Source: Bacteroidota bacterium (GTDB lineage Bacteria; Bacteroidota; Bacteroidia; B-17B0; Aurantibacillaceae). Taken from it: DNA of 55,049 nucleotides. Positions 1-55,049 of this stretch are shown here, piece after piece. The notes under the pieces were generated by a model. It was not told where the DNA came from and searched no databases. It was given only the letters and a program-made list of their open reading frames with translations. The number at the start of each line of letters is the position of its first letter. The stretch's first letter is position 1. The position numbers and the translations under genes are program-made. Location of the stretch: positions 1-55,049 of the forward strand of contig JANYEQ010000072.1 of NCBI GenBank assembly GCA_025363015.1, given 5' to 3'.

Positions 1-143
1 CTGTTGGTTAAAATAATTTTGTATACGTATACGTCGTTTTTGCATGGTTGTTCGTTGTAAGTGCCGTCCCAACCGGTTGCAAAATCTTTTGAAGTAAATA
101 ATTTTTCTCCCCAACGGTCAAAAATATAGAATAAGTATTTACT
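1..143 (-). pseudogene. T9SS type-B C-terminal domain fragment, runs off the window
   Basis: Read on the minus strand this frame gives FDRWGEKLFTSKD, then WDGTYN, then VYVYKI, the hallmark pattern of gliding-motility-associated C-terminal domains that T9SS recognises for export. The frame is open from about base 143 and leaves the window at base 1. Its upstream part is replaced by the antisense of the other repeat arm, where a stop occurs at 144-146. It is therefore a fragment without signal peptide or body. It could be the tail of a large adhesin whose remainder was lost at this junction, or an assembly chimera. Confidence 0.55.
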
Positions 144-235
144 TCAAAAGATTTTGCAACCGGTTGGGACGGCACTTATAACGAACAACCATGCAAAAAC
201 GACGTATACGTATACAAAATTATTTTAACCAATAG
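1..235. repeat. Near-perfect inverted repeat, about 100-bp arms, 35-bp spacer
   Basis: Bases 4-100 and 136-232 are reverse complements over 97 bp with a single difference (G57 against T179 on the other arm). The match continues to the window start with one more difference at base 3. Both arms encode the same stretch of a T9SS type-B (gliding-associated) C-terminal domain, on opposite strands. Both differences are third-position, synonymous transitions (TAC/TAT Tyr, AAC/AAT Asn) when read in that frame. This favours two paralogous copies over one molecule copied onto itself. A chimeric join at a contig edge is still possible. Confidence 0.9.
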
Positions 236-284
236 CTTTGGTAAAGTCATTGAAAAAACTGGACATGTAACACTAAATAGGTAA
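135..284 (+). pseudogene. T9SS type-B C-terminal domain, orphan last 49 codons
   Basis: The frame through 141-284 encodes TSKDFATGWDGTYN, then CKNDVYVYKI, then FGKVIEKTGHVTLNR and a TAA stop at 282-284. This is the natural end of a gliding-associated T9SS sorting domain. A stop at 132-134 closes the frame just upstream, at the repeat spacer, so no body or signal peptide is attached. It is a silent remnant or one half of a chimeric junction. No ribosome binding site or start is visible. Confidence 0.6.
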
Positions 285-334
285 GAGATATTTTTTTTCT
301 TGTATTATTTATACATATAAAACGCTTCTTTTAC

Positions 335-342
335 TAAATTTG
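335..342 (+). promoter_or_regulatory. Bacteroidota -7 element TAAATTTG, 4 nt before the GTG
   Basis: TAAATTTG matches the TAnnTTTG -7 consensus of Bacteroidota sigma factor promoters exactly. It ends four bases before the GTG at 347, so the expected transcript would begin at or next to the start codon, with no leader. I see no convincing -33 TTTG at the usual 19-20 bp spacing, so the promoter is tentative. Confidence 0.4.
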
Positions 343-346
343 TTAA

Positions 347-858
347 GTGAAAGCTGAACAATTTACGTTAACATTTAAAACATACATTACTCAACACAAA
401 AGCATGTTTGGCGTAAATTGTATTGTAGTTAACAAAAAATATATTATAAAACTTGGTGGTTTTAAAGTTAGATTACTTTGTAAAATAAACAATAATGAAC
501 CATTTCCTTGTGCTGCTATGCCTATTGGCGATGGAAGCGGTTACCTTATGTTATCGAAAGAAAATATAAAAAATTAAACTTGAATAACAAAGAGGAATTT
601 AATATCGAATTAACAAAAGATGAAAGTGAGTTTGGAATGCCTATTCCTGAAGAGTTGGAAGAAATTTTAAACCAAGATTCTGAAGGCAAAAAACGTTTTA
701 CAGATTTAGCACCTGGTAAGCAACGAAATATTATTTATTATACTAGTAAAATAAAAAATCAACAATTAAGAGTTGAACGCGCTTGGATATTTATACTCAA
801 TTTAAAAAATGAACCAAAAGGTAAAGAAAGAGTTTCTAACATACTGGGGTTAAAATAA
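347..858 (+). pseudogene. YdeI/OmpD-associated family protein (DUF1905 plus YdeI), frameshifted
   Basis: Two overlapping frames together make one protein of about 170 aa. The first (347-577, GTG start) is a DUF1905 domain ending in the typical PIGDGSGYLMLSKENIK. The second continues from about 571 with LNLNNKEEFNIEL, then the YdeI part (PEELEEIL, FTDLAPGKQRNIIYYTSKIK, ending NILGLK at 858). The break lies in a run of six A at about 570-575. One additional A restores a continuous frame, so this is a recent -1 slip or a homopolymer sequencing error. Homologues are small cytoplasmic proteins of uncertain role, sometimes linked to bacteriocin protection. The gene is 25 bp upstream of the CoA-transferase on the same strand. 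Confidence 0.75.
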
Positions 859-883
859 TAATTGTATATTAGTTTCTACAATT

Positions 884-1951
884 ATGAAAGCTATTTTTAA
901 AGATTTAAAAGTAATTGAATTGGCCAGTGTTTTAGCTGGACCCAGCGTAGGTTTATTTTTTGCAGAATTAGGAGCAACAGTTTTAAAAATTGAAAACCCA
1001 AACTCAAATGGTGATGTAACCCGCAGTTGGAAACTAAAATCTGAAAATCAAAAAAGCGATACAAGTGCTTATTTTTGGAGTGTAAATGGCTTAAAAAAAA
1101 GTGTTTTTTTAGATATTACTGCTGAAGCACACTTACAACAATTTTATAAATTAATTTCGGATGCTGATATTTTAATTACCAATTTTAAGCACGGTGATGA
1201 TGAAAAGTTAAAAGTAAACTACCCTACTCTATCCAAATTAAATCCAAAAATAATTTATGCTTCTATTAATGGTTTTGGAGTTAACTCGCCTCGTACAGCC
1301 TACGACTTAATTTTACAAGCCGAAACTGGTTTTATGTTTATGAATGGCGAGCCTAAAAGTAAACCCACAAAATTACCTGTAGCCTTAATTGATTTATTAG
1401 CTGGCCATCAATTAAAAGAAGCTATTTTAATTGCGTTATTAAACAAATACAAAACTAATAAAGGTTGTTATGTAAGTGTATCGTTATTTGATAGTGCCAT
1501 TGCATCACTTGCTAACCAAGCAACCAATTGGTTAATTGCAAATCATTTACCAACGGCAATGGGTAGTTTGCACCCTAACATTGCACCCTACGGCGAATTA
1601 TTTGACACAAAAGATAAACATCAAATTACGTTTGCTATTGGCAGTAACAAACAGTTTAAACAGTTGTGCGAATTAATTCAATACCCAAGCTTAGCTACAG
1701 ATATTAAATACGCTACCAATCAACAACGTGTTATAAATCGAATGCAATTATATAGTATTTTATATAATTATATTCAGCAATTTAATTTTAAAGATGTGTA
1801 TAATTTATGTTTAGAAAAAGGAATTCCTATTGGCAAAATACGAAACTTAAAAGAAGTATTTGAGTTACCAGAAGCACAAGCGCAACTCTTAAAATTTAAA
1901 CACCAAAACACTGAGTTAACAAGCGTTTCGAGTATTGCTTTTAAATTTTAA
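884..1951 (+). CDS. CaiB/BaiF-type (family III) CoA-transferase
   Basis: 355 aa, close to the usual size of family III CoA-transferases. These move CoA between acyl groups through an aspartyl-CoA thioester. The N-terminus LKVIELASVLAGPSVGLFFAELGATVLKIE is the conserved Rossmann-like CoA-binding opening (split here as LKVIELASVLAGPSVG and LFFAELGATVLKIE). The catalytic Asp is most likely D170 in VALIDLLAG. WSVNGLKKSVFLD (about 65-77) and INGFG (about 128-132) are further family signatures. The C-terminal domain (LCLEKGIPIGKIRNLKEV) closes the interlocked fold. The substrate cannot be told from sequence; alpha-methylacyl-CoA racemase-like or formyl/succinyl-CoA transferase activity are both possible. 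The ATG at 884 is the first in-frame start after the broken upstream gene. Confidence 0.85.
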   Translation: MKAIFKDLKVIELASVLAGPSVGLFFAELGATVLKIENPNSNGDVTRSWKLKSENQKSDTSAYFWSVNGLKKSVFLDITAEAHLQQFYKLISDADILITNFKHGDDEKLKVNYPTLSKLNPKIIYASINGFGVNSPRTAYDLILQAETGFMFMNGEPKSKPTKLPVALIDLLAGHQLKEAILIALLNKYKTNKGCYVSVSLFDSAIASLANQATNWLIANHLPTAMGSLHPNIAPYGELFDTKDKHQITFAIGSNKQFKQLCELIQYPSLATDIKYATNQQRVINRMQLYSILYNYIQQFNFKDVYNLCLEKGIPIGKIRNLKEVFELPEAQAQLLKFKHQNTELTSVSSIAFKF

Positions 1952-2045
1952 AATTTAGTATGGTCTAAAGAAAAAAAATACATTTTAATAAATTTAATCG
2001 ATAATTTTTGTAATTGAGTACACATAATTTTAATACTATTTTCAA

Positions 2046-2123
2046 TAACGCATCAAATGGAATACGGCTAAACAACTTGGGTATAAAGATGCTGAAGAAT
2101 TAATTTTATATAATTGTAAATAA
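2046..2123 (+). pseudogene. Possible gene remnant between the CoA-transferase and GNAT genes
   Basis: The 209-bp gap between the flanking genes has one coding-like stretch. It runs from a stop at 2046 to a TAA at 2121-2123 and reads WNTAKQLGYKDAEELILYNC. It has no start codon. The phrasing looks like the C-terminal helix of an enzyme, but I cannot assign a family. It may be a decayed gene end or chance. No terminator or promoter was recognised in the rest of the gap. Confidence 0.2.
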
Positions 2124-2160
2124 GTTTATTTATAAAACTCGTTTAATAGAAGACATTAAA

Positions 2161-2598
2161 ATGGCATATAAAGTAAAACAAGCCGAAACAAAAACACAGT
2201 TAAAAAACATTTTACAACTACGTTATGATGTGTTGCGAAAGCCTTGGAATCAAACCATAGAAACTGCTACTGATGAATTAGAACACCAGTCCATTAACGC
2301 TTTTATTGAAGATATAAATGGAAATATAATAGCTTGTGGACGATTACAAGAAAACGAAAATAAGATTGGGCAAATTCGTTTTATGGCTGTAAGCAACAAT
2401 TACCAAGGCAAAGGTTTAGGTAAACTTATTATTAGCTATCTTGAGGAAAAAGCAAAAGAAAAAAAATTAGTAGAAATTCAATTACAAGCCAGAGAAAATG
2501 CAGTAGATTTTTATGTAAATTGTAAGTATATTATCAAAGAAAAATCGTTTTTATTGTGGGATACAATTCAGCATTACTTAATGACGAAAACATTGTAA
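2161..2598 (+). CDS. GNAT family N-acetyltransferase
   Basis: 145 aa, a single Gcn5-related acetyltransferase domain. The strand-turn-helix that binds acetyl-CoA pyrophosphate is clear: IGQIRFMAVSNNYQGKGLGK (about 73-92) with the Q-x-x-G-x-G loop QGKGLG, followed by helix LIISYLEEKAKEK. QLQARENAVDFYVN (about 104-117) is motif B, where small-molecule GNATs close over the acceptor. The N-terminal LRYDVLRKPW resembles the ElaA/YjdJ-like branch. The acceptor (amino acid, polyamine or protein) is unknown. A strong hairpin directly follows the stop. Confidence 0.85.
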   Translation: MAYKVKQAETKTQLKNILQLRYDVLRKPWNQTIETATDELEHQSINAFIEDINGNIIACGRLQENENKIGQIRFMAVSNNYQGKGLGKLIISYLEEKAKEKKLVEIQLQARENAVDFYVNCKYIIKEKSFLLWDTIQHYLMTKTL

Positions 2599-2609
2599 AT
2601 AAGTAATTA

Positions 2610-2648
2610 CCTCTACCAGAGTTAATTTTATACAAACTCTGGTAGAGG
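2610..2648. terminator. Bidirectional intrinsic terminator between convergent genes
   Basis: A 14-bp perfect stem (CCTCTACCAGAGTT paired with AACTCTGGTAGAGG) has an 11-nt loop. It sits between the stop of the GNAT gene and the stop of the minus-strand protease gene. It is not followed by a long T run, but its position between two convergent ends supports a shared terminator. Confidence 0.75.
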
Positions 2649-2654
2649 GTAAAT

Positions 2655-4109
2655 TTATAGCCCAAATTGATAAGTTATCCCTAAACCATTTGGGTAATAA
2701 CCTTGAATAGAAATAGTTCCTGTTTTAGTTTCCATAATTTTTTCAACGTCTTTTGGCGAACTTACTTTTTTACTATCAATACTTGTAATAATAAAGCCTT
2801 CCTTAATACCCACTTGCGCTAATTTACCATTGCTTAACTTATTTACTCTAACACCATTATTTAAACGTAAACGATTTAGTTCATTACTCTCAACATCCGT
2901 AAATTCAGCTCCTAAAGCATTAATAGTATGTTTTACTAACTCACTTTTTTTAACCAATTTAGTAGTATTATCTAATGCTTTTAAAACAACATCTACATTC
3001 AAATCTTTATTATTGCGCAATACATTTACTTTAATTTTATTACCTGGTCGGTATTTACTTACTTGCTCTTGCATAGCACTAACACTTCCAACAGATATAT
3101 CTTCAATTTTTGTAATAACATCTCCTTCTTGAATACCTGCATCTTGAGCACTCCCACCATCTGTTACTCCATTTACATAAATGCCGTTTAACTGTTTAAT
3201 ATTTTTTTCTTCAGCAAATTTAGAATCTATGTCTCTAATACTAACGCCTATATAAGCACGTTGCACAGTACCAAATTCAATTAAATCGCTCACTATTTTT
3301 TTAACTATATTAACAGGTACCGCAAACGAATAACCTTGATAAGCGCCATTATTACTGGCTATTGCTGTATTTATACCAATTAAATCGCCATTGGTATTAA
3401 CCAATGCACCACCGCTATTGCCTGGGTTAACGGCCGCATCGGTTTGTAAAAACGATTCAATTGGGCGCTTACTATTATCTAAAATATTACTTCGTCCTTT
3501 AGCACTAATAATTCCCGCTGTTACAGTACTTTCTAAATTAAACGGATTACCTACTGCTAAAGCCCATTCACCTATTTTTACAGCATCGCTGTTGCCGTAA
3601 TTTAAAAACGGTAAATTTTTTTCTTTAATTTTAATTAATGCTACATCCGTACTAGCATCGGCACCAACTATCGTTCCCTCAAAAGTACGTTTATCATTCA
3701 TAATTACTTCAATTTTATCAGCACCTGCAATTACATGATTATTGGTAACAATATACCCATCATCGCTAATAATAACACCACTTCCACTGGCTTGTTGAAT
3801 GTAATTTTGCTGGCGCTTTTGTGGGCCAAAAAACAATTCTGCAAATGGGTCGTAACTTAAATTATTTACATTTTCGCTGGTTGTTTTTATGTGCACAACT
3901 GCATTAACCGATTTTTCGGCCGCATTTGTAAAATCGGTGGTTAAAGCTCCACTCATTATTCCACTTGAATTTACCAAAGTAATTGGCTGATGAAAGTTAG
4001 GTTGAGTAACTTGGCTTATTTGCTTATTATTATAAATAAAATGAGTGGCTGTAAGTGCTACAAAGCCACCAATACACCCCACAAAAACGGTTGAAATTAA
4101 GTTTTTCAT
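2655..4109 (-). CDS. degP: Periplasmic serine protease/chaperone of the HtrA (Do/DegP) family
   Basis: 484 aa, the usual length for Do-type proteases with two PDZ domains. An N-terminal membrane segment (about 3-25) directs it to the periplasm. The trypsin-like domain carries the triad H125 (TNNHVIAGA), D155 (ASTDVALIKI) and S232 in the oxyanion loop GNSGGALVN. PDZ1 lies at about 280-380 (AYIGVSI, GIYVNGVTDGGSAQDAGIQE), and PDZ2 at about 390-484 (GVRVNKLSNGKLAQVGIKEG). The family degrades or refolds damaged envelope proteins under heat or oxidative stress. The gene stands alone on the minus strand, diverging from the dapF operon, with a terminator at its 3' end. Confidence 0.93.
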   Translation of the reverse strand: MKNLISTVFVGCIGGFVALTATHFIYNNKQISQVTQPNFHQPITLVNSSGIMSGALTTDFTNAAEKSVNAVVHIKTTSENVNNLSYDPFAELFFGPQKRQQNYIQQASGSGVIISDDGYIVTNNHVIAGADKIEVIMNDKRTFEGTIVGADASTDVALIKIKEKNLPFLNYGNSDAVKIGEWALAVGNPFNLESTVTAGIISAKGRSNILDNSKRPIESFLQTDAAVNPGNSGGALVNTNGDLIGINTAIASNNGAYQGYSFAVPVNIVKKIVSDLIEFGTVQRAYIGVSIRDIDSKFAEEKNIKQLNGIYVNGVTDGGSAQDAGIQEGDVITKIEDISVGSVSAMQEQVSKYRPGNKIKVNVLRNNKDLNVDVVLKALDNTTKLVKKSELVKHTINALGAEFTDVESNELNRLRLNNGVRVNKLSNGKLAQVGIKEGFIITSIDSKKVSSPKDVEKIMETKTGTISIQGYYPNGLGITYQFGL

Positions 4110-4155
4110 AGTATATAATTTTTAATGATTTATATTAATAATGCAAAATTAATAC

Positions 4156-4187
4156 CATTGTTACATTGTAAGTTTATTTTTAACAAA
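4156..4187 (-). promoter_or_regulatory. Candidate promoter for the HtrA gene
   Basis: Reading the minus strand, TTTG (4187-4184) is followed after 20 bp by TAACAATG (4163-4156), an imperfect TAnnTTTG. This would give a leader of about 40 nt. The -33 and the spacing fit the Bacteroidota pattern but the -7 has mismatches, so it is a weak candidate. Confidence 0.3.
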
Positions 4188-4233
4188 CCTTAACCACTTA
4201 GCTTTTTTTTTGTAATTTTAACATTAAAATTTA

Positions 4234-4866
4234 ATGCAACTTAAACGCAAAATACCCACATTTATTTTTGGCCTTTCAATCGGCTTAATAATTGGCGTTG
4301 GTTTTTTTGTATTTAAAATTACCGATATTTTTAATACCTTAAAAAGCTCTGCAAAAGAGCAAATTACAGTTATTGAACAACCTGTAAAAACTAATTCAGA
4401 CGAGGAAAAAGAAAGTCAAAAAAACAAGGAGCGCTTTAAAATTAATATTGGAAATACTACTAAAGTAAATTATAAAGAAGTAGATAGTTTAATAAAACAA
4501 GATTCGGAATTAAATGTGGCAACAGATGAATTATTGTCAGTTAAAAATGTTAAAGTAATTAAAATTGGCGACACAAATTCAGGTTCCGACTCCTTAGCTG
4601 CAAATCTTGCTGGGGTTGAAGAAACTACAACGAACTTATATTTTGTTGAATTTTGGAAAACTCCACTCAATAGCAAAGGATACCGTTTTAGTAAAAATAA
4701 AATTATGATGTACGGTTTTATTGATTTTAGTAATGTTGTGTTATACCAATTAGATAATTCTTATTACATAAAATGTAGCGACCAAGTATATAAACTTTTT
4801 TATGGTAGCGATTTTAAACCTTTAGAACGAGTGATTGATAGTGATTTGTTAGCAAAAATTAATTAA
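4234..4866 (+). CDS. Conserved-looking membrane-anchored protein of unknown function
   Basis: 210 aa. I do not recognise a family. One N-terminal transmembrane helix (about 8-29, FIFGLSIGLIIGVGFFVFKI) is preceded by basic residues. It is followed by a charged linker (about 50-70) and a C-terminal globular part with alternating hydrophobic residues (LYFVEFWKTPLNSKGYRF, VVLYQLDNSYYIKC). Topology would put the globular part in the periplasm. It starts 5 bp before dapF and is the first gene of a four-gene + operon. That suggests co-expression but does not reveal its role. Confidence 0.7.
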   Translation: MQLKRKIPTFIFGLSIGLIIGVGFFVFKITDIFNTLKSSAKEQITVIEQPVKTNSDEEKESQKNKERFKINIGNTTKVNYKEVDSLIKQDSELNVATDELLSVKNVKVIKIGDTNSGSDSLAANLAGVEETTTNLYFVEFWKTPLNSKGYRFSKNKIMMYGFIDFSNVVLYQLDNSYYIKCSDQVYKLFYGSDFKPLERVIDSDLLAKIN

Positions 4867-4871
4867 ATTTT

Positions 4872-5654
4872 ATGCAACTACAATTTTATAAATACCAAGG
4901 CACCGGTAACGATTTTGTTTTAATAGATAATCGTAAAAATACTATTGAATTAAACGAAGAACAACTAAAATTTTTATGTAATAGGCGTTTTGGTATTGGT
5001 GCAGATGGCTTAATGCTATTAGAATTAGAGCCTGGTGTTGATTTTAAAATGATTTATTTTAATAGCGATGGCAAGCCAAGTAGTATGTGTGGCAACGGTG
5101 GGCGATGTATTACAGCTTTCGCAAAACAATTGGGTGTAATCACAAATAAAGCAAAATTTATAGCAGTAGATGGTTTTCACGAGGCTATTATTGATGAACA
5201 TGAAATTGTAAGCTTAAAAATGCAAGATGTAAAAACGATAGAAATTGGAAACGATTTTTTTTACTTAAATACAGGCTCGCCACACTATGTAAAATTTATA
5301 AACGATGTTCAAAATTTTGATGTAGTAAAAAACGGAAAAGAAATAAGATATAACAAACGCTTTGCCGAAGAAGGCACTAATGTAAATTTTATTGAAAAGA
5401 TAAACGACGAATTAGTTGTACGAACTTATGAACGAGGTGTTGAGGATGAAACATTTTCGTGTGGAACGGGTGTAACAGCCGCCGCATTAGTAGCTGCATT
5501 AGAAGGTATTAGCAATTCAAAAAATAATTGCCTAATAAAAACATTAGGTGGTAATTTAGAAGTAATGTTTGAAAAAGTATTGACTCAAAATTTTTATAAT
5601 ATTTGGTTAAAAGGGCCAACTCAAAAAGTATTTGAAGGCATCATTAATTTGTGA
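4872..5654 (+). CDS. dapF: Diaminopimelate epimerase
   Basis: 260 aa. It converts LL- to meso-diaminopimelate for lysine and peptidoglycan synthesis in the cytoplasm, using two cysteines as acid and base without cofactor. Both are present in their signatures: C73 in SSMCGNGGRC and C197 in DETFSCGTGVTAAAL. The substrate-binding KYQGTGNDFVLID at the N-terminus and NTGSPHYV (about 133-140) are also conserved. It is preceded by a membrane protein 5 bp upstream and overlaps the next gene by 4 bp (GTGA). Confidence 0.96.
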   Translation: MQLQFYKYQGTGNDFVLIDNRKNTIELNEEQLKFLCNRRFGIGADGLMLLELEPGVDFKMIYFNSDGKPSSMCGNGGRCITAFAKQLGVITNKAKFIAVDGFHEAIIDEHEIVSLKMQDVKTIEIGNDFFYLNTGSPHYVKFINDVQNFDVVKNGKEIRYNKRFAEEGTNVNFIEKINDELVVRTYERGVEDETFSCGTGVTAAALVAALEGISNSKNNCLIKTLGGNLEVMFEKVLTQNFYNIWLKGPTQKVFEGIINL

Positions 5655-6208
5655 TTCAACCTTTTGTTCATATTCCAGTGCCAACTAAAAATTTTGAAGC
5701 TTATAAACTACAAAAAAACTTATGGATTGTATTATTGCACGCTAATCGCATTCCGCCTCATGTAGGTTTAATTATTAACGGAAGCTATAATTCCTTAACT
5801 ATTAAAGGGCACGAATTAGACATTGATTTAGACGTTTTACTAAAAACAATTTCTCAAAAAAAAATTGAAACTACGTTTATAAAATTAGTGCACCATCCTG
5901 TTTTTAGTTACGATTATCAATTACAAATTTTTAAGGAGTATATAAAAAAATTCAATCAAGTAAAGGCTTTTGAGGCAAGTTGCTTATCGCCCATAAAATT
6001 ATTTTTTCAAGAATTTTATGCTCTACAATTAAACGAAACAGAATTATTATTTGAATTTATGCAACGCTTACAAACTAATAATTATTTAGAAAATATACAA
6101 AGTTTAAATTTTACCTTACCTTTAAATTATATTGAGTTACCTTTATACACTGCTGAGCAACTTAATGATGTAATTACGAAAGAACGTTTACCATATTATA
6201 ACGACTAA
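5651..6208 (+). CDS. Hypothetical protein translationally coupled to dapF
   Basis: 185 aa, no recognised family. It starts with GTG inside the dapF stop (GTGA overlap) and ends one base into the next start, so it is tightly coupled on both sides. There is no signal peptide or membrane helix. A central block WIVLLHANRIPPHVGLIING (about 26-45) with conserved-looking His, Pro and Gly residues, and KLVHHPVFSYDYQLQIF (about 77-93), look like a compact soluble fold. The operon position suggests a cytoplasmic housekeeping role, but none can be named. Confidence 0.75.
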   Translation: MIQPFVHIPVPTKNFEAYKLQKNLWIVLLHANRIPPHVGLIINGSYNSLTIKGHELDIDLDVLLKTISQKKIETTFIKLVHHPVFSYDYQLQIFKEYIKKFNQVKAFEASCLSPIKLFFQEFYALQLNETELLFEFMQRLQTNNYLENIQSLNFTLPLNYIELPLYTAEQLNDVITKERLPYYND

Positions 6209-6735
6209 TGTTTATTAAAGGAAAAAATATAACCATAAGAGCCTTAGAAACTGACGATGTAAATTTACTTTACGATTGGGAAAATAACCAAACATTATGG
6301 GCTGTTAGTTACACCCAAACTCCCTTTAGTAAATTTGTGTTAGAAGAATTTGTAAACTCAATACAAGATATTTATACAACTAAGCAATTACGTTTAATGA
6401 TAAATAGTGCTGAAACCAAAGAAACTATTGGCTGTATAGATTTATTTGAATTTGACCCACAACACGTCCGCTGTGGTATTGGTATTTTTATACATAATAA
6501 TTTTAGAAACAAAGGTTTTGCGCTTGAATGTATTGATTTAATAAAAAACTATTGCTTTACTACCTTATATTTAAAACAAATATTTGTGCATGTAAATGTC
6601 AGCAACGAAGCAAGTTTAAACCTATTTGAAAAAGCAGGTTTTGTAAAAAGTGGGCTAAAAAAATGTTGGCATAAAAATAGCTTAAGCGCTTTTGAAGATG
6701 TTTGTTTTTTACAATTAATAAATGAAGAGGATTAA
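6208..6735 (+). CDS. RimJ/RimL-type GNAT N-acetyltransferase
   Basis: 175 aa. It opens with KGKNITIRALETDDVNLLYDWENN, the typical start of the RimL-like branch (Acetyltransf_3), which acetylates protein N-termini, amino acids or antibiotics. The acetyl-CoA site is CGIGIFIHNNFRNKGFALEC (about 91-110), with R-N-K-G-F-A as the pyrophosphate loop. VNVSNEASLNLFEKAGF (about 131-147) is the terminal motif. It is the last gene of the dapF operon, overlapping the previous stop by one base. The substrate is unknown. Confidence 0.82.
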   Translation: MFIKGKNITIRALETDDVNLLYDWENNQTLWAVSYTQTPFSKFVLEEFVNSIQDIYTTKQLRLMINSAETKETIGCIDLFEFDPQHVRCGIGIFIHNNFRNKGFALECIDLIKNYCFTTLYLKQIFVHVNVSNEASLNLFEKAGFVKSGLKKCWHKNSLSAFEDVCFLQLINEED

Positions 6736-6739
6736 ATAG

Positions 6740-8047
6740 TTATCTTAAAATTAATAACCTATTTGCATCTAACTTTATAAAAATAAAAAGTAAAATTGTA
6801 AAACTCCATAATGACGATCCTCCGTAACTAAAAAATGGCAACGGAATACCTATAACTGGCATCAAACCAATAGTCATACCAATATTTACCGCCAAGTGAA
6901 AAAACAAAACGGCTGCTACGCCATAACCGTAAATCCTACTGTAATCAGAGCGTTGGCGTTCGGCTAAAAATATAAGTCGTAGTATTAAAAAAAGTTCTAA
7001 AAAAATAACGGCAGTACTTCCTACAAATCCCCATTCTTCGCCCACCGTACAAAAAATAAAATCGGTATCTTGCTCAGGTACAAAATCGTATTTAGTTTGT
7101 GTACCTTGTAAATAGCCTTTTCCAAAAAAACCACCACTACCAATTGCTATTTTTGCTTGATTAACATTGTAACCCTCTTTTTTTAAATTTACTGTTCCCC
7201 GTCCTAATAATACATCAATACGCACTTTTTGATGAGGCTCTAAATGATTATACACGTAATTTGTAGTTAATACCACGCCACAAGCACTGGCAAATACTAT
7301 GGCTACTATAATTAAGTTTTTAAGGCGGCGATTAATAAACAAAAACGATGCAAGTGAAATTATTCCTAAGGCTATAATTAATGCAAAAGTGTTTGTTACA
7401 ACTAATGCCACCACAAATAAAATAGCAGCCAATAAACCAAAAATTAAAAAGTTAACCGATAATCCTTCACGATACAATACAATTATAAACGCAATAAACA
7501 CAATTGCTAAACCAGTTTCGTCTTGCAAAATTTTAATAATAAGTAGTGGCAAAAACACAAACATTATTGCATAAAACGTGTTTTTGTAATTTTTAATTAA
7601 ATCTTTTAAACGTAACCTATATTGAGGGTTTACAATAATATTACGATTACTTAAAAACTTTGCCAAAGCAAGATTAGTAGCAAATTTCATAAACTCGGCT
7701 GGTTGTATGCCAAAATCGCCAAAGCGATACCACGATTTACTTCCTTTAACTTCTCGCCCTAATACAATTACCAAAATATTTGCTACTATAAAAAAAATAT
7801 AAAAAAAGTAAGAAAAAGCGGTAAAAAAATTAGCATCAATTAATAAAATACTAAAAGCAATAATTGCTGCACCACCAATCCAAATTAATTGTTTACCATA
7901 TTTTTGTGTAGTATCAAAAATATTTTGGTGCTCTTCATTATAAACAGCGGCATAAATATTAAGCCAACCTAAAATTACTAATAACGAGTACGTTAAAATA
8001 GTCAATCTATCTACACCATAAAATATACTATTTTCGTTACGAGCCAC
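6740..8047 (-). CDS. rodA: Rod-shape SEDS peptidoglycan polymerase RodA
   Basis: 435 aa polytopic membrane protein of the SEDS family, the lipid II glycosyltransferase that works with PBP2 in cell elongation. About ten hydrophobic segments are visible. Family motifs include KSWYRFGDFGIQPAEFMKFA (about 103-122), GSGGFFGKGYLQGTQTKYDF with the conserved periplasmic loop, PEQDTDFIF, and the C-terminal GIPLPFFSYGGSS. It is the last gene of the mreBCD-mrdA-rodA operon, 66 bp after mrdA. It ends 4 bp from the convergent GNAT gene with no obvious terminator between them. Confidence 0.93.
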   Translation of the reverse strand: MARNENSIFYGVDRLTILTYSLLVILGWLNIYAAVYNEEHQNIFDTTQKYGKQLIWIGGAAIIAFSILLIDANFFTAFSYFFYIFFIVANILVIVLGREVKGSKSWYRFGDFGIQPAEFMKFATNLALAKFLSNRNIIVNPQYRLRLKDLIKNYKNTFYAIMFVFLPLLIIKILQDETGLAIVFIAFIIVLYREGLSVNFLIFGLLAAILFVVALVVTNTFALIIALGIISLASFLFINRRLKNLIIVAIVFASACGVVLTTNYVYNHLEPHQKVRIDVLLGRGTVNLKKEGYNVNQAKIAIGSGGFFGKGYLQGTQTKYDFVPEQDTDFIFCTVGEEWGFVGSTAVIFLELFLILRLIFLAERQRSDYSRIYGYGVAAVLFFHLAVNIGMTIGLMPVIGIPLPFFSYGGSSLWSFTILLFIFIKLDANRLLILR

Positions 8048-8113
8048 TTGCTAAGTTGTTTGATGTTTATTTTCTATAATTAAATTTACCTAATATCTAA
8101 TTTACTAAATCCA

Positions 8114-9988
8114 TTAATGATGTTTAACTTTTAAAGCATCTTTTTTGTTGTTTTTATTTATTAAATCAGCTTCGAACATTCGTTTTTCAACATCCACTCT
8201 ATCTGTTTTACCTTTTAAATATTTTTCTATCATAAGAGTAGCAATTGGTGCGCTCCAGGTATTTCCAAAGCCTCCATTTTCAACAATACAGGCAATAGCA
8301 ATTTTTGGATTATCGCGAGGTGCAAACGCAAAAAATACAGAGTGGTCATCGCCATGTGGATTTTGAGCAGTACCTGTTTTTCCACACACCACAATATCTT
8401 TTACTCTATTTGTATAAGCCGTGCCACCGGGTTCTAAAGCACCCTGCATCCCATCAATAACATTTGTATATGCGGTTTGGTTTTGTACTCCAAAATAATG
8501 TTTTACTTTAAAGCGTTTATCAATATAACGGCTTGCGCCTATGCCTTTAATACAATGTGGCGTATAATAAAACCCCCTGTTTGCAATGCCTGCAACCACA
8601 TTTGCCATTTGAAATGGAACAAGCAATAATTCGGCTTGCCCTATACCAAGTGATACTATTGTATTACTTCGCCATGCATTTTTACCAAATATTTTATCAT
8701 AGTATTTTACTGATGGTACGTTACCGGGCTTATCATACGGTAAATCAGTATTTAAATGGGTACCTGGCCCAAACGATTGAACCATATCGCGCCAATGATT
8801 GTATCCATCAACAAATTTTGGATATTTTTTTTGATCCACAATTTCTCTAAAAACATAGCTGTAATAGGAGTTACAAGATGCCGAAATAGAGCCAACTAAA
8901 CTTTTTCCACCGCCATGCGCATGGCATTTTGGCTTGCCTCCCATTGGCGGATACCCCATTTGGCACGGAAATACAGTACTTCGATTAATTAAACCATCTT
9001 GTTGTGCTATTAAGGCTCCTATTAATTTAAAAATAGAACCAGGAGGGTACATGGCCGTTAAAGCTCTATTAAACAAAGGTAAATTAATTGTATCGTAATA
9101 TAATTTAGTAAAATTTTTACTTCGCTCTTTACCTCCTACTAATAAATTTGGGTCGTAAGCTGGGGCAGAAATTAAGCATAAAATTTCGCCTGTACTTGGT
9201 TCTATCGCTACAATGGCTCCTTTTTTACCTTGCATTAATTTTTCACCATATTCTTGTAAAGTCATATCAATGCTACAATACAAGGGTTTGCCAGGTATTG
9301 CCAAGGTATCGTAAATGCCATTCATATAACTACCAATAATTTTATTATGCACATCGGTAATGGCAATACTAGTCCCTTTTTTTCCTCTTAAATCTTGTTC
9401 ATAGCTTCTCTCAATACCACTAATACCAATGTAATCGCCCTCACGGTAATAACTATTTTTTTCGGCACCTTCTTTGCTAATCTCACCCACATACCCTAAT
9501 AAATGTGCTGCTATTGGGCGAGGATATTTTCTAACAGTTCGTTTTTGTACAAAAAAACCTTTAAAGCGGTATAATTTTTCTTGCAAAGCCGCATAGGTTT
9601 TCTGCGACATCTGTTTTTCAAAAACACTTTCCTTACGAGGCGAATTTGGTGCTTGGCAAGCTTTTTTTATACGACGTAAATAGTCTTCTTTAGTAATTTG
9701 CAGCACTTCGCATAATCCCATCGTATCACAGCCTTTACTTTCTTTGGGTATTATCATTAAATCGTAACTGGCTTCGTTAAATACTAATAATTTTCCGTTA
9801 CGGTCGTAAATATAACCACGCACGGGGTATTCGGTCATATATCTAAATGCATTGTTTTGTGCATCGAGTTTATATTTATCGTCAATTACTTGTATGTAAA
9901 ACAAACGGCACACATAAATGATAACAATTAGGCAAAAAAATCCACCAACAATTAATTTACGATTTCCTAATTGTGTATTATTACTCAT
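8114..9988 (-). CDS. mrdA: Penicillin-binding protein 2 (elongation transpeptidase)
   Basis: 624 aa class B PBP with one N-terminal membrane helix (about 12-34), a pedestal region starting RGYIYDRNGKLL, and a transpeptidase domain. The active site is intact: S318-x-x-K321 (PPGSIFK), S371-C-N (SxN motif) and K537-T-G. Cys342, Cys355, His357 and His359 form a cluster just before the SxN motif, where PBP2 enzymes of other bacteria bind zinc; a similar site is plausible here. It cross-links elongation-specific peptidoglycan together with RodA and MreC. It lies 3 bp after mreD. Confidence 0.94.
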   Translation of the reverse strand: MSNNTQLGNRKLIVGGFFCLIVIIYVCRLFYIQVIDDKYKLDAQNNAFRYMTEYPVRGYIYDRNGKLLVFNEASYDLMIIPKESKGCDTMGLCEVLQITKEDYLRRIKKACQAPNSPRKESVFEKQMSQKTYAALQEKLYRFKGFFVQKRTVRKYPRPIAAHLLGYVGEISKEGAEKNSYYREGDYIGISGIERSYEQDLRGKKGTSIAITDVHNKIIGSYMNGIYDTLAIPGKPLYCSIDMTLQEYGEKLMQGKKGAIVAIEPSTGEILCLISAPAYDPNLLVGGKERSKNFTKLYYDTINLPLFNRALTAMYPPGSIFKLIGALIAQQDGLINRSTVFPCQMGYPPMGGKPKCHAHGGGKSLVGSISASCNSYYSYVFREIVDQKKYPKFVDGYNHWRDMVQSFGPGTHLNTDLPYDKPGNVPSVKYYDKIFGKNAWRSNTIVSLGIGQAELLLVPFQMANVVAGIANRGFYYTPHCIKGIGASRYIDKRFKVKHYFGVQNQTAYTNVIDGMQGALEPGGTAYTNRVKDIVVCGKTGTAQNPHGDDHSVFFAFAPRDNPKIAIACIVENGGFGNTWSAPIATLMIEKYLKGKTDRVDVEKRMFEADLINKNNKKDALKVKHH

Positions 9989-9991
9989 TGT

Positions 9992-10504
9992 TTATTTACG
10001 TTTTGTGAAAAACAAAAATTGAATTAAGTAAATAAATAAAAATGTACCAACACTACTTAACATAAATCTTAAAAAAGTTCTAAAAAATTCAGAAAAACGA
10101 AATACTTCTAAATAAAAAAAGAAAAAATTATGAATTAATATCAACGAACCAGCAAAGGTTATAAACCATTGTAAGCCCATATCATCTACAGTTGGTTTTA
10201 AGATAGCATCGTATCCTTCGCGTGGCGACATATATTTTAAAATATAATAACGTGCAAATGCCATTAAAGTACATGCGCTGGCATGTAGACCTGAGGAATC
10301 ATAAAAAAAATCAATTGTACATCCTAATATAAATGCTGTAAATAATAATACTAATTTGGGTGTTTGAAAAGGCAATAAAATAATTACTAAAACATATGGA
10401 AATAGCACTACATAAGTAGTTAAATTAATATGTTGCACAACCAATACTTGCGCTAATATTAAAATAAAAAAACGTAAAAAATATTTAATTAAATCAGTCG
10501 TCAA
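9992..10504 (-). CDS. mreD: Rod shape-determining membrane protein MreD
   Basis: 170 aa, about five hydrophobic helices. It has the family pattern of a conserved acidic/aromatic loop (TIDFFYDSSGLHASACTLMA, about 64-83). Sequence similarity in MreD is low, so the assignment rests largely on its place between mreC (overlap of 11 bp) and mrdA (3 bp). It is part of the elongasome in the inner membrane. Confidence 0.9.
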   Translation of the reverse strand: MTTDLIKYFLRFFILILAQVLVVQHINLTTYVVLFPYVLVIILLPFQTPKLVLLFTAFILGCTIDFFYDSSGLHASACTLMAFARYYILKYMSPREGYDAILKPTVDDMGLQWFITFAGSLILIHNFFFFYLEVFRFSEFFRTFLRFMLSSVGTFLFIYLIQFLFFTKRK

Positions 10505-11333
10505 CTTGTTTATGCGAAATTTTTTCTAACGAATCGCGTTCGGGTTTATATTTATTTTTAATAACGTACACATGATTTACTTTTTTAAAATTGGTACTTA
10601 ATCTCACTTTTGCGGTATAAAAAGGATCGTTTTGTTTACGCTCATACTCTTCAATAAAGCCAACTAAAATACCTTCTGGAAAAATGCCTGATAATTCGCT
10701 GGTAACAACCGTATCTCCTTTTTTTATTTTAGCATGCGTGGGTATATCAATCATGGAACAGTATTGGTAATCTTTGCCATTCCAAATAAGTGGGCCATAG
10801 CTTCTATCTTTTTTTAATTGACAATTTATACCAAAATCTTTATGCAACACACTCATTACACTTGCAAAATTAGCACTAACGTTGGTAATAATACCAACAA
10901 TTCCTTCATTACTCATTACAGCCATGTCGCGTGTTAAACCTTGATTTGTGCCAATATTTAAGGTTAAATAATTACGGCGTTTATTTACCGAGGTATTTAC
11001 AATTTTACCACTTATGTAAGTATATTGCTGTTTATAAAGGGTATCGTTTTTTTTATATTCTTGTAAAGGAATGGCCGCGTAATTAGTTTTTAATAAATTA
11101 CGCAATTGTGCGTTTTCGTTACTTAGCTTATCATTTTCTTGTTTTAGCGAAAAATACTCTTTGGTGTTTGCGGCTGTTTGATAAACATTTGCCACTACTT
11201 GGTTGGATGAATTTAATACTTGCGAACCTTGATAACCATCTTTACGAACCATTAATAAGACACAAATAAATTGCAAAAATAAAAATACAAAAATAAAATT
11301 ATGTTTTATTATAAAGGCAAAAAGGTTTCTCAC
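10494..11333 (-). CDS. mreC: Rod shape-determining protein MreC
   Basis: 279 aa: one N-terminal membrane helix (about 10-28), a coiled coil (about 60-85, LKQENDKLSNENAQLRNLL), then the two beta-barrel periplasmic domain. That domain contains NKRRNYLTLNIGTNQGLTRD and MAVMSNEGIVGIITNVS, the typical MreC block. It links cytoplasmic MreB filaments to PBP2 in the periplasm. It overlaps mreD by 11 bp and follows mreB after 65 bp. Confidence 0.93.
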   Translation of the reverse strand: MRNLFAFIIKHNFIFVFLFLQFICVLLMVRKDGYQGSQVLNSSNQVVANVYQTAANTKEYFSLKQENDKLSNENAQLRNLLKTNYAAIPLQEYKKNDTLYKQQYTYISGKIVNTSVNKRRNYLTLNIGTNQGLTRDMAVMSNEGIVGIITNVSANFASVMSVLHKDFGINCQLKKDRSYGPLIWNGKDYQYCSMIDIPTHAKIKKGDTVVTSELSGIFPEGILVGFIEEYERKQNDPFYTAKVRLSTNFKKVNHVYVIKNKYKPERDSLEKISHKQVDD

Positions 11334-11398
11334 GTTAACTAATTTTTTTAAACGTTAGCATTCAACATCAGCTAACATAAAGCTACACTAATTTATTT

Positions 11399-12421
11399 TT
11401 ACTTAATTAAGAATGGGAACTTATGAATATTTTTTAGCGCAATACCAGTGCCACGTGCCACAGCTCTTAATGGATCTTCGCACACATGTACAGGTAATTT
11501 TGTTTTCATGCTAATGCGTTTATCTAAGCCACGTAAAAGTGAGCCCCCACCGGCCATATAAATACCCTTGCGGTAAATATCGGCTGCTAATTCGGGAGGT
11601 GTCATTTCTAAGGCATTTAAAATAGCTTCTTCAATTTTAGAAATTGATTTATCTAAACAATGTGCTATTTCAACATAACTAATATAAACTTCTTTTGGTA
11701 TACCGCTCATTAAATCGCGGCCTTGAACGGCATAATCGGCGGGTGGGTTTTCAATTTCTGTCATAGCAGCACCTACTTCAATTTTTACACGCTCTGCACT
11801 ACGTTCGCCAATTAAAATATTATGTTGTCGACGCATGTATTCTTCAATATTTGCATTAAAATCGTCACCAGCAATACGCGTACTTTTATCGCAAACAATA
11901 CCACCTAAGGCAATTACAGCAATTTCAGAAGTACCACCGCCAATATCAATAATCATATTGCCCATTGGCTCTTCTACATCAATACCCATCCCTAATGCTG
12001 CTGCCATTGGTTCATGAATCATGTATACCTCTTTAGCACCAGCATGTTCAGAGCTATCGCGTACGGCACGTTTTTCTACCTCGGTAATGCCGCTAGGAAT
12101 ACATATTACCATTCGAAGAGAGGGTTTAAAAAAACGATTTCCAGGATTAATCATTTTTATCATTCCCTTTATCATTTCCTCCGCTGCCTGAAAATCGGCA
12201 ATTACTCCATCTTTTAATGGGCGAATGGTTTTAATATTTTCGTGGGTTTTACCATGCATCATTTGTGCCTGTTTACCCACGGCTATTACTTTGCCAGTGG
12301 TTCTATCAACGGCTACAATGCTGGGTTCATCTACAACAACTTTGTCGTTATTAATTATAATGGTGTTTGCTGTACCTAAATCTATTGCAATATCTTGAGT
12401 TAAAAAATCAAATAATCCCAT
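11399..12421 (-). CDS. mreB: Rod shape-determining actin homologue MreB
   Basis: 340 aa, full length. Actin-fold ATPase motifs are present: phosphate 1 DLGTANTII (about 15-23), phosphate 2 NMIIDIGGGTSEIAVIALGG and adenosine motif GIYMAGGGSLLRGLDK. It forms membrane-bound filaments that guide wall synthesis, so the cell is predicted to be rod shaped. It is the first gene of the operon. The 104 bp upstream are AT-rich without a promoter I can place confidently. Confidence 0.97.
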   Translation of the reverse strand: MGLFDFLTQDIAIDLGTANTIIINNDKVVVDEPSIVAVDRTTGKVIAVGKQAQMMHGKTHENIKTIRPLKDGVIADFQAAEEMIKGMIKMINPGNRFFKPSLRMVICIPSGITEVEKRAVRDSSEHAGAKEVYMIHEPMAAALGMGIDVEEPMGNMIIDIGGGTSEIAVIALGGIVCDKSTRIAGDDFNANIEEYMRRQHNILIGERSAERVKIEVGAAMTEIENPPADYAVQGRDLMSGIPKEVYISYVEIAHCLDKSISKIEEAILNALEMTPPELAADIYRKGIYMAGGGSLLRGLDKRISMKTKLPVHVCEDPLRAVARGTGIALKNIHKFPFLIK

Positions 12422-12525
12422 TTATCTTACTGTGTTAAGAATGTAAAATTAAGGTTATTGTTGAATAGTAAAGGTATTTTAAGGGAAAGATTTTAAAAAG
12501 TATTAACAATAAATTTTTAGTAGGT

Positions 12526-14382
12526 TTAAAATTTTTTAAGGGTAAAACTCAAATCATCAATATAAATATTATTTTTTGTTGGGTTCCAAACGTAAAATGC
12601 AACAGCGTTATTTTTGCACGAATCTTGCATTAAAAACTGCATATTTACTTTACACCAACCATTTTTATCATAATACACAATGCAATTATTAGACGTATAA
12701 AAACGTTTACAAGTGCCACTATCACTCGTTAAAACAAGAGTTGCACCCTCGCCTTTTTGCCATAAATTAACTTCAATTAAATCGCCAAAATTTAAATTAT
12801 TAAAGCGATACGTAAACCCAAAAGCCGATTTTTGTGATAAAAGCATGGATGATTTCCCGCTTTTAGAAATTAAATTGGATATTAAGTAGCCTTCGTTTAT
12901 TAAAATAGTTGGGTTAGAGGTTTTAAATAAGCCATTTTTAGTTACGTTTTCAGCATCGCATGTAAATTCTATTTTTTGTTTGTAGGATTTTATGTAATAT
13001 CTATTTACAATTGTATAGGCACTTACAACATATAAAACAATTATTAATAGCGTAATTATTAAACCATATTTAGGTTTATGATTTAATTTATAATTACCAA
13101 GCGCTAAAAATAATACTGGAAATATTGGGATCAAGTATCTTCCTTGCAATAAATCTACAACCCCTTCGCCTACTGCATCCCAAGTTAAATGCTGCGATAA
13201 TAGTAATAAAAAAAGAGCACAAAAAGCTGCTAAAAATAATAGTATTTGCTGCTTAATCGTAACTTTAAATGTATTTTTTTCAAAAAGAGAAAAATATATA
13301 ATTAGTATATAGCTTAACCATAAAAGCCAAGTGGGTGTTGGTATATCGCTATTACCAAAGGCACCAATGTAACCACATAAGTAGGTATAAGGGTGATTGA
13401 AAAGAGAATGGTAAATTACCTTTAAAAAATAAGTTCCATGGCTTAATATGTATGCTTTTTGCTGGTAATAATTTGCATAATCTGATAAGCCTACTAAATC
13501 TCTATGCGTTACATCGTAAGTAGAATATGGTATGTAGTTTTGCATAACAATACCCGACCAAAAACTAGAAACAAAAATTGCAGTTAAAAACAAGCTACCC
13601 ACAAAAATAAAATACTGAGTTTTGTTTTTAAATTTAGAAATAGGAATAATAAAAAACATTATAATTAAGCCCACATAAACAAGTTTTGCCAATGCTATTA
13701 ATGCAATTATTAATACTAATGTTAGTAAATGTTTATAGGTAAATTGTTTTTCTGAAAAGGTATATTTTAAAATTAAAGCTATAAACAAAAAACATAAAAT
13801 ATTAGTTACACTATCAGCACTAAACGAACTGGTAACATATATATGCATTGGTAATAAGCATAATAAGGTAAATAACCATTTATAAATAGGTACAGTTTTT
13901 ATAATAAAAAACATACTCATTAGCCATACTATTAAAATAAAAAGTTTACCCGTATAATACATCGTACCCATAGAACAGCCTAACTGTTTGGTTATATAAA
14001 TTGCTAAAGCCTGTGGCGCATAAGATATAGGAGAGTAATACGAAGTATTTGGAAAATCTTTAAAGACAGGCTTATCTTTATTAAATTTAATTTTAAAACT
14101 ATTTTTTAAATCTGTAATTGTTACATTTTTTTTTAACTCAAAAGAAACATTATAGTATGGGTTTACAAATTCGTTAATACAATTTGGAATTTCGCCACCC
14201 AAACGCTTATCCACCTTATTAGGTAAAAATTGCCCATTAGCGATTTGATACGCTCTATAAAAATGGTTAAACTCGTCGGGGGCTTGTAATGGCGGCGTAA
14301 CTATATTTATTAACAATACAAAAAATACAGATGTATAAATAAAAAAAGTATGCGGTGGTATGTTTTTTAATTTACTAAACAT
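12526..14382 (-). CDS. DUF2142-type polytopic membrane protein with a C-terminal jelly-roll-like domain
   Basis: 618 aa from the ATG at 14382; a TTG ten codons further upstream is possible but less likely. The segment PLQAPDEFNHFYRAYQIANG (about 30-49) is the signature of DUF2142 membrane proteins, which resemble GT-C glycosyltransferases: an acidic DE motif in the first periplasmic loop followed by about ten helices. The last 140 residues are soluble and beta-rich (SSMLLSQKSAFGFTYRF, NIYIDDLSFTL), like carbohydrate-binding jelly rolls. A role in surface glycan assembly is a guess from the fold. It lies upstream of mreB on the same strand but is separated by 104 bp. Confidence 0.75.
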   Translation of the reverse strand: MFSKLKNIPPHTFFIYTSVFFVLLINIVTPPLQAPDEFNHFYRAYQIANGQFLPNKVDKRLGGEIPNCINEFVNPYYNVSFELKKNVTITDLKNSFKIKFNKDKPVFKDFPNTSYYSPISYAPQALAIYITKQLGCSMGTMYYTGKLFILIVWLMSMFFIIKTVPIYKWLFTLLCLLPMHIYVTSSFSADSVTNILCFLFIALILKYTFSEKQFTYKHLLTLVLIIALIALAKLVYVGLIIMFFIIPISKFKNKTQYFIFVGSLFLTAIFVSSFWSGIVMQNYIPYSTYDVTHRDLVGLSDYANYYQQKAYILSHGTYFLKVIYHSLFNHPYTYLCGYIGAFGNSDIPTPTWLLWLSYILIIYFSLFEKNTFKVTIKQQILLFLAAFCALFLLLLSQHLTWDAVGEGVVDLLQGRYLIPIFPVLFLALGNYKLNHKPKYGLIITLLIIVLYVVSAYTIVNRYYIKSYKQKIEFTCDAENVTKNGLFKTSNPTILINEGYLISNLISKSGKSSMLLSQKSAFGFTYRFNNLNFGDLIEVNLWQKGEGATLVLTSDSGTCKRFYTSNNCIVYYDKNGWCKVNMQFLMQDSCKNNAVAFYVWNPTKNNIYIDDLSFTLKKF

Positions 14383-14502
14383 TGGGTTTGTTAAATATAC
14401 ATTTTTAAACAATTTTATAAAAATTAAATTGTTTTAGTATTAATTTATACCTTTTGTAATAATTGTATTATTATTTATATATCTTTTATTAAAAGCATTT
14501 TT

Positions 14503-14510
14503 TATATTTG
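14503..14510 (+). promoter_or_regulatory. -7 element TATATTTG, 4 nt before the ATG of the GH18 gene
   Basis: A perfect TAnnTTTG ends four bases before the ATG at 14515. If used, the transcript would be leaderless or almost so. No clear TTTG is found 19-20 bp upstream. The same spacing occurs before the genes at 347 and 30141. Confidence 0.4.
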
Positions 14511-14514
14511 TTAT

Positions 14515-16335
14515 ATGATTAAAAAATTATTTTCAATAATGTTGTTGTTGAGTTGTATTCAATTGTTTTCTCAAAACACTAATTTCAAAAGTATAATGCA
14601 ACAACAAAGCGAAAAATATAGTAGCTACAACTTTAATACCGATGCCCAGTTTGATAGTTTGCGAGTAGCTGAATTAAACGGGCATTTATCTGAAACCAAA
14701 ATTAACGCTATAAGTACGTCTACGTGTGTGCTAAATAAAAGAGTATTGGGTTGGCATCCATATTGGGTGGGTAGTACTTACACCAATTATCAATGGAATT
14801 TACTGAGCGATTTAGTGTATTTTGATTATACAGTGTCATCATCAACAGGTAATAATACAAATTCATCGTTTGCATGGAGCACCGCCAGTGTGGTAACGGT
14901 TGCAAAAGCTAATGGTACAAAAATACATATTTGTGCTACGATGTTTAGTAGCCACTCTACCTTTTGGGCAAGCTCAAGTGCGCAAACTACTTTTATAAAC
15001 AATATAGTTTCGTTATTAAACGCACGTGGGGGTAATGGTGTAAATATTGATTTTGAAGGCATGGGCGGTAGCGATAATGCCCCCTTTGTAACATTTATGA
15101 CTAACCTTAACAATGCCTTAAACACAGCAAATCCTGCTTACCAACTTTCTGTTTGCCTTTATTCAGTTGATTGGAGTACAACTTTTAACATACCCGCCTT
15201 AAATAATATAGTTGATTTTTATACCATTATGGGTTACGATTATTATTACAGCGGCAGTGCGCAAGCTGGTCCCACATCGCCATTATACAATTACCAAACG
15301 GGTTATAATTATACTGTTTCTAAATCTATTACAGCCTACATAAAAGCAGGAGCTACACCAAGTAAAATACTTATGGGGCTACCCTATTATGGGCGCGAAT
15401 GGGAAGTTGCAACAAACACAACGCCTGCAAATACTACTGGTGCTTTTAATTCGTCGCGAACACTAGATTATGTGGCCACAAATACAACTACATATTCGGC
15501 TGCTAATAAAAAATGGGAAGCTAATTGTTATAGCCCCTATTATGCCTATTTAAATGGCACTAACTGGCGTCATTGTTTTATTGATGATGTTTATAGTTTA
15601 GGGCGTAAATATGATATGGTTAACCAACGTGGGCTTGGAGGTATTGGCATTTGGGCATTAGGCTATGATAATACCACTACCGCCTATTGGACATTAATAC
15701 AAAATAAATTTAGCAATTGTGCCCCAATTGTTTGTAACGACAGCATTTTTGATATGGGAGGTCCTACTCGCAATTATTACGACAACGAAAAATACAATTA
15801 TACTTTAAGTGCCCCAACGGGTAGTTTAGTAAAATTACAATTTAAAAGTTTTAATACAGAGCAAAGCTTCGATTCGTTATCTATTTATAATGGTACGTCA
15901 ACTCTATCGCCTTTAATTGGTAGTTATACAGGCACTAATTCGCCAGGCATCATTGTATCTAGCGGACAATATTTAACGCTAAAATATAAAAGCGATGGTT
16001 CCACAAATTTCTCAGGATTTAAAGCCATAAAATCGTGCATTAGCCCATCTGTAACTACTAATATTAATTCCATACTTAATAGTCAACAGTCTATTACGGC
16101 GTATCCTAACCCTACTACTGGCCAATTAACTATAAAATTAGATGCGTTAAGCGAAACGCCTTTAACTACATATACCATAAAAATAATAACTATTTTAGGA
16201 GAGGTTATACTTAGCGAAACTACAAATAATCAATATTTAACCCTTAATATTTTTAATTTTAGTAACGGTATTTACTTTATTAAAGTGTACCAAAACCAAC
16301 AGTTAATAGGTACAACTAAATTAATAAAAGAGTAA
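14515..16335 (+). CDS. Secreted GH18 family glycosidase with CUB domain and T9SS sorting signal
   Basis: 606 aa. Signal peptide about 1-20 (ends LFSQ). The GH18 barrel (about 75-400) starts with RVLGWHPYW. Its catalytic strand is NGVNIDFEG, with E181 as general acid and D179 beside it; the first two Asp of the classical DxxDxDxE are Asn, as in YaaH-like members. A CUB-like domain (about 410-515, starting CNDSIFDMGG) and a T9SS type-A sorting domain (about 530-606, AYPNPTTGQ to GIYFIKVY) follow. It probably hydrolyses chitin, peptidoglycan or related beta-1,4-GlcNAc polymers at the cell surface or outside the cell. It is monocistronic. Confidence 0.88.
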   Translation: MIKKLFSIMLLLSCIQLFSQNTNFKSIMQQQSEKYSSYNFNTDAQFDSLRVAELNGHLSETKINAISTSTCVLNKRVLGWHPYWVGSTYTNYQWNLLSDLVYFDYTVSSSTGNNTNSSFAWSTASVVTVAKANGTKIHICATMFSSHSTFWASSSAQTTFINNIVSLLNARGGNGVNIDFEGMGGSDNAPFVTFMTNLNNALNTANPAYQLSVCLYSVDWSTTFNIPALNNIVDFYTIMGYDYYYSGSAQAGPTSPLYNYQTGYNYTVSKSITAYIKAGATPSKILMGLPYYGREWEVATNTTPANTTGAFNSSRTLDYVATNTTTYSAANKKWEANCYSPYYAYLNGTNWRHCFIDDVYSLGRKYDMVNQRGLGGIGIWALGYDNTTTAYWTLIQNKFSNCAPIVCNDSIFDMGGPTRNYYDNEKYNYTLSAPTGSLVKLQFKSFNTEQSFDSLSIYNGTSTLSPLIGSYTGTNSPGIIVSSGQYLTLKYKSDGSTNFSGFKAIKSCISPSVTTNINSILNSQQSITAYPNPTTGQLTIKLDALSETPLTTYTIKIITILGEVILSETTNNQYLTLNIFNFSNGIYFIKVYQNQQLIGTTKLIKE

Positions 16336-16349
16336 CCTAAATTAAATTT

Positions 16350-17135
16350 TTAAAATCGTAAACCCAATTGCAAGCTTATATGCATACCATTAATGTTTAA
16401 TGCCGATGCAGTATAGTTTGTTTTAAACAAATAAGGCGATAATCCATAGCGGTATTGCACTTCGGCAAAAAAATTACTAGCACCTTTATTAATATTGTTT
16501 TTTTGAAAACCTAAACTTAGTGATACAAAACTATTTAATTTATTATAAAATAATGGGTTTTTAAACTGTAAATCAACAGCTTCTTTTTTTACGGAAGTAC
16601 CATTTTGACTTACATTAACATTAGCTAGCAATAAGTAACGCAAATGATAGCCAACCATTAAATAAGGGCTAAACAAAGTGTTATTTTCGCGTTTGAACGA
16701 ATACTTTACTTGTAGTGGTAACCCTAGTTCGTGAATTACTAAACTATAATTGTACGAAAATGTTTTATCATACAGTTGCAAACTATCTGGCTTAAAGTAA
16801 TACGATTTAAAATTTAAACCATGTACAAAATACTCTACACCAAACAAAAAGAAAAATTTATAATTTCTATCACACAGCACTTCTTTTTTAAGACTAAATA
16901 AGGCGCTCATTTTTTGAGTTGGACTTTTTGCATGATGCGTATTTACCCTGTAAATGCCTAAAGCCGGACCAAAGCCAAACCGTATACCTAAGCCAGTTGG
17001 TTTTTTGGGTAGTGGTAAAAATTTGCCTTCATTATAAGTATTAAAAGTGTTACATATTATATAACTGTTTGCAGCTTTACTTAAAAAAAAACTTAAATAA
17101 ATAAAAAAAAATATAAAATTTATTTTTTTATTCAT
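16350..17135 (-). CDS. Outer-membrane beta-barrel protein (PorT-like)
   Basis: 261 aa with a signal peptide (about 1-22, FFLSKAANS). The remainder alternates polar and hydrophobic residues in amphipathic strands and ends in the C-terminal phenylalanine LQLGLRF expected for Bam-assembled barrels. The GLGIRFGFGPALGIYRV strand near the start resembles PorT/OMP_b-brl_2 proteins. No substrate is evident. It is the third gene of an operon after the permease and SDR genes (3-bp gap). Confidence 0.7.
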   Translation of the reverse strand: MNKKINFIFFFIYLSFFLSKAANSYIICNTFNTYNEGKFLPLPKKPTGLGIRFGFGPALGIYRVNTHHAKSPTQKMSALFSLKKEVLCDRNYKFFFLFGVEYFVHGLNFKSYYFKPDSLQLYDKTFSYNYSLVIHELGLPLQVKYSFKRENNTLFSPYLMVGYHLRYLLLANVNVSQNGTSVKKEAVDLQFKNPLFYNKLNSFVSLSLGFQKNNINKGASNFFAEVQYRYGLSPYLFKTNYTASALNINGMHISLQLGLRF

Positions 17136-17138
17136 TTA

Positions 17139-17891
17139 TTATTTTCTGTTAGATATAGTAGAAGTGGCCTGAGCAGAAGGCATTATAATAATATCGTTAA
17201 TGTTTACATGCGCTGGGCGGTTAGCAACCCAAAAAATAGTTTCAGCAATATCTTCAGGCTTTAAAGGTTGTAAACCGTTATACACCTTCTTAGCACGCTC
17301 TTCATCGCCATCAAAACGCACAATGCTAAATTCGGTTTCTACCATGCCTGGATTTATAGCAGTAACTTTAATATTATGAAGCAATAAATCAATACGCATT
17401 GCTTTACTTAATGCATCTACGGCGTGTTTGGTGGCACAATACACGTTTCCGTTGGCATATACTTCTTTACCTGCCACTGAGCCAATATTTATGATGTGCC
17501 CAGTTTGGTTTTCAATCATTAAGTTAGAAATTATTTTTGAAACGTATAGTAAACCTTTCACGTTCGTATCAATCATTCGCTCCCAATGGCTTATTGTACC
17601 TTCTTGCAAGGTACTTAAGCCTGCAGCTAATCCTGCATTATTAACTAAAATATTAATTTTTTTATTTTCGGGTGATAATGAATTAATTGCATTTTCAACT
17701 TGGGCTTGCACTCTAATATCAAAACACAGGGTGGTTACATTAATTTTATAATTTAACTGTAACTCTTTTTTAAATTCGGTTAAACGCTCTTCTCTTCGGC
17801 CAGTAATAATTAAATTATAACCATTTTTTGCAAATAAAAGAGCGGTGCTTTTACCTATACCCGAAGTAGCACCTGTAATAAATACTAACAT
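17139..17891 (-). CDS. Short-chain dehydrogenase/reductase (YdfG-like)
   Basis: 250 aa classical SDR. The cofactor loop is TGATSGIG (6-13), followed by NNAG (84-87). The catalytic tetrad has S138 (GSVAG), Y151 and K155 (YCATK). Arginines after the second strand (TGRREERL) favour NADP(H). It resembles the YdfG group that oxidises serine, L-allo-threonine and other 3-hydroxy acids, but substrate prediction within SDRs is uncertain. It lies 2 bp downstream of the amino-acid permease, which suits a role in hydroxy amino acid use. Confidence 0.88.
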   Translation of the reverse strand: MLVFITGATSGIGKSTALLFAKNGYNLIITGRREERLTEFKKELQLNYKINVTTLCFDIRVQAQVENAINSLSPENKKINILVNNAGLAAGLSTLQEGTISHWERMIDTNVKGLLYVSKIISNLMIENQTGHIINIGSVAGKEVYANGNVYCATKHAVDALSKAMRIDLLLHNIKVTAINPGMVETEFSIVRFDGDEERAKKVYNGLQPLKPEDIAETIFWVANRPAHVNINDIIIMPSAQATSTISNRK

Positions 17892-17893
17892 AA

Positions 17894-19618
17894 TTAATTG
17901 TTTTTAGGGGCTAATTTACTGTGTTTACGTCCGTATAAAAAATAAATTACCAAACCTATAATTAACCAAATACCAAAATAAATCCAATTTTTATAACCTA
18001 ACTGCGATAGCATATAAAAGCAACATAATAAACCCAAAGATGGTATTAACGAAAAGCTATATTTAAATGCCATACCTGAAAAAATAGCAAAACCTATTAT
18101 AAAAAAGTAAACGGGTAATTTAATAAAAAACGAATTTAAAGATTCCCATTTTAAATAATAATCTACCGTACTTTTTTGATAAATACACATTAAAACTATT
18201 GATAAAACAAATAATGCAGGCACTATAAATTTAGAATTTATATAAGGTGTTTTAAATTTTGATGGTGGAGCATTAGGGTCCATTCTTAATTTTAAAACGC
18301 CACCACACACCAAGCAAAATGCAAATAAAGTACCTGCCGAACAAATATCAGTTACCATACTCATATCTACAAAAAAAATGGGTATGGCTACTAACAAACC
18401 AGTAATTATTGTTGAAAAAGAAGGCGTTTTATACTTAGGATGTATTTTTGAGAAAGCGGGTGGCAATAATCCATCGCGGCTCATACTCATCCAAATACGG
18501 GGTTGGCCTAATTGAAACACCAGCATAACACTTGCCATGGCTACAACAGCGCTTACAGCAATAATACCACTTAACCAACTTAGGCTCTTTATTTTCTCAA
18601 ACACAAAAGCCAGAGGGTCGCCAACGGCTAACTCGCTATAATTTACCATGCCTGTAATGACTAATGCAATGGCAACATATAAAACAGTACAAATTACAAT
18701 AGAGTATAAAATGCCTCGTGGTAAATCGCGTTGAGGGTTTCGGCACTCTTCGGCGGTGGTAGAAATAGCATCAAAACCAATATATGCAAAAAATACGGCA
18801 CTAATACCTTTTAATAATCCACCAATACCATTGGGTGCAAAGGGATTCCAGTTTTTTGTATCAATATAAAAAGCACCTACAAAAATAACTAAAAGCACCA
18901 CTATAATTTTTATCAACACCATAATATTACTGGCATTTCTACTTTCTTTTATGCCTCGGTAAACCAACATGGTAATTAAAACATTTATAATTAATGCTGG
19001 TAAATCAAACACAATATGCATACCAAATAATTGTGGTGCGTGTCCGTATGCTAAAAATCCTTCTACCAAACCACTTGTTTGTATATTTGCTTTAATTTCA
19101 TCAAAAGGTACGCCAGCTATTAAATAGCCAAATACTTTTTCGTAATTTTCTTTGGCTGTAAAATAGTCTAAACATAGCCATTCATTTACCTGATAAGGTG
19201 TGGCATTATTTATGAGTGAGGTAAAATAATCGCTCCAACTAATAGCTACTGTTACGTTACCAATGGCATATTCCATAATTAGAGCCCAACCAATAATCCA
19301 TGCAAATAATTCGCCAAAAGCTACATAACTATATGTATAGGCACTACCGCTAACGGGAATTAGTGATGCAAACTCAGCATAGGCAAAGGCTGCAAAACTA
19401 CAGGCAATAGCTGTAAATAAAAATAAAAATATTACAGCAGGTCCACCATCAGCACTGGCTTTGCCAATGGTTGAAAAAATGCCTGCTCCAATAATGGCGG
19501 CAATGCCAAAAGCTGTTAAATCGCGTACACCCAAATGTTTAGCTAAACTGCCATGTTCGCTCTCCGTTTCGGCATTTTTTAAAATAGTTTCAATCGATTT
19601 TTTTCTAAATAGACTCAT
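17894..19618 (-). CDS. APC-superfamily amino acid permease
   Basis: 574 aa from the preferred ATG at 19618 (MSLFRKKSIETIL); a start 13 codons upstream is also open. About 12 to 14 hydrophobic helices. TM1 has the substrate-binding break IGAGIFSTIG. The segments GPAVIFLFLFTAIACSFAAFAYAEF (two blocks: GPAVIFLFLFT, AYAEFASLIPVSGSAYTYSY) and GFDAISTTAEECRNPQRDLP are typical of the cationic amino acid transporter (CAT/YfnA) branch. It imports amino acids by proton or substrate coupling. It is first in an operon with the SDR and an outer-membrane barrel. Confidence 0.9.
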   Translation of the reverse strand: MSLFRKKSIETILKNAETESEHGSLAKHLGVRDLTAFGIAAIIGAGIFSTIGKASADGGPAVIFLFLFTAIACSFAAFAYAEFASLIPVSGSAYTYSYVAFGELFAWIIGWALIMEYAIGNVTVAISWSDYFTSLINNATPYQVNEWLCLDYFTAKENYEKVFGYLIAGVPFDEIKANIQTSGLVEGFLAYGHAPQLFGMHIVFDLPALIINVLITMLVYRGIKESRNASNIMVLIKIIVVLLVIFVGAFYIDTKNWNPFAPNGIGGLLKGISAVFFAYIGFDAISTTAEECRNPQRDLPRGILYSIVICTVLYVAIALVITGMVNYSELAVGDPLAFVFEKIKSLSWLSGIIAVSAVVAMASVMLVFQLGQPRIWMSMSRDGLLPPAFSKIHPKYKTPSFSTIITGLLVAIPIFFVDMSMVTDICSAGTLFAFCLVCGGVLKLRMDPNAPPSKFKTPYINSKFIVPALFVLSIVLMCIYQKSTVDYYLKWESLNSFFIKLPVYFFIIGFAIFSGMAFKYSFSLIPSLGLLCCFYMLSQLGYKNWIYFGIWLIIGLVIYFLYGRKHSKLAPKNN

Positions 19619-19772
19619 AAAATTATGTAATAAAAGTAATGGTTTTATATTTAACATTCAAAGTTTAAACATTTATGTTATTGAGTTTAAAATTTATTTA
19701 ATTAATTATTTTTTCGTTTTACTACAAAAAACAAATATTAATATATATATTTATACCTATAAAATCTTTTTT

Positions 19773-22700
19773 ATGAAAAAAATCATACTATCATTATTAT
19801 TTGCTTTTACCTTAAGCAATTTATTTGCACAAGATTGGATTGAAAAAGCAAACAAACCTGACGCAAATTTATACGAAATTCAAAAAGAATTTTACAATTA
19901 TTTTAAAGATAAAGATCTTACTATAAAAAGTACAGGTTATAAAGCCTTTAAACGTTGGGAATATTTTGTACGCCCGCGTGTTTACCCAACAGGTAACTTA
20001 TCGGTGATGAGTCAAGCTTCTAAAAATTATTCAGATTTTTTACTAAAAAATAATAATAATATAAGCACTAATAGTAAAAATAGTAACAGTACTAATTCCG
20101 TTTTATCTACTACTTGGGTGGCTGTAGGGCCAATAGGTGCGCCAACAGGTTCTGTTGGTGGTTTTCCGCGTAAAGCTGGGCGTGATAATTTTATTACCCT
20201 TCATCCAACTAATCCTGCCATATTTTTTGCAGGCAGTGCGGGTGGTGGCTTATGGAAAACTACAAATAGTGGTGCAAGTTGGACAACTAGCACAGATAAC
20301 TTACCTGTTACTGCTGTTTCTGATTTAGCTATCGACCCCTCTAATCCTAATATAATGTACCTAGCTACTGGTGGTGGCGATGATTTATTATCTGCCTATC
20401 CTGTGGGTAGCGATGGCATCTATAAAAGTACTGACGGTGGCGTTACATGGGCAGTAGCTGGTTTAACTTTTGCTGTATCGGCTAATACGGTAATTCATAA
20501 ACTTGTTTTCAATCCCACTAATTCTACTATTTTATTTGCGGCTACCAATAACGGTATTTATCGTAGTACAAACAGTGGTGCATCCTTTACTTCGGTTAGT
20601 GCTATTAATTGTTGGGATTTAAAATTTAACCCAGGTAACCCTACCATTGTATATGCTGCAGGAACTTCATTTTACCGTAGCACCAATAGTGGCGCAAGTT
20701 TTACGGGAGTAAGTACTGGTATTACTGGTAGTAATAGAATTACCATTGCCGTAACACCTACAAATCCTGCAAATGTTTACTTACTAGCTAGCCGTAGTTC
20801 TGATAGTCAGTTTTTAGGTGTTTTTGCTTCAACCGATAACGGACAAACTTTTGTAACCAAATCAACCACACCAAATATTGTTGGTAACGCTTGTGCGGGT
20901 AATTCAACAGGTACAGGGCAAGGTTGGTACGATTTAGCCTTTGCAGCATCGCCTACCAACCCTAACGAATTAGTTGTAGGTGGCGTTAATGTTTGGAAAT
21001 CAACCAACGATGGTGTAAACTGGACAAATATTGGCTGTTGGATTGGTACAGGATCACCTCCCTATATCCATGCTGATATTCACGAATTAGAATATTCGCC
21101 AACGGGCACATTATATTCTACCAACGATGGCGGTATTTATCAATACACAGGTACTAGTTGGACAGATTTAACAGCACAACGTAATATTGCTCAAATTTAT
21201 AAAATTGGTTTATCGAGCCTTACACCAAATTTATGGATAACAGGGCACCAAGACAATGGAACCAATATAAAAAATGGTGTTAATTATACGGCAAGTTTAT
21301 CTGGCGATGGGATGGATTGTTTTATTGATAGAACGAATGATAATACCATGTTTGCCGAACAATACAATGGTAGTTTTAATAGAAGTACAAATGGAGGCGC
21401 AAGCTGGGCAGCCATTACCACTGGCTTAACAGGTACAGGCGATTGGGTTACCCCTTGGAAACAAGACCCAACCGTTGCAAATACTATTTATGCGGGTAGA
21501 AATACGATGTTTAAATCAACAAACCTAGGTACAAACTGGACACAAATTGGCACCACTGGTGGTGGTGGCTCAATTCTTGAATTTGCAATAGCACCCTCTA
21601 ACAGCCAAGTAATTTATGTATTACACCCAGGGTCTATTCGTAAAACAATAGATGGTGGCAGTACTTGGACAAATGTAACGGGAACTGTACCCGCAGGCGC
21701 ACCAACATTTGTTACTATAAAACCAAACGACCCAAATACAGCTTGGGTAACTATTAGTGGTTATTCTGCGGGCAATAAAATATACCAAACTACTGATGGT
21801 GGAGCTTCGTGGACAAATATCTCTTCCAACCTACCAAACTTACCAGCTAATTGTTCAGTATACGAACCCGGCTCTAACGACCGAATATACATAGGTATGG
21901 ACGTAGGCCTTTATTACAAAGATAACTCATCAACCAATTGGACATTATACAATGCAGGTTTACCAAATACGGCAGTTATGGATATGGAAATGACACCAGC
22001 AGCACCAGGTAAACTATTTGCAGCAACTTATGGCCGTGGTGTTTATCAAGCAGATGTGGTTCCAACACTAGCTGCTCCAGTGCCAAATTTTTCATATGTT
22101 GGGAGTGTGTGTTTAGGCGCTAATAAAACATTAATTGATAACTCGAGTAACACACCAACAAGTTGGAGCTGGAGCATAACACCAAATACGGGTGTTACTT
22201 TTAACTCTACTAGCATTCAAAGCCCTACTCTAAATTTTACGAGCGTAGGTGTTTATACAGTTTCATTAATTTCATCTAATAGTTTCGGTTCGGGGCCAGT
22301 TAGTACTCATACAATATCTGTTTATACAACACCTACTTTAGTATTATCTGCTAATAGCTTAACCGTATGCGACCAAGACCCTTTTACAGTTTCGGTAACT
22401 GGTGCAGCAAGTTATACGTGGAGTAATTTTGGTGGTTATAGTGCCGCTGCAACTTATACCCCTTTTGGCGATTTTACATATACCGTTACTGGTTCAAATA
22501 ATGGTTGTATTAAAAAAGATACTGTACATGTTACAAACTTAGCTAAACCTACAGTTTTACTTTCGGCAAATAGCTTAACGGTATGTAATCAAGCTAGTTT
22601 TACAGTTACAGTTTCGGGTGCTGTTAGTTATACATGGAGCAATGGTGGAGGTAATAGCACAAGTGCCATTTATACACCAACCACAAATACAACATATACT

Positions 22701-23045
22701 GTAGTGGGTTACGATAGCGGCTGTACCAACCAAGATACCGTTCAGGTAACAACTATTAGCTGTGTAGGCATTATTGAGTTAAAAGAAAGTGGTACAAGTT
22801 TTGGTGTTTATCCTAATCCTGCAAATGATAAAATTACACTGAAAATGAATGTTATTAAAATTTTAGATGTAAATATTGAAATGGTGGACGCTGCTGGAAA
22901 ATCAGTATTAAAACAAAATGCAAACTTTAATAAAGATAAAACTGAGCTTAAATTAAATATAGCCTCTTTAGCAAATGGAATTTATTCATTAAAAATAGTA
23001 AGCAAAGAAGGTGTTTCACAAACTTTAAAAATAATAAAAGAATAA
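19773..23045 (+). CDS. Secreted BNR/Asp-box repeat protein with PKD-like domains and T9SS signal
   Basis: 1,090 aa. The ATG at 19773 precedes a clean signal peptide (MKKIILSLLFAFTLSNLFAQ); the longer open frame from 19461 overlaps the divergent permease and is not used. Residues about 21-95 form an N-terminal module with IEKANKPDANLYEIQKEF and FKRWEYFVRPRVYPTGN. Then about 670 residues of beta-propeller carry many Asp-box/BNR motifs (STDGGVTW, STNSGASF, TNDGVNW), as in sortilin or exo-sialidase-like folds. Two PKD-like or Ig-like repeats (each starting LSANSLTVC) and a type-A sorting domain (YPNPANDK to GIYSLKIV) follow. The ligand or enzymatic role is unknown. Confidence 0.85.
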   Translation: MKKIILSLLFAFTLSNLFAQDWIEKANKPDANLYEIQKEFYNYFKDKDLTIKSTGYKAFKRWEYFVRPRVYPTGNLSVMSQASKNYSDFLLKNNNNISTNSKNSNSTNSVLSTTWVAVGPIGAPTGSVGGFPRKAGRDNFITLHPTNPAIFFAGSAGGGLWKTTNSGASWTTSTDNLPVTAVSDLAIDPSNPNIMYLATGGGDDLLSAYPVGSDGIYKSTDGGVTWAVAGLTFAVSANTVIHKLVFNPTNSTILFAATNNGIYRSTNSGASFTSVSAINCWDLKFNPGNPTIVYAAGTSFYRSTNSGASFTGVSTGITGSNRITIAVTPTNPANVYLLASRSSDSQFLGVFASTDNGQTFVTKSTTPNIVGNACAGNSTGTGQGWYDLAFAASPTNPNELVVGGVNVWKSTNDGVNWTNIGCWIGTGSPPYIHADIHELEYSPTGTLYSTNDGGIYQYTGTSWTDLTAQRNIAQIYKIGLSSLTPNLWITGHQDNGTNIKNGVNYTASLSGDGMDCFIDRTNDNTMFAEQYNGSFNRSTNGGASWAAITTGLTGTGDWVTPWKQDPTVANTIYAGRNTMFKSTNLGTNWTQIGTTGGGGSILEFAIAPSNSQVIYVLHPGSIRKTIDGGSTWTNVTGTVPAGAPTFVTIKPNDPNTAWVTISGYSAGNKIYQTTDGGASWTNISSNLPNLPANCSVYEPGSNDRIYIGMDVGLYYKDNSSTNWTLYNAGLPNTAVMDMEMTPAAPGKLFAATYGRGVYQADVVPTLAAPVPNFSYVGSVCLGANKTLIDNSSNTPTSWSWSITPNTGVTFNSTSIQSPTLNFTSVGVYTVSLISSNSFGSGPVSTHTISVYTTPTLVLSANSLTVCDQDPFTVSVTGAASYTWSNFGGYSAAATYTPFGDFTYTVTGSNNGCIKKDTVHVTNLAKPTVLLSANSLTVCNQASFTVTVSGAVSYTWSNGGGNSTSAIYTPTTNTTYTVVGYDSGCTNQDTVQVTTISCVGIIELKESGTSFGVYPNPANDKITLKMNVIKILDVNIEMVDAAGKSVLKQNANFNKDKTELKLNIASLANGIYSLKIVSKEGVSQTLKIIKE

Positions 23046-23056
23046 TTAACAAGTAG

Positions 23057-23094
23057 GTTTAAGGTGTTAACCATTTAACATCTTAAACTTTTTT
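23057..23094 (+). terminator. Intrinsic terminator after the BNR gene
   Basis: A 14-bp stem (GTTTAAGGTGTTAA with TTAACATCTTAAAC, one G-T pair) with a CCAT loop is followed by six T. It starts 12 bp after the TAA at 23043-23045. Confidence 0.85.
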
Positions 23095-23193
23095 GAAATA
23101 CCTTTTTTTTAGATATTTAATGAGTGTTAAATAATCATTTTTTTTTGAATGAATAGATTATTCTAACAAAAAGTTAAATTATAAGCCTTTATA

Positions 23194-23982
23194 CTATTTA
23201 ACTAATTCAAATTGTTGCATAGCCTGCTCTTTAGTACAATAATTAAAGTGCCACCACTCGCTGGTTATAGGATAAAATTTAGCCAAATGCATTACCCTGC
23301 GTAACAACTTTCTATTTTCAAAAGCCTCATTGCTTAGTTCTTTAGTTTTTAAAAATTGCCATTCATAAACAGGTTGGCTTAATTTTGTAAAAGCATCAAA
23401 TTCGGTTCCCATATCTACTAGTATATTTGTGTTTATATCAATAATACTTAAATCAATAGCGCAACCATAATTATGCAGACTTTTTTGGTAAGGTGGTGCT
23501 AAGTAATTGTATTTAAGATTGGGATCAATTTTTAAACTGTCCCACATTAGTTGTTGTAAATGCAATGGGCGCACAGCATCAAAAATTATTAAGCTATAAT
23601 TTTTATTAAATTGCTTTAAATAAAATTGAGCGTTACATAAATGGGTGGCTACTTCGCAAGGCAAATACGCTTTTTTAAGTCCGTCATAAAAATTTAAATG
23701 TAAAAAATTAGCAGTATCAGCATACTTTAAATTTACTTTTATGCTGCTATCTAATGTATTAATATCAACCAAATTGTAATGTTTAAAAAGGCTTTCGAGA
23801 TAAGATGTATCAACACTCTGCCTTACAACTTTTGTAATTTTATTTTCAATAACAAAAACAGTATGTTTTAAAGACTTAGAATTTTGCTTAGCGTCAGAAA
23901 AATTACACGAACAAAAAATAAAAGTACATACTGCTAAAGCAAAAAAATATGTTTTAAAAAAAATATGATTTATAACAAGCAA
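23194..23982 (-). CDS. D-alanyl-D-alanine dipeptidase, VanX/DdpX type lipoprotein
   Basis: 262 aa from a TTG start. The N-terminus has a hydrophobic stretch ending in FIFCSC (about 21-26), a plausible lipobox. The M15D zinc site is complete: S168-L-H170-N-Y-G-C-A-I-D177 gives the SxHxxGxAxD motif, and E242-W-W-H245 the ExxH motif. R138 in FDAVRP matches the conserved oxyanion arginine. It cleaves D-Ala-D-Ala. Outside vancomycin clusters this serves in peptidoglycan turnover, and no van regulators are nearby. It is convergent with the BNR gene and divergent from yajQ. Confidence 0.88.
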   Translation of the reverse strand: MLVINHIFFKTYFFALAVCTFIFCSCNFSDAKQNSKSLKHTVFVIENKITKVVRQSVDTSYLESLFKHYNLVDINTLDSSIKVNLKYADTANFLHLNFYDGLKKAYLPCEVATHLCNAQFYLKQFNKNYSLIIFDAVRPLHLQQLMWDSLKIDPNLKYNYLAPPYQKSLHNYGCAIDLSIIDINTNILVDMGTEFDAFTKLSQPVYEWQFLKTKELSNEAFENRKLLRRVMHLAKFYPITSEWWHFNYCTKEQAMQQFELVK

Positions 23983-24011
23983 ATTATTAATTTTAATGCA
24001 AATTTAGCATA

Positions 24012-24500
24012 ATGCCTTCATTTGATATAGCAAGTAAATTAGATGCCCAATTAATGGATAATGCCATTAACGTAGCAAAAAAAGATATTTTAAACCGTTG
24101 GGATTTTAGAGATACTAAAAGTACCATTGAATTTAATAAAAAAGATTTAATTGTAAACGTTAGTACCGAAAATGATATGCGTTTAGAAGCCATTTTAGAT
24201 GCTATACACTCACGTATGTTAAAACAGGGGCTTGACCCTCGTGGATTAGACGAAAGTAAAGCCCATTACCCAAGTGGCCCCATGATAAAAAAAGACATTA
24301 AAGTTAGGCAGGGCGTTGAAAAAGAGACATCAAAAAAAATATTAAAAGATATTAAAGACAGTAAGATAAAAGTTACAGCACAAATAATGGATGATATCAT
24401 TCGTGTAAGTAGTAAAAATATAAACGATTTACAAGCCGTAATTGCACTTTGCCGAAAAGGAGAATATGAAATCCCTTTACAGTTTATAAATATGAAGTAA
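24012..24500 (+). CDS. yajQ: YajQ family nucleotide-binding protein
   Basis: 162 aa, full length. It has the family start MPSFDIASKLDAQLMDNAIN, then NRWDFRDTKSTIEFN, GLDPRGLDES and a C-terminal IPLQFINMK. The two ferredoxin-like domains of YajQ bind nucleotides; a Xanthomonas homologue is a c-di-GMP receptor. Whether this protein binds c-di-GMP cannot be seen. It is divergent from the dipeptidase (29 bp between starts) and 50 bp upstream of the sugar kinase. Confidence 0.93.
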   Translation: MPSFDIASKLDAQLMDNAINVAKKDILNRWDFRDTKSTIEFNKKDLIVNVSTENDMRLEAILDAIHSRMLKQGLDPRGLDESKAHYPSGPMIKKDIKVRQGVEKETSKKILKDIKDSKIKVTAQIMDDIIRVSSKNINDLQAVIALCRKGEYEIPLQFINMK

Positions 24501-24550
24501 TTAATCTATTTCTATTAACAAATCCCAAACAACTATTCGCAAATATAAAA

Positions 24551-25573
24551 ATGATAATAAGAAGCAAAGCACCTTTACGAATTGGTTTAGCTGGTGGTGG
24601 TACCGATGTTAGCCCCTACTCTGATATTTATGGCGGTGCTATATTAAATGCTACCATTGATTTATACGCTTATGCCTCGTTAGAACCATTAAACAATGGA
24701 AAAATAGAATTTGTAATTGATGGTACTGATAAAACTTTAAACGTTAATGCTGAAAAAAAATTACAATTAGTAAGCGGTTTTGAATTATTTATTGGCGTAT
24801 ATAATCGCATTATTAAACAATTTAATATAGAACCTTTATCATTTCGTTTAACATCATATATAGAAGCGCCTCAAGGGTCGGGCTTAGGCACATCTTCTAC
24901 CATTGTAGTGTCATTAATAGGTGTTTTTGTTGAATGGTTAAAACTACCTTTAGGTAAATATGATATAGCGCATTTAGCTTACGAAATTGAACGGATAGAT
25001 TTGCAAATGGCTGGAGGCAGACAAGATCAATACGCTGCTACATTTGGAGGCATAAATTATTTAGAGTTTAGTGCAAACGATAAAGTAATTGTAAACCCAT
25101 TGCAATTAAAACCCGAAGTAATTAACGAATTAGAATTTAATTTATTGCTATATTTTACTGCTACACAAAGGCTTTCAGCTACTATTATAAACGAACAAGT
25201 AAAAAATGTAAACAATAAGAATGTAAAAAGTGTAGAAGCCATGCATAATTTAAAAGAACAAGCACACCAAATGAAAGACGCATTATTAAAAGGAGAATTA
25301 AACCAAATTGGTGAAATTTTACATTTTGGGTGGCAAAACAAAAAGCAAATGGCTAATAGTATTTCTAATATTTTAATTGATACTATTTATGCCAAAGCCA
25401 TTGAAACTGGTGCCACAGGTGGAAAAATTAGCGGTGCAGGAGGTGGTGGCTTTATGTTTTTTTATTGCCCTGCGGTTACAAAAATAAAAGTTGCTAAAGC
25501 TATTGAGCAATTAGGAGGTAATGTACAAGCCTTTAAATTTACACAACAAGGCTTAGTTACGTGGAGTATTTAA
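24551..25573 (+). CDS. hddA: GHMP kinase, D-glycero-alpha-D-manno-heptose 7-phosphate kinase-like
   Basis: 340 aa. It begins RSKAPLRIGLAGGGTDVSPY, the HddA-type N-terminus. The ATP loop is PQGSGLGTSS (about 109-118), and the C-terminal motif 3 is GGKISGAGGGGFMFF. These kinases phosphorylate heptose 7-phosphate at O-1 for GDP-heptose and surface polysaccharide synthesis. Fucokinase-like specificity is the main alternative. No other heptose gene is in the window, so the pathway partners must lie elsewhere. Confidence 0.85.
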   Translation: MIIRSKAPLRIGLAGGGTDVSPYSDIYGGAILNATIDLYAYASLEPLNNGKIEFVIDGTDKTLNVNAEKKLQLVSGFELFIGVYNRIIKQFNIEPLSFRLTSYIEAPQGSGLGTSSTIVVSLIGVFVEWLKLPLGKYDIAHLAYEIERIDLQMAGGRQDQYAATFGGINYLEFSANDKVIVNPLQLKPEVINELEFNLLLYFTATQRLSATIINEQVKNVNNKNVKSVEAMHNLKEQAHQMKDALLKGELNQIGEILHFGWQNKKQMANSISNILIDTIYAKAIETGATGGKISGAGGGGFMFFYCPAVTKIKVAKAIEQLGGNVQAFKFTQQGLVTWSI

Positions 25574-25658
25574 TAATACACTTGTAAAATAATTTCACAA
25601 TAACTCCAATCAAATTAAAAAAAATGCGAGCACTAAGTTGCCCAAATTTTTAAAATAA

Positions 25659-25910
25659 TTATTCTTTCTCAATTTCTTTTTTTACTTCTTGAATTTGCTC
25701 AGTAATTTGTTGCGTAATGCCTCCCGTGCTTTCTTGAATGTCTTTTTGTAAACTTCCTGCGGCATCTTTAAATTCGCGTGTGGCTTTACCTAGGGTTTTT
25801 GCTATGTTTGGAATGCCTTTAGCTCCAAATAACATTAAAATAACTAAAACAATTAGTACAACTTCTCCACCACCTAAATTTAAAAATAATATATATTGAG
25901 CGTACGTCAT
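25659..25910 (-). CDS. tatA: Sec-independent protein translocase subunit TatA/TatE
   Basis: 83 aa. There is a short N-terminal membrane helix (about 14-30, GGGEVVLIVLVILMLFGAKG), the hinge FGAKGIPNIAK, and an amphipathic helix TLGKATREFKDAA with a charged glutamate-rich tail. This is the standard TatA layout that forms the pore for folded twin-arginine substrates. It is the last gene of the seven-gene minus cluster. Its ATG follows the stop of a 37-aa membrane peptide by a single base, so the two are coupled. Confidence 0.92.
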   Translation of the reverse strand: MTYAQYILFLNLGGGEVVLIVLVILMLFGAKGIPNIAKTLGKATREFKDAAGSLQKDIQESTGGITQQITEQIQEVKKEIEKE

Positions 25911-25911
25911 T

Positions 25912-26025
25912 TTATTTTTTTTGTTTCATAAATTTAAAAACGACAACAGCTCCTAAAATAAAAATTATAGCTATAAATGCTATAATAAAATACTCGCTAT
26001 AACCCATTTGGTTTTGTTGTTGCAT
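25912..26025 (-). CDS. 37-aa single-span membrane peptide coupled to tatA
   Basis: A short frame starts with ATG at 26025 and reads MQQQNQMGYSEYF, then a 20-residue hydrophobic helix (IIAFIAIIFILGAVVVFKF), and ends MKQKK. The basic C-terminus suggests that end faces the cytoplasm. It begins 12 bp after the aspartoacylase-like stop and ends one base before the tatA ATG. That spacing and the good helix argue it is real. It is not recognisable as TatB or TatC. It could be a Tat accessory or a generic small membrane protein. Confidence 0.6.
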   Translation of the reverse strand: MQQQNQMGYSEYFIIAFIAIIFILGAVVVFKFMKQKK

Positions 26026-26037
26026 GCACAAAGGTAC

Positions 26038-26994
26038 TTATTTTTGGTAATTTTCAATACCTAAATGTATTAAAGCATCACCTTCATTTACAACAGGCTG
26101 GTTGTTTATACCCACTATATAACCATCAACAGTACTTAAAATTTTTGTTTCTACCTCGCCAAAGGGGTTACAAATTACGCCCAATAAATCGCCCTTTTGT
26201 ACAAAGCTACCATTGTTTGCACTCATATGAAAAAGCCCGCTAGCGTTAGCTCTTACCCATGTATCTTTATTAATTTTTATAGATGGATTATCGGGTAATT
26301 CTAAATCAATCATTTTATAGGCATTCATCAACCTCAAACAGCCATTTACACCTTCGTTAATTGCAAGGTAATCAAACCGCATACTTTCGCCCCCTTCATA
26401 CACTAAAATAGGTTTGTTTTTTTTAGCCGCTTCGTGCCTAAATGTTCCTTCGCGATAATTACTGTCAATAATTAATGGCGCCGAAAATTTTTCGGCTAAA
26501 GCTACATTGTCTGAAAAATCAAACACACATCGCAATTGCGGGTAATTATTAATTTTAGAGCCACCAGTATGAAAATCAATTCCAAAATCAATAATGGGCA
26601 AAATATGTTTCATTAAATCATGAGCAATACGGCTACCCAAGCTTCCATTTTTAGTGCCAGGAAAACAACGATTTAAATCTCTACCATCAGGCAAATCGCG
26701 ACTACCATATAAAAACGAAACAATGTTAATAACAGGAATAGCTATTAAAGTACCACATTTTAAATTTATAACTTCTTCTCGTGTAATTATTTTTCTTATA
26801 ATTTCAATACCATTTGTTTCTTCGCCATGCATACCAGCACTTAAAAGTAGCGATGGACCTTTTTGTTTAGCACGAATAACTTGTACAGGAATTTCTATTT
26901 TAGTTTTGGTGTGTAATTCGTAAGCATTTAAAATGATGGTTTTACTTTGCCCAGCTTCAACAATTTGTTCGTTTATGGTTATTGATTTTTGCAT
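26038..26994 (-). CDS. Succinylglutamate desuccinylase/aspartoacylase family zinc hydrolase
   Basis: 318 aa M14-like zinc enzyme. Ligands H56 and E59 are in GMHGEETNGIE, and H142 is in GIDFHTGG. DGRDLNRCFPG (about 103-113) binds the substrate carboxylate, and the YEGGES block holds the probable catalytic Glu. A C-terminal beta domain follows. Such enzymes hydrolyse N-acyl amino acids. Members of this subfamily recurrently sit next to rimK, as here, so the natural substrate may be a glutamate-containing amide made or trimmed by RimK. That link is inference. Confidence 0.85.
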   Translation of the reverse strand: MQKSITINEQIVEAGQSKTIILNAYELHTKTKIEIPVQVIRAKQKGPSLLLSAGMHGEETNGIEIIRKIITREEVINLKCGTLIAIPVINIVSFLYGSRDLPDGRDLNRCFPGTKNGSLGSRIAHDLMKHILPIIDFGIDFHTGGSKINNYPQLRCVFDFSDNVALAEKFSAPLIIDSNYREGTFRHEAAKKNKPILVYEGGESMRFDYLAINEGVNGCLRLMNAYKMIDLELPDNPSIKINKDTWVRANASGLFHMSANNGSFVQKGDLLGVICNPFGEVETKILSTVDGYIVGINNQPVVNEGDALIHLGIENYQK

Positions 26995-27061
26995 TTTTAT
27001 TTTTAAAGCGCTACTGTTTTGATAAACTCAACAACATAGGCTGATTTTTATTTAAAGATTA

Positions 27062-27958
27062 CTATTCCCCAGGTTTGTTAAACTCATTACGCTCTACATA
27101 CTCAATTATTTTACCAGCAATATCAAGTCCTGTAGCGCCTTCAATGCCTTCTAAACCAGGGCTTGAATTTACTTCCATTACTAATGGGCCTCGGCTTGAC
27201 TGAAGTAAATCAACTCCTGCCACACCTAAACCTAATTTTTTTACCGATTTTAAGGCTGTTGCACGTTCTTCGTTTGTTAATTGTATAACTGTAGCCGAGC
27301 CTCCTTGATGTAAATTACTTCTAAATTCACCTTCTTTTGCTTGGCGTTTCATAGCCCCTACTACTTGTCCATCAACCACAAACACGCGCAAATCTGCGCC
27401 TTTAGCTTCTTCTATAAATTCTTGTACCAACATATTGGCTTCTAATTTCATAAACGCTTCTATTACGCTTTTTGCTGCTTTTTGGTTTTCTGCTAAAATA
27501 ACACCAATGCCTTGAGTACCTTCTAAAAGCTTAATAACACAGGGTGCACCGCCTATATTTTCGATAACACTATCAATATCTTTATCTTTGGGCGAGGAGG
27601 CAAAAGCTGTTTTAGGAATGCCAATTCCGGCACGCGCTAAAATTTGTAAGCTGCGTAATTTATCGCGCGAACGCACAAGAGCTTGCGATTCAACCGCTGT
27701 AAATATTTTCATCATTTCAAACTGGCGAACCACTGCACTGCCATAAAACGTAGCCGATGCTCCAATACGAGGTATTACAGCATTTACGTCTGTCACCTCT
27801 TTTCCATTAAAATAAATATGCGGACGGTTTTGCTCAATTACCAACACACACTTCATGTGGTCTAATAAAAGCATTTCGTGACCACGTTTTTCACCAGCCT
27901 CCATTAAACGCTTAGTTGAATACAAATTTTTGTTTCGAGATAAAACTGCAATTTTCAT
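27062..27958 (-). CDS. rimK: RimK family ATP-grasp alpha-L-glutamate ligase
   Basis: 298 aa, full length. It starts [18 protein letters not shown] and has the ATP-grasp body with [19 protein letters not shown] (about 131-149), the loop [20 protein letters not shown] (about 175-194), and metal ligands in [14 protein letters not shown] (about 265-278). RimK adds glutamates to the C-terminus of ribosomal protein S6 and tunes translation. It lies 6 bp after the retropepsin-like gene and 67 bp before the aspartoacylase-like gene. Confidence 0.94.
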
Positions 27959-27964
27959 TTCTAT

Positions 27965-28426
27965 TTATTTTAAAATTTGGTTTAAATTAATTCCGTTGGT
28001 ATGAATTTTATTTACGTCGATTATAAATTTATTTTTTATTAGTTTTCGTCCGATTAATACTGTGTATCTCATTTTTTCGCGATTTGAGAGTGATAGCGTT
28101 GACCAAATTTTTTTTTGCCCTAATTTAATTAATGTTTTAATAATGTAGCGTTCTTCTAATTCGCCAAACGAATTTTTTATTTTTTTTTGAGAAAATTCTT
28201 CAAAATTAAATGTGTTAATTAGGTTTATTCCATTAATAGTTTGTGTAATTGAAAACGATAGAATAGGTTTTTCGTTTTTAATTGTAACAAAAATATTTTC
28301 ACAATGAATAGATGAGGTATAAGCCCCAGTATCTAATTTAGCTTCAACGCCAATAATACCAAGCAAAGGAAAATCAACAAACTCTCGTCGACCAATTAAA
28401 CGCATATTATTTTTATTAGTTTGCAT
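27965..28426 (-). CDS. rimB: RimB-type retropepsin-like protease (formerly ATP-dependent zinc protease family)
   Basis: 153 aa of the PF05618 family. D32-T-G-A in KLDTGAYTSSIHC is the retropepsin-like active-site motif. IGRREFVDFPLLGI at the start and VLIGRKLI near the end are family hallmarks. In Pseudomonas fluorescens RimB acts with RimK on ribosomal protein S6. It overlaps the upstream FAD oxidoreductase by 11 bp and precedes rimK by 6 bp, so the pair is co-transcribed. Confidence 0.85.
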   Translation of the reverse strand: MQTNKNNMRLIGRREFVDFPLLGIIGVEAKLDTGAYTSSIHCENIFVTIKNEKPILSFSITQTINGINLINTFNFEEFSQKKIKNSFGELEERYIIKTLIKLGQKKIWSTLSLSNREKMRYTVLIGRKLIKNKFIIDVNKIHTNGINLNQILK

Positions 28427-29480
28427 TTTTATACAAATGGTAAAAACGTTTTACATCAACCTCAATATTTAAATCTTGTTTTTGTAGGTAGAAATTTACA
28501 AAATTATTTGCAAAATAAGGCGCTAACATCACACCTTTTGTTCCTAAACCATTAAATATATGTAAATTTTTATAATATGGATGTGAGCCTAAAATTGGTC
28601 GCCTATCAATAGACGATGGCCTAATGCCCGCTTGATGCTGTATTATTTGATAATCAGCATCTATTAAATGGGTTAGTTTTTGTTGTAATTCATTGTTTGC
28701 TTTTTGAGTGGTTGTTTGACTTAAATTGCTCCATTCATAGGTTGCGCCCACTTTAAATGTATTTGGTTGCGTATTAAAAATAAATCCGTTTTTATTTAAT
28801 ATGGCATTTTCAATATTTAATTGATTGCTTTTAATGGTAATAGTTTCTCCTTTTGCTGGGTTTAGCTTTAACCAATTAAAGTGAGGGTTATCTTTAAGCA
28901 AATAACCTTCGCAAAAAATAATATTTTTATAATTTACATTTTTATACGAAATATATTCGGCTTTAATACTTAAATCAGAATAATTAAATGTTTGATTTAT
29001 AAAATTTAGCTTAAATATTTTTTCGGTTTCTAAAATAAAAGCGGGCACATCAAGTGTTCCACATTTTTTAACAATACCAAACTCTGTATTAAGTTTGGCT
29101 TTTTTAAAGGCTTCTGGAACTTTTGTATAAATAGTTTTATCTAAAAATGAGGTCAATTCATTTTCGGTTTTTTTTAACCACAATTTTTTTTCTTGTTCTT
29201 CAAAAAACGATTTTAATATGGGGCGATGAGTAATTATTTTTTGTGTAAAATTTTTCTCAATTGTTTCGTAAAAAGGAATTAAATAATCAATTAACTCATT
29301 GGCTAACCAACTTTTTGTCATTCGTTTAAATACAATAGGGTTCCATATTCCAGCTGCTGCATTTGAACAATTACTTAAATTTGAATTGCCAACTAATGTA
29401 AATGTAATATCATAATTTTTAAATGTATGAGCTAAAACATTTGCTGCCAAACCATTACCTACTATTAAAAAATGTATCAT
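28416..29480 (-). CDS. FAD-dependent oxidoreductase of the DAO (DadA/ThiO/glycine oxidase-like) family
   Basis: 354 aa. The dinucleotide fold starts at residue 1: FLIVGNGLAANVLAHTF (a G-x-G-x-x-A variant). NAAAGIWNPIVFKRMTKSW (about 46-64) follows, and the C-terminal flavin clamp is AGIRPSSIDRRPILG then IFNGLGTKGVMLAPYFA. This is the DadA/MnmC-like amine oxidase branch found in Bacteroidota. It probably oxidises an amino acid or a modified amine. Its stop overlaps the rimB start by 11 bp, placing it in the rimK cluster. The substrate is unknown. Confidence 0.8.
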   Translation of the reverse strand: MIHFLIVGNGLAANVLAHTFKNYDITFTLVGNSNLSNCSNAAAGIWNPIVFKRMTKSWLANELIDYLIPFYETIEKNFTQKIITHRPILKSFFEEQEKKLWLKKTENELTSFLDKTIYTKVPEAFKKAKLNTEFGIVKKCGTLDVPAFILETEKIFKLNFINQTFNYSDLSIKAEYISYKNVNYKNIIFCEGYLLKDNPHFNWLKLNPAKGETITIKSNQLNIENAILNKNGFIFNTQPNTFKVGATYEWSNLSQTTTQKANNELQQKLTHLIDADYQIIQHQAGIRPSSIDRRPILGSHPYYKNLHIFNGLGTKGVMLAPYFANNFVNFYLQKQDLNIEVDVKRFYHLYKNAN

Positions 29481-29487
29481 TTTAAAA

Positions 29488-30090
29488 TTAGTTAGTTCTT
29501 ACGTTTGGATTATAATTTCGTTTTATTCCTCTATACGAATCAGAAAAAAATAAAATTAGTTTAATACCCGCCATAGCTTGCATTTGATTGACTTCGGCAT
29601 ATACTTCAATACCAGCGCCTATATCATAAGTAATTTTTTTTATAGCTTGTGCGCAAGTGTAAACCCCTATATTATTATAAAATTTAGGCTTAAAAGTACT
29701 ACCAGTATCTGGCACTGCGTATACCCCATACGAATAATTTAAACCACCATAAATTGCAAAATTAAAATTAGTTGTTTCTTTACGTAAGCCATAACCCAAA
29801 TGCCCCGAAACGTTATTATAACCTTTAACCTCTTTACCGCTTAGTAAAATTCCTGTTTGAAGTTTATGATTATAAATATGAAACTGAATATCGGCACCAA
29901 CTGTTTTTTGAATGTCGCTTCGAAGGGTTGAACCTAAATAACCAAGGCCAATCGAAAAATAATTATTATGAATACGGTAGCGTTTTCCATCGGCAATAAT
30001 TTCTTCTTTTCGATTATAAACAGGTTTTTCTTGCTGAGCAAAGCTGCTTATACTTTTGATTAAAATAAATATGAAAAAAAAGTATTTAAT
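29488..30090 (-). CDS. Outer-membrane protein with signal peptide; frame requires an ATT start
   Basis: 200 aa when read from the ATT at 30090. The frame is open with no ATG, GTG or TTG until far inside the protein (TTG at 29799, which would remove the signal and half the barrel). Reading ATT as the start gives a textbook signal peptide, MKYFFFIFILIKSISSFAQQ, then amphipathic strands (YFSIGLGYLG, FAIYGGLNYSYGVY, GAGIEVYAEV, GIKLILFF). An in-frame stop lies three codons upstream. The product is probably a small beta-barrel. Alternatively the start was lost by mutation or a sequencing error. It is the first gene of the rimK-tatA cluster, 7 bp before the FAD enzyme. Confidence 0.7.
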   Translation of the reverse strand: MKYFFFIFILIKSISSFAQQEKPVYNRKEEIIADGKRYRIHNNYFSIGLGYLGSTLRSDIQKTVGADIQFHIYNHKLQTGILLSGKEVKGYNNVSGHLGYGLRKETTNFNFAIYGGLNYSYGVYAVPDTGSTFKPKFYNNIGVYTCAQAIKKITYDIGAGIEVYAEVNQMQAMAGIKLILFFSDSYRGIKRNYNPNVRTN

Positions 30091-30128
30091 AAGTTTTTAA
30101 ATTTAAACAATATTTAGTGTTTTTTTAT

Positions 30129-30136
30129 TAAATTTA
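30129..30136 (+). promoter_or_regulatory. -7-like element TAAATTTA, 4 nt before the lipoprotein ATG
   Basis: TAAATTTA differs from TAnnTTTG only in the last base and ends exactly four bases before the ATG at 30141, the same spacing as at 347 and 14515. The region is very AT-rich, so chance similarity is possible. Confidence 0.3.
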
Positions 30137-30140
30137 TATA

Positions 30141-30668
30141 ATGAAAGTTTATAATTTATATTTAAAACTTATTTGTTTTGTTTTTATTTTTTACGCTTGT
30201 TCTGATAGAGAAAATCAAAAGATAGAAGGTAATATTATTAACAAAATTGACTCTTCAGCCATAACCACACTAAAATGGATAGAAGGAAGCTTTGAATATA
30301 GCAATGCTAAAGGCATTTATAAAGAAACTTGGAAAAAAATAAATAATGCTGAATACAAAGGCTTTGGCTGTTTTTGTATTAAAGCTGATACCGTTTTTAT
30401 GATGAATATGAGACTCTATAAAGTAGAAAATACTATAAAAATGAGTTATAAAGTTAACCGCCAAAACGAAAATAAGGATATAGATTTTATATTATCAAAA
30501 CAACTTAATAATGTATATGTATTTGAGAATCCATTTAGAGATTTTCCTTCAATAATGCAGTATAAATTTTTGGGCGATAGCGCAATTGAAGTAAAAGAGA
30601 GCGGTTTTGAAGATAATAAAGCAAAAGTAGTAGAGTTTACTGTTACAAGAGGAAAACAATTTTTTTAA
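30141..30668 (+). CDS. DUF6265-like lipoprotein
   Basis: 175 aa. The signal peptide ends in a lipobox FIFYAC (Cys at about residue 20), so it is likely a lipoprotein. The body opens LKWIEGSFEYS with KETWKKI, the W-x-x-G-x-W/F pattern of DUF6265-type lipocalin-like domains, and continues in short beta strands. Function unknown. It diverges from the outer-membrane protein gene (50 bp between starts), and its stop overlaps the convergent phosphatase stop by 4 bp. Confidence 0.7.
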   Translation: MKVYNLYLKLICFVFIFYACSDRENQKIEGNIINKIDSSAITTLKWIEGSFEYSNAKGIYKETWKKINNAEYKGFGCFCIKADTVFMMNMRLYKVENTIKMSYKVNRQNENKDIDFILSKQLNNVYVFENPFRDFPSIMQYKFLGDSAIEVKESGFEDNKAKVVEFTVTRGKQFF

Positions 30669-32992
30669 GCTTTAATGCCTATTACCAATATATCATCTAT
30701 TTGTTCGGTGTGTTTGCACCAATCTTCAATATAATTAGTAAGATATTTATGTTGCTGTGCCATGCTCTGATTTTGTATAGACAGTAAAATTTCTTTGAAT
30801 TTTTTGGTCATTAATTTCTTTTTATTGGGGCCACCAAATTGGTCGGCATACCCATCGCTAAATAAATAAATGGTATCGTTTTTATCTAATACAATGCTAT
30901 GTTGTTCAAATACTTGATTTACATCAGTATGCCCTCCTATAGCTTGTTTTGTAGCTTTTATTTCTTCCACTTCAGTACTATTATTTTTAATTATCCATAA
31001 AGGACGATTAGCACCTGCATATTTTACATGAGTAGCTTTGGCATTACTTAAAAATGCCGGAAATGTACATAAACAAATATCCATACCATCTTTTGTGCCT
31101 GCTTCTCCTCCTTGCCTAAGAGCTTGTTTAATACCTCTGTTTAGTCCACTTAGTATTTTTGAGGGCTCGCAACTTTCATCTACCGCGTCTTTTAGTTTTT
31201 CGTTACCCACCATACTCATAAAAGCACCCGGTACACCATGCCCAGTACAATCTACCGCTGCAATTACTAAATCTCCACTTTTAGTTTGAGCATTAGCATA
31301 TTGGTCGGTAAAAAAATAAAAGTCACCGCTAACAATATCTTTTGGTTTATATAAAATAAAATAATTTTTTAGGTAAGCATTTATTTCCTCTTCTGGCGGT
31401 AAAATAGCGTATTGAATGCGTTTAGCATACTGAATGCTTTGCTCAGTTTCTTCGTTTTTTAATTCAATTATTTTGCTTTTTTCTTCGAGTTCGGCCGCTT
31501 GTTTAGCTAATAAAATATTGGCTTTCTTTTTTTGTTGAATGTTTCTAACCAAAAAGAAAGAGAATATAGCTACTACGCCTAATACACCAATCATAAAGTA
31601 GAGGTATAGTAAGTTTTGTTTTAACTCACCTTCTTTAATTTTCTTTTCGCGATTAGCCATATCTAATTCGGTTAATTGCAATTGTCCTAATTTTTTTTCG
31701 GCACTTAGTTCATTACTTGCTTTATTTAATTGCGAATCTTTAGTACGTAATTCCATTTCTTGCATTTTGCGTACCAGTGCTAATCGCTCAAATTCTTTAT
31801 CTTTTTGAGAAGCTTCAATTTCTTGTAACCTCATTTTTTCTAGCTGTTGTGTGTACTGTAATTCTTTAATTTTTTTTTCTTTAGCATTAATTTCAGCTTG
31901 ATCTATCGCATCTTTTGCTTTCGTTTCGGCTTCAATTTTTTGAGCTAAAATCTCAGCTTCACGGGCTTTTATTTCAGCTTCTTTTAGCTGTTGACTTTGT
32001 GTTAAAAGTTCAATTTCTTTAGCTTTTTTTTCGGCTTCAATGCGTAGGTTTTCAATTTCTAATTTTTTATTATCATCAGCAGCTTTTGCCAACATTAACT
32101 TTGTGGTTTCGCTAATACCACTGACTTCTTTTTTAAATAAATGTACGTATGAGCCATCGGCAACAAACTTTTTTTTACGTTTACTAAAATAAATTTTACC
32201 GGATGGTTTGTTTAATAAAAAACCAAATAATTCGGTAGTAGCTGCTGCTGCAATATTATCATACATTACAACTTTCCAATCATCTAATTTATAAATACTT
32301 GTATCAAAAATATTATTAGTATATGCATTAATTAACAGCGATTGTGAATTAAAACCTTGTTTGGTAAATCTTAGAATATATTCAAAATTTAAATCTAATT
32401 TATAGTTAAACTCGCCGTTAGCGTTTGTGGTTAATTCGGCAATTTCAAAATCGTTACGCTCAATAATTACTTTTACACCTTCAATATTTTTTCCTAACGA
32501 TTTTGTAACATATCCTTTAAAATCTAAATAGCCATTGGTATTTGCACTTAATACGTTTCGTTTAATTTTATTTCCATTGCTATCAAAAATATAATATTCG
32601 CCTACAAAATTTTTATTTTCTATATCTCCTTCAAGCATAATTTTACCATCGGTATTAAAAAAGCGCGCAATACCTTTTGGAGAATCGTTAAGGTATGTAA
32701 TTTCGCTTTTAAGTTTGTTGGTATGGTGATAGGTTTTCCAGGTTTTATTTTTTTTATTATTAATATAAAAACCTTCTTCAACTATTTGTTTGCTGTTAAA
32801 CAGGCGGTGTGTCCACCCTTTTTTATCTTTCCCAAAATAAATCCAACGGCCCTGCTTTAAATCATTTTTATCCACACGATTTATAGTATCGCCAAAATGT
32901 ATATCAAAATCTTTATAAGACGATTTATTTACTTGTGAAAAAGTAAAAAGATGAGTTATAAAAAATAAATATAATAAAAGTAGTTTTTTCAC
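30665..32992 (-). CDS. Membrane-anchored PP2C/SpoIIE-type serine phosphatase with sensor region
   Basis: 775 aa. A signal peptide is followed by MORN-like repeats (about 45-155, GRWIYFG, EEGFYINNKKNKTWKTY) and a carboxypeptidase-regulatory-like beta domain (about 160-235). Next come a long coiled coil (about 300-455, rich in KAKEIE), one membrane helix (about 465-490, FMIGVLGVVAIFSFFLV), a second coiled coil, and the SpoIIE phosphatase domain. That domain has metal ligands in SGDFYFF, AVDCTGHGVPGAF and DGYADQFGG. The periplasmic part probably senses a cue and controls dephosphorylation of a serine on an anti-sigma or STAS-like partner. No such partner is adjacent. Expression is probably from the promoter at 33037-33067. 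Confidence 0.85.
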   Translation of the reverse strand: MKKLLLLYLFFITHLFTFSQVNKSSYKDFDIHFGDTINRVDKNDLKQGRWIYFGKDKKGWTHRLFNSKQIVEEGFYINNKKNKTWKTYHHTNKLKSEITYLNDSPKGIARFFNTDGKIMLEGDIENKNFVGEYYIFDSNGNKIKRNVLSANTNGYLDFKGYVTKSLGKNIEGVKVIIERNDFEIAELTTNANGEFNYKLDLNFEYILRFTKQGFNSQSLLINAYTNNIFDTSIYKLDDWKVVMYDNIAAAATTELFGFLLNKPSGKIYFSKRKKKFVADGSYVHLFKKEVSGISETTKLMLAKAADDNKKLEIENLRIEAEKKAKEIELLTQSQQLKEAEIKAREAEILAQKIEAETKAKDAIDQAEINAKEKKIKELQYTQQLEKMRLQEIEASQKDKEFERLALVRKMQEMELRTKDSQLNKASNELSAEKKLGQLQLTELDMANREKKIKEGELKQNLLYLYFMIGVLGVVAIFSFFLVRNIQQKKKANILLAKQAAELEEKSKIIELKNEETEQSIQYAKRIQYAILPPEEEINAYLKNYFILYKPKDIVSGDFYFFTDQYANAQTKSGDLVIAAVDCTGHGVPGAFMSMVGNEKLKDAVDESCEPSKILSGLNRGIKQALRQGGEAGTKDGMDICLCTFPAFLSNAKATHVKYAGANRPLWIIKNNSTEVEEIKATKQAIGGHTDVNQVFEQHSIVLDKNDTIYLFSDGYADQFGGPNKKKLMTKKFKEILLSIQNQSMAQQHKYLTNYIEDWCKHTEQIDDILVIGIKA

Positions 32993-33036
32993 ACAAAAAT
33001 TAAATCAAAAATAAAAATAATTTTAATTATTGTAAA

Positions 33037-33067
33037 CAAAGATAAACGAATAAATAGGAATAGGAAA
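33037..33067 (-). promoter_or_regulatory. Promoter for the SpoIIE-type phosphatase
   Basis: On the minus strand a perfect -7 TATCTTTG (33044-33037) is preceded, after exactly 19 bp, by TTTC (33067-33064), a one-base variant of the -33 TTTG. The leader to the ATG at 32992 would be about 40 nt. Confidence 0.55.
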
Positions 33068-33101
33068 TTTGATACTGTAAATTATCTATTTATTACTGCA
33101 T

Positions 33102-33551
33102 CTACTTAACTTTTACTGATAAATCAACGGTTTTAGGGGGTAAACACATGGCGTCGTTACAGCACATAAAATCTACCTTAAAAGTAATTGTTGGCTTTAC
33201 ATTTGCACTAAATTTAATTTTTTGTTTAAACTCAGCTTTACCTGTAAATACAAATATTTTAGCGTCAAAGGCTTTTACAAACTCTTCGTGAGCATTACTT
33301 TCTTCGGTTTTACCAACTAATAGATACTGTTTGCTGGCATCAAATTTAAATGACGTGGGTATTGGTCCAGCATCGCTTTCGCGTTGTGAATAGGTATGCC
33401 AACCTTTTTCAATAGTAGCAATAATAATAATTTCACCCTCCGTAGCCGAAATATTTTTGTAAGTAGCTTGCCAAGTAACAGGGTTTTGCGTTTGAGAGTT
33501 TAAAGTAAACGCCATTAAAAATGTTGTAAGTATTAAGATGTATTTTTTCAT
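33102..33551 (-). CDS. DsbD N-terminal-domain-like secreted protein
   Basis: 149 aa. Signal peptide about 1-20 (TLNSQ). The mature part WHTYSQRESDAGPIPTSFKF and FMCCNDAMCLPPKTVDL matches the immunoglobulin-like DsbD-alpha domain. In such domains two cysteines (one of the CC pair and the Cys before LPP) shuttle electrons from membrane DsbD to periplasmic partners. Here the domain stands alone without the membrane and thioredoxin parts, as is common in Bacteroidota. It lies 109 bp upstream of the phosphatase, apparently with its own transcript. Confidence 0.8.
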   Translation of the reverse strand: MKKYILILTTFLMAFTLNSQTQNPVTWQATYKNISATEGEIIIIATIEKGWHTYSQRESDAGPIPTSFKFDASKQYLLVGKTEESNAHEEFVKAFDAKIFVFTGKAEFKQKIKFSANVKPTITFKVDFMCCNDAMCLPPKTVDLSVKVK

Positions 33552-33620
33552 TTTTGTTAGTTTTAATAAAGTTGGTGTTTTTTATTTGACTTATAAAGCG
33601 ATACATTAATTATTTAACAA

Positions 33621-35564
33621 TTATTTGCCTAAATTTTTTAATTGATTGTATATTATTTTTAAATCGTTTTCTATTTTATAATCTTTAGCGTAGTTTAAAA
33701 ACGATTTGTTTAGTTGTTCGTGGCTTGTAACGTTGGCAGATGGTGTTAGTACGGATGGGCGAATACTTGGTAAATCTTTACGAGGATTTTTACCGTAGCC
33801 CACCCAAGAGTAATAACCAAACAATACTCTAAAACAATTTGAAATAAAACTTAGTTTGTTTTTTTGTACTAAAATAAACAACCAAAAAAACAATAATAAA
33901 AAACTACTCACGCAAATATCTAAGAGACGTTTTTTGCGCTTATTTTCGGGTCTGCCAACATTATTAACATCAATTACATATAAATCTCCAGCGGTATCAA
34001 TACTATTACTTCCAATAATACTATAGCTTTCGGGCGGTGCAATTTTAAATTCAATGCCTTTAGTAACAAGAGTTACCATTTTAGCAATAATATCTTGTGA
34101 TGAGATATCTTTAGCACAAAAAATAATTTCGTTTAATTGATGTATATCAATGGCTTCATCTACTTGATGAAAATGTCCAATGTAATTTTCGTTTTTTACC
34201 CCATTACCTTCACTACTAATAAAACCAACAAATTCAGGATTTAAGTGTGTTTGTTTTAGTAAATTGTTTACCCGATTAAACTCTACTTCGCTGCCAATAA
34301 TGGCTAATCGGGTAGTAATGTTTAAGCTCCCAATTTTAAATTTTTTAATGTTTAAAGTATGATATAAAAACCGAGTAGCTAAGTAAATAAACAAAGTACC
34401 CATTGCACCTATTAAAATTAATGCACGCGAAAAACGATAATATTCGGGCAGTAATGAGTATAAAATTAAAATAAATGCTGTACCTGCTAATACACCTCTT
34501 ATTAATTTACCAAATTTTAAAGGCACATCATAACCGCCACTCAGAAAGGTAAAAAACATCCAAACTAAGGTATAAAGCGGAAAAAATAAATTTAAAATTT
34601 GCTTTGAATAAAAGTTTGGATACAGTTTAAAATTTGTTTCGTAAATGGTTTTACAAGCATACAAACCCACTAATATTAAGCAAAAATCAATTGTTGGAAA
34701 AAACCACTGTTTAATAAAACGCGCTATAATTGCCATTAAGGCTCTTAAATAAATGGCAATATGAATTAAAAAATTAAATGTACGTGCATTACTTTGGCTA
34801 AAATGTTTTTTAGCAAAAATGGCCATTGCCTTATAAAATACAATAACGTAATTAACACTACTTTTTTTTGTACTCTCGCCTTTATAATGAATAATACTGC
34901 TATTGGCAAAATAATAATTTTTATAGCCAGCTTGTGTTATGCGATAACTAAGGTCAATATCTTCGCCATACATAAAAAAGGTTTCATCTAATAAACCTAC
35001 TTTATTTATAGTTTCTTTTTGCATTAGCATAAAAGCACCACTTAAAACGGCAACTTGATGGTTTTTATTTTTATCTAAATAGGTTAAATGATACTGCCCA
35101 AATTTTTTAGAGTGAGGAAATAATTTTGAAAGCCCAAAAATTTTATAAAAAGCCACTGCTGGTGTGGGTAAACCACGCTTACTTTCGGGTAAAAAAAGGC
35201 CTTTACCATCAAGCATTTTTATGCCTAAGCCACCAATTGTGGCATCGGCATCCATAAATGCCAATGTTTTTTCAAAAGTATCTTCTTGTACTACGGTATC
35301 TGGATTTAATAATAAAATATACTTACCTGTTGCTAATTTTATAGCTTGGTTATTTGCTACGGCAAAGCCAGTATTTACTGTGTTAACAATTAATTTTACT
35401 TGTGGAAACTTTTGTTTTATAAGGGCTACAGAGCCATCTACCGAATTATTATCAACTACAAATACCTCGGCATTAATTTGTTTTAATGATTTATATACAG
35501 AATACAAGCACTGTTCAATAAAGTGCTTTACATTGTAATTAACTATAATTATAGACAGTTGCAG
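33621..35564 (-). CDS. GT2 glycosyltransferase fused to a sugar-transferase-like membrane region; CTG start likely
   Basis: 647 aa from CTG at 35564. Residues 1-240 are a WbbL-like rhamnosyltransferase-type GT2 domain: QLSIIIVNYNVKHFIEQCLY, the metal-binding NPDTV, DETFFMYGEDIDLSYR with the catalytic ED, and SIIHYKGES. Four or five membrane helices, a Rossmann-like region (TRLAIIGSEVEFNRV) and a short tail with RKKRLLDICVSSFLLLFFW follow. This layout recalls polyprenyl-phosphate sugar transferases, but the catalytic C-terminus is reduced. The first ATG/GTG/TTG (TTG at 35507) would delete the first beta strand of the GT2 fold. CTG gives MQLSIIIVNYNV, the normal family start. It probably builds cell-surface glycan. 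Confidence 0.8.
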   Translation of the reverse strand: MQLSIIIVNYNVKHFIEQCLYSVYKSLKQINAEVFVVDNNSVDGSVALIKQKFPQVKLIVNTVNTGFAVANNQAIKLATGKYILLLNPDTVVQEDTFEKTLAFMDADATIGGLGIKMLDGKGLFLPESKRGLPTPAVAFYKIFGLSKLFPHSKKFGQYHLTYLDKNKNHQVAVLSGAFMLMQKETINKVGLLDETFFMYGEDIDLSYRITQAGYKNYYFANSSIIHYKGESTKKSSVNYVIVFYKAMAIFAKKHFSQSNARTFNFLIHIAIYLRALMAIIARFIKQWFFPTIDFCLILVGLYACKTIYETNFKLYPNFYSKQILNLFFPLYTLVWMFFTFLSGGYDVPLKFGKLIRGVLAGTAFILILYSLLPEYYRFSRALILIGAMGTLFIYLATRFLYHTLNIKKFKIGSLNITTRLAIIGSEVEFNRVNNLLKQTHLNPEFVGFISSEGNGVKNENYIGHFHQVDEAIDIHQLNEIIFCAKDISSQDIIAKMVTLVTKGIEFKIAPPESYSIIGSNSIDTAGDLYVIDVNNVGRPENKRKKRLLDICVSSFLLLFFWLFILVQKNKLSFISNCFRVLFGYYSWVGYGKNPRKDLPSIRPSVLTPSANVTSHEQLNKSFLNYAKDYKIENDLKIIYNQLKNLGK

Positions 35565-35603
35565 AATTAAGTGTATAACGTTAAAACGCTAAAATAATTA
35601 TAA

Positions 35604-35633
35604 TTGTTAAAATAATTTATTTTTTTATCTTTG
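35604..35633 (+). promoter_or_regulatory. Strong promoter for tRNA-Arg
   Basis: TTG (35604-35606, within ATTGTTAAAA) and a perfect -7 TATCTTTG (35626-35633) are separated by 19 bp. This is the textbook Bacteroidota layout. Transcription would start near 35640, about 58 nt before the tRNA. Confidence 0.75.
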
Positions 35634-35697
35634 CAACCTTAAAAATAAGTTTTTTGAAAAATACTTTATTTTATTTAAAAAAAACTGTTTTTTATTT

Positions 35698-35771
35698 GGT
35701 CCCATAGCTCAACTGGATAGAGCAACGGTTTTCTAAACCGTAGGTCCTTGGTTCGAGCCCAAGTGGGACTA
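35698..35771 (+). tRNA. tRNA-Arg (anticodon UCU)
   Basis: 74 nt cloverleaf. The acceptor stem is GGTCCCA with TGGGACT (a G-U first pair), with T8-A9 and discriminator A35771. The anticodon stem is ACGGT/ACCGT with loop TTTCTAA, giving anticodon TCT at 35732-35734. The T-arm is CTTGG-TTCGAGC-CCAAG. CCA is not encoded. It reads AGA, the preferred Arg codon class in such AT-rich genomes. It is followed at once by an intrinsic terminator. Confidence 0.95.
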
Positions 35772-35774
35772 CAG

Positions 35775-35805
35775 AAGAGGGTCATGAAAATAATCCTCTT
35801 TTTTT
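35775..35805 (+). terminator. Intrinsic terminator after tRNA-Arg
   Basis: The stem AAGAGG/CCTCTT with a 14-nt loop is followed by five further T. It lies 4 nt after the tRNA. Confidence 0.75.
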
Positions 35806-35987
35806 ATGTCTCAAATTCAATGCTTCAGAGTGTTCGGATGGTTCGATCTTTTTTGTTTTACAGAACAGGTTTCTTAAACGGATATAATAAGGATTAAGTT
35901 TAATTTTGTAATAGTGACATTTAGGAGATTCGAACCCGGTTGCATTAATCACATTTTAGTAAATTTACTTTCGATAAACACACCATT
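35806..35987. other. Junction segment between tRNA-Arg and the Crp/Fnr gene
   Basis: 182 bp without a convincing gene. Two T-loop-like words occur: GGTTCGATC at about 35839 on the plus strand, and the complement of GGGTTCGAATC at 35927-35937. They could be worn tRNA 3' ends left by integration next to the tRNA, but neither forms a full T-arm and neither matches the tRNA-Arg end exactly. Confidence 0.3.
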
Positions 35988-36569
35988 TTGGACTCAGATT
36001 TACTCTTAAAGGAATTACAAGCTAAACATGATTTCCCTACGGAGGAATTTCCCAGGCTGATAGATCTTTTTGAAGAACGCAGTTTTAAAAAGAACGAAAT
36101 CATTTTTCAATCTGGAGATGTTGTAAAAGAAACTTATTTCGTTTTAAAAGGTATTCTTCGCCAGTATTATATTAGCCCTGATGGTGCTGACCGTACCATT
36201 TATTTTGCAGAAGAAGGTGCATGGGCAGGCGAGCTGATGAGTTTTTTGCACTACACACCAACCAATTTAAACCTACAGGCCTTAGAGGATACCAATGTTA
36301 TTTTTTTGAACAGAAAAAACTGGGAAGTTGCAATGACCACTATCCCGGCATTTACGATGTATCATTTAAAGAATCATCAACGCATTATAGTAAAACTAAA
36401 AGAAGAAGTGGGTAAAGCGGTAAATGAAACGCCTGATGAAAAGTACCGGAGACTCGTTAAAGAAAAACCACATCTGTTGCAACGTTTGCCGCAATATCAA
36501 ATAGCAACTTATTTGGGAGTAACTCCGGAAACCTTAAGCCGCATCCGAAAAAGAAATACAATGCTGTAA
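35988..36569 (+). CDS. Crp/Fnr family transcriptional regulator
   Basis: 193 aa from a TTG start. The cyclic-nucleotide-binding-like beta roll (about 20-120: KNEIIFQSGDVVKETYFVLKG is split as KNEIIFQSGDVV and KETYFVLKG; then GEL in the capping region) is followed by a long helix and a winged helix (about 150-193). The recognition helix TPETLSRIRKR has the E-T-x-S-R pattern that in FNR reads TTGAT. There is no N-terminal cysteine cluster, so it is not an Fe-S sensor; the ligand is unknown. Leu codons include several CTG and CTC, while neighbours use TTA, so the gene looks acquired. It sits 2 bp before a perfect FNR-type box and upstream of the cupin gene. Confidence 0.88.
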   Translation: MDSDLLLKELQAKHDFPTEEFPRLIDLFEERSFKKNEIIFQSGDVVKETYFVLKGILRQYYISPDGADRTIYFAEEGAWAGELMSFLHYTPTNLNLQALEDTNVIFLNRKNWEVAMTTIPAFTMYHLKNHQRIIVKLKEEVGKAVNETPDEKYRRLVKEKPHLLQRLPQYQIATYLGVTPETLSRIRKRNTML

Positions 36570-36577
36570 AGTGTTTC

Positions 36578-36591
36578 TTGATTCAAATCAA
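36578..36591 (+). promoter_or_regulatory. FNR/Crp-type operator TTGAT-N4-ATCAA
   Basis: TTGATTCAAATCAA is a perfect dyad that matches the FNR consensus, extended to seven paired bases on each side (TCTTGAT/ATCAAGA). It lies in the gap between the regulator and the cupin gene. Its centre (36584.5) is about 40-45 bp before the start expected from the -7-like TTACTTTG at 36614-36621, the class II activator position. The regulator's recognition helix has the residues that read this half-site, so it is probably its own operator. Confidence 0.75.
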
Positions 36592-36613
36592 GATTTATGG
36601 GATTTTGCTTGTG

Positions 36614-36621
36614 TTACTTTG
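36614..36621 (+). promoter_or_regulatory. -7-like element for the cupin gene
   Basis: TTACTTTG matches TAnnTTTG except at one base and lies 27 bp before the ATG at 36649. A weak -7 without a clear -33 TTTG is typical of promoters that depend on an activator bound near -41.5, where the FNR-type box is. Confidence 0.45.
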
Positions 36622-36648
36622 CTGCACAAAACAATTAAAAACAAAAAC

Positions 36649-37080
36649 ATGAAATCAAAAGAAATAATAAAATTTGCCGGAATGGAAATCCATTATTGCC
36701 TGGAAGCAAAGGATACCAATCAACAATTAACCATGTTTAAATGTGTAATTGCTTCAGGAGCTAAAATTGCTGCACCGCATTATCATGAGAACTTTGATGA
36801 AACTATTTACGGATTAAAAGGTATTGTTACTTATACTGTTGATGGGAAAACAATGGAAATTGGCCCTGGCGATTATTTATTCATTCCTCGTGGTGCTGTT
36901 CATGGTTTTGCAAATAAAACAGATGAAACTATTGAGTTTTTAGCATACGCAAGTCCCGGAGTTTTTGGACCTGATTATTTCCATGATATTGCATCGGTCA
37001 TCAATGCAAAAGGTCCTCCTGATATGGCCAAGTTAAAAGAAGTTATGCTTAGCCATGGTTTAGTTCCTGTCGCGGGATAA
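36649..37080 (+). CDS. Single-domain cupin protein
   Basis: 143 aa from the ATG at 36649; a longer GTG frame from 36571 would cover the operator and is rejected. The cupin motif 1 is PHYHENFDETIYGLKG, with His, His and Glu as metal ligands, and motif 2 is PGDYLFIPRGAVHGF with the last His. One beta barrel, no signal peptide. It probably binds a metal and acts as a small dioxygenase, isomerase or ligand sensor; quercetinase-like cupins are the nearest type. It is controlled, by inference, by the adjacent Crp/Fnr protein. Composition is less AT-biased than neighbours. Confidence 0.82.
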   Translation: MKSKEIIKFAGMEIHYCLEAKDTNQQLTMFKCVIASGAKIAAPHYHENFDETIYGLKGIVTYTVDGKTMEIGPGDYLFIPRGAVHGFANKTDETIEFLAYASPGVFGPDYFHDIASVINAKGPPDMAKLKEVMLSHGLVPVAG

Positions 37081-37221
37081 TTTCTTTGCATTTTCAGCAG
37101 CTTTTATGCGTTCCCATAATTCGGGTTCATGTTCTAAAACGCCCATAAAGTCGAGAATTAACTCTAAATGTTCGTTAAATTTATTCGCAGTTTCACCGCT
37201 TGGCACCACTGTTAAAAACAT
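37060..37221 (-). pseudogene. 53-codon orphan frame, probably the 5' part of a native gene cut by the islet
   Basis: The ATG at 37221 begins MFLTVVPSGETANKFNEHLE, then LILDFMGVLEHEPELWERIK, and the frame ends at a TAA at 37060-37062 inside the antisense of the cupin C-terminus. Leu codons are mostly TTA, as in native genes, up to about 37081. The last residues only exist because the cupin sequence is read backwards. I do not recognise the family. It looks like the intact start of a native protein whose 3' end was replaced when the cupin segment arrived. Confidence 0.4.
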
Positions 37222-37260
37222 ATATACCCCTAAAATAGTTATTTTAGGGGTATATTTTTT
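37222..37260 (+). terminator. Perfect 16-bp hairpin with 2-nt loop and T run
   Basis: ATATACCCCTAAAATA pairs fully with TATTTTAGGGGTATAT around a GT loop (37238-37239) and is followed by TTTTT. It fits a terminator for the Crp/cupin transcript, although 140 bp after the cupin stop. The very long perfect stem next to a truncated frame could alternatively be the end of a mobile element or an operator for that frame. Confidence 0.65.
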
Positions 37261-37321
37261 AAGTACATACGAATATACACACGAAAAAATAGATGTCGAA
37301 TTAAGGACAACAAAGGCACCT

Positions 37322-38869
37322 TTAATTTTTAATAAACTTAAATACCCTTTGCCTATTACCTTCGCTTACTTTTAATTGGTAAACACCACTTGTTAAATTT
37401 TTAATGTTAATTTTTGAATATTGATTATAAATTGTTTCACTTAAAACTTCTTGGCCCAAAGTATTTGTTATTATTACTTTAAAGGTTTCTCCTTTGTTTA
37501 AATCACAGTCAATATTTATTATATCATTAGCAGGGTTGGGGTAAATTTTTAAGTTTTCATAACTACTATTAAACTCATTAAGTTTTGTTATTAAAGGGTT
37601 TGGGCCAAAATATACGGTATTTCCTTTTTTATAATGTAATAGACAACTTTTAATTTCCGCACCTATTGCCGTATTTTTTTTACTCACTCTACCAAAACCT
37701 GTTGTAAAATATTCATGAAAAATTCCCCAATTATTGGATATTATATTGTTTGACGAAGGATAAGGAGCTCCTCCAAAATTAGAAATTACTGTATTTGTAA
37801 ATTGTGGGCTAGTTGAAGCATTTAAAACACAGGTTTGTCCGTGCAACTTATAAAAATTATTTAAATTGTCGTTATAAAATTGCACAATACTATAATAGAA
37901 TCCATTATTATTGGCGTAATTAATAAACTTATTGTCGTAAATAAATTGACCAGGGTAAGAAATATTTTCTTTTAACTTTCTGTGGCTTAAATTACTATAA
38001 GTAATAATAGATGTGTTATAAGTTATAGGGGGTGGAAACATTCCTAAACATGTATAATATTGCGTATAAGTTCCGGTATCTTTACGTGTTACCGTATTAG
38101 CATTGTAAATATAGCTATCTCCAACAATAGTTTTGTTTGTAATGGTGTAAGAAGTTAATCTGCAACTACCAAATGGTTGTCCTTGATACATTTGATTATG
38201 AATTGTAAACTCATCGCCAACATTATAATCATAAAAATCCCAGGCATTTGGTACGCGTTCTCCAAACATTGCCGTTGGCATGTATGTTGAGGCGAGTTCA
38301 ACCCCTGTTAATTTATAATACTTGTTTTGGTTATATAATTGTGGCCATTGCAGTATTCCAAAATTTTTACTCAATTTTAACGTATCGCTTGTGTTAACCA
38401 ATAAAATTTTTACACTGTCACTTAAGCCAAAATTTGTTTGTTGTATTATATTTATGCAAGTTATGTTTACATTATTCAAACTATCAAATTTCCATACAGC
38501 TCCAACGGTGCAGGTTGGGAAAATGTTTAATTTAATTGTATCATTTAACCGTATGTAATTTGGCTTAATAATTATTTCTTTTTGCAAAAATTGAGGCATG
38601 TTTATAATATAATTATCATTACCACTTAAAACCACTGTACTGGTTGGGCAATAACTACCTGTGCATTTTGCCACCACTTTATTTAACTTTAAAATTGTAT
38701 CGACCCCAGTTAGTATAAAAGTATCTGCAAACAACACATTAGTAACTATGGATGAATTATCATAACGATAATTGTAACGGTAATTTTTATTAAATACCGA
38801 CCAATTTTGAGCCGTTAAAACAGTTTGAAATAAACAAATTATAGCTATTAATTGTAAATTTTTTTTCAT
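37322..38869 (-). CDS. Secreted protein of unknown function with T9SS type-A sorting domain
   Basis: 515 aa. Signal peptide about 1-20 (TVLTAQ). The central 400 residues are rich in Asn, Tyr, Thr and Ile with several Cys (KCTGSYCPTST, CRLTSYT) and match no family I know. The last 75 residues are a type-A sorting domain (LKIYPNPANDIINIDCD, TLGQEVLSET, LTSGVYQLKV, ending FKFIKN). It is therefore exported by T9SS and probably anchored or released at the surface. It lies downstream of another T9SS protein but behind a terminator. Confidence 0.75.
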   Translation of the reverse strand: MKKNLQLIAIICLFQTVLTAQNWSVFNKNYRYNYRYDNSSIVTNVLFADTFILTGVDTILKLNKVVAKCTGSYCPTSTVVLSGNDNYIINMPQFLQKEIIIKPNYIRLNDTIKLNIFPTCTVGAVWKFDSLNNVNITCINIIQQTNFGLSDSVKILLVNTSDTLKLSKNFGILQWPQLYNQNKYYKLTGVELASTYMPTAMFGERVPNAWDFYDYNVGDEFTIHNQMYQGQPFGSCRLTSYTITNKTIVGDSYIYNANTVTRKDTGTYTQYYTCLGMFPPPITYNTSIITYSNLSHRKLKENISYPGQFIYDNKFINYANNNGFYYSIVQFYNDNLNNFYKLHGQTCVLNASTSPQFTNTVISNFGGAPYPSSNNIISNNWGIFHEYFTTGFGRVSKKNTAIGAEIKSCLLHYKKGNTVYFGPNPLITKLNEFNSSYENLKIYPNPANDIINIDCDLNKGETFKVIITNTLGQEVLSETIYNQYSKINIKNLTSGVYQLKVSEGNRQRVFKFIKN

Positions 38870-38895
38870 CTTTCTATTATAATTTTTTTAAACTT

Positions 38896-38932
38896 AAAAA
38901 CCTCATAATTAATAGATTATAAGGCTTTTTTT
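38896..38932. terminator. Terminator after the minus-strand BNR gene
   Basis: CCTCATAAT (38901-38909) pairs with ATTATAAGG (38916-38924) with one G-T pair. On the minus strand it is followed by five T (AAAAA at 38896-38900). A T run on the other side could make it bidirectional. Confidence 0.7.
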
Positions 38933-38936
38933 AGTT

Positions 38937-41900
38937 TTATTCTACAATTACTTTTTTAGTGTGTGTATTTTTATCAGTAATTATGCTTATTAAATATAAG
39001 CCCTTTGTAAAATTTTTTAAATCAACTTGCTGTTTAGTTTCAGGTTGGTTTAATTCGTAAACTATTCTTCCTAAATTATCGCGTATTACTAACTGCTTTT
39101 GGGTTTCATTTTCTGAATTAAAATTAATAATAATAAATTCGTTTGCCGGGTTTGGAAACACATTAAAACTATTATTAATACTATTATTTTTAGATAGAGT
39201 TGTTACTATTTGGCTGGCTATTAAATTTATATTATCTAAATAAAGTACATTGCCATAATTACCTCTGTTTTCAAAACTTATCATTACTTCGGGTTGCCCT
39301 ATGTAGGCATTTAAATACACGGTATCTGTTCGCCACTGGGTATTAGCTGGAGTAAAAAAACCTGTATTATCAGGCGCTGTGGTTAATGAGGTATTGCCAT
39401 TTGCATAAACAGTTGTAAACGATTGACCACAATTTGTAGATATACCCACAGCTAACGAATCAAAATTTATATTATCGTAACGGGCATAGGCTACATCAAA
39501 CGTTAATTTAGGGTTTGTAACACCCGTTAAATTAAAGTTTTGGGTAATAATAGCATCGCGCTTACCCTGTTCGGCAAAATTATAATTATCAAAAAAAGTA
39601 CTTTGGTTACTTAGCCCAAACCCACCAACAGTGTTGCTTTTTTGCCATTCAACGGAATTATTTCCAGCGTCAAACAATGTCCAATTATTGGGTGGAAAAG
39701 CAGTTTGAGAAAAACTTTCGGCTACGGGTAATATTTGTGCAGTGGTAACATTAATATAAGCTGTTTGTGTTAATACACTTGTACCATTTACATTTGTAAC
39801 ACTTAACGATACGGGGTATAAACCTGATGCCGTGTAAGTAACAATTGGGTTTACACTATTTGATGTAGCAGGGCTTCCGCCTGTAAATGTCCAATTCCAA
39901 GCGCTTGGGTTACCATAACTTAAATTGGTAAAATTAACTGTGGTGTTAGGGCAAATAGTTTGTTTATTAACTGTAAAATTTGGGGCTGGAGCTTGGCCGG
40001 TATTTATTGGTAATTCCCAAACGCCACGGCCATAATAGCCTACACGCAGTACCGAAGCTGCAGTACCCGAGTTATAAAACATAAACTCAACAATATCGGC
40101 TATGGATGGTAAATTATATGTTATATTTTGCCAACTCGACATTGTATTATTCCTATAATAAACACCTTTTGCTGTACAAACATACACACTTTCATCTACG
40201 CTATATTCATCGTAATACAAACCAATAATATTTACACTGCCCGCAATACCAGTATTATAATTAGTAAAATTTTGTGCTTTATTGCTTGAACGATAAACAG
40301 TATTACCACAGGTTAAATACACAACATTACTATTGGTAGCAATACTAGTTACATGAGCCTCTATGTTTGTATTTGAAGGTGTTGGATATGAAGTAAACGT
40401 TGGGGTAGTAGCAAAAACATTATCGCAGCGATAAATTTTATTATTAATATCAACCAGGTATAATACCGACGAATCGGCAAATGATGAATGTATATCCGTT
40501 ACTGAAGCTGTTGCTGCGCCTATTTGTACCCAAGCTGGTGTAGGGCTTGTAATAGAGTTGCATACATAAATGTTTTGTAAAGCGCAAAACGCTTTGTTAT
40601 TTATTTTTTTATTGAATGTTAAATTAATATTGTTACTTGCTGTAAAGGGCAAATTATAGCTATTTTCACTTCCATTTACAGCCCTACGTTTACCGTTTTC
40701 GTAATAATAAACAGTATTAGCACTATTGTATGAAAATAGCATTTTACTTCCCCAATCTCCTCCCCTATTTGTAAACCAAGTGCTATTGTTTAAATATAAC
40801 TCTCCATTATCTTGTGTACCTATGCTTATTAAATTGCGTTGTAATTTACTTTGAGCGGCGTGGTAAATTTCGGTAGCGCCAATACCATCGCTTCTATCTT
40901 GCCATGTATTACCTCCATCGCGACTTAAAAAAACACCGCCATCATTTACATCAAATAACATATTGTTGTACGTTGGGTGCACCCTAATGCCGTGCATATC
41001 TGTATGGCAATCAACCGCCCAATTTGTTAATTTACTCCAAGCAACGCCACCATTAGTACTTTTCCAAACACAATGCGCTGCTATGTAAACAATATTAGCA
41101 TTATTAGGGTCGGCTGTCATGCTAAAGTTATAATCGCCTTGCCCTGGTGTAGTGGCATCGTAGCCTACTAAACTTTGTGCGGCATTATTATACACCGTTG
41201 TAAAACTGGTTCCAAAGTTGGTTGATTTTAGTGTTAAGCCCTCATTAGCAATCATACTAACATATACTACATTTGGGCTGGCATTACTTACAGCTAAGCG
41301 CATACCCTGCCCATTACCACCAGGCACAGTTACGCCACTTGTAATTTGCTGCCAACTAGCCCCAAAGTTTAACGAGCGCCAAACCTCGGAAGAGGTAACA
41401 GCATATAAGGTATCAACACTATTGGGTTTTAAAAGCATAGCTTTAAAATCGCCACCAGTTTTTACTAAACTCCAGTTAGCACCTGCATTTGTGGTTTTAT
41501 AAATACCATTATTGGTTGCTGCAATTAGTTGTTGGTTATTAGTAGGGTGCATTATTAACTCAATAATTAAACCGGTGCCAATGCCAGTATTTGATAATGC
41601 CCACGAAGTACCAGCGTTAGTACTTTTCCAAACGCCAAAGCCACTACCATAGTAATTTGGGTCGCCGCTACCTAAGTACAAAATATTATTGTTTGTATGA
41701 TCAATACAAATACTGGCGCACTCCATTTTAGGAAAATAATCGGTACCTACATTTACCCAAGTAGCCGCAGTATCGTTACTTCGCCACAAACCACCACTAG
41801 CAGATGTAGCATACATACGATTTAGGTTAATGGGATCGAATTTAAGTTGGGTAACCCTACCTATACCATTAATTTGCCCACTGGCATTTGTTGGAAAAGC

Positions 41901-41993
41901 TATGGGGCCAACGGGGCTCCAATTGTTAGCAGGTTGGGCTAATGTGATTATTGTATATATAAAAGTAAGGGTAGAAATTAGTAGTTTTTTCAT
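38937..41993 (-). CDS. BNR/Asp-box repeat T9SS protein with PKD and jelly-roll domains
   Basis: 1,018 aa. Signal peptide about 1-19 (TIITLAQP). The propeller begins directly at NWSPVGPIAFP with repeated STNAGTSW, TTNAGANW and SRDGGNTW boxes (about 25-650). A PKD-like domain (about 660-745, NFTVNKQTICPNTTVNFTN), a jelly-roll/adhesin-like domain (about 750-920, NNWTLFDAGNNSVEW) and a type-A sorting domain (NVFPNPANEF to LISIITDKN) follow. It lacks the N-terminal module that its paralogue at 19773 carries. That module is encoded by the upstream gene, which it overlaps by 4 bp (ATGA). Ligand unknown. Confidence 0.85.
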   Translation of the reverse strand: MKKLLISTLTFIYTIITLAQPANNWSPVGPIAFPTNASGQINGIGRVTQLKFDPINLNRMYATSASGGLWRSNDTAATWVNVGTDYFPKMECASICIDHTNNNILYLGSGDPNYYGSGFGVWKSTNAGTSWALSNTGIGTGLIIELIMHPTNNQQLIAATNNGIYKTTNAGANWSLVKTGGDFKAMLLKPNSVDTLYAVTSSEVWRSLNFGASWQQITSGVTVPGGNGQGMRLAVSNASPNVVYVSMIANEGLTLKSTNFGTSFTTVYNNAAQSLVGYDATTPGQGDYNFSMTADPNNANIVYIAAHCVWKSTNGGVAWSKLTNWAVDCHTDMHGIRVHPTYNNMLFDVNDGGVFLSRDGGNTWQDRSDGIGATEIYHAAQSKLQRNLISIGTQDNGELYLNNSTWFTNRGGDWGSKMLFSYNSANTVYYYENGKRRAVNGSENSYNLPFTASNNINLTFNKKINNKAFCALQNIYVCNSITSPTPAWVQIGAATASVTDIHSSFADSSVLYLVDINNKIYRCDNVFATTPTFTSYPTPSNTNIEAHVTSIATNSNVVYLTCGNTVYRSSNKAQNFTNYNTGIAGSVNIIGLYYDEYSVDESVYVCTAKGVYYRNNTMSSWQNITYNLPSIADIVEFMFYNSGTAASVLRVGYYGRGVWELPINTGQAPAPNFTVNKQTICPNTTVNFTNLSYGNPSAWNWTFTGGSPATSNSVNPIVTYTASGLYPVSLSVTNVNGTSVLTQTAYINVTTAQILPVAESFSQTAFPPNNWTLFDAGNNSVEWQKSNTVGGFGLSNQSTFFDNYNFAEQGKRDAIITQNFNLTGVTNPKLTFDVAYARYDNINFDSLAVGISTNCGQSFTTVYANGNTSLTTAPDNTGFFTPANTQWRTDTVYLNAYIGQPEVMISFENRGNYGNVLYLDNINLIASQIVTTLSKNNSINNSFNVFPNPANEFIIINFNSENETQKQLVIRDNLGRIVYELNQPETKQQVDLKNFTKGLYLISIITDKNTHTKKVIVE

Positions 41994-42403
41994 TTTTTAT
42001 CCTCCCATAATTTTAATTGTTCTTCTTTACTTAATATATGTCCATCGGCTTGTACATACGGTTTTACTTGAAGTTTCCAGTGTTCAAACTTTTTACATTC
42101 TAAACCGTATTTTTTATACAATTCTTTTTCGCGGCGCTTTTCACGTATTTCTTTTCTATTTTGTATTTGTTGTTCTTTGTTATCGGTTCCTTTGGTTTGG
42201 CCAATAACTTCATTTTCTTCCATTGGTTTTTGTTTATTTTTCCAAAAGGTATCGTAAGCATTTATGGCTTCAAAATAATTAACGTTTGGGTCTTTAATCA
42301 TTTCTATCCAATAGGGGTATTTTTTATAATTTTTTGTTTTAGCTTTTTGAGCATAAATACTCAAACTAAACAGTAGTGTTAAAATTAAAAATTTGATTTT
42401 CAT
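41990..42403 (-). CDS. Small secreted protein homologous to the N-terminal module of the BNR protein at 19773
   Basis: 137 aa. Signal peptide about 1-19 (FSLSIYAQ). The mature part aligns by eye with residues 21-85 of the 1,090-aa BNR protein: YWIEMIKDPNVNYFEAINAY against DWIEKANKPDANLYEIQKEF, and KKFEHWKLQVKPYVQADGHI against KAFKRWEYFVRPRVYPTGNL. A basic insert (about 70-95, KEIREKRREKELYKKYG) separates the two halves. It has no sorting domain. Its stop overlaps the start of the next BNR gene (ATGA), so the two are co-translated. It may act as a periplasmic partner or chaperone for that protein; this is inference. Confidence 0.75.
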   Translation of the reverse strand: MKIKFLILTLLFSLSIYAQKAKTKNYKKYPYWIEMIKDPNVNYFEAINAYDTFWKNKQKPMEENEVIGQTKGTDNKEQQIQNRKEIREKRREKELYKKYGLECKKFEHWKLQVKPYVQADGHILSKEEQLKLWEDKK

Positions 42404-42484
42404 TTTTTATTATTTAATGTAAATATATTATTTATTTAATTAAAAGGGTTTAATGCCATAGAGATAAAGCTTAAATTATTTTAT

Positions 42485-42526
42485 AAAAAAAAGCCGTTTA
42501 AAATTAATTTTAAACGGCTTTTTTTT
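42485..42526. terminator. 42-bp perfect palindrome, bidirectional-type terminator
   Basis: Eight A, GCCGTTTAAAATT, its complement, and eight T form an uninterrupted palindrome. It is located 20 bp beyond the stop of the PpiD-like gene. The GC-containing stem and the U run fit an intrinsic terminator for that gene. Confidence 0.85.
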
Positions 42527-42545
42527 GTTTTGTTTTATAAACTTC

Positions 42546-44747
42546 TTATTCAATTTTAGATTTATGATCTTCAATTTCGGCTTTGTCTTTTAAGGCATTA
42601 AATACTTCGTAATCGCTACGTCCACCAATGGCTTGTTCGCTTTGCATTTTTTGCATTTTAAAATCTTGAGTTAATGAACCTTCCATTACATTGTTTACTG
42701 CAACTACAAATACACCATTATCGCCTACTATAGCCTTACTAGTTGCGCCTTTTTTGGTACCAGCTACAGTACCCATAAGAATGTCATCGTGTCCTAAGCC
42801 TTCAATGTTGTGGCTAGCAAAGGTTAAACCTTGTTGTTTTTTGACTTCTAACGCTAATTTAGCAGCAATTTGTTCAACACTTGTACCAGCATTTTTAAAT
42901 TCGGTTAAAAATTGCTCGGCCTTTTTTTGTTGTATGGCTTTTGCAGTAACTTCTATTTTAACATCTTCTAAAGGTAACGTACCTTTATTTTTAATAGCAA
43001 CTAATTTTGCTACCACGTGTTTATCGTTAAACGAAAATACAGCAACCTCGCCTTTATTAGCAGAATATACCCATTTCATTAATTCTTTTGGGTTATCTAA
43101 ACCAGGTATTTGGCGTTCGCCTTCTTTTAAGTTATCTGAAACGCGGGGTATTAATTTTTGTTCTTTTACTGCTTTATCAAACAATTCGGCTTTGTTATTT
43201 TTACCTGCAAACTCATTAGCTGTGGCAAATATTTTTTGGTTAGTTTCGTCGCTTGGGGCAATTAATTTAAATATTTGAGCCACTTTGTAGCTGTTATGAC
43301 GAGTTTTACTTACATCTAACACTTCTATAATATGATATCCAAATTGCGTTTGTACGGCACTAATATTACCTTTTACACCCATTAAACCTGCATTTTTAAA
43401 TGGCTCAACAAATCCTTTATTCTCATCAAACCAGCCGTAATCGCCACCTTTATCTTTACTGCCACCATCATCACTTACAGTTTTTACTAAGGTATCAAAC
43501 GTTACTTTTTTCTCTTTAATTAAGGTAATTAAACTATCGGCTTGTTTTTTAGCTTGTTCTAAACTACGTTTTGGTTGTTGTGTTTGAGGATCAACAGTAC
43601 CAATTAATATATGACGTATTCTACAACTGTCAGCTACTGAATTAACGGCTTGTAATTTATAAACTTTAAAATAAGCACCTTCATTATAGGGCCCAAATAC
43701 TGAACCAATGGGAGACGTAAAAATACTTGAGTCGCGAACTATCATTGTTTTTTTTGTAAAGCTTTGTATGGTTACTGCTCCATTTTCGCTTTCTTGTTGT
43801 ATGTAAGCGCTATCTTCTTTTATGGTTTTGCCTTTAAAGTTGGTTGCTGTTTCGGTTGCTTCTTTTTGTATTGAGGCTAAATCTTCGGCACTTGGTACAA
43901 CATTAAATGCAACATACTCAATTTTACGCGTAGTTTCTGGATTAAAAAACTGATACGTATTATCGCTATAGTATTTTTGGATATCAGCATCGCTAATTTT
44001 TACTGCGCTATCGCCTACTGCATCAAAACGTTTTACCACAAAACTAATGTCTGCTTTTGTATTTTGCTCTTTAAACATAGCTTTTGCTTCGGCAGTTGTG
44101 GTATATAAACCTTTTTTAATTAACGAGGCATATTTTTCGGCATAACGCATTTGTTTAACATTATCTTCCATTTGTTTTAAAGCATATTCTTGCTCAGCAG
44201 GAAGTGATTGTACGGCCTGTTTCCATTTTGCTAAATCTAAGCTACCATCAGGGCGAGCAAATTGTGGATTAATTTGGCCAGTTTTTTGATCGCTTAATTG
44301 TTGTATTACAGATTGAACAGGGTTGGCAACTACTTTATCATAAATTTCGTCTTCGCCTACAGTAATACCCACTTTATTGTATTGAGGTTTTACTACTAAA
44401 TCAGCAACATATTGCTGCCAAACATAATCTACTACTTGCCCTTTGGTGGCATCATCAATATCTTGTGTTTGTTTTTGCTGACGAAGCTGGTTTAATTGAT
44501 TTTCAACTCTTGATACAAAATCATTACGATCTATATTTTTACCATTTATTTTACCAACCGACATTTGATCGCCGCCGCCAAAAATAGAAGCACCAGAACC
44601 TAATAGACTTTGTAAAATAAAAATAACAAGTGCTAAGCCCACAATACCAACCAAAAGGGCGGTACGTTTTCGTATGCTTTGTAATATACTTGTGTGTTCG
44701 GTTTCTTTCTTAGTTTCGGTAACTTGATCGTTTTTTTGTTTACTCAT
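42546..44747 (-). CDS. ppiD: PpiD/SurA-like peptidyl-prolyl isomerase
   Basis: 733 aa. A cytoplasmic N-terminus (SILQSIRKRTALL) is followed by one membrane helix (about 31-49), then a SurA_N-like chaperone region starting GKINGKNIDRNDFVSRVENQ. The parvulin domain spans about 375-475 (CRIRHILIGTV, DKGGDYGWF, TQFGYHIIEVLD), and further periplasmic helices follow. PpiD anchors at the Sec translocon and helps fold exported outer-membrane proteins. The symbol is by domain layout. A good -7 lies just upstream. Confidence 0.87.
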   Translation of the reverse strand: MSKQKNDQVTETKKETEHTSILQSIRKRTALLVGIVGLALVIFILQSLLGSGASIFGGGDQMSVGKINGKNIDRNDFVSRVENQLNQLRQQKQTQDIDDATKGQVVDYVWQQYVADLVVKPQYNKVGITVGEDEIYDKVVANPVQSVIQQLSDQKTGQINPQFARPDGSLDLAKWKQAVQSLPAEQEYALKQMEDNVKQMRYAEKYASLIKKGLYTTTAEAKAMFKEQNTKADISFVVKRFDAVGDSAVKISDADIQKYYSDNTYQFFNPETTRKIEYVAFNVVPSAEDLASIQKEATETATNFKGKTIKEDSAYIQQESENGAVTIQSFTKKTMIVRDSSIFTSPIGSVFGPYNEGAYFKVYKLQAVNSVADSCRIRHILIGTVDPQTQQPKRSLEQAKKQADSLITLIKEKKVTFDTLVKTVSDDGGSKDKGGDYGWFDENKGFVEPFKNAGLMGVKGNISAVQTQFGYHIIEVLDVSKTRHNSYKVAQIFKLIAPSDETNQKIFATANEFAGKNNKAELFDKAVKEQKLIPRVSDNLKEGERQIPGLDNPKELMKWVYSANKGEVAVFSFNDKHVVAKLVAIKNKGTLPLEDVKIEVTAKAIQQKKAEQFLTEFKNAGTSVEQIAAKLALEVKKQQGLTFASHNIEGLGHDDILMGTVAGTKKGATSKAIVGDNGVFVVAVNNVMEGSLTQDFKMQKMQSEQAIGGRSDYEVFNALKDKAEIEDHKSKIE

Positions 44748-44769
44748 TTTAAATTATTTTTAAGACTTG

Positions 44770-44777
44770 CAAATATA
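44770..44777 (-). promoter_or_regulatory. -7 element for the PpiD-like gene
   Basis: The minus strand reads TATATTTG at 44777-44770, a perfect TAnnTTTG, 22 bp before the ATG at 44747. No good -33 at the usual distance was found. Confidence 0.45.
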
Positions 44778-44884
44778 ACAGTTTAAGTGAAATAGCGCTT
44801 AAAAATTTAGATTTTTTTTGCTTATTTATTGTGTGTAAAAAAGTAATAGCAATTAAACCAAATTAGGTTAAAAATCAACTTCAG

Positions 44885-46123
44885 TTACTCAAAACGTAAG
44901 CTATCAATGGGGTCTAATTGCGAGGCGCGTTTGGCGGGTAAGTAACCACTTATTAAACCTACCGTTACACAAATAACTACACCAGTCATTATCCAAAACC
45001 ACGGTATAAAAAAGCCTGTATCTAAAGCCAAGCTTATTACATTGCCAATTACAATGCCTAGTAAAATACCAAATGCACCGCCTAACACACATATAACAAC
45101 GCTTTCGATTAAAAATTGATATTTAATTATTTTTTGGGTAGCGCCTAATGCTTTTCTCACGCCAATTTCGCGGGTGCGCTCCGTAACACTTACCAGCATA
45201 ATATTCATTAACCCAATGGCTGCACCTAATAGGGTTATTAAGCCTATTATAGTAGCGCCTGCTGTTACTTTTTGCAGGTTACCAATAAGAAGAGTTGCTA
45301 AGTTATCGGCTTTTACGACGTCAAAATTTTCAGGATTAATGGTATTTATTTTTCTAATTTTTCTAAACACGCCTTTGGCTTCGTTTAAAATAATGGTGAG
45401 TAAAGCGCTGTTTTTACTTAATACATTTATGGTAAAACTCATATCGGGTTTACCAAAATATTGGCGCGCATTGGTAAGCGGTACAATACATACTTTATCG
45501 CCACCAAAGCCAGCGCTATTACCTTTGGGTTTTAAAACGCCTATTACTTTATACCGGTTTGCGCCAATTTTAATTGTTTTATCAACCGCTGATTGATTTT
45601 TTGGAAACAGAGCCGTTTCAATTTCTTTACCAATAATAACTAAATGAGCACCACTACTAATTTCTACTGGATTAAAATTGCGTCCACGTTCTAATTCGTA
45701 TCCAGCGGTGAGAATATAGTTTTCATCGCTACCAAATACTTGTATATTAGGGTTTGTTTTTTTGCTTTTATATTTTAAACGGCTGTTAAAGCTTGCCATT
45801 GTTGAAACTGAAGTTACAACAGGATAATTAAATTCGTTTTTAAAACGTACCGCTTCTTTATAAGTAATATTTGGATAGGGTTTTGCTTTTTTACCTTTGC
45901 GCCCAATTTTAATATTTACATCGGCATTGCGAATGGTAAAGGTATTAGCGCCCATGCTTGTAAAATTATTATTAATGCCATTTTTAATAGCATCTATAGC
46001 CGATAAAATACCCACCAAGGCCATTATTCCGATGCTAATAATAAGCATAGTAATTATAGCGCGTAAGCGGTTGGCTTTAATAGATTGAAGCGCTATGGAA
46101 ATATTTTGTTTTAAAAAATTCAA
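44885..46123 (-). CDS. MacB-like ABC transporter permease
   Basis: 412 aa. The N-terminal helix NRLRAIITMLIISIGIMALVGI, a MacB periplasmic core domain (about 45-270) and three C-terminal FtsX-type helices (TREIGVRKALGATQ with the coupling helix, then SGYLPAKRASQLDPIDSLR) are all typical. Such permeases work as mechanotransmission devices exporting peptides, toxins or lipoproteins. The ATPase is not in the window. It lies 2 bp after the aminopeptidase gene, so both share a transcript. Confidence 0.88.
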   Translation of the reverse strand: MNFLKQNISIALQSIKANRLRAIITMLIISIGIMALVGILSAIDAIKNGINNNFTSMGANTFTIRNADVNIKIGRKGKKAKPYPNITYKEAVRFKNEFNYPVVTSVSTMASFNSRLKYKSKKTNPNIQVFGSDENYILTAGYELERGRNFNPVEISSGAHLVIIGKEIETALFPKNQSAVDKTIKIGANRYKVIGVLKPKGNSAGFGGDKVCIVPLTNARQYFGKPDMSFTINVLSKNSALLTIILNEAKGVFRKIRKINTINPENFDVVKADNLATLLIGNLQKVTAGATIIGLITLLGAAIGLMNIMLVSVTERTREIGVRKALGATQKIIKYQFLIESVVICVLGGAFGILLGIVIGNVISLALDTGFFIPWFWIMTGVVICVTVGLISGYLPAKRASQLDPIDSLRFE

Positions 46124-46125
46124 AA

Positions 46126-47415
46126 TTATTTAGCCATTAAACTTTCAATTTCTTCGGCTTCAAGCGGAATGTTTTTCATTAAATCTAACTGACCAGTGGT
46201 TGTTATTAACACATTATTTTCTAAACGTATTCCTAAGTTTTCTTGTGGAATGTAAATGCCTGGCTCCACCGTAAATACCATACCTGCTTGCATAGGCTCG
46301 GTAAAAAAGCCCACATCGTGAACATCTAAACCTAAAAAATGGCTGGTGCCATGCATAAAATATTTTTTATAGGCTGGCCAATTTGGGTTTTGTGCTTTTA
46401 CTTCAGCAGTAGTAATTAAGCCCAATTGTAATAATTCTTCTGTCATTAAATCGCCAACGGCTTTGTTATATTTATCAAAGGTTTGGCCTGCTAATAACAT
46501 CCCTGTTGCAGCTTTCATTACGCGTAAAACCGCATTGTACACTTGTTTTTGGCGTAGTGTAAATTTACCACTTACAGGTAAGCAGCGTGTTAAATCGCTG
46601 GCGTAGTTGCCATACTCCGCGGCCACATCTAATAAAATTACATCCCCCTCTTTACATTGTTTGTTATTATCAACATAGTGTAATACACAAGCGCTTGCAC
46701 CACTTGCAATTATTGGTCCATAAGCAAAACCAGCGCTTCGATTGCTAATAAATTCGTGAATTAATTCGGCTTCAATTTCATATTCCCACACACCAGGTTT
46801 AACAAATTTTAATAAACGACGCACACCTTTTTCGGTAATGTCGCAAGCTTGTTGAATTAAATCAATTTCTTGTGTGTTTTTAATAGCCCGTATTTTATGC
46901 ATTATTGGTGCACTACGTTGGTAGCTATGTAATGGAAATTTTTGTTGTATGGCTTTATTAAAGCGCATTTCGGCAGTTTGCGTACTATTGCCATTACGAT
47001 TGTGCTCGTTACTATTTAAATAGATGAATTCGGGTTGGTAAAAAAATGCTTTCATTATTTTATCAAATTCGTGATACCAATAAATATGCTCAATACCGCT
47101 AACCTCAGTAGCTTGTAACTTGTTTAGTTTAGCACCTTCCCAAATGGCAATTAATTCGCTGGTTTCTTTTACAAATAAAATTTCTTTGTGTTTACCATCT
47201 TTTACATCTGGAAAAATAACCAAAATAGTTTCTTCTTGATCAATACCTGTGAGGTAAAATAAATCGCTATTTTGTTTAAAACCCATGCTACCATCGGCAT
47301 TGGTAGGCATAGTATCGTTACTTATAAAAATGGCTAATGAATTTGGCTTTAAATAATTTTTAAATTTTTTACGATTTTCTATAAATAAGTTGGTATCTAT
47401 TTTTTGGTATTTCAT
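46126..47415 (-). CDS. pepP: Xaa-Pro aminopeptidase (aminopeptidase P, M24B)
   Basis: 429 aa. The N-terminal AMP_N domain (about 1-135, FKQNSDLFYLTGIDQEE) is followed by the pita-bread fold with all five metal ligands: D263 (LLDVAAEYGNY), D274 (ASDLTR), H359 (HGTSHFLGLDVHDVG), E384 (FTVEPGIY) and E399 (IRLENNVLI). It removes N-terminal residues preceding proline, using two Mn ions in the cytoplasm. It overlaps no neighbour but is 2 bp from the ABC permease. Confidence 0.94.
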   Translation of the reverse strand: MKYQKIDTNLFIENRKKFKNYLKPNSLAIFISNDTMPTNADGSMGFKQNSDLFYLTGIDQEETILVIFPDVKDGKHKEILFVKETSELIAIWEGAKLNKLQATEVSGIEHIYWYHEFDKIMKAFFYQPEFIYLNSNEHNRNGNSTQTAEMRFNKAIQQKFPLHSYQRSAPIMHKIRAIKNTQEIDLIQQACDITEKGVRRLLKFVKPGVWEYEIEAELIHEFISNRSAGFAYGPIIASGASACVLHYVDNNKQCKEGDVILLDVAAEYGNYASDLTRCLPVSGKFTLRQKQVYNAVLRVMKAATGMLLAGQTFDKYNKAVGDLMTEELLQLGLITTAEVKAQNPNWPAYKKYFMHGTSHFLGLDVHDVGFFTEPMQAGMVFTVEPGIYIPQENLGIRLENNVLITTTGQLDLMKNIPLEAEEIESLMAK

Positions 47416-47480
47416 AAGTATTATATTTTTATGATGTATTTTTTTAGTAAAATTAGTGTTCTGCGTGTTTTGGTGGTTAT

Positions 47481-48245
47481 TTATAAATCATTTGCTGTTG
47501 CTATCAACTCCGCCACATCTAACACTTTTGTTTTCTCTTCTTTATTAAAATGTTTAACACCATCTGTCATCATGGTATTGCAAAATGGGCATCCCACCGC
47601 AATTACATCGGGGTTTAATGCTAAAGCTTCTTCGGCACGCTCTACGTTTACTTCTTTGTTTCCTTTTTCGGCTTCTTTAAACATTTGCGCACCGCCAGCA
47701 CCACAGCATAAACCATTGGCTTTGCTGCGTTTCATTTCGGCTAACTCTACATCTAATTTTTGTATTATTTCGCGTGGGGCTTCGTACACATTATTGGCTC
47801 TACCTAAATAACAAGGGTCGTGAAACACAATTTTTTTGCCTTTAAATTCGCCACCTTGTACTTTTAATTTACCTTGGTTAATTAATTCCTGCACCAATTG
47901 GGTGTGATGAACCACTTCATAATTACCACCCAGTGCTGGATACTCATTTTTTATGGTATTAAAACAATGCGGACAGCCTGTAACAATTTTTTTAACGTTG
48001 TAGCCATTCATAACTGAAATGTTTTGCATGGCTTGCATTTGGTATAAAAATTCGTTACCAGCACGTTTGGCAGGGTCGCCAGTGCAACCTTCTTCGGTTC
48101 CTAAAATTGCAAATTTAATATTTACGTGATTTAGAATGCGTACAATAGCTTTGGTTATTTTTTTCGCTCTATCATCAAAACTTCCACTACAGCCTACCCA
48201 AAAAAGTATTTCGGGGGTTTCGCCTTTGGCTATAAGCTCAGACAT
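47481..48245 (-). CDS. CCG-domain (HdrB/LutA-like) Fe-S protein
   Basis: 254 aa from the ATG at 48245. The open frame extends 17 codons upstream, but those residues (MDNQQSSIINQQ) come from the TGATTGA repeat and are not conserved-looking. It has two cysteine-rich CCG domains: VGCSGS, CPHCFNTIKNEYP, then DPCYLGRANNVYEAPREI, CCGAGGAQMF and CPFCNTMM. These bind a [4Fe-4S]-type cluster and act in disulfide or quinone-linked oxidoreductases. It normally forms one unit with the ferredoxin-membrane protein upstream (48730), but here a four-helix-bundle gene is inserted between them. Confidence 0.87.
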   Translation of the reverse strand: MSELIAKGETPEILFWVGCSGSFDDRAKKITKAIVRILNHVNIKFAILGTEEGCTGDPAKRAGNEFLYQMQAMQNISVMNGYNVKKIVTGCPHCFNTIKNEYPALGGNYEVVHHTQLVQELINQGKLKVQGGEFKGKKIVFHDPCYLGRANNVYEAPREIIQKLDVELAEMKRSKANGLCCGAGGAQMFKEAEKGNKEVNVERAEEALALNPDVIAVGCPFCNTMMTDGVKHFNKEEKTKVLDVAELIATANDL

Positions 48246-48254
48246 AAATGGAAC

Positions 48255-48728
48255 TTTTAATTGTTGATTGATGATTGATGATTGTTGATTATCCATAACT
48301 TTAATTCTATTTTTTAATTTTATTGTTAAGATTGTACATTGCTGTTTCTCTTGATTTAGAGAAAATAGAAGTTAAGTCATGAGCTTCTTTTATTGAAAAT
48401 TCTACTTCACTAATTGGTAATAAATTAGAACAAGATATAAATTCTAACCAAAATTCCGATTCGTAACACTCTTCTATTTCAATGCTTAATTTTGATATAA
48501 ATACTGGCTTAGTTTGAGCGTGATTTGCAGCTCTATAATTTGTAGCTACCGATGTTGACGAACGAATTAATTTCCCTTTAATATGATTTCCTATATAAAC
48601 ATTTGGCAATTTTTCTGTAAATTTTATTACAGAAAGTGCAAATGCTTTTGTTCTTATATATAAACCTTCTGAAGTCATTTTTAAATTCAATTAATCATCA
48701 ATCTTCATTCAATCAACCATCTTCAATA
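48255..48728. mobile_element. Putative insertion unit carrying a four-helix-bundle gene
   Basis: A 0.47-kb unit is delimited by imperfect inverted flanks. The left one is built of TGATTGATGATTGATGATTG (about 48264-48283) and the right of AATCATCAATCTTCATTCAATC (split: AATCATCAATC, TTCATTCAATC; about 48693-48714). It interrupts two Fe-S genes that are usually adjacent. There is no transposase. The flank ends are approximate. Confidence 0.45.
48307..48678 (-). CDS. Four-helix-bundle protein (23S rRNA intervening-sequence / S23 family)
   Basis: 123 aa from the ATG at 48678; a TTG four codons earlier is open. SEGLYIRTKAFALSVIKFTE, KGKLIRSSTSVATNYRAANH, ISKLSIEIEECYESEFWLEF and LTSIFSKSRETA give the four helices. 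The RSSTSVATNYRAAN block is the signature of this family, first found inside 23S rRNA intervening sequences and related to Avd of diversity-generating retroelements. Most copies are basic, bind nucleic acid and move as small passengers. No rRNA or reverse transcriptase is nearby. Confidence 0.88.
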   Translation of the reverse strand: MTSEGLYIRTKAFALSVIKFTEKLPNVYIGNHIKGKLIRSSTSVATNYRAANHAQTKPVFISKLSIEIEECYESEFWLEFISCSNLLPISEVEFSIKEAHDLTSIFSKSRETAMYNLNNKIKK

Positions 48729-48729
48729 A

Positions 48730-50052
48730 TTATTCCTTAGCCCAATTAGCTCTATCTGCAGGACTAAACTGCCAAGGAGCGCCATTGTTTTCTAAATTGC
48801 TAAACATATTAGTTAACTCGCTTGGGTTTTGGCTTTCTTCCATTACTAAATAGCGGCGCATTTCTACAATAATTTCTAAGGGGTTAATGTTTATCGGACA
48901 GGCTTCAACACAAGCGTTGCAGGTATTACAGGCCCAAATTTCTTCAGTTGTTATATAATCTCCTAATAACGATTTTCCATCCTCAACAAATGTTCCATTA
49001 TTGGCATCTATATTATTACCTACTTCGGTTAATCTATCGCGCGTATCCATCATTATTTTGCGTGGCGATAGCTTTTTACCCGTTATGTTTTGCGGACAAG
49101 CACTGGTACAACGTCCACATTCTGTGCAACTATAAGCATCTAATAAATTTTTCCAAGTTAAATCTTGTACATCTTTTACACCAAAGCGTTGGGCGTTATT
49201 AGGATTGGTTTTAGCAACATACGCAGGGTCAAAATTAGGAGCAACTACATCGGTAACGCTATCTAAGGTTGTAAATTCGCCTTTTTGTTTTAGGTTAGAA
49301 TAATATGTGTTTGGAAACCCTAATACAATATGTAAATGTTTTGAAAATGGTAAATAATTTAAAAAACCAAATACCATTATAATATGCCCCCACCAACCAA
49401 TACGCTCAATTACATGCAAGCCACCTTCGGGAAAATTACCATATAACATTGGGCCTAAATGGCGTGAAATTGAAAAGCCTAAACTACCCTCGTTTAAATT
49501 AGTAGCATGCGAAAGGCCTCTACTATAAAGCACTTCATCGGCACCATTCATCATAAAAATGAAACATATTAAAACAATTTCGGCAATTAATATTAGGTTA
49601 GCATCTAATTTAGGCCAGCCGTTTAATTCGTTCATGGTTAAACGCGGTATTTTTAATAAATTACGTCTGGCTAAAAAGGCAATAGTACCAATAAATGCAA
49701 GTACAGAAAGTATTTCTATAAAACTCACCGCAAAGGTATAAATACCTCCTAAGGCTTCTCTAAAAATACGGTGGTGCCCGGTAATACCATCGGTAATTAT
49801 TTCTAATAATTCTATTTGTGTAATAATAAAAGCGCTGTATAAAAAAAAATGTAGAATGGCTGGAATTGGTTTTGCAAACATTTTTTGCTGACCAAAAGCC
49901 ACTAACAACATTGTTTTAAAGCGCTTATTTTTATTATCGTTAAGTTTAATTTTGCGACCTAATAAAATATTACGCTTTATTTTTTTTGCGTTAATAAAAA
50001 AATAAGTAGATGCACTTATTAAAAGCAAACAAAAGATAATACAACTAATCAT
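48730..50052 (-). CDS. Membrane Fe-S protein (ferredoxin domain plus NarI/HdrE-like helices)
   Basis: 440 aa. Five or six N-terminal helices (about 1-270) are followed by a dicluster ferredoxin domain with CTECGRCTSACP (about 311-322) and CNTCNACVEACPININP (about 375-391), each a CxxCxxCxxxCP site. His residues in the helices (HFFLYSAF, GHHRIFRE, HIIMVFGFLNYLPFSKHLHI) could bind haem as in NarI. It passes electrons between the quinone pool and the CCG protein downstream. The gene follows mlaD by 6 bp. Confidence 0.85.
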   Translation of the reverse strand: MISCIIFCLLLISASTYFFINAKKIKRNILLGRKIKLNDNKNKRFKTMLLVAFGQQKMFAKPIPAILHFFLYSAFIITQIELLEIITDGITGHHRIFREALGGIYTFAVSFIEILSVLAFIGTIAFLARRNLLKIPRLTMNELNGWPKLDANLILIAEIVLICFIFMMNGADEVLYSRGLSHATNLNEGSLGFSISRHLGPMLYGNFPEGGLHVIERIGWWGHIIMVFGFLNYLPFSKHLHIVLGFPNTYYSNLKQKGEFTTLDSVTDVVAPNFDPAYVAKTNPNNAQRFGVKDVQDLTWKNLLDAYSCTECGRCTSACPQNITGKKLSPRKIMMDTRDRLTEVGNNIDANNGTFVEDGKSLLGDYITTEEIWACNTCNACVEACPININPLEIIVEMRRYLVMEESQNPSELTNMFSNLENNGAPWQFSPADRANWAKE

Positions 50053-50058
50053 ACACTG

Positions 50059-51039
50059 TTAATTTTTTGGTTTGTTTTTATCCTTTTTTCCAAATACAGA
50101 AAAGTGAATATAACGCTCGGGGTTAATACGTAAATCTTTTAATAATTTATCTAAATCTTCGCCCGATTTATTTAAGTTATTGTATAACGAATCGTTTTTG
50201 GCTAGTTTACCTAAAGTACCTTGCCCTTCGTTTATTTTTGTTAATAAAATATTTAATTCTTTCATTGATTTGTTAGCATTATCAACCGCTTCTTTAATTT
50301 GCGCTTTTGCCAAACTATCAGTCATATTACTAATATTACCAATAATATTATCAATTCTAGCCCCATTTTTACTAAGGTTAGCGGTAATTTGATTTAAGTT
50401 AGATAGAATAGATGATATTTTAACTTTTTCAGATCCAATTAAATCGTCCATTTTATAAGCCGTTTGCTCTAAACTTAAAATGGCTTTACGAACACCTTCA
50501 AAACTTTGGTCAATATTTTTTCGAGTTTTTACATTTAATACAGAGTTTACAACACTCATCACACTATCAATACTTCCTATTAATTTTTCGGCTTTTGCTT
50601 GTATTGGGGCTAATTGTTTGTTAAACGATTCTTTTAAACCTTGTTCGGTTTCGGCAAATAAGGTATCGCCACTTTTTACAAATTCTGTATTGTTACTTAA
50701 TATAATTTCTATAGCTTTTGAGCCCAATAAATCTGAGCTAATGGCTCGGGCTATAGAGTGTTTAGGAATATCTACATCTTCGGTTAGTAAAAATTTTATT
50801 AATACGCTTTTTTGATTACCACTACCAATTAAGCTGATTTTATTTACTTGACCCACTTTAAAACCACTAATTAATAATGGAGTGGCGGGTATAATATTAT
50901 CTATTTTTGGATAAATAGCATATAATACATACTTGTGCGAAAAAAGATTGCTACCTTTTAAAAAATTAATGCCCCAAATAAAAGCTGCAATGGCGCTTAC
51001 CACTACTATTCCAATTTTAAATTCTTTAGTTATTTTCAC
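50059..51039 (-). CDS. MlaD/MCE-domain lipid transport protein
   Basis: 326 aa. One N-terminal helix (about 9-27) is followed by the MCE domain (about 37-115, YAIYPKIDNIIPATPLLISG and GFKVGQVNKISLIG). After that comes an extended helical and coiled-coil part (about 150-300) ending with a lysine-rich tail. MlaD proteins form hexamers that carry phospholipids across the periplasm. The Mla permease and ATPase are not next to it. It is the first gene of the Fe-S operon, a frequent arrangement in Bacteroidota. Confidence 0.88.
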   Translation of the reverse strand: MKITKEFKIGIVVVSAIAAFIWGINFLKGSNLFSHKYVLYAIYPKIDNIIPATPLLISGFKVGQVNKISLIGSGNQKSVLIKFLLTEDVDIPKHSIARAISSDLLGSKAIEIILSNNTEFVKSGDTLFAETEQGLKESFNKQLAPIQAKAEKLIGSIDSVMSVVNSVLNVKTRKNIDQSFEGVRKAILSLEQTAYKMDDLIGSEKVKISSILSNLNQITANLSKNGARIDNIIGNISNMTDSLAKAQIKEAVDNANKSMKELNILLTKINEGQGTLGKLAKNDSLYNNLNKSGEDLDKLLKDLRINPERYIHFSVFGKKDKNKPKN

Positions 51040-51115
51040 GTATTAATTTTACCCCTTAAAGGTAAGGGTTTTTTGCTTTATGGCAAATACATTTATAAAG
51101 CTTATGGTTTTAAAT

Positions 51116-51150
51116 AAAAAACTCCGTTTAAAATTTAAACGGAGTTTTTT
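51116..51150 (-). terminator. Intrinsic terminator after the starch-synthase-like gene
   Basis: AAAAAACTCCGTTTAAA pairs with TTTAAACGGAGTTTTTT around a single A (17-bp arms). On the minus strand it lies 21 bp after the stop at 51172 and ends in six U. Confidence 0.88.
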
Positions 51151-51171
51151 AATCTATTTTTTTATAAAAGT

Positions 51172-52002
51172 TTAGCCCAATTCAGCAACTTCTTCTAACA
51201 TAGTATCGTAAAATTCATTATACGCATCCATGTATTCGGTTTCGTTTTTATATTCTAAAAAGGGTTTACCGCTTTTTTTAATAAACTTCTCTAATTCAGG
51301 ATTTAATTTTTCGGTACCCTGCATAATGGCATCTGCAAACTCAATGGCTTGTTTTTGCATGTTTAAGTGGCTACTTTCTTCAGTAAGATGTTTTAAATCT
51401 TTTTTTGTAAAACCATCAAAGGTTAGTTTATCTAAAAACTTTTTATTTAATGTTTTTGGATATTCATCTTCGTATAAACTTACCACCACCTTTGCATCAA
51501 CAAATAAAGGATCTTCGGCATAATATTTTTTGATATACATAGGCAAAAGCGATGTAAACCAGCCATGGCAATGAATAACATCGGGCTGCCAGCCTAATTT
51601 TTTTACAGTTTCAACAACGCCACGGGCAAAAAACATAGCACGCTCATCGTTATCATCAAAGTGTTTACCACTTGTTTTATCTGTTAAGGTAGCTTTTCGG
51701 CTAAAATATTCTTCGTTATCAATAAAATAAACTTGCATACGCGCACTTGGTATGCTTGCTACTTTTATAATTAAAGGATGATCAACATCGTTAATTACTA
51801 AATTCATCCCTGAAAGGCGAATAACTTCGTGAAGTTGATGACGACGCTCATTAATTGTGCCGTACTTAGGCATAAAGGTGCGAATTTCTTTTCCGCGTTC
51901 TTGAATACTTTGTGGTAATCTTCTGGCAATTTTGCCGATGTAGGTTTCGTCTAAATAGGGGGTAATGTCTTGCGAAACAAATAGAACTTTGGCTTTCTTC
52001 AT
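51172..52002 (-). CDS. Starch/glycogen synthase-like GT5 N-terminal domain protein
   Basis: 276 aa from the ATG at 52002 (MKKAKVLFVSQDITPYL); a longer frame adds a hydrophobic but non-conserved extension. It covers only the N-terminal Rossmann half of a GT5 enzyme: QSIQERGKEIRTFMPKYG, HQLHEVIRLSGMNL, the acceptor-side DVIHCHGWFTSLLP. The ADP-glucose-binding C-terminal half is missing. Related short proteins are widespread in Bacteroidota next to panC, so this is probably the normal form. Catalysis alone is unlikely. It diverges from panC by 91 bp. Confidence 0.8.
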   Translation of the reverse strand: MKKAKVLFVSQDITPYLDETYIGKIARRLPQSIQERGKEIRTFMPKYGTINERRHQLHEVIRLSGMNLVINDVDHPLIIKVASIPSARMQVYFIDNEEYFSRKATLTDKTSGKHFDDNDERAMFFARGVVETVKKLGWQPDVIHCHGWFTSLLPMYIKKYYAEDPLFVDAKVVVSLYEDEYPKTLNKKFLDKLTFDGFTKKDLKHLTEESSHLNMQKQAIEFADAIMQGTEKLNPELEKFIKKSGKPFLEYKNETEYMDAYNEFYDTMLEEVAELG

Positions 52003-52093
52003 ACTTATCAACTTCGGTTTAGTTTGTGTAATTACAAAAGTAATGAAAAAAAATGCATATTTCAAAGTAAAATGTATTTTTACAGGCAAATAA

Positions 52094-52936
52094 TTGATAA
52101 TAATTACAAAAATAGTCGATTTACAGGTTTTTTTATCTAAAAAAATAAGCCAAACTAAAACTATTGGTTTTGTGCCAACAATGGGTGCATTGCACTTAGG
52201 CCACTTATCTTTAATTGCTCAAAGCAAAAAACAATGTAATTTAACTGTTTGTAGCATTTTTGTAAATCCTACCCAATTTAACGATGCTACCGATTTAAAA
52301 AAATACCCGCGAATGCCAAAAAAAGATGCCGAATTGTTAAAATCGGTAGGTTGCGATGTGTTATTTATGCCAACAGTTAATGAAATTTACCCTACAAAAG
52401 ATACTCGACAGTTTAATTTTGGATATTTAGATACTTTATTAGAAGGTGCAAATAGGCCTGGCCATTTTAATGGTGTGGCACAAGTTGTAAGCCGTTTATT
52501 TGAACTAGTAAAACCTACAAAAGCTTTTTTTGGGAGTAAAGATTACCAACAGGTAATGATTGTAAAGGCCTTGGTAAAACAATTAAACCTTCCTATAAAA
52601 ATTATAGCTTGCCCAATTTTGCGCGAAAAAGATGGCTTAGCCATGAGTTCGCGAAATATGTTATTAAGCCCAACCGAAAGAAAAGCGGCAAAACTTATAC
52701 CATTATTAATGCAACAAAGTAAAACCCTTAAAAAAGAAGGAAAAACAATTGCAGAAATTAAACACTATATTAAAACTGAGTTAACTAACCACACAATTTA
52801 CAAATTAAATTATTTTGCAATTTGTAATGCTACTACTTTAAAAAACGCCAAAAAATTTACAACTAATAACACCTACGTTGCATTAATAGCGTGTTATGTT
52901 GGTAATATTAGGTTAATTGATAATTTAGAATTGTAA
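52094..52936 (+). CDS. panC: Pantothenate synthetase
   Basis: 280 aa from a TTG start. The nucleotidyl-transferase fold has the HIGH-type motif H34-L-G-H37 in PTMGALHLGHLSLI, FVNPTQFNDATDL (about 56-68), the pantoate pocket LEGANRPGHFNGVAQVV, GSKDYQQ, and the KMSKS-like DGLAMSSRN. It joins pantoate and beta-alanine with ATP on the way to coenzyme A. panD and panB are not visible in the window. It ends 7 bp from the convergent methyltransferase gene. Confidence 0.96.
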   Translation: MIIITKIVDLQVFLSKKISQTKTIGFVPTMGALHLGHLSLIAQSKKQCNLTVCSIFVNPTQFNDATDLKKYPRMPKKDAELLKSVGCDVLFMPTVNEIYPTKDTRQFNFGYLDTLLEGANRPGHFNGVAQVVSRLFELVKPTKAFFGSKDYQQVMIVKALVKQLNLPIKIIACPILREKDGLAMSSRNMLLSPTERKAAKLIPLLMQQSKTLKKEGKTIAEIKHYIKTELTNHTIYKLNYFAICNATTLKNAKKFTTNNTYVALIACYVGNIRLIDNLEL

Positions 52937-52943
52937 CTAAATA

Positions 52944-54119
52944 TTACTCTACCCACAAAACCATACCCTTTAAATACTCACCTTCGGCAAAATTAGGGGT
53001 TACTGGATGATCGGGAGGTTGGTGTAAATAATGTAATACTCTTACATTGCGTTTAGCCTCAATAGCGGCAGCAGTTATGGTATTGTAAAATAAATATTTA
53101 TCAACCACACCACTACAACTAAATGTAAATAAAATACCATTAGGTTTAATGTATTTTAATGCCGTAGCGTTTAAACGTTTATAGGCAGTAACGGCATTGT
53201 GTTTGCTTTCGCGGCTTTTTGCAAAGGCGGGCGGGTCAAGCACAATCACATCATACACATCTTTTTTATCTTTTAAAAAATCAAAGGTATCCATTACAAA
53301 ACTTTGGGTATTTGTTAAGTTATTTAATTGTGTATTTGTGTTACACAATTCAATAGCCGAAGCGCTTGAATCTACCGAGTGAACAGTAGTTGCAACCGCT
53401 GCGGCATAAATACTAAAACCACCTGTGTAACAAAAAGTATTTAAAACTGTTTTGTTTTTACTGTATTGTGCCAATAGGTTTCGGTTATCGCGTTGATCAA
53501 CAAAAAAGCCAGTTTTTTGTCCTTTAATAAAATCTATTTTAAATACATGATTGTTTTCGCTTACAATAACATCTCCATCAATTGAACCAAATAAATAATC
53601 GTTTTTAGTTTGAGCATTTAATTGTTTGGGTAAAGTTTCAGCACTTTTATCGTAAACGCTTTTTAAAGCAATACCCAATACGTTTATTAAGGCATTTGTA
53701 ATGGCTTGTTTTTGTAAATAAATACCCCACGAATGGGCCTGAAAAACAACATTGCCGTTATAGTAATCTAAAATTAAGCCGCTAGCCCCATCGCCTTCGC
53801 CAAAAAATAAACGGCACACATTTGTACTCTTGTTTAAAATACCTAAATGTTTGCGGTAATTATATGCTGCGTTTATTTTATTAAACCAAAATTGTTCGTC
53901 AATAGTTACTTTTACAAACGAAATAAAACGCACGGCTATACTGCCATTAGCATAATAGCCCGTACCCAAATATTGATTTTGATGCGAGTAAACTTCAACA
54001 ATATCGCCCTCTTGCACTGTATTTTCTTTTTTAGCAATAGCCCCCGAAAATATCCATGGGTGAAAACGTAACGAAGAGGTTTCTTTACCTTTATTTAATA
54101 TAATGTTAGAGTAATTCAT
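52944..54119 (-). CDS. rlmI: RlmI/RlmK-like class I rRNA (cytosine-5) methyltransferase
   Basis: 391 aa from the ATG at 54119, where the PUA domain begins (NKGKETSSLRFHPWIFSGAI); a start seven codons earlier is open. The central EEHD-like region LFFGEGDGASGLILDYYNG is followed by the SAM fold NTFCYTGGFSIYAAA, VHSVDSSASAIEL, and the catalytic motif IV VLDPPAFAKS. Ser-Cys-Ser (FTFSCSG) is the motif VI cysteine. RlmI methylates C1962 of 23S rRNA in E. coli. Confidence 0.9.
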   Translation of the reverse strand: MNYSNIILNKGKETSSLRFHPWIFSGAIAKKENTVQEGDIVEVYSHQNQYLGTGYYANGSIAVRFISFVKVTIDEQFWFNKINAAYNYRKHLGILNKSTNVCRLFFGEGDGASGLILDYYNGNVVFQAHSWGIYLQKQAITNALINVLGIALKSVYDKSAETLPKQLNAQTKNDYLFGSIDGDVIVSENNHVFKIDFIKGQKTGFFVDQRDNRNLLAQYSKNKTVLNTFCYTGGFSIYAAAVATTVHSVDSSASAIELCNTNTQLNNLTNTQSFVMDTFDFLKDKKDVYDVIVLDPPAFAKSRESKHNAVTAYKRLNATALKYIKPNGILFTFSCSGVVDKYLFYNTITAAAIEAKRNVRVLHYLHQPPDHPVTPNFAEGEYLKGMVLWVE

Positions 54120-54213
54120 GGTAGTGGCAAATGTAAACAATCTTTAGTTATTTGCTAAACGTTACAGGCTTTATACCAATTTTCGTTAAAACAAGTTAAT
54201 TGTTATAAATAAA

Positions 54214-54412
54214 ATGTCAAATTTTTACTTACTTTTTTTGCTTAATCAAAAAAAGTAGCAAAAAAAATCAAGCCTTCACAAAATTTTTCTAAAGTTCTAT
54301 TTGCGTTAAAGCCCAAAGATTTAAGCGCTTCGCGAGATGCAAAAATCTTCTTTTACACAACCCACCACATTTTAACACAAATAAACTTTAAACGAAAAAT
54401 TTTGCAAGGGCG
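54214..54412 (+). repeat. Coding-like intergenic segment, possibly a dispersed repeat
   Basis: The sequence reads as MSNFYLLFLLNQKK then, after a one-base shift in a run of seven A (54248-54254), KVAKKIKPSQNF and DLSASRDAKIFFY into the tandem repeats. I recall similar translated fragments in intergenic repeats of other Bacteroidota. It has no promoter or RBS and merges with the repeat array, so I do not call it a gene. Confidence 0.3.
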
Positions 54413-54771
54413 GTATAAATTGCAACCCGAAAATATAATTTTGCGTCAGTGTTGTATAAATTGTGACCCGAAAATATAATTTGGCATCAGTATTGTATAA
54501 ATTGTAACCCGAAAATATAATTTGGAGTCAGTGTTGTATAAATTGTAACCCGAAAATATAATTTGGCGTCAGTGTTGTATAAATTGCAACCCGAAAATAT
54601 AATTTGGCGTCAGTGTTGTATAAATTGTAACCCGAAAATATAATTTGGCGTCAGTATTGTATAAATTGTAACCCGAAAATATAATTTGGCGTCAGTGTTG
54701 TATAAATTGTAACCCGAAAATATATTTTCGCGTCAGTGTTGTATAAATTGTAACCCGAAAATATATTTTTT
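54413..54771. repeat. Tandem array of nine 41-bp units
   Basis: Units start at 54413, 54454, 54495, 54536, 54577, 54618, 54659, 54700 and 54741, exactly 41 bp apart; the ninth stops after about 30 bp. The consensus is GTATAAATTGTAACCC then GAAAATATAATTTGGCGTCAG then TGTT. Differences are single bases (for example A for G in three units). Each unit has an imperfect dyad CCGAAAATATAATTTGG, and unit 8 a perfect one (CGAAAATATATTTTCG). 41 bp is about four helical turns, so the dyads are on one face. Units are contiguous, so it is not CRISPR. Confidence 0.95.
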
Positions 54772-54774
54772 GAA

Positions 54775-54845
54775 CAAATATTGGTATAAAGCCCATAAAC
54801 AAATTAGTGTATTTTAATGTGTAATGCAATTGCACCTCTAAAGCA
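54775..54845. other. Spacer between repeat array and REP-like hairpin
   Basis: About 70 bp with no gene, promoter or further repeat unit that I can recognise. It contains a short dyad (TGCAATTGCA, 54825-54834). Confidence 0.3.
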
Positions 54846-54874
54846 TCCTCGTTACCGCTTTGCTAAAACGAGGA
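54846..54874 (-). repeat. REP-like hairpin beside the transposase remnant
   Basis: TCCTCGTT (54846-54853) pairs with AACGAGGA (54867-54874) over 8 bp, enclosing ACCGCTTTGCTAA. On the minus strand it directly follows the broken transposase frame. Short GC-rich imperfect hairpins of this kind are the targets of REP-associated tyrosine transposases. Only one copy was seen in the window. Confidence 0.55.
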
Positions 54875-54884
54875 CCAGTGGGGG

Positions 54885-55040
54885 GTAAATTTCCAAGCCC
54901 TTTTGTTACTGGCAATATCTTAATGAATCTATTATTGAAGTTTTATGATTTAACCTTGTAAAAACGTCAACCCAACTTACAGTTGTAATTGTAATAAAAT
55001 ATGCTTTGTCATTATCTTTTGCCTTGTACTTTGTAGACAT
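54885..55040 (-). pseudogene. Truncated REP-associated tyrosine transposase (Y1/IS200-like)
   Basis: The minus strand from ATG 55040 reads MSTKYKAKDNDKAYFITITT, VSWVDVFTRLNHKTSI and IDSLRYCQ. A TAA stop (54906-54908) follows, and then QKGLEIY in the same frame before the similarity ends at about 54885. This is the N-terminus of the Bacteroidota RAYT/Y1 transposase family. The catalytic HUH motif and the tyrosine, which come later, are absent. It is therefore a dead remnant. Confidence 0.75.
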
Positions 55041-55049
55041 ATATCAAAG

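Follow-up and report, generated by a model that had tools for sequence, protein, structure and literature searches.

Regulator, box and cupin behind tRNA-Arg

The window, by which we mean the whole stretch of 55,049 nucleotides that was analysed, contains a tRNA-Arg gene followed by genes for a Crp/Fnr-type regulator and a cupin, with an FNR-type box between the last two (Table 1). A preliminary description of this DNA had placed tRNA-Arg(UCU) and its terminator ahead of the gene pair; ARAGORN identified the tRNA, and a hairpin resembling a terminator was read by eye 3' of it. A short open reading frame on the minus strand (37078-37221), which starts MFLTVVPSGETANKFNEH, is convergent with the cupin gene. 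Elsewhere in the window (48310-48690, minus strand) lies a gene for a member of the 23S rRNA-intervening sequence protein family (PF05635), outside rRNA.

Table 1. Features of the regulator-cupin locus, in window coordinates
Feature	Position	Strand	Basis or remark
tRNA-Arg, anticodon UCU	35698..35772	+	ARAGORN
Wing-less Crp/Fnr regulator, 193 aa, TTG start	35988..36569	+	Pfam, orthologue alignment, structure model
Codons of ETLSR (residues 181-185), recognition helix	36528..36542	+	Alignment; last helix of model
Predicted operator TCTTGATTCAAATCAAGA, near-palindrome	36576..36593	.	Half-sites invariant in 4/4 orthologous pairs
TACTTTGC, presumed -7 element, TAnnTTGY form	36615..36622	+	Invariant in 4/4, 23 nt from box
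Predicted transcription start	36627	+	By arithmetic, with TA at -12
Cupin, 143 aa, presumed target	36649..37080	+	Pfam Cupin_2, 64.5 bits; start likely 36649

The regulator matches the Pfam profile cNMP_binding (PF00027) at 59.5 bits, against a cut-off of 27.5, as expected of the N-terminal domain of a Crp/Fnr protein. The match to HTH_Crp_2 reaches 20.6 bits, against a cut-off of 27, and covers only positions 20-42 of the 70 in the profile, short of a complete winged domain. An AlphaFold model (mean pLDDT 89.1, pTM 0.82) ends with the recognition helix, residues 180-191; hence, the regulator has no wing. At most 21 residues (median 10) follow residue 184 in 174 of 176 relatives, the other two not being aligned there. 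We conclude that the regulator is a member of a wing-less branch of the Crp/Fnr superfamily. Its TTG start aligns with the ATG of three orthologues, and Foldseek matched the model to Thermus CRP, 3dn7 of Cytophaga, GlxR, FNR and CprK.

The ETLSR helix and the absence of Fe-S cysteines, both part of the preliminary description, were borne out by the alignment: FNR has four such cysteines, the regulator contains no cysteine of any kind, and none is common to the four orthologues. The phosphate-binding Arg82-Ser83 of CRP is replaced by T92-N93, if, as we assume, these residues pair in the two numberings. Because the place of Arg82 is taken by threonine in this protein and, in 80 of 87 relatives, by Ser, Ala or Gly, sensing of cAMP in the usual manner appears unlikely. 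H126 and H130, considered as heme ligands, are common to the four orthologues and not to the family, and we set them aside.

The predicted operator begins after six bases from the regulator stop codon, and its core, TTGATTCAAATCAA (TTGAT-N4-ATCAA), occupies positions 36578-36591. If the TA of TACTTTGC lies at -12, the centre of the box falls at -42.5, in agreement with the earlier proposal of a perfect FNR-type box centred about 40-45 bp before the expected start. Class II activator sites, as established for FNR and CRP, centre near -41.5, and a predicted centre near -42 would be the position of such an activator. The exact box alone is unremarkable, since the 3.3-Mb genome from which the window comes has 18 such sites and the reversed control 16; a second exact box in the window, at 34137, falls within a glycosyltransferase gene, and we regard it as a chance occurrence. 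The sigma-A promoters of Bacteroidota have the element TAnnTTTG; a study of Flavobacterium psychrophilum describes, in addition, a TAnnTTGY element at -12 to -5, attributed there to a probable alternative sigma factor (PMC9723704). TACTTTGC fits the TAnnTTGY form and not plain TAnnTTTG.

The cupin has the residues expected of a metal-binding cupin: His44, His46, Glu51 and His85, which we take to be the His, His, Glu and His metal ligands of the two cupin motifs, are invariant in all four orthologues. Quercetinases head the solved chains that match it by profile. Among the closest is quercetin 2,3-dioxygenase YxaG (1y3t, E 3.9e-18), which differs in its length of 337 residues, of which only residues 217-298 match the cupin. 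Plasmid relatives of the cupin (37-45 % identity, three records) adjoin other regulators or an ester cyclase, and no Crp gene stands beside them in the gene tables of these records, which are incomplete.

Conservation of the unit and a shared operator geometry

We found orthologous pairs at three other loci: in a relative, G032 (58 % identity for the regulator and 77 % for the cupin), on CAIRZD010000413.1 (L045; 77 and 71 %) and on CAIXBT010000110.1 (L046; 73 and 73 %). At all four cupin loci, that of the window included, a regulator orthologue lies upstream and the box lies between, in different surroundings. In each, the box closely follows the regulator stop codon and TACTTTGC comes exactly 23 nt later. 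In an ungapped, anchored alignment of the four loci, TTTCTTGAT, ATCAA and TTACTTTGC do not change, whereas all four spacer columns vary, as do all but one of the 22 columns between the box and TTACTTTGC. Thus, as far as sequence can establish it, sensor, predicted operator and target form a conserved unit of fixed geometry, as the preliminary description had proposed; absence of the box from orthologous pairs, which it had named as evidence against its reading, was not seen at any of the four. In G032, an extra gene lies between promoter and cupin; its product (117 aa) has no Pfam match but shares 48 % identity with a DUF3764 protein (Pfam) that is the target at L234, another member of the family. 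The distribution of the pair is sporadic. It is present in one of 59 relatives (G032), besides the genome of the window, and a search of 395 genomes of the class with the cupin profile (E <= 1e-15) matched only the latter, G032 evidently being outside that sample.

The wing-less branch is widespread: of 390 genomes of the class, 261 have a match to the regulator profile (E <= 1e-12), and one relative has as many as 26 (E <= 0.001). We assembled 87 branch genes from relatives, taken regardless of boxes, and a second set of 89 from the class, 176 in total; G118:C4, a listed gene with an internal stop, was kept outside. When the 87 paralogues were first examined for adjoining exact TTGAT boxes, only three were present downstream and none upstream. 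The family pattern emerged when palindromes of any sequence were searched according to how far they lie from the -7 box. For 14-mer palindromes downstream on the same strand, there is a peak where the centre precedes the TA of TAnnTTTG by 29 or 30 nt, with 7 and 5 occurrences in the first set (background mean 0.06, maximum 1) and 3 and 1 in the second (background mean 0.08, maximum 2). In neither set was a comparable peak present in the upstream or reverse-strand profiles.

Expressed as TTRA-N6-TYAA downstream of the gene and centred 29 or 30 nt before TAnnTTTG/TAnnTTGY, the predicted operator accompanies 18 and 11 of the 176 genes, respectively. At the other centres from 18 to 59, the same motif occurs once each at 40 and 49, twice each at 51 and 52, four times at 53 and nowhere else. 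The 29 operator-bearing genes are related, falling into 18 clusters at 50 % identity. The remaining 147 have no adjoining operator by this pattern, among them 28 of the 39 genes with an ETxSR helix; therefore, many paralogues must act elsewhere or on sites that the pattern missed. A first promoter pattern with TAnnTTTG gave 20 hits in 60 genomes against none for reversed controls, but did not capture the window itself, where TACTTTGC stands instead. In each of three genomes (G103, G138 and G230) there are between four and six CTTAA-N6-TTAA promoters, and several of these conform to CTTAATCTAGRTTAAG; some regulators of such a kind may therefore have several targets. We conclude that the locus in the window is one instance of a family-wide design.

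Recognition helices, operators and targets

Among the 29 operator-bearing genes, TTGA stands in both halves of the operator in 11 of 11 cases with an ETxSR helix, against 2 of 18 with other helices (Fisher 2.3e-6, a post hoc comparison). ESLSR goes with one TTAA and one TTGA half in four of five genes, and EFLSK with TTAA in one or both halves in nine of ten. Weighting by the 18 clusters gives 8.5 ETxSR with double TTGA and 0 without, and 1.5 and 8, respectively, for the others. For an out-of-sample test, we scanned 385 genomes for promoters with either double TTGA or double TTAA and inspected the gene in front. The double-TTGA promoter gave 135 hits against 16 for reversed controls and the double-TTAA promoter 90 against about 70 (our own counts of the lists), so that hits to the latter pattern, unless beside a regulator gene, are mostly due to chance. 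We read 28 double-TTGA loci: a Crp match lies directly upstream in 10 and no short Crp in 18. One of the 10 was already in the first set (L330) and one was dropped (L331, a 19-bit match), leaving eight new operators, seven behind ETxSR and one behind ERLSR (background 22 %, P 1.7e-4). Thirty double-TTAA loci were fetched and gave 28 rows (L367 and L377 gave none); two had known EFLSK regulators, two had new ones, EYLSD and EFLST, and the rest had no Crp, L376 having been dropped because its helix is not readable. Seven further TTGAT boxes behind short Crp genes, outside the 176, all go with ETxSR, one of them 395 bases away; these loci had been seen before the helix rule was framed. Judged from these alignments and counts, recognition helix and predicted operator are associated in the wing-less branch. 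In relatives, winged Crp/Fnr genes whose helices read A-K-E-[ST]-L-V-R likewise have TTGAT boxes nearby at promoter distance (L143, L150, L153 and L135/L149).

The genome of the window encodes two paralogues with ESLSR helices, on contigs C33 and C72. Their candidate sites, read by eye, overlap the stop codon: TCTTAACTTAAGTCATCG on C33, with an imperfect right half, and TCTTAACTTAAATCAACG on C72. Both TCTTAAC... sites are similar to the TTAA/TTGA operators seen with other ESLSR genes, and their -7 regions have no TAnnTTTG. TTTG follows the 14-mer after 27 nt on C72 and after 19 nt on C33, where a second TTTG was read by eye after 27 nt; the distance in the window is 26. The only protein of this genome above the HTH_Crp_2 cut-off has the helix RQSVTT, not E..SR. 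The window regulator is therefore the only ETxSR protein found in its genome.

We scanned 21 of the 29 targets in Pfam. These comprise three pirins, two YceI proteins, two NAD(P)H-binding/NmrA proteins, two O-methyltransferases, one Cupin_2 protein (L233, only 23 % identical to the cupin of the window), one each of carboxymuconolactone decarboxylase, YiaAB, DUF3764, DUF998, DUF2834, DUF4260, amidohydrolase and copper monooxygenase, and three without a match. Six more targets resemble pirins by eye. Small membrane proteins of YiaAB type (L223 by Pfam, L222, L136, L142, L144 and L146 by eye) recur in relatives behind FNR-type boxes, with or without an adjoining Crp gene. In G051 (L022, 4806-7595), a truncated branch Crp gene, of which the first 80 residues remain, about 44 % identical to the window regulator, lies directly before paaA, paaB and paaC of phenylacetate degradation. 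The family names of the targets, together with this truncated relative, suggest aromatic or quinone-like signals. For the window, an aromatic, phenolic or quinone-like signal, with a cupin that may act on such a compound, is a guess from family names.

Origin, alternative readings and proposed mechanism

The preliminary description had attributed odd leucine codons to both genes. Against 243 genes from 370 kb of the same genome, this held for the regulator, an outlier in total codon usage (1 of 397 same-length pieces scores as low) with TTA for 8 of its 24 leucines (5 of 397 as low), but not for the cupin, in which TTA encodes an ordinary 6 of 8 leucines and total usage is borderline at most (29 of 593 pieces as low). 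Compared with the window alone, total codon use looked extreme for both (0 of 100 pieces for the regulator and 0 of 155 for the cupin), and the leucines of the cupin are normal.

By our own reading of the lists, the same glycosyltransferase gene lies within 600 bases of tRNA-Arg in 33 of 40 genomes of the genus, a count that includes three genomes with the tRNA in the opposite orientation. This flank is common to the genus; the opposite flank has several arrangements in the 29 relatives read (two of these stretches are short, 698 and 2006 bases, and the tRNA is reversed in one). None of the 29 has the regulator-cupin pair there, and orthologues at the same tRNA in all relatives had been named beforehand as counter-evidence to an islet. 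Partial tRNA copies (positions 23-75, 85-89 % identity) lie 3' of tRNA-Arg in L117 and L124, about 400 and 530 bases downstream, with an open reading frame of 85-86 aa in between. The variable 3' side of the tRNA, these partial copies, the foreign codon usage of the regulator and the sporadic distribution of the pair would fit arrival on an element with an integrase of its own, for which tRNA-Arg served as the attachment site. However, the window has neither a second copy of the tRNA-Arg end nor, among its 44 proteins scanned in Pfam, an integrase or transposase, which are the marks of a tRNA-integrated island; the three other orthologous pairs adjoin no tRNA in the stretches read, the nearest being 1.6 kb away (L045); and the codon usage of the cupin is at most borderline. 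We consider such a tRNA-targeted genomic islet rather doubtful. The tRNA-Arg islet of the preliminary description is thus not supported in the strict sense of tRNA integration, and we make no case for a classical tRNA island; acquisition of the pair is likely.

The box might instead be a site of another, global Fnr-like regulator, with the neighbouring gene a bystander. Such a regulator could account for the same-distance TTGAT boxes near winged Crp/Fnr genes (L135/L149, L143, L150, L153) and for box-bearing promoters without an adjoining Crp (e.g. L144 and L146), but not for the joint presence of regulator, box and cupin at four of four loci with different surroundings, nor for the co-variation of helix type and operator across the family; moreover, the RQSVTT helix belongs to the only protein of this genome over the HTH_Crp_2 cut-off. 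We regard a bystander role as very unlikely. An equally improbable reading makes the regulator a repressor at the box, released by its signal. The core of the box ends 23 nt before the -7 element, such that bound protein could block polymerase; yet class II activators classically have their site centred near -42, and the single distance kept in 29 family operators is a demand of polymerase contact, whereas repression tolerates many positions.

We consider it highly probable, for the reading as a whole, that the locus is a one-regulator, one-target activation module with its operator behind the regulator gene. In this activation module, a small ligand would settle in the cyclic-nucleotide-binding-type pocket of a 193-aa sensor of the Crp/Fnr type. 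The sensor is presumably dimeric, and its DNA-binding domain ends directly behind the recognition helix. ETLSR would then read both TTGA half-sites in the operator, which begins after six bases from the stop codon of the regulator gene; centred near -42, the regulator would contact RNA polymerase and turn on the cupin from the promoter that carries the TACTTTGC -7 element. The operator would not switch the regulator gene, which is located upstream of it. Acquisition of the pair probably took place beside the tRNA. Related modules would keep to this geometry, and their operators would change with the recognition helix.

E. coli FNR reads TTGAT-N4-ATCAA through an E..SR helix, and its class II box centres near -41.5. 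The window combines the same helix type and site, with a predicted centre near -42, a likeness in sequence; it differs from FNR in having no Fe-S cysteines and no wing, one neighbouring target and a Bacteroidota-type -7 element. The closest solved chain by profile, 3dn7 (a cyclic nucleotide binding regulatory protein of Cytophaga hutchinsonii, E 2.7e-32), also ends in sequence right after the helix and gives a TM of 0.84 of the target over its resolved part, but has the helix EYLSE; we know of no operator or target of 3dn7. CprK of Desulfitobacterium (PMC2610375) is likewise a Crp/Fnr activator with a 5-N4-5 box, TTAAT-N4-ATTAA, and has an aromatic ligand; it belongs to another phylum, and its C-terminal extension contacts bases. 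In the same text, Val192 of CprK, which corresponds to Glu209 of FNR, is linked to T in place of C, and this is prior art for the Glu part of the helix rule. Unlike in CprK, as far as that text goes, residues 182 (T versus S, A or F) and 185 (R versus K) also track the half-site in the wing-less branch. CrpR1 of Riemerella (PMC13277301) is another short Bacteroidota Crp protein, studied for virulence, and the part of that text seen gives no operator. A literature search by title and start of abstract yielded no paper on the module, to which coverage our claim of novelty is limited, and the literature searched gave no signal or operator for the wing-less branch.

As a tentative extension, wing-less Crp/Fnr proteins of Bacteroidota may form a large set of single-target activators that travel with their operators. 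They would share one geometry, with the operator behind the regulator stop and centred at about -42, and a half-site readable from residues 181, 182 and 185; paralogues would be insulated within one cell, and the ligands sensed in their pockets would be various aromatic or quinone-like compounds, those handled by the adjoining pirin, cupin, YceI or NmrA protein. Genes matching the regulator profile are common in the class; hence, a fixed operator position and a helix rule would let targets be predicted from sequence. The helix-operator rule would make specificity and cross-talk directly testable, and the wing-less modules would serve in Bacteroidota as a set of activators insulated from one another. 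The cupin pair of the window, a real feature that mostly matches the preliminary description, is a compact test case, and its main value is as an instance of an operator-carrying, single-target, wing-less family.
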